A DNA stretch of 44,428 bases from Thermoleophilia bacterium. GTDB lineage: Bacteria > Actinomycetota > Thermoleophilia > Miltoncostaeales > Miltoncostaeaceae. Made by a program: the position numbers and the translations under genes. The stretch covers positions 1 to 44,428 of the forward strand of contig JADGPF010000076.1 of NCBI GenBank assembly GCA_017882585.1, written 5' to 3'. Of this stretch, positions 1 through 44,428 are shown piece after piece. The notes beneath the pieces were generated by a model. The model had not been told where the DNA came from. It worked only from the letters and a program-made list of their open reading frames with translations, and searched no databases. The first letter of the stretch is position 1. Every line of letters begins with the position of its first letter.

Positions 1-48
1 CCCAAGCGGCGCACGCGCAAGGCCGCCCCGAAGGCCAGCGCGGAGTAG
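1..48 (+). CDS. C-terminal end of an upstream CDS (…PKRRTRKAAPKASAE*), basic Lys/Arg/Ala-rich tail, identity unknown
   Basis: Open frame 1 from the window edge to TAG at 46-48; hairpin immediately follows. Confidence 0.5.
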   Translation, partial: PKRRTRKAAPKASAE

Positions 49-58
49 CTCAGCCCAT

Positions 59-93
59 CACACCACCGGTCGGAACCACCGACCGGTGGTGTG
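59..93. terminator. Perfect 15-bp hairpin (CACACCACCGGTCGG-AACCA-CCGACCGGTGGTGTG), probable bidirectional terminator
   Basis: Inverted repeat 59-73/79-93 with 5-nt loop, between a + strand stop and the minus-strand msrA stop; no strong T-tract. Confidence 0.65.
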
Positions 94-101
94 GGCGTGG
101 A

Positions 102-779
102 CTATGTCGCCGGAGTGTCGGCGGGGGTCCCCGCCACGCCGACGCCAATTGGGCAGGTGACGCCGGTGCCGCCAAGACCGCAGTACCCGTTGGGCACCTT
201 CGACAGGTACTGCTGGTGGTACGGCTCGGCGTAGTAGAACGGGCCGGCGGGCACGATTTCCGTCGTGATCGCCCCGAACCCGGCAGCGCTCAGGCGCGCC
301 TGGTACGCCGCGCGCGACTGCTCGGCAGCCTGTCGCTGGACGTCGGAGAAGGTGTAGACCTCCGATCGATACTGCGTCCCAACGTCGTTGCCTTGGCGCA
401 TGCCCTGGGTGGGGTTGTGGTGCTCCCAAAACGCCTGTAGCAGCGCCTCGTAGCTAATCCGGGCCGGATCAAACGCAACCAAGACGACCTCATTGTGCCC
501 GGTCCGCCCCGAGCAGACCTCGTCATAGGTCGGGTTCGGCGTCACGCCCCCCGCGTAGCCGACGGCGGTCGTGATGACGCCCTCGAGCTGCCAAAAGACC
601 CGCTCGGCACCCCAGAAGCACCCCATCCCGAACATCGCGGTCTCCGAACCGGCCGGAAATGGACCGACGAGCGGGGTTCCCAGCACGTCGTGGACGGCAG
701 GCACCGGCATCGGATGGTCCCGTCCGGGCAGCGCCGACTCGGCGCTCGGCAGCTTGGTCTTGTCGCGAAAGAGTCCCAT
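102..779 (-). CDS. msrA: Peptide methionine sulfoxide reductase MsrA
   Basis: [11 protein letters not shown] active-site motif, [27 protein letters not shown]-terminus. Confidence 0.95.
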
Positions 780-884
780 TCTTCGACGCTAGCGGGCGAG
801 CCTCGGCGCGTCCAGACGGATCGGCACCAACCGACGTCGCGCGCCGGCGCCGCGATCACAAGCCGCACGCACCCCGACATTGAC

Positions 885-1301
885 CTACGGCTCGAGGATC
901 TCGACCGGCTCTTCGGTGACCGCGGATTCGGCCGGCTGGTCGCGCCGCAGACGGAACGCACGAATCTCCGGGGCATCCCGATCCGCCAGCGAGACGATCA
1001 GGTAGAGCGTCTGTCCGAAGAACGCGAGCTCGACGTCGGTCCGCGACGGGTACGCCGCCGATCGGGTATGCGAGTGATAGATCGCCAGTAGGTCCTCACC
1101 GGCGTCATCGATCGCGTCCATGAGCTGCATCTGTTGACGCGGGTCCATGACATACATGAACGGGCTCGCTTCGGTGTTCGTTGCCCGGTGCACCGAGGTC
1201 GCGACGCCGTGGCGGCCCCCGATCATCCCGCAGCATTCGTTGGGGAGGTCTGCGACCGCATGGGAGATCAGCTCGTCGGCGAGCTCGGGGGGGAGCCGCA
1301 C
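885..1301 (-). CDS. mec: JAMM/Mov34-family metalloprotease, Mec+ type (CysO-cysteine peptidase-like)
   Basis: NECCGMIGG and IYHSHTRSAAYPSRTDVELA (HxHxnD-type JAMM motif); GTG start at 1301 just after the cysM stop. Confidence 0.85.
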   Translation of the reverse strand: MRLPPELADELISHAVADLPNECCGMIGGRHGVATSVHRATNTEASPFMYVMDPRQQMQLMDAIDDAGEDLLAIYHSHTRSAAYPSRTDVELAFFGQTLYLIVSLADRDAPEIRAFRLRRDQPAESAVTEEPVEILEP

Positions 1302-1303
1302 GG

Positions 1304-2269
1304 CTACCAGAACAGCCCGCGTTCGAGGGTATCTTCGACATCGTCGAGATCGCCGGTCCAAATCCCGGCAGACAGGTACTTCCACCCCCCGTCGCACACG
1401 ATCCCGACGATCGTGCCGTGGTCCATCCGCGCGGCGAGACGGGCACACGTGTGGACAACGGCGCCCGAGGAGATGCCGGCGAAGATGCCCTCCTCGCTCG
1501 ACAGCCGGCGAGTCATCACCAGGGCGTCCCGATTGCCGACAAGCAGCTTGCGGTCCAAGCGCGAGAGGTCGAGGATCGGGGGGACGAAGCCGTCGTCCAG
1601 GCTGCGTAGGCCACTCACCGGATCGCCCTGCAGCGGCTCGCAGGCGACGACCTGGATCTCCGGGCGATGCTCCTTCAGGCGCGCCGAGCAGCCCATCAGG
1701 GTGCCACCGGTGCCCAGACCCGCGACGAAGACGTCCAGCTCGGGACAGTCCCGGATGATCTCGGCCGCGGTCCCTTCATAGTGGGCGCGTGGGTTCGCCG
1801 GGTTGCCGTACTGGAACGGCATGAACACGCCGTTCTCCGCGGCGAGGCGCTTGGCGACCTCGACGGCCCCGTTCGACCCGAACTCGCCATCAGTCGGCAC
1901 GATCTCGGCGCCGTAGAGCCGCAGCAGCGCCGTGCGCTCCTCGGTGACATTCTCGGGCATCACCGCGACGAGCCGGTATCCCTTGACCCGACAGATCATG
2001 GCGAGGGCGATACCGGTGTTGCCCGATGTCGGCTCCATGATCGTGTCGCCACGCGAGATCAGACCGCGGCGCTCGGCATCGTCGATCAGCGATTGGGCGG
2101 TGCGGTCCTTGATCGAACCGGTCGGGTTGTGGCTCTCGAGCTTGACGAGAATGCGCACTCGAGGATTGGGAGAAACATGCGACAACTCGACCATCGGCGT
2201 GTTGCCGATGGTCCCGAGCACGTCGGACGCGATCGGCACCGTCGTGGGGATGCCGAGTTCAGGGCTCAT
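1304..2269 (-). CDS. cysM: PLP-dependent cysteine synthase, CysM type
   Basis: IGNTPMVEL, LESHNPTGSIKDRTA (PLP Lys), EPTSGNTGIALA, GLGTGGTLMG, SSGA. Confidence 0.92.
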   Translation of the reverse strand: MSPELGIPTTVPIASDVLGTIGNTPMVELSHVSPNPRVRILVKLESHNPTGSIKDRTAQSLIDDAERRGLISRGDTIMEPTSGNTGIALAMICRVKGYRLVAVMPENVTEERTALLRLYGAEIVPTDGEFGSNGAVEVAKRLAAENGVFMPFQYGNPANPRAHYEGTAAEIIRDCPELDVFVAGLGTGGTLMGCSARLKEHRPEIQVVACEPLQGDPVSGLRSLDDGFVPPILDLSRLDRKLLVGNRDALVMTRRLSSEEGIFAGISSGAVVHTCARLAARMDHGTIVGIVCDGGWKYLSAGIWTGDLDDVEDTLERGLFW

Positions 2270-2278
2270 TGACGTGCG

Positions 2279-2566
2279 CTAGCGCGCCGCCGACGCGCCG
2301 CCGGCCATCGCCGGGAGGATCAGGAGGGTGTCGCTCTCGCCGACAGGGGTGTCGAGCCACTCCTGCAGCCGGACATCCTCGTCGTTGACGTAGATGTTGA
2401 CGAACCGGTGCAGCTCGCCGTCGTCCGAGACCAGTTGGCTTCGGACTTCGGGGTGGGCCGAGTAGAGCGCCTCGAGCACCTCAGAGACCGTCGACCCGGG
2501 CACGGAAAGCTCCCGCACTCCGCCGACGGCGGCCCGCAGGACGGGCGGCACACGAACCGTACTCAC
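2279..2566 (-). CDS. cysO: Ubiquitin-like sulfur carrier protein (CysO/MoaD/ThiS type) with residues after the diglycine
   Basis: 95 aa, ends …LLILPAMAGGASAAR*; GTG start overlaps upstream TGA (GTGA); sits between E1 and cysM. Confidence 0.85.
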   Translation of the reverse strand: MSTVRVPPVLRAAVGGVRELSVPGSTVSEVLEALYSAHPEVRSQLVSDDGELHRFVNIYVNDEDVRLQEWLDTPVGESDTLLILPAMAGGASAAR

Positions 2567-3750
2567 GCGTGCACCGCCTCGGGGTGACGTCCGACCCCCG
2601 CGCACCAGGCGTCGTAGTCGCGGAACTCCAACTGCGCATCCGGCCCGCAGCCCGGGCAGTTCGGGTCGCGCCGGACCTTCAGTTCGGTAAATGACATGCC
2701 CAGCGCGTCGTAGACGAGCAGGCGCCCGGACAGCGTGTCGCCGATGCCCAGGATGACCTTGATCGCCTCGTTGGCCTGGATGTTGCCCATCACCCCGCAG
2801 AGGACCCCAAGCACCCCCGCCTCGCCGCACGACGGGGCGAGATCCGGCGGCGGCGGCTCCGGAAACAGGCACCGGTAGCACGGCCCCTCATACGGTATGA
2901 ACACCGACGCGTGACCCTCGAAGCGCAGGATGCTCGCGTGCACCAGCGGCGTACGCGTCATCAGCGCGGCATCGGCCAGCAAGTAGCGCGTCGGGAAGTT
3001 GTCCGCGCCGTCGACGATCACGTCGTAGTCGGCGATGATGTCAAGCACGTTGTCCCGGTTGATGCGCGTCGCGTGGACGTTGACCTTCACGTCCGGGTTG
3101 AGGGCCTCGATCGCGATCTTCGCCGACTCCGCCTTCAGCATCCCCACCCGGTCGGTGGTGTGGATGATCTGCCGCTGCAGGTTGCTGGCGTCGACCACGT
3201 CGTCGTCGACCAGACCGATGGTCCCGACGCCCGCGGCAGCCAGGTAGTACGCCGCCGGGGATCCGAGGCCGCCCGCGCCGATCAACAGCGCCTTGGCGCC
3301 GAGCAGCTTGAGCTGGCCCGCTTCCCCGACCTCCGGGATCAGGGTGTGGCGGCTGTAGCGCGCACGCTGCTGCGGGGTCAGCGTCTGCGGGACGACATAG
3401 TCGTGACCGGACTGCTTCCACCGCGTAAAGCCGCCCGCCAGGCTCTCGACGTGCTCATACCCCATCTCTCGCACGTTGCGCCCCGCGAGCAGCGAGCGGA
3501 AGCCGCCTGCACACACCAGCACGATGGGCTGGTCGGGGGTGGCGACGCCGGCGATTCGGCTCTCGAGATACCCTCGAGGGACGTGCACCGCACCGGGGAT
3601 GTGCCCTTCATCCCATTCGGACTGCTCGCGGACATCGATGAGCACCGGCGGTGCGCCGTCGCCGCCGAGCCGGTCGGCCAGTTCGGCAACCTGCACCTCT
3701 GGGATCTCAGCCCGGGCTGCAGCGAGAAGGTCCTGATAGGTCTGAGCCAT
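2563..3750 (-). CDS. moeZ: Rhodanese–MoeB/ThiF-type adenylyltransferase (MoeZ-like E1; rhodanese domain N-terminal)
   Basis: N-terminal rhodanese loop VCAGGFRS; ThiF GAGGLGSPAAYYLAAAGVG, DNFPTRYLLAD, CYRCLFPEPPPP, NCPGCG. Confidence 0.92.
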   Translation of the reverse strand: MAQTYQDLLAAARAEIPEVQVAELADRLGGDGAPPVLIDVREQSEWDEGHIPGAVHVPRGYLESRIAGVATPDQPIVLVCAGGFRSLLAGRNVREMGYEHVESLAGGFTRWKQSGHDYVVPQTLTPQQRARYSRHTLIPEVGEAGQLKLLGAKALLIGAGGLGSPAAYYLAAAGVGTIGLVDDDVVDASNLQRQIIHTTDRVGMLKAESAKIAIEALNPDVKVNVHATRINRDNVLDIIADYDVIVDGADNFPTRYLLADAALMTRTPLVHASILRFEGHASVFIPYEGPCYRCLFPEPPPPDLAPSCGEAGVLGVLCGVMGNIQANEAIKVILGIGDTLSGRLLVYDALGMSFTELKVRRDPNCPGCGPDAQLEFRDYDAWCAGVGRHPEAVHA

Positions 3751-3785
3751 CTGCGTCTCCAGTAGCGGTGGCGGAAGAGACAGAA

Positions 3786-3800
3786 AATACCGCGGGTATT
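3786..3800. promoter_or_regulatory. Inverted repeat AATACC-GCG-GGTATT, candidate operator in the divergent promoter of the cysteine locus
   Basis: 6+6 bp perfect dyad; minus-strand TATAAT at 3798-3803 and plus-strand TAGACT at 3802-3807 abut or overlap it. Confidence 0.5.
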
Positions 3801-3845
3801 ATAGACTTTTCTTCATCCCCGCAGGGCGCCTACGCTGTGCGGGAC

Positions 3846-4124
3846 ATGACACGGGCACCAATCCCCAAGAGTGCGTTCGCGAACGCCGATGGACGCGTCC
3901 GCTGCCCCACCCCCGACTGCTGGGGGGATCTGCTGATGTTTCCGACAGGTGAACGGGATGCCGAGGGGGTGCCCGCCTTCCAGCCATATACCGCGTGTCC
4001 GCTGTGCGGAACCGTGTTTGACATCGAACAGGACATGAATGACCGGGATCTCTTTCTCAGGGTGGCCTGGCTACGGGCCAACCCCTGGCATGAGCCGGAT
4101 GCTCCGATCCCGAACGCATCGTAG
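3846..4124 (+). CDS. Small zinc-ribbon-like hypothetical protein (92 aa)
   Basis: Two Cys pairs (CPTPDC … CPLC); ATG 3846; divergent from moeZ. Confidence 0.7.
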   Translation: MTRAPIPKSAFANADGRVRCPTPDCWGDLLMFPTGERDAEGVPAFQPYTACPLCGTVFDIEQDMNDRDLFLRVAWLRANPWHEPDAPIPNAS

Positions 4125-4157
4125 CCGGTCGGCCGCGCGCGCGACTCGAGCTTCGGG

Positions 4158-4385
4158 TTACTCGAATTCGCCGAACAGCGGTCCGAACAGGGCAGCCCAT
4201 CGTCCGGGCGTCATCCCGAGCTGCGCGGGGCCCGCGGCGCGCGCGAGATCATCGAGGTCCCGGAACTCGGCGTCCGCGTCGACGCGCCCGGCAAGGAGCA
4301 CCGCCACACGCGGCTCGAGTCCGGCCGACGTGGCCTGCGCAATGATGTCGACGCCGGTCAGCGGGCGGTCGTAGGTTCCGTCCAT
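4158..4385 (-). CDS. Hypothetical protein (75 aa)
   Basis: ORF in the gap between the zinc-ribbon gene and rarA; plausible composition, no recognised motif. Confidence 0.4.
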   Translation of the reverse strand: MDGTYDRPLTGVDIIAQATSAGLEPRVAVLLAGRVDADAEFRDLDDLARAAGPAQLGMTPGRWAALFGPLFGEFE

Positions 4386-4503
4386 GCCCTGATGTTACGA
4401 CGTCCCTGATGCCGCCCGAGGCGCATGCCATCGTGTGGGCCATGCAGCCGAGCGTCGCGCGTGAGTCCGGGCGAACCCCGTCGCCGATCAGCGGCGAGGT
4501 CGC

Positions 4504-5856
4504 ATGATGGCCACGCCGGGTGGACCTCCTCCCGGTGAGGACCTGTTCGGCGACCTTGTCGGACAGCGGCTCGCGACGGCCGGCCCGCTTGCGGCACGCA
4601 TGCGCCCGAGCGAGGCGTCCGAGCTCGTCGGACAGCACGCGCTTCTCGGCACTGACGGGTTCCTCGGGCGGGCGATCGCCGAGGATCGGGTCCCGTCGCT
4701 GATCCTCTATGGCCCTCCCGGATCCGGCAAGACGACCATCGCGCGGATCATCGCGAGCTCAACCCGCGCGCAGTTCGTCGAGCTGTCCGCGACGCAGGCG
4801 AGCATCGCCGATGTGCGCGCGGCGCTGGCGCAAGCACGGGACCGCCTTGCCGGCGGCGGGCGTACCGTGCTGTTCATCGACGAGATTCATCGGTTCAACA
4901 AGGGCCAGCAGGACGCGCTGCTCCCGGCCGTCGAGAATGGGATCGTCACCCTTGTCGGCGCCACGACCGAAAACCCGTACTACGAGGTCAACTCCGCACT
5001 GATCTCCCGGATGCGGGTCATGGTGCTCGAACGGCTGGCCGACCCCGACCTGCAGCTGCTGCTCGAGCGCGCGCTGACAGATCCGCGCGGCCTGGGCGAC
5101 CGCGTCAGGCTGGACGACGACGCTCGCGCCGCGATCGTCGTGCGCGCCAACGGCGATGCGCGATCGGCGCTGAACCTGCTCGAAGCCGCGGCACTCGCGA
5201 CGCCCGACCGCCAGACGATCACCCTCTCCGTGGTCGAAGGCGCGGCCGGCGGTCGTGCGATCCCCTACGACCGATCCGGCGACGCGCACTACGACACGAT
5301 CTCGGCATTCATCAAGTCCGTACGCGGCAGCGACCCCGACGCGGCGATCTACTACCTGGCGGTGATGATCGCCGGCGGCGAGGACCCGAAGTTCATCGCG
5401 CGCCGGATCGTCGTCGCCGCGAGCGAGGACGTGGGCAACGCGGACCCGCAGGCGCTGGTGGTCGCGACCGCGGCCGCGCGTGCCGTCGAATTCGTCGGCC
5501 TACCCGAATGCCGCATCAACCTCGCCCAGGCGACGATCTACCTCGCGCTGGCCCCGAAATCGGACGCAAGCTACCGGGCCGTCGACGCGGCGCTGGACCA
5601 TATCGACCGCCACGGCCCCCAACGGCCGCCTGTGGCGTTGCGCGACGCCAGCCGACCCAACGCGCGACACTTCGGGCACGGCGAGGGGTACCAGAACCCG
5701 CACCGGTCCCGGGACGGGGTGCTCGACGAGTCGTTGCTGCCCGATGAGCTCACCGGGCAGCGATTCTTCCATGCCGGTCCACGCGGCGTCGAGGCGAACC
5801 GTGCCGAGCGGCTCGCCGCGCTACGCGGGCCCGACGACGCGCCGACCCCCTTCTAG
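4504..5856 (+). CDS. rarA: Replication-associated recombination protein A (RarA/MgsA), AAA+ ATPase
   Basis: [56 protein letters not shown]. Confidence 0.95.
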
Positions 5857-5898
5857 CGCCGCGCCCACAGCCGCTTGTGCGTCGGGTACCGTGAAACC

Positions 5899-6357
5899 AT
5901 GACCTCGTCTGATGACCTCGCCGCGCGCCTCGACGCCGACGCCACGCAGGCGCTGCGGGACGGCGACAAGCTGCGGCTGTCAGTGCTCCGACGCGCCCGG
6001 GCGGATTTCAAGAACGCCGAGATCGATGCCCGCGGCACCGACGCCGCCCCTGACGCGGTCCGGGTACTGCAGGGGTTGGCCAAGCGCCATCGGGAGTCGA
6101 TCGCGCAGTTCACCGCAGGCGGCCGCCAGGATCTGGTCGACCAGGAGACGGCCGAGTTGGCCATCGTTGAGGAGTACCTGCCGGCCCAGGCATCCGACGC
6201 CGAAATCGAGGCGGTGGTGCGGCAGGTCATCGCCGACGCCGGGATCAACGACCCCAAGCAGCTCGGCAAGGTGATGCGCCCCGCGCTCGAGCAGCTCGGC
6301 GCCGGCGCCGATGGCGGCCGGGTACGCGCAATCGCCCAGCAGGTGCTCGGCGGGTGA
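5899..6357 (+). CDS. GatB/YqeY domain protein
   Basis: QEtAELAIVEEYLPAQASDAEIEAVV, ADAGINDPKQLGKVMRPALEQLGAGADGGRVRAIA. Confidence 0.9.
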   Translation: MTSSDDLAARLDADATQALRDGDKLRLSVLRRARADFKNAEIDARGTDAAPDAVRVLQGLAKRHRESIAQFTAGGRQDLVDQETAELAIVEEYLPAQASDAEIEAVVRQVIADAGINDPKQLGKVMRPALEQLGAGADGGRVRAIAQQVLGG

Positions 6358-6869
6358 GGACCGGCCGGCTGCCACGCGGGGTCGTTCCCGTCACGCCCGA
6401 TTCGGGCCAGGAATCGGTCTGGGACTACCCCCGTCCACCGCGCCTGGAGCCGAGCGACAAACACGTCGTTGTTGTCCTCGGTGGCCAGGTCATCGCCGAT
6501 TCCCGGCGCACGTTCCGGGTTCTCGAAACCAGCCATCCGCCCGGGTACTACATCCCGCTCTCCGACTGGCATCCGGGCGCGTTGGTCCCCGTCGCAGGTT
6601 CGAGCGTGTGCGAGTGGAAGGGCGCGGCCCGGTACTTCGATGTCCACGGCGGCGGCGCGACCGCCCCCCGCGGCGCGTGGGGATATCCGAGCCCCGCGCA
6701 GGCCTTCGCCGCCCTCGCGGATTGCGCGTCGGTATACCCTGCGCTGATGGACCGCTGCGAGCTCGACGGCGTCGCGGTCGAACCGCAGGAGGGCGAGTTC
6801 TACGGTGGCTGGCTCACCCCGGACATCGTCGGGCCGTGTAAGGGCGCCCCCGGAACATGGGGCTGGTAA
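6354..6869 (+). CDS. DUF427 domain protein
   Basis: VWDYPRPPRLEPS, VIADSRRTFRVLETSHPPGYYIP, CEWKGAARYFDV; GTGA overlap with the upstream gene. Confidence 0.85.
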   Translation: MRTGRLPRGVVPVTPDSGQESVWDYPRPPRLEPSDKHVVVVLGGQVIADSRRTFRVLETSHPPGYYIPLSDWHPGALVPVAGSSVCEWKGAARYFDVHGGGATAPRGAWGYPSPAQAFAALADCASVYPALMDRCELDGVAVEPQEGEFYGGWLTPDIVGPCKGAPGTWGW

Positions 6870-6873
6870 GGCG

Positions 6874-8499
6874 ATGACCGCCCAGGACCCGGTGGGGGCC
6901 CGCGCGGTGGCCACCGATCTCACCGACGCCGATCGCGCGCTGCTGGCGCCCTACGTCACCGAAACGACCGGTCCGGTGTTCGCGCTGACGAACCTGCCCG
7001 AGACCGTCAAGGGCGCCCTGTTTGCACGCTATTCGCGCAGCCCGAAATCGCTACGCAGACTCCTCGTCGATGAGTTCCTGACGGACGGGGGCGCGATTGC
7101 GACCGGTGCGGGGCCAGGCCAGGCCCAGGCCGATGCGCTGTATCAGCGGGTCTTGGCCGATTATGGGGACGACTCGGTCGCCCAACTGGGCGGTGCGCAT
7201 GTCGCAGTTGAAGGCGCATCGAACATCCTGACCAAGCTGCTCCAGTGGGGCCGGCTGGCGAGCTACCTCGAGCAATCAACACGGTATATCGCCTATACCG
7301 ATCGCCCTGGCGGCCAGTGGCGCTATTACACCCCACCTGACGTCGCAGCCCATCCGGAGGTCGGGCCCGCCTACAGCCGGACGCTCGACCGGGCATTCGC
7401 ATCGTACGCGCAGATGATTCCGGTCTTGATCGCCTACTGGGATGCGCACGTGCCCACCGACGACGCGCCGGCCGCGGCACGCCAACGCGCGGTACGCGCC
7501 CGAGCGCTCGACAGCCTGCGCGGGCTGCTGCCCGCCGCGACACGGTCGAACGTGGGCATCTTCGCGTCCGGCCAGGCGTTCGAGGCCCTGCTGGTGCGCC
7601 TGATCGCCCATCCGTTGCCCGAGGCGCGCGAGGCCGGCGAGCGCATCCTTTCCCAACTGCGCCTGGTAATCCCCGCGTTCTTGACGCGCGTCGACCGTCC
7701 CGACCGTGGGCTGCGTCACGCCCAGTACCTGCGCGACACCGAGGACGCGACGGCGGAAGTGGCCCGCACGACGCTGGGGCACGCCGATCACGGGTCGTCG
7801 GGGACCCGTGTGCGCCTACTCGAATGGGATCGCGACGGCGAGGCCCGCGTCATCGCCCACGCGCTGTGGACCGCATCGGACCGCGGCTATGACGAGGTCC
7901 GCGCGGTCGTCGACAGAATGACTGCCGCCGACCGGGCCCGGGCGCTTGGCGCGTATACGGGCGATCGCAGCGACCGCCGCTACAAGCCCGGACGTGCGCT
8001 CGAGACAACCACGTATACGTTCGAGATCGTGTGCGACTATGGGGCGTATCGAGACCTGCAGCGACACCGGATGCTCACGCTCCAGGCCCAGCCACTGGGT
8101 GTCGCGCTCGGGTGGTCGCTGCCTGAGGAAGTCTCCGAGGCGGGCTGTGGCGATCTCTACGCCCAAGTCATGTCCGACAGCGGCGTGCTCTATGAGCAGC
8201 TGGCAGCGACAGTGCCCCTCGCCGGACCATACGCGGTCAGCCTCGCCCACCGCATTCGGTTCGTGATGGTGATCAACGCCCGGGAGGCAATGCATCTGAT
8301 CGAGTTGCGCAGCCAACCGCAGGGTCATATCGCGTATCGGGACGTCGCGCAGCAGATGCATCAGCGCATCCGCGAGGTCGGCCATACTGCGATTGCCGAC
8401 ATGATGCAGTTCGTCGATCACTCCACGCCGACGGCCGGTCGGCTGGCAGCGGAGCGGCGGTTAGAGCAGCGACGCACAGGTGATCGCAATGCCCGATAG
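6874..8499 (+). CDS. Two-domain ThyX-like (FAD-dependent thymidylate synthase family) protein, degenerate motifs
   Basis: N-half VEGASNILTKLLQWGRLASYLEQSTRYIAY; C-half TYTFEIVCDYGAYRDLQRHRMLTLQAQPLG and INAREAMHLIELRSQPQGHIAYRDVAQQM; ATG 6874. Confidence 0.85.
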   Translation: MTAQDPVGARAVATDLTDADRALLAPYVTETTGPVFALTNLPETVKGALFARYSRSPKSLRRLLVDEFLTDGGAIATGAGPGQAQADALYQRVLADYGDDSVAQLGGAHVAVEGASNILTKLLQWGRLASYLEQSTRYIAYTDRPGGQWRYYTPPDVAAHPEVGPAYSRTLDRAFASYAQMIPVLIAYWDAHVPTDDAPAAARQRAVRARALDSLRGLLPAATRSNVGIFASGQAFEALLVRLIAHPLPEAREAGERILSQLRLVIPAFLTRVDRPDRGLRHAQYLRDTEDATAEVARTTLGHADHGSSGTRVRLLEWDRDGEARVIAHALWTASDRGYDEVRAVVDRMTAADRARALGAYTGDRSDRRYKPGRALETTTYTFEIVCDYGAYRDLQRHRMLTLQAQPLGVALGWSLPEEVSEAGCGDLYAQVMSDSGVLYEQLAATVPLAGPYAVSLAHRIRFVMVINAREAMHLIELRSQPQGHIAYRDVAQQMHQRIREVGHTAIADMMQFVDHSTPTAGRLAAERRLEQRRTGDRNAR

Positions 8500-9331
8500 C
8501 CCCAATGGCACTCCACCCTCCCGACCGCGCCTGGGCGGCATGGCCCTCGCCAACGGTCTGCTTGTCCACGGGCCGACGCACTGGGCCGCCGCGATCCAGC
8601 GCGCCGACGGCTCGATCGCGGTCGCCTCGGGCCGCAAGCCGCGATTCAACATCGGGGCGATCGGCGACCTGCCGGTCGTCCGAGGCGTGCTGAGGATCGG
8701 GGAATCCGTCGCGGTACTCCCGGTCATGCGGCGCAACCTCCCGGAGGCGCGCTTCGCGATCGAGGAACGCGAGGCCGCCTACACCGTCGTTGGCGCGTTT
8801 CTCACCGGTGTTATCGCGCGCCGCCGCTTACGCTGGCCGATCGCCCAGGAGACCGTGTCGGCGGTCGTCGGGCTCGCGCCGGCGATCGTGTCGCTGCGGA
8901 CCTCGCGGGCCGCGGCCTGGCACGCGGTCGAGCATAAGAGCATCGCCGCCTACGAGGCGGGCGGGCTCGCCGAGGTGGCACGCGCCGGCGAATATCCCAA
9001 GGAGCACCCGCGCTGCGGCAGCAATCTCATCGCCCCGATGATGGTGGCGACGATCGGGACCAACCTGCTGCTGCGGGCCCTGCCGACCGATCGGCGTCCC
9101 GGCATGCGGACGGTCGCCGGCGTGATCGGGATCGGTGCCGCGGTCGAGGTGTTCTCGTTCGCGTCGCGTCATCCTGAGCACCTGGTCGCGCGCGGGATCC
9201 ACGGCATCGGCTATGCGATCCAGGCCACAATCGCCACGAAGGAGCCTGAGGAGTCCGAGCTGCTCGTCGGTGCCGCCGCGCTGCGCGAGATCTGCCGTGT
9301 CGAGGGGACCTCCGCCGGTACTGCGGCCTAA
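8489..9331 (+). CDS. DUF1385 family membrane protein
   Basis: GGMALANGLLVHGP, AAWHAVEHKSIAAYE, HPRCGSNL. Confidence 0.88.
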   Translation: MPDSPNGTPPSRPRLGGMALANGLLVHGPTHWAAAIQRADGSIAVASGRKPRFNIGAIGDLPVVRGVLRIGESVAVLPVMRRNLPEARFAIEEREAAYTVVGAFLTGVIARRRLRWPIAQETVSAVVGLAPAIVSLRTSRAAAWHAVEHKSIAAYEAGGLAEVARAGEYPKEHPRCGSNLIAPMMVATIGTNLLLRALPTDRRPGMRTVAGVIGIGAAVEVFSFASRHPEHLVARGIHGIGYAIQATIATKEPEESELLVGAAALREICRVEGTSAGTAA

Positions 9332-9410
9332 GGGCCGGCACCGCAGGCAGCACCGGATCGCATACGGTTGGCGTAATAGACTGGGACGGCGACATGGCAG
9401 GTGACGCGAG

Positions 9411-10541
9411 ATGAGCAAGGTGCCCAATGCCCTGCGCCGCCGGCTGGCCCCCGCGACGTTCGCGCTGCCGGTCGACAAGATGCGCAGCGGCTATTACTCC
9501 GATGCGTATTTCACGTTCTCCCGCGAGGTCCTCGAGCACGACGGGCATCGGCCCCGCGTGCTGATGCAGGTCTTCCAACGCGACGACTCCGTGCTGGGCG
9601 GGATCGACGAGGCCCTGGCGATCCTGCGGCTGTGCTCCGGCCGCGACGTCGATGGCCAATGGGTCAACGGCTGGGGCGGGCTCAGCGTGCGTGCCCTGTT
9701 TGACGGAGATCTGATCGAGCCCTGGGAGCCGGTCCTCGAAATCGAGGGCGATTACTCGCTGTTCTGCCACCTCGAGACGCTGTACCTCGGAGTCCTCGCG
9801 CGCCGGACGCTGATCAGCCGCAACGTGCGCGACGTGGTCGAGGCCGCCGGAGGAAAGCCGATCATGTACTTCCCGGCGCGGTTCGACCATTGGCACGTCC
9901 AGACCGGAGACGGCTGGGCCGCACACATCGCGGGCGCGATCGGGGTCTCCACCGATGCCCAGGCATCGTGGTGGGGCGGCAAGGGCATCGGGACGGTCCC
10001 CCACGGGTTGATCGCCGCATATGGCGGGGACACGGTCCGGGCCGCCGTGAAGTTTGCCGACCGGTTCGCAGATGAGCTGTACGTCACCGTCCTGGTGGAC
10101 TTCGAAAATGACTCGGTGCGCACGGCTCTCGAGGTCGCCGACGCCCTGGGAGACCGTCTGTGGGCGGTGCGCGTCGACACGTCGGACACGATGGTCGACC
10201 GCTCCCTATGGCACGAGATGGGGCGCTTCCGCCCGACCGGAGTCGTTCCGGAGCTCGTCGCGAAGGTGCGCCGCGCCCTCGACAATGCGGGGCACGAGCG
10301 GGTGCGCATCGTGGCCTCCGGAGGCTTCGATCCGGCACGCATTCGTACGTTCGAGCGCGCCTCGGTCCCGGTCGACGCCTACGGTGTCGGCAGCTCGCTG
10401 CTGCGGGGCGCCAACGACTTCACCGCCGACGTCGTCCGCGTCGACGGCCGCCCGTGCGCCAAGGTCGGGCGCGAGGAGCGCCCCGCCCCGCGACTGGCAC
10501 CTGTCGTGTGGGACCAGGAGCCATCCGGAGACCCCGTGTGA
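9411..10541 (+). CDS. pncB: Nicotinate phosphoribosyltransferase family protein
   Basis: DKMRSGYYSDAYF, GDYSLFCHLETLYLGVLARRT, VDTSDT, ASGGFDPARI, YGVGSSL. Confidence 0.88.
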   Translation: MSKVPNALRRRLAPATFALPVDKMRSGYYSDAYFTFSREVLEHDGHRPRVLMQVFQRDDSVLGGIDEALAILRLCSGRDVDGQWVNGWGGLSVRALFDGDLIEPWEPVLEIEGDYSLFCHLETLYLGVLARRTLISRNVRDVVEAAGGKPIMYFPARFDHWHVQTGDGWAAHIAGAIGVSTDAQASWWGGKGIGTVPHGLIAAYGGDTVRAAVKFADRFADELYVTVLVDFENDSVRTALEVADALGDRLWAVRVDTSDTMVDRSLWHEMGRFRPTGVVPELVAKVRRALDNAGHERVRIVASGGFDPARIRTFERASVPVDAYGVGSSLLRGANDFTADVVRVDGRPCAKVGREERPAPRLAPVVWDQEPSGDPV

Positions 10542-10957
10542 TCGCGTCCGCACGCCTGCACCACGTCGCCTACGTCGTCGCGGACCTCGATGCCGCGTTG
10601 CCGATGTTTGTCGCGCGGTACGGGCTGGTCGAGGACATCCGCGAACTGATGCCCGATCAGGGCGTTGAGGCGATCATGCTGCGCGCAGGCAGCGCCGGCA
10701 TCGAGCTGATTTCGCCTCTGGACCCGGACGGGGCCATCGGACGCTTCCTCGACAAGCGCGGCGAGGGCCTGCACCACGTGGCCTTTGCGGTCGACGACAT
10801 CGACGCCACACTGACCGAGCTCGCGCACGCCGGTGTTGAGCTGATCGATGCCACCCCGCGGCGCGGCCTGGGCGGCCACCGCGTCGCGTTCATCCATCCG
10901 CGGTCCGGGGCGGGTGCCCTGACCGAGTTGGTCGAGGTCACCGACGACGCCCACTGA
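10538..10957 (+). CDS. mce: Methylmalonyl-CoA epimerase (VOC family)
   Basis: LHHVAYVVADLDAAL, GEGLHHVAFAVDDIDATL, GHRVAFIHP; GTG start overlaps upstream TGA. Confidence 0.85.
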   Translation: MIASARLHHVAYVVADLDAALPMFVARYGLVEDIRELMPDQGVEAIMLRAGSAGIELISPLDPDGAIGRFLDKRGEGLHHVAFAVDDIDATLTELAHAGVELIDATPRRGLGGHRVAFIHPRSGAGALTELVEVTDDAH

Positions 10958-11046
10958 CCACGCCGCCGCGCTCGGGCCTGCGCCCGGCAAGCGGTCACAT
11001 CGGCCACGATAGACTCGACCGCGGCGATCGATACGAAGGAGCGCCC

Positions 11047-11268
11047 ATGGCCGGACGTCGGCTGGAAATTGGCTTTGATGGCGGCAACATCCTACGCGTG
11101 ACGCTTGATGAGTCGCAGGTCGTCGCGCTCACCGACGTGCTCGGCGACGCGTCCGGGTGGCACCAGATCGATGCCGACGAGGGAAAGTACTGGGTCAAAC
11201 TCGCCGACTTGCAGTTTCTGCGTATCCCGGATGACGGCCCCCATGGGGTCGGCTTCTCGCGCGAGTAG
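11047..11268 (+). CDS. Hypothetical small protein (73 aa)
   Basis: Compact ORF between mce and ychF with an upstream TAGACT -10-like element. Confidence 0.6.
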   Translation: MAGRRLEIGFDGGNILRVTLDESQVVALTDVLGDASGWHQIDADEGKYWVKLADLQFLRIPDDGPHGVGFSRE

Positions 11269-11277
11269 GCGGAACCC

Positions 11278-12354
11278 GTGGACCTGGGACTGGTCGGGCG
11301 TACGAACGCCGGCAAAACCGCACTGTTCAACCTGATCACGCAATCCTCCGCCGAGGTCGCGCCGTACCCGTTCACGACCCGCGAGGCGCTGCGTGGCATG
11401 GCGGAGGTCCCGGACCCCCGGGTCGACGCGATCGCCGACGCGCAGGACATCCCACGCAGGGTCCAGGCACAGGTGCAGGTCGTCGACATCCCGGGTCTGG
11501 CCGCCGGTGCCGGCCAGGGCGAAGGCCTCGGTGGCAAGGCGCTGGGCGAGCTGCGTCAAACAGACGCGCTGATCCACGTGATCCGAGCGTTTGCCAATCG
11601 CGAGGTACCGCACCCCGACGATGCGATTGACCCCGTCGCCGACGCGGAAGCAATCGACCTCGAGCTGATCCTGGCCGACCGCGAACAAGTCGAGCGACGC
11701 CTCGAAAAGGTCCGCAAGGGCGCCAAGTCCGGCGACGCGGCCGCACGGGCCGAGCTGGTGCTGCTGGACCAGCTGGCCACGGAACTCGACGCGGGGACAC
11801 CGGTGCGTGTGGACGCCGATGACGATGCCCGCGCGCTGGCCGCCGAGATGGGGCTGCTGACAGTCAAGCCGGTGCTGTATGTGCTCAACGCCGACGACCC
11901 TGGCGATCCGCCCGCGGACCTTGCCGCGTACGCAGGATCACGGAACGCACAGGTGATCGCCCTCGCCGTCGGGACCGAGCTTGAACTGGCCCAGCTCAGC
12001 GACCAGGAGGCCGCCGAGCTGGCAGCCGAGATGGAGCTCGGCGATGTGCGCGGCGCCGACGCGGTCGTGCGGGCCGCCTACGAGCTCCTCGATCTGGTCA
12101 CGTTTTTCACCGGCTCGGGGCCGCCGGAGGCCCGGGCATGGCCGATCCGACGCGGCCTCACCGCGGATCGCGCGGCTGGCAAGATCCATTCGGACCTCGA
12201 GCGTGGCTTCATCCGTGCCGAAGTCGTGCCCTGGGAGGATCTCGTCCGAGCGGGCTCGTTCGCGAAGGCCCGCGAGTCGGCCCAACTGCGCATGGAGGGC
12301 AAAGATTACGTCGTCCAGGAAGGCGACGTGCTCCAGATCCGCTTCGCGGTCTGA
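11278..12354 (+). CDS. ychF: YchF/OLA1-like Obg-family NTPase (divergent)
   Basis: GRTNAGKTALFN, VVDIPGLAAGAGQGEGLGGKALGELRQTDALIHVIRAF, C-terminal TGS-like FFTGSGPPEARAWPIRRG…EGDVLQIRF. Confidence 0.85.
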   Translation: MDLGLVGRTNAGKTALFNLITQSSAEVAPYPFTTREALRGMAEVPDPRVDAIADAQDIPRRVQAQVQVVDIPGLAAGAGQGEGLGGKALGELRQTDALIHVIRAFANREVPHPDDAIDPVADAEAIDLELILADREQVERRLEKVRKGAKSGDAAARAELVLLDQLATELDAGTPVRVDADDDARALAAEMGLLTVKPVLYVLNADDPGDPPADLAAYAGSRNAQVIALAVGTELELAQLSDQEAAELAAEMELGDVRGADAVVRAAYELLDLVTFFTGSGPPEARAWPIRRGLTADRAAGKIHSDLERGFIRAEVVPWEDLVRAGSFAKARESAQLRMEGKDYVVQEGDVLQIRFAV

Positions 12355-12360
12355 CCGTCC

Positions 12361-12387
12361 GCCGTCCGCCCGAAAGGGGGCGGCGGC
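12361..12387. terminator. GC-rich imperfect hairpin with GAAA loop between convergent ychF and cysN
   Basis: GCCGTCCGCCC-GAAA-GGGGGCGGCGGC (with bulges) in a 33-nt convergent gap. Confidence 0.45.
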
Positions 12388-13704
12388 CTAGCGGGCGTCC
12401 TCGATCATTCCGGCTGCGACGGTGCGGTTGTCGGCTTCGTCGATAAGCACAAAGCCGCCGGTCGCACGGGTGCGGCGATACGGATCACACATCAGCGGTG
12501 CGGAGGTCCGCAGCCGGACCCGACCGATGTCGTTCAGCCCGAATGCCACCACGTCCCGCTCTCCCGCGAGCGTCTCGACGTTCACGCGCTCCTCGAGCGC
12601 GACGACGATCGCCTGCGCGGTCCGCGTCGTGTGTTTGATCACCAGCCGATCCCCGACGCACAGGGGACGCTCGGACATCCAGCAGATCGTCGCGTCGAGT
12701 TCTCGGGCCACCACGGGCGCATCGTCCGGCACGCAGATCAGGTCGCCGCGCGAGACATCCAGATCGTCCTCGAGCCGAACCGTCACCGACAGCGGCGCAC
12801 TCGCCTCATCGCGCTCGCCGTCGTAGGTGTCGATCGCCGCGATGCGCGTCAGCTGGCCCCCGGGGAGCACGAGTACCTCGTCGCCCGTGCGCAGCACGCC
12901 GCTTGCGAGCTGGCCCGCGTAGCCACGGTAGTCGGCATCGACCGGGCGCGCGTCGGCTGCGTCCGGCAGAGAGACCCCGTCGCCCCACGAGACGGCCGCG
13001 CCCGGCCGAATCACCCACTGGACAGGGAACCGGGTCGGCGTGTCGGCGGGATGGTCGGCCTCGAGGTCGACGGTCTCGAGGTGCTCCAACAGCGTGGGCC
13101 CGCCATACCACGGCATCTCGACCGAGCGGTCCACGACGTTGTCGCCGTTCAGCGCTGAGATCGGGATCGCCGACACCTCGCGAACGGGCAGCGGCGCCAA
13201 GAACTCGCGGATCTCGGCCACGATGCGTGTAAACGTCTCCTCGCTGTACCCGACCAGATCCATCTTGTTCACACACACCACCAGGTGTGGGATCCCGAGC
13301 AGTGCGCTGATGTACGCGTGACGCTTGGATTGCTCGAGCACACCCTTGCGGGCGTCGATCAGCACGATCGACAGGTCGGCGGTCGAGGCTCCGGTCACCA
13401 TGTTGCGCGTGTACTGCTTGTGGCCGGGCACATCGGCGATGATGAACCGCCGACGATCCGTGGCGAAGTACCGATAGGCGACGTCGATCGTGATGCCCTG
13501 CTCGCGCTCGGCGCGCAGGCCGTCGGTAATCAGCGCCAGGTCGAGCCCGCCGTCGCTGCTGCGGCGCCGGCTCGCCTCAGCCACCTGCACGAGCTGGTCC
13601 TCAAGGACCTGCTTGGTGTCGTACAGCAGCCGCCCGATAAGCGTGCTCTTGCCGTCATCGACGGATCCGGCGGTGGTGAACCGCAGCAGGCCGTGCGCGC
13701 TCAA
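12388..13704 (-). CDS. cysN: Sulfate adenylyltransferase subunit 1 (CysN)
   Basis: TAGSVDDGKSTLIGRLLYDTK, ADVPGHKQYTRNM, VNKMDLVGY; TTG start overlaps the cysD TGA (TTGA). Confidence 0.95.
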   Translation of the reverse strand: MSAHGLLRFTTAGSVDDGKSTLIGRLLYDTKQVLEDQLVQVAEASRRRSSDGGLDLALITDGLRAEREQGITIDVAYRYFATDRRRFIIADVPGHKQYTRNMVTGASTADLSIVLIDARKGVLEQSKRHAYISALLGIPHLVVCVNKMDLVGYSEETFTRIVAEIREFLAPLPVREVSAIPISALNGDNVVDRSVEMPWYGGPTLLEHLETVDLEADHPADTPTRFPVQWVIRPGAAVSWGDGVSLPDAADARPVDADYRGYAGQLASGVLRTGDEVLVLPGGQLTRIAAIDTYDGERDEASAPLSVTVRLEDDLDVSRGDLICVPDDAPVVARELDATICWMSERPLCVGDRLVIKHTTRTAQAIVVALEERVNVETLAGERDVVAFGLNDIGRVRLRTSAPLMCDPYRRTRATGGFVLIDEADNRTVAAGMIEDAR

Positions 13705-14621
13705 AAGTACCCGGCCTTCTTGCGGTCTTCCATCGCGGCCTCGGAGACCCGGTCGTCCGCGCGGGTCTCGCCGCGTTCGGTCACGCGAGTCGCGGCGATC
13801 TCGGTAACGACCTCGTCGAGCGTCGTGGCGAGGGACCGCACGCCCCCGGTGCAGCGCATGTCCCCCACCGTCCGGTACCGCACCGTGGCGGTCTCGACCC
13901 GCTCGCCATCGAGGAGCTCGGTGCCCTCGCGCCAGGCGTACAGCATCCCGTCGCGGGCAAAGACCGGGCGCTCGTGGGCAAAGTAGATCGACGGGACCTC
14001 GAGCTGTTCCTGGGCGATGTACTCCCACACGTCGAGCTCGGTCCAGTTCGACAGCGGGAACACCCGCACGTGCTCGCCCGGACGGACGCGCCCGTTGTAG
14101 AGGTTCCACAGCTCCGGGCGCTGCGACTTGGGGTCCCACTGGCCGAAATCGTCGCGGAACGAGAACACCCGCTCCTTGGCGCGGGCGCGTTCTTCGTCGC
14201 GGCGGGCGCCACCGAATGCCGCGTCAAACCGGTGATCGGCGATGGCGTCAAGCAGCGTGGTGATCTGCAGGCGGTTGCGGGACGCACGCGGTCCGCGGTC
14301 CTCGACGACCCGCCCACGATCGATCGACTCCTGGACGGAGGCGACGATCAGGCGCTCGCCCAGCTCTGCCACGCGCCGGTCGCGGAACGCAATCACCTCG
14401 CAGAAGTTATCGCCCGTGTCCACGTGCATCAGGGGGAACGGGAAGCGCGCCGGGCGGAAGGCCTTCTCGGCGAGGCGCAAGAGCACGATCGAGTCCTTGC
14501 CGCCGCTAAACAGCAGTACGGGGCGCTCGAGCTCGGCGGCAACCTCGCGCATGATGTGAATCGCCTCGGATTCGAGCGCATTGAGATGGGTCAGCGGGGC
14601 ATGGTCGATGGCGGAGCTCAC
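13701..14621 (-). CDS. cysD: Sulfate adenylyltransferase subunit 2 (CysD)
   Basis: LLFSGGKDSIVLLRLAEKAF, HVDTGDNF, FGGARRDEERARAKERVFSFRD; GTG start 14621. Confidence 0.95.
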   Translation of the reverse strand: MSSAIDHAPLTHLNALESEAIHIMREVAAELERPVLLFSGGKDSIVLLRLAEKAFRPARFPFPLMHVDTGDNFCEVIAFRDRRVAELGERLIVASVQESIDRGRVVEDRGPRASRNRLQITTLLDAIADHRFDAAFGGARRDEERARAKERVFSFRDDFGQWDPKSQRPELWNLYNGRVRPGEHVRVFPLSNWTELDVWEYIAQEQLEVPSIYFAHERPVFARDGMLYAWREGTELLDGERVETATVRYRTVGDMRCTGGVRSLATTLDEVVTEIAATRVTERGETRADDRVSEAAMEDRKKAGYF

Positions 14622-14697
14622 GCCTCCCCCAGCTCGGATGCCATGGCTCCGACGACCGGACCGATGGCGCGAACGTGCAGCTCGTTGCCAGAGCGCA

Positions 14698-15366
14698 TCA
14701 CGCCGCCGGACCGTCGGTGGGCAGATGCAGTCCGCACTCGGTCTTAGCCGATCCCGCCCAGCGGCCCTCGCGTCCCGCGCCAGGCAACGTGCACGGTGCA
14801 CATCCGATCGAGGCGTATCCCTCGTCGTGCAGCGGGTTGTACGGCAGGTCGTGGCGTGCGATGTAGGCCCACACATCGGTGTCCGTCCAGTCGGCAAGCG
14901 GGCTCGCCTTCCAGACGCCGCGGCGGTCGTCGCGGACCAGCTTCGGCGTCTCGCCCCGGGTCGACGCCTGCTCGCGACGCAGACCGGTCACCCAGCCGTC
15001 CACGCCGCCAAGCGCCTCGTCGAGCGCAGTAACCTTGCGCTCGCCGCAGCAGTGCTCGGCCGTCCACGGGACCCCATCGGGTCGGGTCGCGTCGAAGACC
15101 TCGATCGTGATGCCGTAGCGCTCCTCGACGTTGCGCCACGTCGCCCGCGTCTCCGCGAACAGTACCCCAGTATCGATCGTGAACACCCGCGCGGTCGGCT
15201 CGAGGCGCAGCAGCATGTCGAGCAGCACGGCCTCTTCCTTCTGGAACGAACAGGCGAGTGCCAAGCGCGGATGGAACCGCTCAAGCATGTACCGGAGCAG
15301 TTCCTCGGCGCTGTAGGCCTCGGCATCGGGCACGTATGTGGCGCTGGCGGTGCTCAGACTGCGCAT
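14698..15366 (-). CDS. cysH: Phosphoadenylyl-/adenylylsulfate reductase, 4Fe-4S APS-reductase type
   Basis: CCGERKV plus CAPC (CC…CxxC) and TECGLH C-terminal motif. Confidence 0.93.
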   Translation of the reverse strand: MRSLSTASATYVPDAEAYSAEELLRYMLERFHPRLALACSFQKEEAVLLDMLLRLEPTARVFTIDTGVLFAETRATWRNVEERYGITIEVFDATRPDGVPWTAEHCCGERKVTALDEALGGVDGWVTGLRREQASTRGETPKLVRDDRRGVWKASPLADWTDTDVWAYIARHDLPYNPLHDEGYASIGCAPCTLPGAGREGRWAGSAKTECGLHLPTDGPAA

Positions 15367-17207
15367 TCGCCCTCGCCCCGCATGACCTTGAACGGCTCGG
15401 CGCGGTTCCAGTCGACAAACTCGTTGATCGTTTCGGCGCTGTATTCGACCGGCAGCGTGGCTTCGGCTGCCAGGGCTTCGAAGGGCTGGTGCCCGATGCG
15501 ATCGACGAAGGCGTTGAACACCTCGCCGTCGGTGCGGTCCGACTCGTAGAAGCGGAGCCAGCGGCCCACCACTTCGGGAATCCGCTTGGCCGGCAGGCGC
15601 AGCTTGAGCCGCTGGCCCATGCGGACTACGCCCCCCTCGTACTGCCCGCCGACATGCGGGATGTACGCCGGGATGGTCCGGTCGCCAACCTTCATCGAGG
15701 CACCGTAGAACCCGATGTTGGCGATGTGATGCTGGCTGCAACCGTTTGGACAACCGCTGATCTTGATGTGGATCTGGCGCGTCAACGGATCGGTGATCTG
15801 CATGTCGTCGATGTACTCCTCGATGGCGCGGTTGAGGCCCATCGAGCTAGTGATGCCCAACTTGCAGCTGTCGGTCCCGGGGCACGAGACCACGTCGTTG
15901 ATCTCGCGCGCCCCGGCCGTCCCGAGATCGAGCCCAGCCAGGCGCTGCCACACGGCGTAGACCGCCTCGTCGCGCACCCAGCGCAGCACGAGGTTCTGCT
16001 GCACGGTGGTGCGGGCATATCCGCCGGAGAACTCGCGCATGATGTCCGCCAGGCCGCGGAACTGTTCCGGGCTCAGATCGCCACGCGGGACGCGGACCTC
16101 GACCGTGGAGAACCCGGGCTGACGCTGCGGGATGACGTTCGAGGCGCGGAACCGCGCGAACCGTGCATCGGTGCCGTCGGGCTGCGGGACCTCGACCGGG
16201 ACCGTGGGCGCGTTCTCCGCTTCGTCATGCACGAACAGCAACCGGTCGAGATCGTAGTCGCGCTCCTGGACCCAGTCGCCCCGCAGTTCCTCATCGACCA
16301 TCTCGCGGAACGCGTTCATGCCGATGCGGTCGACCAGGACCTTGATGCGGGCGCGGGCGCGATTCTTGCGCAGCTCGTCCTGCCGATCGAAGATCCGTAG
16401 GACCGCCTCGGTCACCTTGATGTATTCGCCGTCGTCGGCGCGCACGAAGTCATAGAGCGTCGGTGCGACGCGCGGCATGATCGACGTCCCGCCACCGATC
16501 CGGATCTCGAATCCACGCACAAGCTCACCGTCGATCTCGCGCACCCGTGGAATGAAACCGCCGTCGTGGATGCCGGTAATCGCCCGGTCCTCGTCGGTGG
16601 CCGTGAATGCCGTCTTGAACTTGCGCGGCATCAACTGGCAGACCGCGTTGCGCACGAAGTAGCGCACATACGCACCGGCGTACGGCGTCGGGTCAAACAG
16701 CTCGCCCTCGCACACGCCGGCCCACGGGTCGCCGGTGACATTGCGCACGGTGTTGCCGCAACCCTCCCGCGACGATAGGCCGGCGTCGGAGATCTCGCGG
16801 ATCAACTTGGTGATGTCGATCAGCGGGATGTGATGCAGCTGCACGCATTGGCGCGTGGTGATGTGGCCCTTGCGCAAGGGTGCCCAGCGTTCCACGGCGT
16901 CGGCGAACATCTCGAGCTGTTCCGGGTTCACACCGCCGAACGGGATCTTGATCCGCACCATCTGGACGTCGGGCTGTCGCTGCCCATAGACGCCTTGGCG
17001 CAGACGGAACCCGATGAACTCGTTCTCCGGGATCTCACCGCGCAAGAACCTGACGGCCTCGGTATCGAAGTCGTCGAACTCGCGCGCGATGATCGGAATG
17101 ACGTGCCCCGGGACGTTCGCGTGGACTTCCGGGTTCTCGAGCGTCCCGGTTCGGCCGGACGGGGCGTCGGAGTGGGCACTGCGGGCGGGCGTGCGATCGG
17201 AAGCCAT
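15354..17207 (-). CDS. Ferredoxin-type sulfite/nitrite reductase (sulfite reductase by context)
   Basis: CPGTDSCKLGITSSMGL and KISGCPNGCSQHHIANIGFYG siroheme/4Fe-4S motifs; operon with cysHDN. Confidence 0.9.
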   Translation of the reverse strand: MASDRTPARSAHSDAPSGRTGTLENPEVHANVPGHVIPIIAREFDDFDTEAVRFLRGEIPENEFIGFRLRQGVYGQRQPDVQMVRIKIPFGGVNPEQLEMFADAVERWAPLRKGHITTRQCVQLHHIPLIDITKLIREISDAGLSSREGCGNTVRNVTGDPWAGVCEGELFDPTPYAGAYVRYFVRNAVCQLMPRKFKTAFTATDEDRAITGIHDGGFIPRVREIDGELVRGFEIRIGGGTSIMPRVAPTLYDFVRADDGEYIKVTEAVLRIFDRQDELRKNRARARIKVLVDRIGMNAFREMVDEELRGDWVQERDYDLDRLLFVHDEAENAPTVPVEVPQPDGTDARFARFRASNVIPQRQPGFSTVEVRVPRGDLSPEQFRGLADIMREFSGGYARTTVQQNLVLRWVRDEAVYAVWQRLAGLDLGTAGAREINDVVSCPGTDSCKLGITSSMGLNRAIEEYIDDMQITDPLTRQIHIKISGCPNGCSQHHIANIGFYGASMKVGDRTIPAYIPHVGGQYEGGVVRMGQRLKLRLPAKRIPEVVGRWLRFYESDRTDGEVFNAFVDRIGHQPFEALAAEATLPVEYSAETINEFVDWNRAEPFKVMRGEGECAV

Positions 17208-17386
17208 CGACCTCGTCTCTTTTCGGTCCGACACGGGGGACGGCGCGGCTGCGCCGAGGATCGATCGCTTTATACCATAAACCCTAGTGATTTTACCGTG
17301 TTTTACTTGACAGAACGGGTTGGCTATCGGGTGGCGCACCGTGCTGGCCGGAGCCGTCGTCGGCCCTCGCTAGTGCGGAGCCCCCG

Positions 17387-18265
17387 TTAGAGCAGCGTCG
17401 CGTCGGGTCCGGGCCCTTCAAGGCGTGACTTGACCTGAACCTCCGCCGCATTCAGGCGCATGAGCGCCAGCGCCTCGGGGCTCGCCTGCTGCGGCCCGGC
17501 GGGAGGCGGCGGCCCGTGATGCCAGGCAACGCAGTGCAAGAGAGCCAGACGGCGTGCGTCCTCAAGCTCGGCCGTACGCGCCGCGGCAGCGACAATCTCC
17601 AGCCCGAGGGCGACGTGCCCCAACAGCCGGCCTTCCTCGGTCGCTTCGAAGGTCGCCGCGATGCGCCAGGCCCGCGTGTAACCCAAATCGTGCACGAGCG
17701 CCGCCGTGACCAGCAGGTCCGCATCGACGCGGGGGTGCCAGGTGCAGAGCGTCTGGCATAGCGCGGCGACACCAACGGTGTGCTCGACCAGTCCGCCGAT
17801 GTACGCGTGGTGGCCGGAGCGCGTGCACGGGACCTGCCGCCAGGCGACAGCCAGGGTCTCGTCACCCGTCAGTGCGGCAAGCGTGCGACGCAGGCCCGGG
17901 TCGGCGACCTCGTCCGCGAGATGCAGCACGAAGCCGAACAGCTCATCCGGATCTCGGTGACTGCGCGGCACCAGCTGGGTGTCGGCGGCCTCCTCCCCGG
18001 CGGGGCGTACGTGACTGATCAGCAGTTCGAGGCGCCCGCCGCGCTGCTCCGCCCGTCCGGCGACGCGCACCGGGGCGCCGGGTGTCAGACGCTCGGCGAA
18101 CCAATCGGGCTGGTCAAAGATCACACCCCGCGCCGAGCCAGTCGCATCGGCGAGCACGACGGACAAGAACGGCTTTCCGCCGCGCGAGAGTCGGCGTTCC
18201 ACCTCGCGCACCGCGAACACGCCCTCGAAGGGGGCTCCGGGTGTGAGCTGGGCGAGTCCGCTCAT
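17387..18265 (-). CDS. YhaM-like 3'-5' exoribonuclease (OB-fold + HD domain)
   Basis: N-terminal OB-like domain, GGLVEHTVGVAALC and LVHDLGY HD motifs; ATGA overlap with upstream helicase. Confidence 0.8.
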   Translation of the reverse strand: MSGLAQLTPGAPFEGVFAVREVERRLSRGGKPFLSVVLADATGSARGVIFDQPDWFAERLTPGAPVRVAGRAEQRGGRLELLISHVRPAGEEAADTQLVPRSHRDPDELFGFVLHLADEVADPGLRRTLAALTGDETLAVAWRQVPCTRSGHHAYIGGLVEHTVGVAALCQTLCTWHPRVDADLLVTAALVHDLGYTRAWRIAATFEATEEGRLLGHVALGLEIVAAAARTAELEDARRLALLHCVAWHHGPPPPAGPQQASPEALALMRLNAAEVQVKSRLEGPGPDATLL

Positions 18266-21210
18266 CGATCCATGGCCGGGCATAGGAGCCGATAGTCGCA
18301 GGTCCGGCACGCCCATGACGGCTGCGGCGCGAACCGCCCCGCAGCGATCTCGTCGAGCGTGGCGCGGGCGAGTTCGACGGCCGCCGCGATCTCCGCGCCG
18401 TCCGGGTTCTCGCGCCGGTTCTCGCCCTCGAGAACGTACTCGAGGGTGGCGACGCGCGGCTCGACCTGCCATGCCTCCCGCGCGCCGGCCAGGTACAGAC
18501 GCATGACCAATCGTGCGTCGTCGTCGCTGCCGCTCGGCGGTGCCCCGGTCTTGTAGTCCACAAGTCCGAACCCGCCGTGCGGCAGACGATCGACGCGATC
18601 GATGCGTCCGTGGACGCGATGCGGACCGATGCGCAAGGTGAACGGGCGCTCGACGGCGACCGCCGTCACGCCGCTACTGCGGGTGCGCGCGACCAACGCG
18701 GGAAATCGCTCGCGGGCGAGGGCGAGCGCATGCTGGGCCTGTGGCGTATCTGCGATGCGCGCCTTGGCGAGCTCCGTGGCGAAGCGGGTCACGAGCTCGT
18801 CGGCCTGACCGGACCCGTTGCCCGGACGAAAGTATGCCTCGAGGGCCGCGTGGGCCGCGGTGCCGACCTCGCGCGACGGGTCCGGGCGAGGCGGGATGCG
18901 ATCCACATGGGCGAAGCGGTATTGCAGCGGGCAGGTCCGGTACCGCGCGATCGCGGTAATTGAGGCGGTGGTACCCGGACGGGGCACGCGTCCGGGTACC
19001 ACCGGCGCCACCGGCTCCGGATCCGCAACGAGCGCCGACGCGCGCGCCTGGATCAATTCCGCCAGCGCGTCGGCGAGTTCAGGATCGTCTTCTGGCACCT
19101 CGCCCGCGGCCCGCCGCTCGGCTGCGCGCATGGTCGCCGCCTCCAGGCGCGCCCGCGCAGCCCCGATGGCCATCAGCTGTGCGCGCGCCGGGCCGTCATC
19201 GACGTGCTCGACCGTGGCCCCGGCGGTAGATTCGAGGGCCTCGGTGACAAACCGGGACGGCGCCTGCGGAACCCCGGTCCCCGACGAGCGCACCCAGCAC
19301 ACGGTCAGGTGCGTACGCGCACGTGTCATTGCGACGTAGGCGAGTCGCCGGGACTCGGCGACGTGTGCGTCGGCGTCGCGGGGCAGCGCCTCCGGAAGCA
19401 GGGCATCCGGGATATCGGGACCGGGCCGGTGCCGGCCGGGCCAGTTGAAATGCGTCATCCCGACCACCGATACGGCGTCGAACTCCAAGCCTTTCGCCTG
19501 GTGAACGGTCATGATCTGCACCCCGTCGCGCTCGCGCGGGGCACCTGCGTCGCCGCGATAGCCGAGATCCGCCAACCGCGACAGCAGCCCGGCCACATCG
19601 CGCGGTGTGAGGTTGGCTCGCGCCGCGGCAAGCTCATCCACCAAGCGCTCGAGCGCCCCGAGCGCTGCCACCCGCGAGGCGCCTTCGGCCCCCCCCGCAG
19701 CGATGGCCCGTCGACGCAGGCCCGTGCGGTCGACGACGCTCCGGATCGCGTCACGGGCGTCGCTCTCGGCGACGGCACGGCCGACCTCTTCGAGGGTCTC
19801 AGCGAATGCGGTGTTGCCCCCCGCTTCGGCGATCGCCACGCACAGCGCGTGCGCCACGGGCTGGGTGCGGTGCGTGGCAACGACCTCGGCAGCGAGGGTC
19901 CAGGGAAGTCCCCACGCCGGATCCGCGACGATACGTAGATGCGCGGGCGCATCGGTCGGGTCGACCGCCGCGCGAAGCCAGGCAAGCGCCGTACGCACCT
20001 CCGTGCGCTCCATCAGACCAACGCCGCCGCGCACCTGATGCGGGACGCCGGCCCGCTCAAACGCGGTCACCAGTGGCGCGGCCTCCAACCGCACGGCGCG
20101 CATCAGCACGGCCTGCTCGTGATACGGGATCCCCGCCGTCGCGCGGGCGATCACTGCATCGACGACGGCCTGGGCCTGTGCATCGGGATCCCGAGCCTCG
20201 ACGAAGCGCGGCACCGGTCCGCGCGCGTCGTCACGCGCGATGAGCGTCTTCGGTGTTCGGTCGGGAATCGGCGCGACGACGGCGCCCGCGGCGTCAAGAA
20301 TCGTCTGTGTTGATCGGTAGTTGCGCTCGAGCAGGACCTGCTCAGTGCCCGGGAAGCGGCGGCGAAAGTCGGCCATGTTCTTGCCCGACGCTCCGCGGAA
20401 GCGATAAATGCCCTGGTCGTCGTCGCCGACGACGACCACGCTCCCATCCGGATCCGCCACGGCAAAGATCAGTTCGGCCTGCGCATGATTGGTGTCTTGG
20501 AACTCGTCCACCAACAGGTGCTGCACTTCGTGACGGATCGCCTCGAGGCGGTCACCATGGGTGCGCACGAGCGCCAGGGCCCGCACGATCGACATGCCAA
20601 AATCCTCAAGACCCTCGGCGGCGAGCCATGCGTCGTGCGCCGCGAACACCCGGGCGAACTCCAATTCGCGGCGGGCGCGCACCTCCTGATCGCGGCCGCT
20701 GGCCGCACTCACCGCCTCCTCGGCCCACGACAGGTAGTCAGCCGAACCGACCAGTTCGTCGCGACACCGGTCGATACGCGTGATCATCTGATCGACCAGC
20801 CGTGCAAGGTCGCCACGCACCGAGTGGGCGCGCAGATCGAGCTCGGCGATCCGGTCGAGCACGATCATCTTGCGCAGTTCCTGGTCGGCCGGCACCAGCA
20901 CAGGAGCGAGCCCGTAGTCGACGCCGTGACGGCGCACGACGTCCTGGGCCCAGGAGTGCAACGTCGACACGCGCAGCGTTTCGTGGGAGCGCCCGAGCAG
21001 GTCTTCTGCCCGGAGCCGGAGCTCCTCGGCGGCCTGACGGGTGAAGGTGACGCCCAACACCCGTCCGGGGTCATGGCCCTGTTCGACGAGCCATGCCAGA
21101 CGTCGGCACAGCACCCGCGTCTTCCCCGCGCCCGCACCGGCCAGGACCATCAGCGGCCCCGACGGGTGGGTCACCGCTGCGCGCTGCTCGGGTGTGAGAT
21201 CGTCCAGCAC
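18262..21210 (-). CDS. UvrD/Rep-family SF1 helicase fused to PD-(D/E)XK nuclease with putative Fe-S cluster
   Basis: GAGAGKTRVL, VDEFQDTN, GDDDQGIYRFRGA, VHQAKGLEFDAV; C-term GRIDRVDRLPHGGFGLVDYKTG, CPLQYRF…CRTCDYRLLC. Confidence 0.92.
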   Translation of the reverse strand: MLDDLTPEQRAAVTHPSGPLMVLAGAGAGKTRVLCRRLAWLVEQGHDPGRVLGVTFTRQAAEELRLRAEDLLGRSHETLRVSTLHSWAQDVVRRHGVDYGLAPVLVPADQELRKMIVLDRIAELDLRAHSVRGDLARLVDQMITRIDRCRDELVGSADYLSWAEEAVSAASGRDQEVRARRELEFARVFAAHDAWLAAEGLEDFGMSIVRALALVRTHGDRLEAIRHEVQHLLVDEFQDTNHAQAELIFAVADPDGSVVVVGDDDQGIYRFRGASGKNMADFRRRFPGTEQVLLERNYRSTQTILDAAGAVVAPIPDRTPKTLIARDDARGPVPRFVEARDPDAQAQAVVDAVIARATAGIPYHEQAVLMRAVRLEAAPLVTAFERAGVPHQVRGGVGLMERTEVRTALAWLRAAVDPTDAPAHLRIVADPAWGLPWTLAAEVVATHRTQPVAHALCVAIAEAGGNTAFAETLEEVGRAVAESDARDAIRSVVDRTGLRRRAIAAGGAEGASRVAALGALERLVDELAAARANLTPRDVAGLLSRLADLGYRGDAGAPRERDGVQIMTVHQAKGLEFDAVSVVGMTHFNWPGRHRPGPDIPDALLPEALPRDADAHVAESRRLAYVAMTRARTHLTVCWVRSSGTGVPQAPSRFVTEALESTAGATVEHVDDGPARAQLMAIGAARARLEAATMRAAERRAAGEVPEDDPELADALAELIQARASALVADPEPVAPVVPGRVPRPGTTASITAIARYRTCPLQYRFAHVDRIPPRPDPSREVGTAAHAALEAYFRPGNGSGQADELVTRFATELAKARIADTPQAQHALALARERFPALVARTRSSGVTAVAVERPFTLRIGPHRVHGRIDRVDRLPHGGFGLVDYKTGAPPSGSDDDARLVMRLYLAGAREAWQVEPRVATLEYVLEGENRRENPDGAEIAAAVELARATLDEIAAGRFAPQPSWACRTCDYRLLCPAMDR
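18966..19004. repeat. Perfect 16-bp inverted repeat with 7-nt loop inside the helicase-nuclease CDS
   Basis: CGGTGGTACCCGGACG (18966-18981) – GGGCACG – CGTCCGGGTACCACCG (18989-19004). Confidence 0.85.
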
Positions 21211-21270
21211 CGGACAGTTGATCCTAGACCGCGCAGCGGACGGGCGAGCGCCTTGGTAGCATCGCGACCC

Positions 21271-22503
21271 GTGGCCGACGTGAGACCGTTTCCCGCACTG
21301 CGCTATCGCGACGCCGCGGGCGCGCTCGGCGACCTCGTCGCCCCTCCGTACGATGTCATCTCGCCGGACGAACGTTCCGCGCTCTTGGCCCGTAGTCCGT
21401 ATAACGCCGTTCGGCTCGAGCTACCGGATCCGCCGTACGAGGCCGCCGCCCAGGTGATCGCCGACTGGCAGGCCGCCGGCATCCTCGGACGCGCAGCGAT
21501 CCCCGGGCTCGTGGCCTGGACGCAGACGTTCACCCTCGGCGGCACGCGGCTCGAGCGCAAGACGCTGTTGGCGACCGTCAAGCTCGAGCCGTATTCGGCT
21601 CGCGTGGTCCGCCCGCATGAGCGGACCCACAGCGGTCCGAAGGAAGACCGCCTGCGCCTGTACCGCGCCGTGCGCACGCACATCTCGCCGGTGTTCGGTC
21701 TCTATCCGGACCCGGCGGGTGCGGGTTGGGACGCCGCGCTGATCGGCGATCGGGCCCCGGAGGCGACATTTCGCTCCGATGGCGGCGCGGTCGAGAACCG
21801 CGTCTGGTGGATCGATGACCCCGACGCCCTGGCGGGGATCGCCGCGGCACTCGCCGACACGTGGATCCTGATCGCCGATGGACATCATCGCTATGAGACC
21901 GCCCTTGCCTATCAGGCCGAACAGCGCGCGACCGGGCGCGTGGACGACCTCGAGCGCCCGTACGACTTCGTGCTGATGGGCCTGACCGCCCTGGATGATC
22001 CGGGCCTGGTCGTGCTGCCCACCCACCGCATCCTTGCCGAATGGCCCGCCGGTGCCGGAGCACGGCTGACCGCGACCCCCGCCGCCGACCTGGACGACAT
22101 GACGGCGGCGCTCCATGCCGCACCGCTGGAGCAGCCGGCGATGGGACTGGTCACCGGCGACGGATTCTGGTTGCTGACCGGATCGCTCGCTCCCGATGCC
22201 ACCCCGGGTGAACGGCTCGACGTTGCCGTGCTCGAGCGCGAGATCCTGATTCCGGATCTCGGCGACGACCAGGCGGCGCTCGCCCATCGCGAGGCGCTTT
22301 GGTACACCAAGGACGCCGCCGAAGCCGTCGAGCAAGTCACCATGGGGAGGGCCGCCGCCGCGGTCATTATCCGGCCGCTGCCCAAGGATGCCGTCGCCGC
22401 CGTGTCCGACGCGGGCCAAACGATGCCCCAGAAGTCGACCTACTTCTATCCCAAGCTCTGGACCGGCGTGGCGTTCCACTCGCTGGTCGCGACCGCGGGG
22501 TAG
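21271..22503 (+). CDS. DUF1015 family protein
   Basis: ADVRPFPALRY, LVAPPYDVISPDERSALL, IADGHHRYETALAYQ, LPTHRIL; GTG start. Confidence 0.9.
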   Translation: MADVRPFPALRYRDAAGALGDLVAPPYDVISPDERSALLARSPYNAVRLELPDPPYEAAAQVIADWQAAGILGRAAIPGLVAWTQTFTLGGTRLERKTLLATVKLEPYSARVVRPHERTHSGPKEDRLRLYRAVRTHISPVFGLYPDPAGAGWDAALIGDRAPEATFRSDGGAVENRVWWIDDPDALAGIAAALADTWILIADGHHRYETALAYQAEQRATGRVDDLERPYDFVLMGLTALDDPGLVVLPTHRILAEWPAGAGARLTATPAADLDDMTAALHAAPLEQPAMGLVTGDGFWLLTGSLAPDATPGERLDVAVLEREILIPDLGDDQAALAHREALWYTKDAAEAVEQVTMGRAAAAVIIRPLPKDAVAAVSDAGQTMPQKSTYFYPKLWTGVAFHSLVATAG

Positions 22504-22526
22504 CGCCACCCACGCGGGCCCGGCAG

Positions 22527-23870
22527 CTATGCCACCGCACCGCCATTCGGGCCCAGCGGGGGTCGGCGCGGCGCGAGCTCGGCAACCAGCGCGCGAAACC
22601 GATCGCCGCGCTCTTCAAAGCTCGTGAACTGGTCGAAGCTGGCGCAGCCAGGAGCGAGCAGGACGACCTCGCCGGGTGCGGCCGCGGCGCTCGCCGCCGC
22701 GACGGCGACGGCGAGTGTGCCCGCGTCGTGTGTCGGCACGCCCACAGCCCGCATCGCCGTGCCGATCTCGGGCCCGGCCTCCCCGATCAAGTACACACAG
22801 CGGACGCCCACCGCCTTGGCGGCCGTTGCAAGCGGCGCAAACGAGGCCCCCTTGGGCTTGCCGCCGGCGATCAGATGCACGCCGTGCGGGTACGCGTCGA
22901 GTGCCGCACTGGCGGCGTCGGTATTCGTCGCCTTCGAGTCGTTGACGAAGGTCACGCCGTGGTACGTCGCGACAACTTCCAATCGGTGTGCCACCCCGGC
23001 GAAGCTCGCCAGGCCCGCGGCGATCTCGGTGCCGGTCAGGCGCGCCGCATGGGCGACCAACGCCGCGGCCGCCATGACGTTCTCACGATTGTGTCGCCCC
23101 CGCAGCGGAATTGCATCCCAGCCAACAACCATGCCTAGGCCGTCCACATGCAGACCCCCCTGGGACCAGGCGATGTCATCCGGTCCACGGCGCGCGCCGT
23201 CACGGAGCACGCGCGGCCGCGCGCGCCCCGGAATCGCCCAGCCCTCCGGCGCGATCGCCAGATCGTCCGCGGTCATCGCTTGGAAGACCCGCAATTTGGC
23301 CGCCCGATAGTCGCCCATGGTGGGGTGGCGATCCAGGTGGTCCGGTGTGAGGTTCAACACGACCGCCGCACGCGGATGGAATCGATCGACGTCCTCGAGC
23401 TGGAAGCTCGAGCACTCCACGACGAGCCACGTGGAGGGGTCGACCGAATCGACCAGCGATGTCAGTGGAAGACCCTGGTTGCCACATGCCAACGCCGAGC
23501 GGCCGGCCGCTCGCAGGAGATGCGCCGCCAACTCGGTCGTCGTCGTCTTCCCGTTGGTACCCGTCACGGCGATGATCGGGTTCGACAGCTCGCGCGACGC
23601 CAGTTCGATCTCGCTGATGACCGATGCTCCCGCGGCGCGTGCGGCGACGACCTGGGCGGCATCGCCGGGCACACCGGGACTCTTGACGACAAGCGCGACG
23701 TCCGGGACTGGATCGAGGTGTTCGCCCCGTACATCGACGCCAAGCGCCGACAGCTCAGGAGCGTCGACCGGCCCGGTATCCACCGCGACCACGTGCCAGC
23801 CGCGGCGCACCAACATGGCCGCCGCGGCGGATCCGGAGCGTCCCACGCCGACGACCAGGGCGGTCTTCAT
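22527..23870 (-). CDS. murD: UDP-N-acetylmuramoylalanine–D-glutamate ligase
   Basis: VTGTNGKTTTTEL, ECSSFQLED, NLTPDHLDRH, VNDSKATN, LIAGGKPKG. Confidence 0.95.
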   Translation of the reverse strand: MKTALVVGVGRSGSAAAAMLVRRGWHVVAVDTGPVDAPELSALGVDVRGEHLDPVPDVALVVKSPGVPGDAAQVVAARAAGASVISEIELASRELSNPIIAVTGTNGKTTTTELAAHLLRAAGRSALACGNQGLPLTSLVDSVDPSTWLVVECSSFQLEDVDRFHPRAAVVLNLTPDHLDRHPTMGDYRAAKLRVFQAMTADDLAIAPEGWAIPGRARPRVLRDGARRGPDDIAWSQGGLHVDGLGMVVGWDAIPLRGRHNRENVMAAAALVAHAARLTGTEIAAGLASFAGVAHRLEVVATYHGVTFVNDSKATNTDAASAALDAYPHGVHLIAGGKPKGASFAPLATAAKAVGVRCVYLIGEAGPEIGTAMRAVGVPTHDAGTLAVAVAAASAAAAPGEVVLLAPGCASFDQFTSFEERGDRFRALVAELAPRRPPLGPNGGAVA

Positions 23871-24844
23871 CGGTGCACCGAGCGGAAATACAGTGTGAAG
23901 CCGATCGACCCCACGATGAGGGCGATCAGCCACAGGCGCACGATGATCTTGGTCTCGCTCCAGCCCGCCATCTCGAAATGATGGTGCAGCGGAGCCATCA
24001 GGAACACGCGACGCCGGTACCGGCGAAACACGACAACCTGGACCATCACCGAGACCGCTTCGGCCACGAACACAGCGCCGATGATGATCAGCAGCACCTC
24101 GGTCTTGGTCATGACCGCCAGTGCCGCGATCGCGCCGCCCAGCGCATACGACCCGGTGTCTCCCATGAACACCGCCGCCGGGAATGAGTTGAACCACAGA
24201 AAGCCGATGCACGACCCCATCAGGGTGGCGGCGAACATGGCGAGGTCCTGTTGGCCGCTCACGAAGGCGATGCCGGTGTACACCAGCAACGCCACCGCAC
24301 AGGTCCCGGCCGCCAGGCCGTCGAGACCGTCGGTGAGGTTCACGGCGTTTGCCGCGCCGGACACGACGAGCAGGACGACGAACAAAAACACCACTGGACC
24401 GACGGACACGATCGTGTCGTTGAACTGCAGCCCGAGCGTCGTGGGGACACCGACCACGTGGACCGCAACGAATGCGAGCACCAACCCCACCGCCGCCAGG
24501 CCCAGAAGTCGCCACCGCGCCGCCAGCCCACCCGAACGCTTGCTGACGATCTTCCGGTAGTCGTCGACGAACCCAATCGCGCCGCAGGCAAGGGTCACGA
24601 ACAGCACCAGCATCGCGCTGGTGCTCCGCCCTGACAGGATCAGAAACGGGACCGTCGTCGCGAACACGATCAGCAGACCGCCCATCGTCGGGGTGCCGCG
24701 CTTGGCGTCGTGTCCGGCGGGGATCAGCCCTTGCGGGCGCACGAACTGGCCGACCTCGTTCTTGCGCAGCCACGTGATGAACTTCGGCCCGAGAAAGAGC
24801 ATCAGTGCGGTGGCGCCGATTGCGGCGATTAGGATCCGTGACAC
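23867..24844 (-). CDS. mraY: Phospho-N-acetylmuramoyl-pentapeptide transferase
   Basis: GTPTMGGLLI, GFVDDYRK, NLTDGLDGLAAG, FMGDTGSYALGG, PLHHHFEMAGWSETKI. Confidence 0.96.
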   Translation of the reverse strand: MSRILIAAIGATALMLFLGPKFITWLRKNEVGQFVRPQGLIPAGHDAKRGTPTMGGLLIVFATTVPFLILSGRSTSAMLVLFVTLACGAIGFVDDYRKIVSKRSGGLAARWRLLGLAAVGLVLAFVAVHVVGVPTTLGLQFNDTIVSVGPVVFLFVVLLVVSGAANAVNLTDGLDGLAAGTCAVALLVYTGIAFVSGQQDLAMFAATLMGSCIGFLWFNSFPAAVFMGDTGSYALGGAIAALAVMTKTEVLLIIIGAVFVAEAVSVMVQVVVFRRYRRRVFLMAPLHHHFEMAGWSETKIIVRLWLIALIVGSIGFTLYFRSVHR

Positions 24845-26136
24845 TAGGCAAGCACCTGGCACACGCGCTCGAGCGCGACCGACCGTGAGGCCTTGACAAG
24901 CACCGTGTCGCCGTCGTGCACAAGCCCGCCGATTCCCGTCGCCGCAGCCGAACTGTCGGTGAACCGCACCGACGGGACGCCTGCCGCGCCCGCGACGTAG
25001 CCGGCCGAGCGTGGACCGACGGCAACCAGGAAATCGATGCCCAGCTGGGCGACGAGCTCACCGACCTCGCGATGAAACCGGGCCTCCTCGGGCCCGAGCT
25101 CCATCATGTCGCCGAGCACGGCCACCCGTCGGCCGCGGCGCTCGGCCAGATCGCGCAGCGCTGCGCCCATCGCGACGGGGTTGGCGTTGTAGCAGTCCTC
25201 AATCAGGGTCCCACCGCCCGCCAGGGGCCGCTCCTGCCCACGCATCGCCGACAGCGCGACGTCGACGACGGTTCCCGGTGGCGGACACAGCCCGAGGGCA
25301 GCACAGCACTCCCACGCCGCGGCGCCGTCTTGTCGCTGCCAGGCCTTGCCCAACGAGATCGCGACGTCGTCCGGGAGGCGGTCGAACGCGCGGATCTCGA
25401 CGCCTGCCGGCAGCGCATCCAGAAATGGCGCCAAGAGCGGCTCGTCGGCCGGCACGACGGCGCTGTCGCCATCCGCAAGCTGCGACAAGATCTCCGCCTT
25501 GGCCGCAGCAATCGCCTCGATGGAGTCAAGGAGCTCCAAATGGACGGGCGCGATCGACGTGATGCAGGCGACGTGGGGCCGTGCGAGCTCGACCAGCGCG
25601 GCGATCTGGCCGGTGCCCCGCATGCCCATCTCGACGACGGCGACCTCGGTGCCCTCGCGAAGATCGAGCATCGACAACGGCACGCCGACCTCGGTGTTGC
25701 GGTTGCCCGCGGTACCGTGCACACGGACCTTCGCCGTCCGGAGCATCGCGACCAGAATGTCCTTCGTCGTCGTCTTGCCGACGGACCCCGTGATGGCCAC
25801 GACGGTCGCCCCCGAGCGCGCAAGTGACCGTCGACCCGCCTCCTGCAGTACGGCCAACGGATCCGGGGACGTGACGACGGTGCCCCCGATCGCCCGGACG
25901 GACTCCGCGATCGCCGGCCACGCGCCCTCGCCGACCAGCGCCGCGGCGGCGCCGCCTGCCAGAGCGTCGGCGGCGTGCATCCCTCCGTCCTGGGTTTCGC
26001 CGACCAGACCCACAAACAGGCGCCCGGACAGGTGCTCGCGTGAATCCACCGATGCGCCGTCGACGACGACGCGCGGGTCACCCGACACCACGCGCGCGTC
26101 CAGGCCTGCGATCAACTCCTCAAGGACCCAGTTCAC
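24844..26136 (-). CDS. murF: UDP-N-acetylmuramoyl-tripeptide–D-Ala-D-Ala ligase
   Basis: ITGSVGKTTTKDIL, VVEMGMRGTGQI, DCYNANPVAM, LGDMMELG. Confidence 0.95.
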   Translation of the reverse strand: MNWVLEELIAGLDARVVSGDPRVVVDGASVDSREHLSGRLFVGLVGETQDGGMHAADALAGGAAAALVGEGAWPAIAESVRAIGGTVVTSPDPLAVLQEAGRRSLARSGATVVAITGSVGKTTTKDILVAMLRTAKVRVHGTAGNRNTEVGVPLSMLDLREGTEVAVVEMGMRGTGQIAALVELARPHVACITSIAPVHLELLDSIEAIAAAKAEILSQLADGDSAVVPADEPLLAPFLDALPAGVEIRAFDRLPDDVAISLGKAWQRQDGAAAWECCAALGLCPPPGTVVDVALSAMRGQERPLAGGGTLIEDCYNANPVAMGAALRDLAERRGRRVAVLGDMMELGPEEARFHREVGELVAQLGIDFLVAVGPRSAGYVAGAAGVPSVRFTDSSAAATGIGGLVHDGDTVLVKASRSVALERVCQVLA

Positions 26137-27611
26137 CCAGCATGCTCCCGCAGAACGTCATGTGCGACATCACGGTCGTCGAACGGCAAGATGCGGCCGG
26201 CGATCTCCTGACCGCGCTCGTGCCCTTTGCCGGCGATCAGCACCACGTCACCCGGTTCCGCCAGGGCCACCGCCTCCGCAATTGCGGCCCGGCGATCGGG
26301 CTGAATCCGTAGATGCCCGCGTGCGTCACCCGCGTCGACAACGATCTCATCGATGATGGTATCGGGATCCTCGGAGCGCGGGTTGTCCGAGGTGACGATC
26401 GCCACGTCGGCGAGGTGCGCGGCGATGTATCCCATAAGGGGCCGCTTGCCCCGATCGCGATCACCGCCGCACCCGAAGACGACGATGACCCGATGCGGGC
26501 CGGCCAGCCCGCGCACCGTGCGGAGCACGTTGGCGAGCGCATCCGGGGTGTGGGCGTAATCCACCAATACCTGGAATGCCTGTCCGGCAACGACCGGCTC
26601 GAGCCGGCCTGGTACGCCCGCTAACCCTGCGATGCCGCGCGCGACCTGCTCGTGCGGGACCGACAACAGCTCCGCGACGGCGACGACGCCCAGGATGTTG
26701 AGCAGGTTGAAGTCCCCGCGCAGGTGACTTGTCAGTTCCAGGACGCCGCGGGGTGTCGCGATCCGCGCCCACGTTCCCACCGCGGTCTGCTGGTACTCCA
26801 CCGGACGAATCTCGGCCCGGTGGTGGAGCCCGTACGCGAGCGCGCCGAGATCCTCCACCAGGCGGGCGCCGTACGGATCGTCGACGTTGGCGGCACCCGG
26901 CGGATTCGGCCCGTCCCCGGCTGGCCGATCGAACAGGCTGCGCTTGGCCTGGAAGTACGCCTTCATGTCCGCGTGGTAGTCCAGGTGATCCTGCGAGAGG
27001 TTCGTGAACAGGACCGCCGCGAATGGGACGCCTGCGACCCGACGCTGCACCAGCGCGTGCGAGGACACCTCCATCGCGCAAGCCCCGTCGCCCGCGTCGC
27101 GCATCCGCGCCAGCAGCCGCTGGAGCATGACCGGATCCGGGGTGGTGTGTGTCGCCGGCTCGGATCGCCCACCCACGACGACCTCTACCGTGCTGATGAG
27201 CCCGGACGACGATGTCCCGGCGCCAAGCATTGACTGCAGCAGGTAGGCCGAGGTCGTCTTGCCGTTGGTGCCCGTCACGCCGACGGTGCGCACCACCGAT
27301 CCCGGATGATCCTCGAGCGCCGCGGCGATCAGGGCGATCGCGAGACGCGCGTCGGGCACGACGAGCTGCGGGACGTCCACGGGCACGACGTGCTCCACGA
27401 CCAATGCAGATGCGCCGTGGTTGGCCGCATCCTGGGCGAAGTCATGGCCGTCGGCTGTGACCCCGGGAACGCAGACGAAGACCGCACCCGGCGCACTGTC
27501 ATCGGATCGAACGGCCACGCGATCGACGCCGATCGTGGTAGCGACGGCCGGCGCGGTCGCCAGACGGCTGCCGGGCACCAGCTGAACCAGTTGCTCAAGC
27601 ATCATCAGCAT
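26133..27611 (-). CDS. murE: UDP-N-acetylmuramoyl-L-alanyl-D-glutamate–2,6-diaminopimelate ligase
   Basis: VTGTNGKTTSAYLL, TNLSQDHLDYH, DYAHTPDAL, SDNPRSEDP (DNPR meso-DAP motif), AGKGHE. Confidence 0.95.
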   Translation of the reverse strand: MLMMLEQLVQLVPGSRLATAPAVATTIGVDRVAVRSDDSAPGAVFVCVPGVTADGHDFAQDAANHGASALVVEHVVPVDVPQLVVPDARLAIALIAAALEDHPGSVVRTVGVTGTNGKTTSAYLLQSMLGAGTSSSGLISTVEVVVGGRSEPATHTTPDPVMLQRLLARMRDAGDGACAMEVSSHALVQRRVAGVPFAAVLFTNLSQDHLDYHADMKAYFQAKRSLFDRPAGDGPNPPGAANVDDPYGARLVEDLGALAYGLHHRAEIRPVEYQQTAVGTWARIATPRGVLELTSHLRGDFNLLNILGVVAVAELLSVPHEQVARGIAGLAGVPGRLEPVVAGQAFQVLVDYAHTPDALANVLRTVRGLAGPHRVIVVFGCGGDRDRGKRPLMGYIAAHLADVAIVTSDNPRSEDPDTIIDEIVVDAGDARGHLRIQPDRRAAIAEAVALAEPGDVVLIAGKGHERGQEIAGRILPFDDRDVAHDVLREHAG

Positions 27612-27639
27612 GTCCGCTGACCCGGTTGGGCTCCTCGAT

Positions 27640-29409
27640 TCACCCGGGCGGAATGCCCAGCCGGATCAGCGCCATCGACGCGATCTGGCTGAACGCCGGC
27701 GCGGCCACGGTACCGCCATACGTGCCAACCCCCGGCTCGTCCACGGTGACCACGATGACCAACCGCGGATGGTTGGCCGGAACGTAGCCCGCGAACGAGG
27801 ACACGAACAGTGAATTGCTGTACTTGCCGTCGCTCCCGATGACCTGCGCGGTGCCGGTCTTGCCGGCCACTGAGTAGCCCTTGACGGTCGCTGCATCGCC
27901 GGTGCCCCGCGTGGAGACAACCTTGCGCAGCATTCCGTCGAGCTCTTGCGCGGTGGTGACGGAGATGATCCGCGGGCCCGCCGGATAGGCCACCGGCTTG
28001 CCCCCCACCTTGGCCACGAGATGCGGCGTGACCAGGCGGCCGCGGTTGGCGATCACCGAGAATGCGCGCGCGATCTGGAGCTGGGTCGCAGACACCCCCT
28101 GCCCGATCGGGACGTTGCCGATCGAGACGCCGGACCAGCCCGGGCCCTGGTACTGGGGGAAATAGCCCGTGCTCTCACCGGGATAGTCGATGCCGGTGGG
28201 ACGGCCGAAGCCGAACTTGGAGACCCAGCCGGCCAGCGCAGGGTAGCCGACGCGCTCCGCGACCTTGATGGTGCCGATGTTGCTCGAGCGCTCGAGGATC
28301 TCGGACACCGACCACACCTTGGTGCCGTGGGATTCGGCGTCGTGGATCTTGACGTCGAAGAGCGGCAGGACGCCCGGGACCGCGATCCTGGTGCTGGGCG
28401 TCACGAGGCCCTCCTGGATCGCACCGGCCATGGTGACGATTTTGAAGATCGAGCCCGGCTCGAACTGGTCGGTGACCGACCGCAGGCGGGCAGTCGCGGG
28501 ATCGAACTGGGCGCGGTCGTTCGGGTTGTAGCCCGGTGAGGTCGCCATCCCGAGGATCGCACCGGTCTGGGGCTGCATCACGATGCCGCTGACCGACTTT
28601 GCCCGGAACTGCGCCTGCGTGGCCGCGAGGATCGACTCGAGGTTGGCCTGAATATTGGAGTCCAGGGTGAGCTGGATGGTCTCGCCGGGCCTGGCGGGGG
28701 TGCTCTTGACCGTCGACAGTGCCTGACCCTGGGGGTCCTGGTTCTCGATCACCACCCCGGGCGTTCCGGTCAGCGCGGTGTTGTACTGCTGCTCAAGCCC
28801 CGACAGACCACCGGTGTCGCCGACGAGCCCGAGGACCTGGGCGGCGAGGTCGCTATTCGGCAGATCGCGGGCGAACGAGTCTTGGACGCTGATGCCGCTG
28901 ATCCCCAGGTTCCGGACCGCGTTCCCGACCGACTGGTTGAGTCCCTGCGCGACGACCGAATAGCCGCCGGTCACGATCAGCTTTGCCAAGATCGCGCTCT
29001 CGGGCACCTTCAGTAGCGGGGCGAGCCGCATGGCGTCCTGCTGGGCGTCGGTGACCAGATACGGCGTCGCCACAACGGTGTCGCTGAGCCGATCGAACGC
29101 CAGCTCATAGCCGTTTCGGTCGACGATCGCTCCGCGCTGGCCGGGGCTGACGACGGTCTTCTCCTGCTGGCTTGCCGCGACCGCCGACAACCACCCCGAG
29201 TCGACCGTGCCGAGCCAACCGGCCCGGGCAATCATCAGTGCGACGCCGACGACGGCGAGCGCACCGAGCAAGCGGATCCTGCGCGATCCCTCGCGCCGGG
29301 TGATCGCCGGAGGCTTCGCGGACCGGCGCCGACGCGACGTCGGGCGCTGTCGCTGGCGGGAGCCACCGGTCCCAGAGCGACGCGAACGCGAACTCGGGCG
29401 TCGGTCCAT
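27640..29409 (-). CDS. ftsI: Penicillin-binding protein / septal transpeptidase FtsI
   Basis: SxxK (GSIFK), SxN (SSN), KTG (AGKTGTAQ); N-terminal basic region plus TM; dcw position. Confidence 0.93.
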   Translation of the reverse strand: MDRRPSSRSRRSGTGGSRQRQRPTSRRRRSAKPPAITRREGSRRIRLLGALAVVGVALMIARAGWLGTVDSGWLSAVAASQQEKTVVSPGQRGAIVDRNGYELAFDRLSDTVVATPYLVTDAQQDAMRLAPLLKVPESAILAKLIVTGGYSVVAQGLNQSVGNAVRNLGISGISVQDSFARDLPNSDLAAQVLGLVGDTGGLSGLEQQYNTALTGTPGVVIENQDPQGQALSTVKSTPARPGETIQLTLDSNIQANLESILAATQAQFRAKSVSGIVMQPQTGAILGMATSPGYNPNDRAQFDPATARLRSVTDQFEPGSIFKIVTMAGAIQEGLVTPSTRIAVPGVLPLFDVKIHDAESHGTKVWSVSEILERSSNIGTIKVAERVGYPALAGWVSKFGFGRPTGIDYPGESTGYFPQYQGPGWSGVSIGNVPIGQGVSATQLQIARAFSVIANRGRLVTPHLVAKVGGKPVAYPAGPRIISVTTAQELDGMLRKVVSTRGTGDAATVKGYSVAGKTGTAQVIGSDGKYSNSLFVSSFAGYVPANHPRLVIVVTVDEPGVGTYGGTVAAPAFSQIASMALIRLGIPPG

Positions 29410-29413
29410 CGAC

Positions 29414-29821
29414 CTACGGCGTCGGGTTCGGGGCGCTCAGGAACGTCACCTGGGACGCAACCTCCTGTTTCATCCCCAGTTTGCGCGAGGCTGCGATGCG
29501 TACCTGCGCGTCTGTTTGCTGCAGCGCCTGATTGAGGTTGACGATCTCCGACTGCGCCTCGGTGGTGCGCTGAAGCGTGAGGCTCGAGCGCGTCGAAAGG
29601 CGCAGCGTCGTGGCATTGAGGAAGACGATCCCACCGAGCGTGACCGCCAGGGCAGGGGCCCATGCCCAGCGGACCAACAGCCGGGTGCGACGCCGCTGCC
29701 GCGTCCGTGGCTGCGGGCGCGTGGACGGCCGGCGCGACGGACTTGTGTGTTCGAGCGGCCGGGTTCGGGCAGGAGCCGTCCGCCGCCGTGCGGGGGCGGT
29801 CGCTCGCGCTCGGACGCTCAT
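29414..29821 (-). CDS. ftsL: FtsL-like bitopic cell-division protein
   Basis: Arg/Pro-rich cytoplasmic N-terminus, one TM, short coiled-coil, ARKLGM-type C-terminus; between rsmH and ftsI. Confidence 0.75.
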   Translation of the reverse strand: MSVRARATAPARRRTAPARTRPLEHTSPSRRPSTRPQPRTRQRRRTRLLVRWAWAPALAVTLGGIVFLNATTLRLSTRSSLTLQRTTEAQSEIVNLNQALQQTDAQVRIAASRKLGMKQEVASQVTFLSAPNPTP

Positions 29822-30756
29822 ACGGACTCCAACTTGCGCACCGCGCGCAGGCGGGCCGAACGCGATCGAGGGTTGCGATGGGACTCGGCGGCGCTCGGCA
29901 TGATCGCGCGAGTGTTGAGCAGCGCGCCGTCGGGAGTGCGCCCGCATCCGCAGGCCGGCATGTCCGGCGGGCAAATGCAGCCTTGCGCGCGTGCCCGCAT
30001 GAAGCGCTTGACGATCCGGTCCTCAAGCGAATGGAAGCTGATCACGGCAAGAACGCCGGTCACCGCCAGCAGGTCGAACGCCGATTCCAGCGCGTGCGGC
30101 AGGAGCTCAAGCTCGGCGTTCACGACGATGCGCAGCGCCTGGAAGACCCGCTTGGCCGGATGCCCGCCGGCGAACAACGCGCCCGCCGGAACCGCGGACC
30201 GGACGACTTCGACGAGGTCGGCCGTCGTCATGATCGGCGCGGTCGCCCGGCGGCGCACGATCGCCCGGGCGATCTGGCGCGCATAGCGCTCCTCTCCGTA
30301 CTCGCGGAACCACCGCGCGAGGTCGGCCTCGGGCGCCTCGGCGACGAGCGTCGCCGCGGAGATCGGTTGGCTCGGGTCCATGCGCATGTCAAGCGGCGCC
30401 TGGCGGGCATAGGAGAATCCGCGCTCGGGCCGGTCGACCTGCATCGACGAGATGCCGAGATCCATCAGAATCGCGTCCGCGTGAACGCCGTCCTGGACCA
30501 ACTCGTCGAGCGCGACGGCGAAGTTGGCACGCTCGAAGCGCGTCTCGCACGACGTGCGGGACGCGAATGCATCGAAGAACGGACGGACGTCGGGGTCCTG
30601 GTCAATGGCGACGTACAGACCGTCGGATCCCAGTTCCTCGGCGATCCGCTGCGCGTGACCCCCCGCACCGAACGTGCAGTCGACCACGGTCTGACCCGGC
30701 TGCGGTCGCAGCAGGTCCAGGACCTCGTCGGCCAGCACCGGCTCGTGGACTGTCAT
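29818..30756 (-). CDS. rsmH: 16S rRNA (cytosine1402-N4)-methyltransferase
   Basis: HEPVLADEVLDLL, DCTFGAGGHAQRI, DLGISSMQVDRPERGFSY, FHSLEDRIVKRF. Confidence 0.95.
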   Translation of the reverse strand: MTVHEPVLADEVLDLLRPQPGQTVVDCTFGAGGHAQRIAEELGSDGLYVAIDQDPDVRPFFDAFASRTSCETRFERANFAVALDELVQDGVHADAILMDLGISSMQVDRPERGFSYARQAPLDMRMDPSQPISAATLVAEAPEADLARWFREYGEERYARQIARAIVRRRATAPIMTTADLVEVVRSAVPAGALFAGGHPAKRVFQALRIVVNAELELLPHALESAFDLLAVTGVLAVISFHSLEDRIVKRFMRARAQGCICPPDMPACGCGRTPDGALLNTRAIMPSAAESHRNPRSRSARLRAVRKLESV

Positions 30757-30760
30757 CGCG

Positions 30761-31210
30761 TCACCCAACGCGATCGGCAAGACGCTTGGCACGGGCCGAT
30801 ACCCCCTCTCGACGAAGCGCTGTAAATCGATCCGCGAGACGGTCGCCATCCCAGACCTCCAGATACTCGCCTGCCCCAACGACCTTCACACGCGATTCCA
30901 GACCCGCGTGCTCCCGGAGCTCGGCCGGCAGCAGAATCCGGCCCTGGCGGTCCAGGTCCTGTTCGAACGCCCCCGCCGACAGAAACCGGCTCAGTTCGCG
31001 TCCTTCGTCGTCGAGGACACTCATCGCCCCGAACGTGCGCTCGATGAGGCCCGCCCAGTCACGGCGCGGCACGATAATCAGGCATTCATCGATCCACCAG
31101 CCCACGACGGCGCCACCGATAAACGGCTCCCGCAGCCGTGCCGGAATCGCCATCCGGAAGCGGTTGTCGAGGCTGCATTCGTGGGTCCCTGTCAGCAACC
31201 GGCGCTGCAT
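30761..31210 (-). CDS. mraZ: Transcriptional regulator MraZ
   Basis: LLTGTHECSLDNRFRMAIPARLRE and DRQGRILLPAELREHAGL SpoVT/AbrB-like repeats; first gene of dcw. Confidence 0.93.
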   Translation of the reverse strand: MQRRLLTGTHECSLDNRFRMAIPARLREPFIGGAVVGWWIDECLIIVPRRDWAGLIERTFGAMSVLDDEGRELSRFLSAGAFEQDLDRQGRILLPAELREHAGLESRVKVVGAGEYLEVWDGDRLADRFTALRREGVSARAKRLADRVG

Positions 31211-31213
31211 GTG

Positions 31214-31239
31214 CCCCACCGTACCCCACATCTCCCCAC
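31214..31239 (-). promoter_or_regulatory. Three MraZ-binding-type boxes (GTGGGG x3, 10-nt period)
   Basis: CCCCAC on plus strand at 31214-31219, 31224-31229, 31234-31239, directly upstream of mraZ. Confidence 0.85.
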
Positions 31240-31314
31240 ATCACAACGCCATACGCCCCAATAGTCCCAACGGTTCCCCCACGGCCACGCAGTTCGCACC
31301 CCGCGACACGGGCA

Positions 31315-31328
31315 CGAACATGTGTTCC
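31315..31328. promoter_or_regulatory. LexA/DinR-like SOS box 1: CGAACATGTGTTCC
   Basis: Matches CGAACRNRYGTTYC at all positions. Confidence 0.75.
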
Positions 31329-31338
31329 GTCCGAGGGG

Positions 31339-31352
31339 CGAACTAATGTTCG
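31339..31352. promoter_or_regulatory. LexA-like SOS box 2: CGAACTAATGTTCG
   Basis: Perfect CGAAC-N4-GTTCG dyad (mycobacterial-type SOS box core), overlaps a TAATGT -10-like element at 31344-31349. Confidence 0.75.
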
Positions 31353-31356
31353 GTAC

Positions 31357-31701
31357 ATGACTGGAACCGTGCACCACCTCCACGCTCACCGGCACCACCA
31401 GACGCCCCGCCTGACCGTGGTCGCCACCCCCACCCCGCGTCGTCGCCCGATGTCCGCGAACCTGGCCCTGTTCGGGGTTGGACTGACGCCGGGTTTCATC
31501 CTCGCCGCAGCCGTATCCGCGCAGGGCGGCGCCGCCATGGTCCAAACCGCGCTGGTTTTAGCCGGCATCTCGGCCGCGGTCACGGTTGCGGCCGGCGTGC
31601 GTGCCCGACAGATCGCACGGCGGCGCGAGCGGCGGCTGCGTCAGCGCGAACGCCAGCGACCGACGGTGCGCACGCCGGTTTCGATGCGCCGCGCGGCCTA
31701 A
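31357..31701 (+). CDS. Small His-rich/Arg-rich membrane protein, candidate SOS-regulated gene (alternative start 31450)
   Basis: HHLHAHRHHQ N-terminus, hydrophobic segments LALFGVGLTPGFILAAAVSA and AAMVQTALVLAGISAAVTVAAGV, basic C-terminus; SOS-like boxes immediately upstream. Confidence 0.7.
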   Translation: MTGTVHHLHAHRHHQTPRLTVVATPTPRRRPMSANLALFGVGLTPGFILAAAVSAQGGAAMVQTALVLAGISAAVTVAAGVRARQIARRRERRLRQRERQRPTVRTPVSMRRAA

Positions 31702-31813
31702 CCGGCTCCGGCTCACAACTCCCTGCAACACATGGACTCGCCGGCCCTATCGCCGCCGCGCGATGCGCTACCGTCCGGGCAGTGCTGGTTCACCAATTTG
31801 CAACATCCTACGA

Positions 31814-32680
31814 GTGATCGCAGCAGCGATCGACGTCGGCACGAACACGACGCGGCTGCTCGTCGCACGCGTCGATGCAGAACACCTCACGCCGCTTGCA
31901 ACCGACAGTGTCATGACCGCGCTGGGAAGCGGGGTCGACACCACCGGGCGCATCACCGACGCAGGGCTCGATTTGGTCGAGCACACCGTGGAGGCGATGG
32001 CACGGCAGGCGCGCGCACTTGGTGCCGCGCGCATCGCGATTGCCTGCACGGCGGTGGGCCGGGAGGCGGTCAATGCCCCCGATCTGCTGGCGCGGATCTC
32101 GTCCGCAACAGGGGTCGCGCCGGTCGTATTGTCTGGCGAACGCGAGGCCGAACTGACCTACGCCGGGATCGTGGCCTGCGGCGCGGCCGATGAGCTCGTC
32201 GCCGCCGACCTCGGCGGCGGCTCGCTCGAATTGATGGGGGGTCGGGCCGGGGAACTGTCATGGGCCACATCGCTCGCCATTGGGGTGCGCAAACTCACCG
32301 AGCGATTCGCCATTGCGGATCCCCCGGCCCGCGCCGTCTGGGATGCGATCGTCGACGATGTGACACGGCGTGTCGACTCGGTCGCCGCGACGCATCCGAC
32401 TGATGCGATCGTGGTCACCGGCGGGTCGGCGGCAGCGCTTGCTCAGCTGGCCGGCAACGAGCGCCTCGATGCGGCGTCGCTCGAAGGCGTCGCCGACGCC
32501 CTCGCCACCGATACTGCCGACGCACTGGCCATGACCACCGGCCTCGATGCGCCGCGTCTACGCCTCTGCTTCGCGGGTGCCGCCGCCCTCGAGGGCATTC
32601 GCCGCGGGTTCGGCCTTGACGAGCTGTACGTATCGACTGCAGGGTTGCGTGAGGGACTCGTGTTGGAGGCGACGCGATGA
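31814..32680 (+). CDS. ppx: Ppx/GppA-family exopolyphosphatase
   Basis: AIDVGTNTTRLLV, GEREAELTYAG, ADLGGGSLEL, SLAIGVRKLTERF, GGSAAALAQLAG. Confidence 0.9.
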   Translation: MIAAAIDVGTNTTRLLVARVDAEHLTPLATDSVMTALGSGVDTTGRITDAGLDLVEHTVEAMARQARALGAARIAIACTAVGREAVNAPDLLARISSATGVAPVVLSGEREAELTYAGIVACGAADELVAADLGGGSLELMGGRAGELSWATSLAIGVRKLTERFAIADPPARAVWDAIVDDVTRRVDSVAATHPTDAIVVTGGSAAALAQLAGNERLDAASLEGVADALATDTADALAMTTGLDAPRLRLCFAGAAALEGIRRGFGLDELYVSTAGLREGLVLEATR

Positions 32681-33516
32681 GCACCACAGGCGGCGACTAT
32701 CTCAGGCACTGGGGGCTCGCCGAGCCGCCGTTCCTCATCGAGCCCGACCCTCGGTTCGCATACGAGCGCGCCGACCACCGCGAGGCACTCGCACGCATGC
32801 TGTTCGGCCTGACCCAGCTCGGTGGCCTCGTCTTGATCACCGGAGAGATCGGCTGCGGGAAGACCATGCTCGCAGAGACTCTGCGTGGGATGCTCTCGGG
32901 CGGCGGATACCGCGTGGTCTCCGTGCCCAACCCCCCGCGCACGAGTGCCGCGTTGCTCGGCGCCGTGCTCGAGGCCGCCGGGGGTCCCAGCGCCGGTGGC
33001 TCGGCGGCGCGGCTGTCTGGGCTGGTCCGGCAACAGCTCCAAGAGGCGATCGCGCAAGGTCAGCGCGTCGTGTTGGCCGTCGACGAGGCGCAGCGGCTCG
33101 ATGCCCGCGCGCTGGACGAACTGCGCATGCTCACCAACCCGGGCTCGGGCGGATCGGCGCCGGCCGTGCTGCTTGGGCAACCCGAGCTGAGCACCCGCAT
33201 CGGACGGTACCCGCAGCTGGCGCAGCGGATCGTCGTGCGCTATCACCTGCAGCCCATGCCCGCCGACGAGATCGAGGGCTACATCAGCCACCGGACACGG
33301 ATCGCTGGATCGCCGCGCCGCCTGTTCACGCGACGGGCCGCGGCCGCCGTCCACGAGGAAACCGGCGGGACGCCCCGCCTCGTCAATCTCCTGTGCGCGA
33401 ATGCTCTGTTCGTCGGTGCCGCACGGGGGGAAGAGCAGATAGGCGCCGATACGATCCGGGACCTCGCCGAGGATCGGCGTCGATCGGAACATCTCGCGGA
33501 CCGGGGGGCCCAGTGA
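32677..33516 (+). CDS. ExeA/GspA-like AAA+ ATPase
   Basis: PFLIEPDPRFAY, Walker A ITGEIGCGKTMLAETL, Walker B VVLAVDEAQRLD, GTPRLVNLLCANAL; ATGA overlap with ppx. Confidence 0.85.
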   Translation: MSTTGGDYLRHWGLAEPPFLIEPDPRFAYERADHREALARMLFGLTQLGGLVLITGEIGCGKTMLAETLRGMLSGGGYRVVSVPNPPRTSAALLGAVLEAAGGPSAGGSAARLSGLVRQQLQEAIAQGQRVVLAVDEAQRLDARALDELRMLTNPGSGGSAPAVLLGQPELSTRIGRYPQLAQRIVVRYHLQPMPADEIEGYISHRTRIAGSPRRLFTRRAAAAVHEETGGTPRLVNLLCANALFVGAARGEEQIGADTIRDLAEDRRRSEHLADRGAQ

Positions 33517-33842
33517 GCGAAGTCACCTACCAGACGTTTCTGAGCGATATCGGGCGGTTGGGCGCGGAACGGTTCGTCCCGCTGCCGCCGAACGCACTGT
33601 CAACGCGCCGCAAGGACGCCGACCGAACACTCACCATCAGGATCTCGAAGGCACAGGATCGCTGGCTGGATCACGTCGAGGCCATCACCGGCAAGGGCAT
33701 CGATGCCGACGCGATCGTCCGGGCCCTCATCGATCTCGCGGGTGAATTGGACGTCGACTGGGCGATGCTGGCCGGGGCGCCGTCCGTCCGGAGCGCGATT
33801 GCAGACGCCGTCCGCGTCCGCCAGGCGACCGCCCGCAGCTAA
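33513..33842 (+). CDS. Putative ribbon-helix-helix-like small protein (109 aa)
   Basis: RTLTIRISKAQDRWLDHVEAITGKGIDADAIVRALIDLA resembles an RHH fold; GTGA overlap with ATPase gene. Confidence 0.6.
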   Translation: MSEVTYQTFLSDIGRLGAERFVPLPPNALSTRRKDADRTLTIRISKAQDRWLDHVEAITGKGIDADAIVRALIDLAGELDVDWAMLAGAPSVRSAIADAVRVRQATARS

Positions 33843-34360
33843 TGGCGCGCGCCTGGGAGGTCAACGGCCTTGCGCCCAACGCCAGGTTTCGTGACGCGGC
33901 GGGACGCATCGTGCTGACGCGGTGGCGGGAGATGATGAGCTACCGCGAGGGGACGTTGGCCGGCGAGGACATCGAGGAGCTGCACGCGATGCGGGTCTCC
34001 TCGCGCCGACTGCGCGCGGCGATGGACGCATTCGTCGACGTCTTCCCGGCGCGCAGCTTCCGCCGATATCTGCGCGAGGTCAAACGCATCACCGACACCC
34101 TCGGCGACGCACGCGATCTGGACGTCGCCATCGATCACCTGACGGTGCTGCTGCCCGATCTCGAACCAATCGACCGACCGGGCCTGGAGGGACTTATCGA
34201 CCGGTATGAACAACAACGGCGCGCAGAGGATGCGCAGATTCATGCGCTGTTTATCCGCCTCGAGCAGGTGGCGTTCGGCGCGCGCTTCGAGGCCTGGGTC
34301 GCCAAGCACACCGGGATCGACGCGGACGAACTGCAGCCCGGCCCGTCGGGGAGTCACTGA
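33842..34360 (+). CDS. CHAD domain protein 1 (N-half-like motif)
   Basis: IEELHAMRVSSRRLRAAMDAFVDVFP … LREVKRITDTLGDARDLDVAIDHL. Confidence 0.85.
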   Translation: MARAWEVNGLAPNARFRDAAGRIVLTRWREMMSYREGTLAGEDIEELHAMRVSSRRLRAAMDAFVDVFPARSFRRYLREVKRITDTLGDARDLDVAIDHLTVLLPDLEPIDRPGLEGLIDRYEQQRRAEDAQIHALFIRLEQVAFGARFEAWVAKHTGIDADELQPGPSGSH

Positions 34361-34944
34361 TGGCCAAGCCACGCCCGGTGACCGGGATCGACCCGGCGCG
34401 TCGCGTGCGACCGAACGCTCGCAAGATCCTCGCGACCCGCATCGACGAGATCTACCAGTACGACGGGCTCGTGGCGAACCCCGCAAACATCACCGATCTG
34501 CACAATATGCGCATCGCGTTCAAGCGGCTGCGCTACCTGCTCGAGATCTTCGAAGCCGCGTTCGGGGTGGACCTGGAGCCATTCCTCGATCACGTCAAGT
34601 CGATGCAGGACCTGCTGGGCGACATACATGACTGCGATGTCCAGGTCCCGATGCTCGAAGCCCACCTGGCCTGGCTCGAGCGCCAGGAGGCCATCAGCGT
34701 GGAGCGCATGCTTACCGGCGCGCGACGCACCCGCAATCCGGAGGATCAATCGGTCGCGCTCGAACGCTTCCGCAGCCGCCTTGAGGCCGCGCGGCGGACC
34801 GATGAACGCCCCGGCATCCACACGCTCATCGCGATGCGCCGCGCCCAGCGCATCGCGCTGTACACACAGTTCACCAACGCGTGGCGCCGGCTTAAACATG
34901 AGCGATTCCGCCAACGCCTCGAGCACGCGCTCGGCATCAGATAG
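34360..34944 (+). CDS. CHAD domain protein 2 (C-half-like motif)
   Basis: ITDLHNMRIAFKRLRYLLEIFEAAFG … LDHVKSMQDLLGDIHDCDVQV. Confidence 0.85.
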   Translation: MAKPRPVTGIDPARRVRPNARKILATRIDEIYQYDGLVANPANITDLHNMRIAFKRLRYLLEIFEAAFGVDLEPFLDHVKSMQDLLGDIHDCDVQVPMLEAHLAWLERQEAISVERMLTGARRTRNPEDQSVALERFRSRLEAARRTDERPGIHTLIAMRRAQRIALYTQFTNAWRRLKHERFRQRLEHALGIR

Positions 34945-34954
34945 GCACCGAGCG

Positions 34955-35629
34955 ATGACGCCCGCCGCTTCGTCCCTGGCGCTCATCGGGGATATCCACG
35001 CACGCAGTGATGCCCTCGCCGCCGTCCTTGGCGCCATCGGCGCCGCCGGCATCGCCAGCGGGATCTGCACGGGGGATCTGGTCATGCGCGGACCCGACCC
35101 GGCGCGGTGTATTGCGCGCCTGCGCGAGCTCGGGTGGCCGACGGTCATCGGCAATACCGATCGCAAAATAGTCGCAGGCGATCCGCGACCGCCCGGCCAT
35201 CCGGCCTCCAGCCGCGTCGGGTCGCGGTCCTGGACCTTCCGTCAGCTGGATGCCGAGGACCTTGCCTGGCTGGAGGGCCTGCCGGGGCAGGTCCGCGTGG
35301 AGTTCGGCGGCGCGCGCGTGCTGGTGACCCACGGCGACGGGGACTCGCTCGCGGTTCCGATCACCGCCCAGACGTCAACCCGCGAGATCGAGCGCCAACT
35401 CCGCAAGTTGGACGCCGACGTGCTCGTGCTCGGGCACACCCACGAGGCGATGATTCGTCGCGTCCGCAACGGCATTGTGGTCAACCCCGGAGCAGTCGGC
35501 GAGAGCCGCGACCCGGACTGGCAGCCGCACTGGGCATGGCTGGAGGCGACGCCGACGGGCATCGTCGCCCATCTGGAAGTCGTGCCCACTCCGCTCGCGC
35601 CGCAGCGCGACGATCTCCCCGAAGATTAG
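34955..35629 (+). CDS. Calcineurin-like metallophosphoesterase (YfcE/MJ0936-type)
   Basis: GDIHA, GDLVMRGP, GNTD, THGD, LGHTHEAM, NPGAVGESRD. Confidence 0.88.
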   Translation: MTPAASSLALIGDIHARSDALAAVLGAIGAAGIASGICTGDLVMRGPDPARCIARLRELGWPTVIGNTDRKIVAGDPRPPGHPASSRVGSRSWTFRQLDAEDLAWLEGLPGQVRVEFGGARVLVTHGDGDSLAVPITAQTSTREIERQLRKLDADVLVLGHTHEAMIRRVRNGIVVNPGAVGESRDPDWQPHWAWLEATPTGIVAHLEVVPTPLAPQRDDLPED

Positions 35630-36027
35630 GCGGACCGCCGCAACCGTTCACCGACCCGGACGGTGGCGACCAGCCCGACCGGACCTTCGATCACCGTACG
35701 CGCGCGACGGGAACCGACGATCCGCCATGCGGGCACCGGATCGGCCATGTCGACGACGACCCCCTCGGCATCGAGAAACAGGCAGGCGATCGGCATGCCC
35801 ATGCCCCACGTGTGCACACGCCGGCAGCGGGGGATCCATAGCAGCTCCTCCGGCGCGAGTGCGCGCGTGCCCAACAGGCCCACGGCCCGTGCCCACCAGC
35901 GCTCGGCGACGTAGACGCGATCGGCGAGGCGGGTCCCGTCCGCGCGAACGACCGCGACCGGCGCCCCGCACAGCCGGTCAACACGCGGTAGCAGCCGCCG
36001 CCGGGCCCCGGTCCCGCCGCCCGTCAG
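35626..36027 (-). CDS. DUF192 family protein; start uncertain (possible CTG at 36027; ORF track start 35883)
   Basis: WWARAVGLLGTRALAPEELLWIPRCRRVHTWGMGMPIACLFLDAEGVVV; conserved N-terminal part lies upstream of the first GTG. Confidence 0.7.
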   Translation of the reverse strand: MTGGGTGARRRLLPRVDRLCGAPVAVVRADGTRLADRVYVAERWWARAVGLLGTRALAPEELLWIPRCRRVHTWGMGMPIACLFLDAEGVVVDMADPVPAWRIVGSRRARTVIEGPVGLVATVRVGERLRRSA

Positions 36028-36335
36028 GGGCTCGGGGTGATGGCTCCCTGCAGCGCTGCCAGCGCGCGCGCAAACATCAGGCCCATCGCGTCGGCCGCAT
36101 CGTCCGGCGTGGAACGTGGCTCAAGCGTGCGCATCCCGGCGGCCGCCAGATCGACGGCGCGGCTGACGATCTGCCAGCGGTCGACCGGCGCGACCTGGCC
36201 CCCGCCCTCGGCCTGCAACTCGTCAAAGGCCTCTTTTTGGGCCCGCATGAGTTCCTTCAGGCGCTCCTTGAACTCTTCCGCTGCGCCTTCGCCGAATGCG
36301 AAGTTAAACGGTCCGAAATCGTCGTCGTCGTTCAT
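36024..36335 (-). CDS. Hypothetical protein (103 aa), acidic N-terminus
   Basis: MNDDDDFGPFNFAFGEGAAEEFKERLKELM…; tightly packed downstream of glpX. Confidence 0.65.
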   Translation of the reverse strand: MNDDDDFGPFNFAFGEGAAEEFKERLKELMRAQKEAFDELQAEGGGQVAPVDRWQIVSRAVDLAAAGMRTLEPRSTPDDAADAMGLMFARALAALQGAITPSP

Positions 36336-36343
36336 GACGCCCC

Positions 36344-37327
36344 CTAGAGGCGAATCTCCCGGATGATCGTCCGGCTGAACAGGTGGACGGTGTCGATGAA
36401 CTGCACGGTATTGCTCATCAGGTCCATGACGATCGAGTGCGTCCGCGCACCGTCTGTGAAATAGCGTACGCCCTGCAGCAGGTTCCCATCGGTTACGCCG
36501 GTGGCGATGACGTAGTAGGGCTTGGGCGCAAGTTCCGGGATCCCGAAGGTCGTGTCGAGGTCGGTGATGCCGAACTCGGCGAGCTTGGCGGACTCCTCGT
36601 CGGTCCGTGGCCACATCTTGGCCTGGATTTCCCCGCCCAGACATTCAAGCGCGGCGGCGGTGATGACGCCTTCGGTCGACCCCCCGATCCCCACATACAG
36701 GTGGTCGCCGGTCCCACGGACGCCGACCGACATGCTCGCGGTGATGTCGCCGTCGGGGATCAGCCGGATTCGCGCGCCTGCCGCCCGAATCTCATCGATG
36801 AGCTTCTCGTGACGCGGCCGGTCGAGCACGACCACCGTCAGGTCTCGGATGCGGCGCTGATAACACCGCGCAATCACTTCGAGCGTGTCCGCCATCGGGG
36901 CATCGATGTCGATGCGGCCCTTGGCGCTTGGTCCGACGCAGATCTTGCGCATGTACATGTCGGGCGCGGACATGATGCCGCCAGGGGCACCAACGACGCA
37001 CACCGAGATTGCACCGGCGTCGCCGCGTGCCACGAGGTCGGTGCCCTCAAGTGGGTCCACGGCGATCTCGCAGGGCATGCCGCCGGTGCCGAGCGACTCT
37101 CCGACGTACAGCTCGGGAGCCTCGTCCTTTTGGCCCTCCCCGATCACGACGGTTCCACTGATGGAGAGCTTGCCGAACTCAGCACGCATCGCGTCGACCG
37201 CGGCACCGTCGGCGGCGTTATTGTCGCCGCGCCCGAGCCAGCGCGCCGACGCGAGGGCGGCCTGCTCGGTGACCTTCAGAAAATCGACTGCCGGAACCAT
37301 GCGTTCGTCGACGGGTGTCGTCGTCAT
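36344..37327 (-). CDS. glpX: Class II fructose-1,6-bisphosphatase
   Basis: GRGDNNAADGAAVDAMR, VVIGEGQKDEAPEL, AVDPLEGT, GIGGSTEGVITAAALECLGGEIQ. Confidence 0.95.
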   Translation of the reverse strand: MTTTPVDERMVPAVDFLKVTEQAALASARWLGRGDNNAADGAAVDAMRAEFGKLSISGTVVIGEGQKDEAPELYVGESLGTGGMPCEIAVDPLEGTDLVARGDAGAISVCVVGAPGGIMSAPDMYMRKICVGPSAKGRIDIDAPMADTLEVIARCYQRRIRDLTVVVLDRPRHEKLIDEIRAAGARIRLIPDGDITASMSVGVRGTGDHLYVGIGGSTEGVITAAALECLGGEIQAKMWPRTDEESAKLAEFGITDLDTTFGIPELAPKPYYVIATGVTDGNLLQGVRYFTDGARTHSIVMDLMSNTVQFIDTVHLFSRTIIREIRL

Positions 37328-37332
37328 CCTGC

Positions 37333-37989
37333 TCAGCCTCCCAGCCGGGCGTGACGGGCCGCGGCATCCGCATTGAATTTCTCCAGCCCGACGTTCGTGA
37401 GCGGGTGCTCGAGCATCTGGCGAAACACCTTCGGTGGAATTGTCGCAATGTCGGCTCCCATCTTCGCAGCCTCAACGACGTGGATCGGCGACCGAATCGA
37501 CGCGGCCAGCACCTCGACCTCGGATTCGAACCCCCAGAGCGCCTCGACGACCTCCCGGAGCGCCTCGATCCCGTTGTTGCCGATGTCGTCGTAGCGACCC
37601 ACGAACGGGGAGACGTAGCGCGCGCCGGATGACGCGGCCAGCAGGGCCTGAGGCGCCGTAAAGCACAGCGTCATGTTGACCGCGATCCCCTCGGCCGCAA
37701 GCGCGGCGGTGGCGGCAAGACCGTCGGCGCTGGTCGGGATCTTGACGACGATGTTGGGATGAATGGCGGCGAGCCGGCGGCCTTCGGAGACCATCTGCTC
37801 ACGCCCTTCGACGATCACCTCGGCGGAGATCGGTCCGTCGACGAGCTCACAGATCCGGCGATAGATGCTGATCTCGTCGCCCTCAACCTGATTGAGCAGA
37901 CTCGGGTTGGTCGTGACCCCCTTCAGGACGCCCCACGAGGCCAGGGTCTCGATCTCGTTCAGATCCGCGGTATCGACGAAGAGTTTCAC
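37333..37989 (-). CDS. tal: Transaldolase / fructose-6-phosphate aldolase (TalC type)
   Basis: MKLFVDTADLNEIE, GVTTNPSLL, VVKIPTSADGL, NMTLCFTAPQALLAA. Confidence 0.93.
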   Translation of the reverse strand: MKLFVDTADLNEIETLASWGVLKGVTTNPSLLNQVEGDEISIYRRICELVDGPISAEVIVEGREQMVSEGRRLAAIHPNIVVKIPTSADGLAATAALAAEGIAVNMTLCFTAPQALLAASSGARYVSPFVGRYDDIGNNGIEALREVVEALWGFESEVEVLAASIRSPIHVVEAAKMGADIATIPPKVFRQMLEHPLTNVGLEKFNADAAARHARLGG

Positions 37990-38074
37990 GGCTGGTCCTT
38001 CGCGTGTCGGTGGCGGTTGCGGCAGCTCACGGTGCGGAGCCGGTGCGACCTAGAGCTGCGCTGGTCCTACCCGT

Positions 38075-38090
38075 CATGCCCCGGGGCATG
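38075..38090. promoter_or_regulatory. 16-nt perfect palindrome CATGCCCCGGGGCATG upstream of the transaldolase gene
   Basis: Gap-free dyad in the 177-nt folP–tal intergenic region. Confidence 0.5.
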
Positions 38091-38166
38091 CCGTCTACGA
38101 GCGCGACCCCGGTCGGCGCCGCCCGAGGGCAGGCACCCCGAACGACCGGTGTCCGCGCCGGTGATG

Positions 38167-39078
38167 CTACTTGATCACCTCGTGCCAGCGCTCCGGCGCG
38201 CCGGCGATCAGGGCCTCGGTCATCGTCAGCACGTCCTTGAGAAAGCCGACCTCGTGCACCCGGAAGATGCTCGCCCCCCGGAGCCGGCACCATGCAACGC
38301 CGGCGGCAGTCGGCGCCAAGCGTTGCGTGGCCACCCGCCCGGTGACTGCCCCGAGCACCTTCTTGTTAGAGATCGGCATGAAGATCGGGCGACCGAGGAC
38401 CTGCAGCTCACCGAGGCGGCGCAGGAGATCGAGATCCTGCTGCGGCGACTTCCCCAATCCCAGCCCCGGATCGATCACGATTCGCTCGGCGGCGATGCCC
38501 GCGGCGCCGGCGAGCGCGAGCGTCTCGCGTGCCCACGCAGTGACCGCGTCCGGGACATCGACATCCGGGAAGCTGCGCGGCCGAATCTTGGGCGTCCCGA
38601 AGAAATGGGTCATCACGATCCCGACGTCGCTCGCCGACGCGGCGCGCAACATCCCGGGATCGCGCAGGCCCGTCGGATCGTTGAGGACCGACGCGCCGGC
38701 GGCAATCGCGGCCTCGGCAACCTCGGGCTTGAAGGTATCGATCGCCACCGGCGCCGAGATCGTCCCGGTGAGCCCGCGGATCACCGGGACGACGCGTGCG
38801 ATTTCTTCGGCGACCTCAGTGCGCGGAGCGAACCGCAGCGATTCGCCACCGACCTCGATGATGCTCGCCCCCTGCTCGGCAAGGGCGATGCCGTGCGCGA
38901 TCGACGCCGCGGTGCCAAAGTGCCGGCCCTCGTCGGAAAACGAGTCAGGCGTCGCGTTAACGATGCCCACCAGGTGTCCCCGATCGCAGTCCAGGACGCC
39001 CGACCCATGACGCCAGCGCCGGGCGCCGGGCGCGAGCTCCGCCAACGGATCGCGCAGGACGGCGGGCGGGTCGCTCAA
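38167..39078 (-). CDS. folP: Dihydropteroate synthase family protein
   Basis: GIVNATPDSFSDEG, EVGGESLRF, APVAIDTFKPEVA, NDPTG, IDPGLGLGKSPQQDLDLLRRL, FRVHEV; TTG start overlaps the thrB TGA. Confidence 0.88.
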   Translation of the reverse strand: MSDPPAVLRDPLAELAPGARRWRHGSGVLDCDRGHLVGIVNATPDSFSDEGRHFGTAASIAHGIALAEQGASIIEVGGESLRFAPRTEVAEEIARVVPVIRGLTGTISAPVAIDTFKPEVAEAAIAAGASVLNDPTGLRDPGMLRAASASDVGIVMTHFFGTPKIRPRSFPDVDVPDAVTAWARETLALAGAAGIAAERIVIDPGLGLGKSPQQDLDLLRRLGELQVLGRPIFMPISNKKVLGAVTGRVATQRLAPTAAGVAWCRLRGASIFRVHEVGFLKDVLTMTEALIAGAPERWHEVIK

Positions 39079-40004
39079 CCGATCGAGCGCTCCAGCCGCG
39101 GCGCGTCCCCGGGGGTTGCCCAGCGTGCCCGCACGCCGGTCTGCGCGATGCGCATCGGCACGAGGCGGGTCGCCGAGCCCGTGCTCGCCAATGCCTCTGT
39201 CGCGGCTGTCTCGAGTTCGTCGAGGCACTCGTCGCGGCACCACAACAGGGTCGCCGGACCCGAGCCGGAGATGGTAACGCCGAGGCACCCATGGGTCCCG
39301 ATCAGCGCCCGCATGGCATCGAGTCCAGGGACCATCGTGCCGCGGTACGGCTCGTGCAGACGGTCGTCAAGCACCGCCGGAAGGTCGTCGAGGTGCCCTT
39401 GCGTCAACGCGAGCACCAGACGGATCCCGTTGGCGAGCGTGATGGCGGCATCGCGAATCGGAATGGCCCCCGGCAGCGCGGCGCGTGCTTCGGATGTCGA
39501 GACGGTCGCCAACGGAATGGCCGCCACGAAGGCGAGCGCACGCGGCACCTCGAGCCGGATCGTGGTGTGATCCGCCCCGACGGCCACGATGCCGCCGGTC
39601 AGACATGCCGCGGCATTGTCGGCATGGCCCTCCAGGCGCGTCGCCCGGGACAGGATCTCGGACGGGCTCCAGCGGAGCCCGCCGAGCGCGTTCGCCGCGA
39701 TCAGCCCGGCGCAGACCGACGCGGCCGACGACCCGAGCCCCCGGCCCAACGGGATCCGGTTCCGACACTCGATCTCGAGCCCGTCCAACGAGTCGAGCCC
39801 TTCCGACAAGGAGCGGCAGATCAGATTCGACGCATCGGCCGGCAGCTCATCGGCGCCTTCGCCGACGACCCGCACCGCCAGCGGCCCCGTGCGGCGGGTA
39901 ATCACCACCGCATTGGTGAAATCCAATGCTGCCGCGAGAACATCAAATCCCGGTCCGAGGTTTGCCGACGTCGCCGGAGCGGTGACGATCAGCGCCTCAG
40001 CCAT
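39075..40004 (-). CDS. thrB: Homoserine kinase
   Basis: [50 protein letters not shown]. Confidence 0.94.
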
Positions 40005-41052
40005 CGAACACCGCCCGCTCGAGCTCGGCGCGCGTTCCGGCAATGTGCATCACCGGCGGGGCGTCGGCCACCGCCGTGTCGGGATCCTTCAGGCCGTGTC
40101 CGGTCAGGACACACACCACAGTCTGGCCGGCCGGGAACGCGCCGGCCTCGGCCCGCATCAAGAGGCCCGCCAGCGACGCCGCGGAGGCCGGCTCGCAGAA
40201 GATGCCTTCGCTCTGGGCAACCTGGCGGTACGCGTCGAGGATCTGGGCATCCGTGACGGCCGCGATGGCGCCGCCCGACGCCGTGATGGCCGCCAGGGCC
40301 TGAGGGCCGCTCGCCGGATTGCCGATGCGGATCGCAGTTGCAATCGTCTCCGGATGCTCGACGCGATGGCCGACCACGAGAGGCGCGGCACCAGCGGCCT
40401 GGAATCCCATCATCCGCGGCAACACACCCGTGTGGCCCGCGGCATGATAGGCCAGAAAGCCCGCCCAATAGGCCGTGATGTTGCCCGCATTGCCAACCGG
40501 GATGCACAGCACCTCGGGCGCGTCGCCGAGGGCGTCACAGACCTCGAAGGCCCCGGTCATCTGACCTGCGATCCGGAATGGATTCACCGAGTTGACCAGC
40601 TCGATGTCCGACGCATCGGCCAGCTCGCGCACCACCGTGAGCGCCTGATCGAAGTTCCCGTCGATGGAGATTACCCGGGCGCCGTGCGCGATCGCCTGCG
40701 CCAGTTTGCCCGAGGCGATCTGGCCTTCGGGAATCACGACCGCGGCCCGGATGCCTGCGCGGGCGGCATAGGCGGCGGCCGAGGCGGAGGTGTTGCCCGT
40801 GCTCGCACAGATCACCGCCTGCGCGCCGCGCTCGACGGCCTTGCTGACCGCGAGCGTCATGCCGCGGTCCTTGAAACTTCCGGTCGGGTTCATTCCCTCG
40901 AACTTGGCAAACAGCCGCAGGCCGTAGCGCGCTCCGATCCGCTCAAGCGGCACCAGCGGGGTGCCGCCCTCGCCGAGGCTGACGACCGGCGTCGCGGCGG
41001 TGACCGGTAAGAGCGCACGGTACCGCGTGATCAGTGCCGGCGGCAGGCTCAC
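39997..41052 (-). CDS. thrC: Threonine synthase
   Basis: [67 protein letters not shown]. Confidence 0.95.
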
Positions 41053-42356
41053 GCGGCATCCTCGGCCAGGAGGCGCAGCAGCACGGGTTCGCTGCGCACT
41101 TCGTCCATGTCCCGCATCGCGGCGACGGCGGCGTTCATCCGTGACTCGGACCCCACGTGGGTCACCAGCACCAGCCGCGCAGCTTCGCCCTCGCCGCGTT
41201 GGATCACGCTACGGATCGACAGCCCGGCCTCGGCGAAGGCGGTGGCGATCTGCGCCAGCACGCCCGGTCGATCCATCACCCGGAGCCGTATGTAGAACGC
41301 CGACTCGGTCTGATCCGGCCTCAGCAGCGGCCGGCCAGCATCGACGAGGGCGTTCTGCAGGAAGCTGCCCTTGGCGGTGCCGAGGATCGACAGCACGTCG
41401 GCAAGGATCGCCGAGGCCGTCTCGGTGCCGCCTGCGCCGGGACCGACGAGCATGATTTGGCGCACGGTGCCCGATTCGAGCAGCACGGCGTTGTCGGGAC
41501 CCATGACGGCGGCCAGGCGATGCCGCTCGGGGACGAGCGCCGGGTGTACGCGCACGCTGATCCCGCCGTTACCCAACCGGGCGACGCCGAGCAGCTTGAC
41601 GACGAATCCCAAATCGCGGGCGAGCTCGAGATCCTCGGCGTGGACACCGTCGATACCCTCGTACGGGACATCATCGAAGTGCACGTTGGTGTGGAAGGCG
41701 ATCGAGGCCAGGATCGCCATCTTGGCCGCGGCGTCGGCTCCGCCGACATCCTCGGTCGGATCGGCTTCCGCGTAGCCGAGTGCCTGGGCCTGCGCCAACG
41801 CCTCCTGGTAGCTCAGGCCAGCGCGCGCCATCTCGGACAGGATGTAGTTGGTGGTCCCGTTGACGATCCCGGTCACCGCCGAGATTTCTGCCGCCAGCAT
41901 CGATTCCCGCAGCACCTTAATCACGGGAATCGCCGCGCAGGCGGACGCTTCGAAGCGCAGTTCGGTCCCCGAGGTCTCCGCCAGCGTCAGAAGGTCCGCG
42001 CCCTGACGAGACATCAGCTGCTTGTTGGCCGTCACGACGGGCGTGCCGCCCTGGAGGGCCTGGCGCAGGTAGGTCGCGGTCGGCTCGATGCCGCCCATCA
42101 CCTCAACGATGACATCGACCTCGGGATCCGACAGGACATCCTGCGGGTCGGTCGTCAGCTGCGCCGGGGCGATCCCCGGGCGGGCGCGGGTGGCATCGCG
42201 CACGAGGATCGGGCCGATCTCCAGGCGCCGGCCGGATGCGCGTGCAACCGTCTCGCCCTGACCGGCGATCGTCCGTACGAACGCCTGGCCGACGGTGCCG
42301 CAGCCCAACAGGCCGATGCGCACCGGACGATCCGGAGAACCCTGGATGGCGGACAC
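41049..42356 (-). CDS. hom: Homoserine dehydrogenase (with C-terminal ACT domain)
   Basis: [70 protein letters not shown]. Confidence 0.95.
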
Positions 42357-42357
42357 G

Positions 42358-43659
42358 TTAGGCAAGGTCACGCCCGAGGATATCGGCGTATGTCTCTCGA
42401 CGCGTGACGACACGCGCGGTGCCGCCCGCTGCGAACACCACCGCCGGGCGTGGCTGACCATTGTAGTTGGACGCCATCGAGACCCCGTAGGCACCGGTCG
42501 CCGGCAGGCAGATCACGTCGCCGACGACGAGCTCGGGCAGCCGCGCCTCGGCCACGAGGATGTCACCGCTCTCGCAGTGTTTGCCCACGATGCGGTAGGT
42601 CCGATCGGGCGCGGCGGCGGCGCGGCTTGCCAGGACCGGTTCGTAAACGGCGCCGTAGAGCATCGGACGCAGAAGGTCGCTCATGCCCCCGTCGACCGAC
42701 GCGTAGGTGCGGATACCCGGGATCGGCTTGATTCCACCGACCCGGTACAGCGTGACACCGGAGCGGCCGACCATGGCCCGTCCGGGCTCGCACAACAGGC
42801 GCGGGATCGCAAGGCCACGCGCGCCGAACGCCGATCGCAGCGCGTCGGCTTGGGCCGCAGCGAACGCGGCAATCGCCGGCGGATCGTGCTCTTGCACGTA
42901 GGCGACGCCGAGCCCACCGCCGAGGTCCACGGCTTCGATGTCCTCGGGGCCGACCTCGGCTGCGAAGTCGGCCAACACGTCCGCCGTCGGTCCGAAGACC
43001 GACAGATCGAACAGCTGTGAGCCCAGGTGGGCATGCAGACCGACAAGCTGCAAGTGTGCCGACGCCCGGATTGCGGCGACCCCGCGCTGTGCATCGCCCG
43101 CCAGCGAGAATCCGAACTTCGAATCGACCTGGCCCGTGGCGATCGCCGCGTGGGTCGCAGGATCGATGCCCGGCGTCACCCGCACCATCACGCGTTGCAC
43201 GATCCCGCGCCCGGCGGCGGCACGCTCGATCAGCGCGATCTCATCGAACCCATCAATGATGACGGTGCCGACGCCGGCGTCCAGGGCATCCTCGACTTCG
43301 TGCGCGGTCTTGTTGTTGCCATGCAGGTAGATGCGCTTCGGCGCGAATCCCGCCGCCAGCACGGCATACAGCTCACCCCCGGAGGCAACGTCGACCGACA
43401 GGCCTTCCTCGCGCAGGAGCTGCAGTGCAGCCAGGCCGAAATAGGCCTTGCTGGCGTAGATGACCTCTGCTGCACGGTCGGCCGCCGCATAGGCCCGCAC
43501 AAACTCGGCGGCCGTCGCCCGCAGGTGCTGTTCGTCGTAGACGACCAGCGGGGTCCCGAACTCGTCGGCGAGCGCGACGAGGTCGCATCCGCCGATCGAC
43601 AGATGGCCGTCGGCGGTGACCGACGCCGTGGAAGGCAGGACCTGGTTTGCGGCCATCAT
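42358..43659 (-). CDS. lysA: Diaminopimelate decarboxylase
   Basis: YASKAYFGLAAL, GVGTVIIDGFDE, GLHAHLGSQ, VDLGGGLGVAY, EPGRAMVG, HCESGDIL. Confidence 0.95.
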   Translation of the reverse strand: MMAANQVLPSTASVTADGHLSIGGCDLVALADEFGTPLVVYDEQHLRATAAEFVRAYAAADRAAEVIYASKAYFGLAALQLLREEGLSVDVASGGELYAVLAAGFAPKRIYLHGNNKTAHEVEDALDAGVGTVIIDGFDEIALIERAAAGRGIVQRVMVRVTPGIDPATHAAIATGQVDSKFGFSLAGDAQRGVAAIRASAHLQLVGLHAHLGSQLFDLSVFGPTADVLADFAAEVGPEDIEAVDLGGGLGVAYVQEHDPPAIAAFAAAQADALRSAFGARGLAIPRLLCEPGRAMVGRSGVTLYRVGGIKPIPGIRTYASVDGGMSDLLRPMLYGAVYEPVLASRAAAAPDRTYRIVGKHCESGDILVAEARLPELVVGDVICLPATGAYGVSMASNYNGQPRPAVVFAAGGTARVVTRRETYADILGRDLA

Positions 43660-43709
43660 CAGAACGCCCCGGAAGGTACCAGATCCCCGGCTATGCTCGT
43701 GATCACGGC

Positions 43710-44357
43710 ATGCGGTCCCTCATCGAGTTCCCAAGCGTCGACGGCACCCGGCTGGCCGCCGCGTACTGGCCGACGCGAACGCCGTCTGCCGGGGTCGTGA
43801 TCGTTCCCGGCCTGGACAGCCGCAAGGAAAACCACGCCGACTTCGCGCGTGTCTGTTATGCGGCCGGCCTCGCGGCGCTCACCCTGGACATCCGCGGTCA
43901 CGGCGCCTCACACGGCGTGCTCGGACCGGGCGCGGTCGACGATGTCATCGCCGCGATCGACGCCCTGCGCGAACGCGGTCACAAGCGCATCGGCGTGCGC
44001 GGATCGTCACTGGGCGGGTTCCTCGCCCTCGTCGCCGCGGCCCGTAGCCCACACGTCGCGTGCGTGGTCGCCATCTGCCCTGCGCAGCCGGACGCGCTCG
44101 CCGACCGGCTTGGCGATGGCTGGCCGACGCGACTCCCGCTCGCCGACGCCGTCGCGACGCAGGACGGAATCGCATGCGGGTACTGGCACGCCACCGGCGA
44201 CGAGGTCGTGCCGTGGGCCGCAACGGGTGCCCTGGCCCAGCTCACCCCGCAGCCGCGCCGGCTGCGCATCGTCTTCGGCGGCAGCCAGCACAGCCTCCAG
44301 AACGATGCCGAGGTCCAGGCCGAGACACGGGACTTCCTTTGCCACCACCTGACGTGA
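43710..44357 (+). CDS. Alpha/beta hydrolase (dienelactone hydrolase/esterase-like)
   Basis: VIVPGLDSRKENHADFA, LDIRGHGASHG, GVRGSSLGGFLAL nucleophile elbow. Confidence 0.8.
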   Translation: MRSLIEFPSVDGTRLAAAYWPTRTPSAGVVIVPGLDSRKENHADFARVCYAAGLAALTLDIRGHGASHGVLGPGAVDDVIAAIDALRERGHKRIGVRGSSLGGFLALVAAARSPHVACVVAICPAQPDALADRLGDGWPTRLPLADAVATQDGIACGYWHATGDEVVPWAATGALAQLTPQPRRLRIVFGGSQHSLQNDAEVQAETRDFLCHHLT

Positions 44358-44428
44358 CCCCCGGTCCGGCCGCCCTGGACCACGAGATCTGCGCATGCCG
44401 GCTCTGCCCACGCCTGGTGGCCTGGCGC
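44354..44428 (+). CDS. N-terminus of a uracil-DNA glycosylase-like protein (family 4/5), truncated by window edge
   Basis: VTPGPAALDHEICACRLCPRLVAWR; CxC..CPRLVAWR-type Fe-S Cys motif; GTGA overlap with hydrolase. Confidence 0.6.
   Translation, partial: MTPGPAALDHEICACRLCPRLVAWR

Follow-up and report, generated by a model that had tools for sequence, protein, structure and literature searches.

A small membrane protein gene with a damage-controlled type of promoter beside mraZ in Miltoncostaeaceae: a candidate inhibitor of cell division

The stretch of DNA analysed here (the window, 44,428 nt) is a contig of a 1.74-Mb MAG, 82% complete, that belongs to the family Miltoncostaeaceae (Thermoleophilia). 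It carries mraZ, after which come rsmH, a 186-aa ORF that occupies the place of ftsL (no Pfam match), ftsI and Mur ligases, indicating that the locus is the start of the dcw cluster. A first-pass annotation of the sequence had placed a 114-aa ORF divergent from mraZ, and the match of this neighbour to Pfam MraZ confirms the arrangement. The features of the locus are as follows:

27640..29409, minus strand: ftsI-type transpeptidase (Pfam Transpeptidase and PBP_dimer)
29818..30879, minus strand: rsmH (mraW) (Pfam Methyltransf_5)
30761..31231, minus strand: mraZ, first dcw gene, with its start perhaps at 31210 (Pfam MraZ, 4.5e-25)
31215..31239, minus strand: three GTGGG repeats at 10-nt steps, before mraZ (repeat pattern)
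31315..31328, plus strand: LexA box 1, CGAACATGTGTTCC (sequence match; kept upstream of orthologues)
31329..31333, plus strand: GTCCG, proposed PafBC-type -26 element (fixed spacing to the -10 element; same element in recA promoters)
31339..31352, plus strand: LexA box 2, CGAACTAATGTTCG, overlapping the -10 element (sequence match; kept upstream of orthologues)
31344..31349, plus strand: -10 element TAATGT, 7 nt before the ATG, leaderless start predicted (TANNNT geometry in family loci)
31357..31701, plus strand: ORF of 114 aa, putative damage-controlled small membrane protein (homologues, family profile, dN/dS)
31450..31518, plus strand: predicted TM helix 1, about residues 32-54 (hydropathy; AF2 helix, low confidence)
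31537..31593, plus strand: predicted TM helix 2, about residues 61-79, continuing as a basic helix (hydropathy; AF2 helix 59-100, low confidence)
31687..31698, plus strand: C-terminal RRAA, candidate degron (AA end in 13/16 orthologues; family tmRNA tags)

The GTGGG repeats before mraZ are presumably MraZ-binding sites (MraZ boxes). A MraZ scan of viral contigs gave no match.

Among 61 genomes searched, all three congeners have a homologue of the 114-aa ORF (46-52% identity), as do many further genera of the family. We also searched 299 Thermoleophilia genomes with a family profile, which matched 37 of the 42 Miltoncostaeaceae genomes and all 12 genera; three weak and short matches among the 257 genomes outside the family were rejected as homologues. 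The dN/dS ratio between close orthologues ranges from 0.08 to 0.39, with changes mostly at third positions. The homologues, the profile matches and these ratios show that the ORF is a real gene. In most of the retrieved family loci it lies divergent from mraZ, and the gene order beside mraZ is held over 12 genera, while the protein itself has diverged to about 25-50% identity. Within Miltoncostaeaceae, the gene is by these comparisons nearly universal, fast-evolving and locked beside mraZ. Three records titled Bifidobacterium breve MAGs (L070, L081 and L084) contain a Miltoncostaeales-type mraZ together with the small membrane gene, and their titles look mislabelled.

Sixteen orthologues were used for the comparison of the protein. 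They are 96-142 aa long in the alignment, up to 147 aa in other orthologues, and have a basic N-terminal tail of about 30-40 residues followed by two hydrophobic segments according to hydropathy, in line with the small membrane protein proposed earlier. The loop between the segments is short, with a charge of 0 or -1, and the net charge of the C-terminal tail is +4 to +14, so that both tails should be cytoplasmic by the positive-inside rule. The hydrophobic segments and the basic C-terminus pointed out in the first-pass annotation are thus conserved, whereas the His-rich N-terminus that it also described is peculiar to the MAG sequence. Invariant residues are few, namely the start Met, two glycines in the first TM and one Arg after the second. 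An LxxVxxP-like motif in the N-terminal tail is kept in many orthologues, and those of genus g9 (e.g., L073:2906-3331) have a longer C-terminal tail with a conserved KPVLVHSRDEFRPVLV segment, modelled by AF2 as two strands at low confidence.

Although the length of the C-terminal tail varies greatly, 13 of the 16 orthologues end in AA, mostly as RRAA, compared with 3 of 31 long ORFs in the window. The tmRNA tags of the family, read from relatives, end in LALAA; no tmRNA was found in the MAG. The RRAA end is a probable degron.

No significant match for the 114-aa ORF was obtained in Pfam, NCBIfam, PADLOC, PHROGs or the PDB, and none of these collections supplied a homologue with a known function. 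We dismissed SepX/GlpR (E 3.2), Tmemb_14 (E 0.011) and phrog_28121 (E 0.002, in one member) as matches due to chance or to low-complexity TM sequence. AF2 gave a helical hairpin at low confidence in two runs (pLDDT 64 and 62), for which Foldseek returned no structural neighbour. LysM is absent from all 16 orthologues, as had been noted for the single sequence.

Upstream of the gene, the two LexA boxes are 24 nt apart and the second ends 4 nt before the ATG at 31357; the boxes, their spacing and the overlap with TAATGT all lie where the first-pass annotation had placed them. Allowing at most one mismatch, CGAACN4GTTCG occurs 8 times in the window against 2.7 expected, a count reached in 0 of 100 shuffles, and perfect palindromes of this form number 8 in the whole MAG against 2 for a reversed control pattern. 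We examined 28 named mraZ loci of the family; in 27 the divergent gene is preceded by one or more LexA boxes, in most by two, and the starts of paired boxes are 23-27 nt apart. This conservation in relatives rules out a chance origin of the two boxes. One large genus has a decayed box 2, CGTACATTTGTTCG, displaced by 3 nt, and even there the -10 element (TACATT) ends 7 nt before the ATG.

The MAG has one LexA match, and its lexA carries the box CGAACAGGTGTTCT about 30 nt upstream. Perfect LexA boxes also lie upstream of recA, dnaE2 and an imuB-like polymerase gene, so the scan near lexA and recA suggested earlier finds the box at both. As far as sequence can tell, the box before the 114-aa ORF is the LexA box used by the MAG itself, and this ORF is, in silico, a member of the LexA (SOS) regulon. 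The boxes of the imuB-like and dnaE2 genes (L004 position 366 and L005 position 1501) abut the ATG (CGAACATATGTTCGATG), and repressor binding over the start region may be a frequent feature of this SOS regulon. At another locus (L003 positions 1501-2353), a LexA box is followed by a small ORF and then by an O6-methylguanine-DNA methyltransferase-like gene.

In the core promoter, a TANNNT element lies 6-8 nt from the ATG in 28 of 29 family loci; of 28 promoters, 24 have its last T 7 nt from the ATG, and the others have it at 6 or 8 nt. This spacing fits a leaderless mRNA starting at the ATG, the architecture already suggested for the single promoter. Leaderless starts are common in actinobacteria and account for 26% of the M. 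tuberculosis genes with a primary start site (PMC3898074).

Moreover, the promoters contain a conserved GTCCG at -26, unremarked in the first-pass annotation, that points to a second damage regulator, PafBC. GTCC[GA]-N10-TANNNT is present in 28 of 29 family loci, and no locus has it with a spacing of 5-9 or 11-15. In mycobacteria, PafBC is activated by ssDNA and acts with sigma-A polymerase in recognising a -26 motif (PMC11804915); this motif reads tTGTCRgtg-8nt-TannnT (PMC5656591), and some genes, including recA, combine LexA and PafBC control (PMC8223512). The distance from the G of GTCCG to the T of the -10 element is 15 nt, equal to that in the mycobacterial promoter, and GTCnG matches in register, the identity being confined to GTCnG (4/5 positions). 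The MAG encodes PafBC as a fusion protein of 703 aa (two WYL domains, WCX and HTH_PafC), which matches the solved PafBC (PDB 6sj9) over its length (E 5.3e-31).

For the -26 element, GTCCG-N10-TANNNT replaced an initial pattern that had additional fixed bases. In recA promoters of the family, GTCCG-N10-NANNNT occurs in 17 of 29 loci against 0.47 expected (0-5 at other spacings), and the stricter GTCCG-N10-TANNNT in 5 of 30 against 0.04; the loci in these and the small-gene counts are phylogenetically related and few fixed positions are matched. The element was not seen in the recA promoter of the MAG itself. Genome-wide, the -26 motif alone is not enriched in the MAG (15 sites against 18 for the control). 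A GAACN4GTTC box adjoins four of these 15 sites (3 independent), where about 0.01 is expected by a simple estimate. We conclude that the 114-aa ORF probably belongs in silico to the PafBC regulon, beside its LexA control. The same kind of arrangement is seen at L042 and L051 (G000:C3:4633-4666 and G000:C78:10355-10388), the same promoter on two contig ends, where a LexA box is directly followed by GTCCGG-N9-TAGCCT upstream of a ~92-aa protein with a C-terminal AA and no Pfam match. At L056 (G000:C105:24377-24412), GTCCG-N10-TACCCT lies next to GAACAGATGTTC upstream of a ~100-aa basic protein, whose gene is a candidate for another doubly damage-controlled gene.

Could the operators serve other purposes? 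Since the intergenic region is common to both genes, LexA might repress or modulate mraZ and the dcw cluster through these boxes, the ORF being incidental. A LexA box beside mraZ is absent from the genomes of other families except G048, of another Thermoleophilia family, where a perfect box, CGAACAGGTGTTCG, lies just upstream of mraZ and no small membrane ORF is seen (L164); in that genome, LexA perhaps controls dcw directly. In Miltoncostaeaceae, the distance from the box to mraZ varies from 77 to 436 nt across the family loci while that to the ATG of the small gene is fixed, which assigns the operator to the small membrane gene, and the ORF is under purifying selection. We therefore regard control of mraZ as a very improbable purpose of the boxes. 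It is also unlikely, though less so, that LexA is the sole regulator and GTCCG a part of its operator or an ordinary promoter spacer. Such an explanation would suit the position of GTCCG between both boxes, a match to the mycobacterial motif at GTCnG only, and the missing enrichment of the motif alone. Yet GTCCG stands at an invariant spacing from the -10 element, whereas the gap to box 1 differs by 2 nt between loci and box 2 is shifted in register by 3 nt, indicating that GTCCG is tied to the -10 element. In addition, the element recurs at equal spacing in recA promoters with differently placed boxes, and PafBC is encoded in the MAG.

Joint control by LexA and PafBC, a regulatory reading for which the in silico support is good, leads to the following model, which builds on gene conservation, the boxes, the -26/-10 geometry, the two hydrophobic segments and synteny. 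In undamaged cells, LexA would occupy box 1, just upstream of the -26 element, as well as box 2, over the -10 element, and keep the promoter silent. Upon damage, RecA-driven cleavage of LexA would free the promoter, and activated PafBC would probably engage sigma-A polymerase through GTCCG, giving a leaderless mRNA that starts at the ATG. The protein would form a hairpin in the membrane, its two basic tails facing the cytoplasm, and its TM helices could block a late divisome component, FtsW, FtsI or FtsQLB. A ClpXP-type protease might then clear the protein via the conserved RRAA and allow recovery.

The small membrane protein would thus be damage-inducible and represent a new, Miltoncostaeaceae-specific family, most likely arresting division until the DNA is repaired, a reading to which we give an even chance. 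For the division inhibition itself, which the first-pass annotation had also put forward, the balance is about even too, on the basis of regulation, dcw synteny and precedent: small SOS membrane proteins (YneA, ChiZ, SosA and SidA) block late division, several probably through FtsW (PMC13396833). We favour it because the dcw synteny is persistent and no LysM-type gene was seen beside lexA (L009 and other loci); the neighbours of lexA are a tRNA-Leu-like gene and a selD-like ORF, and the 114-aa ORF adjoins mraZ, not lexA. Against it, the synteny could be inherited gene order, and known inhibitors have one TM (with an extracellular LysM in YneA and ChiZ), while the present protein has two predicted TMs and no extracytoplasmic domain. 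SOS regulons include membrane proteins with other roles, and the protein could instead serve the envelope, transport, DNA uptake or a membrane repair complex, its place beside mraZ reflecting inherited order only. The sequence indeed offers no tie to any divisome protein, but the order on the mraZ side has been held over 12 genera despite divergence to about 25-50% identity, and small SOS membrane proteins of known function mostly block division; we consider a role outside division rather unlikely. Still less likely is a membrane toxin resembling TisB, a 29-aa single helix, that would depolarise or slow damaged cells and promote persistence. Small size, hydrophobicity, basic charge, LexA control and two operators for tight repression are all in keeping with such a toxin, and leaderless transcripts are frequent among M. 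tuberculosis toxin-antitoxin modules (PMC3898074). On the other hand, no antitoxin gene or antisense RNA was identified, and a protein of 96-147 aa with long tails, encoded by a near-universal chromosomal gene, differs from the short TisB.

Several actinobacterial lineages are without recognisable SOS division inhibitors, and a study of the Streptomyces LexA regulon describes the mechanism coupling repair and division as still unidentified (PMC9380542). For one such lineage, a concrete candidate is now provided by a family-wide, synteny-locked membrane protein with predicted double damage control. A further prediction from the promoter is that a checkpoint-type gene of Thermoleophilia comes under PafBC, whose mode of control was worked out in mycobacteria; the local -26 sequence GTCCG is usable for regulon prediction. 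As a more specific and more tentative proposal, somewhat short of an even chance, we suggest a new family of SOS division inhibitors defined by a two-helix hairpin, a dcw-side position, two-site LexA repression with PafBC activation at one promoter, and an RRAA degron.

The promoter resembles those of mycobacterial genes under LexA and PafBC (e.g., recA; PMC8223512), which likewise combine a LexA box, a -26 element and a TANNNT -10 element. It differs in having two LexA boxes, which flank and overlap the core promoter, GTCCG as the -26 element, a predicted leaderless start and a product other than a repair protein. YneA of Bacillus subtilis and ChiZ (Rv2719c) of Mycobacterium are likewise small LexA-controlled membrane proteins and share the proposed brake on division. 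They have one TM and an extracellular LysM, and yneA is near lexA, whereas the Miltoncostaeaceae protein has two predicted TMs, lacks LysM and is encoded beside mraZ. SosA (Staphylococcus) and SidA (Caulobacter) are also SOS-controlled, LysM-free small membrane proteins. SosA (77 aa) spans the membrane once and has its C-terminus outside the cell, where CtpA cuts it, in contrast to the Miltoncostaeaceae tails and candidate degron, which are predicted to be cytoplasmic. The single TM of YneA, ChiZ, SosA and SidA is replaced by two hydrophobic segments in the 16 orthologues (hydropathy), consistent with the structurally distinct member of this class envisaged earlier. DivS of Corynebacterium glutamicum is likewise actinobacterial and LexA-controlled, a division suppressor without homology to YneA; it is encoded near lexA (PMC3989709), the present gene beside mraZ, in a comparison by regulation and gene position. 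The Miltoncostaeaceae protein, with no LysM, two predicted TMs and a gene that is not beside lexA, is not a homologue of YneA, ChiZ or SosA, but it may work like them.
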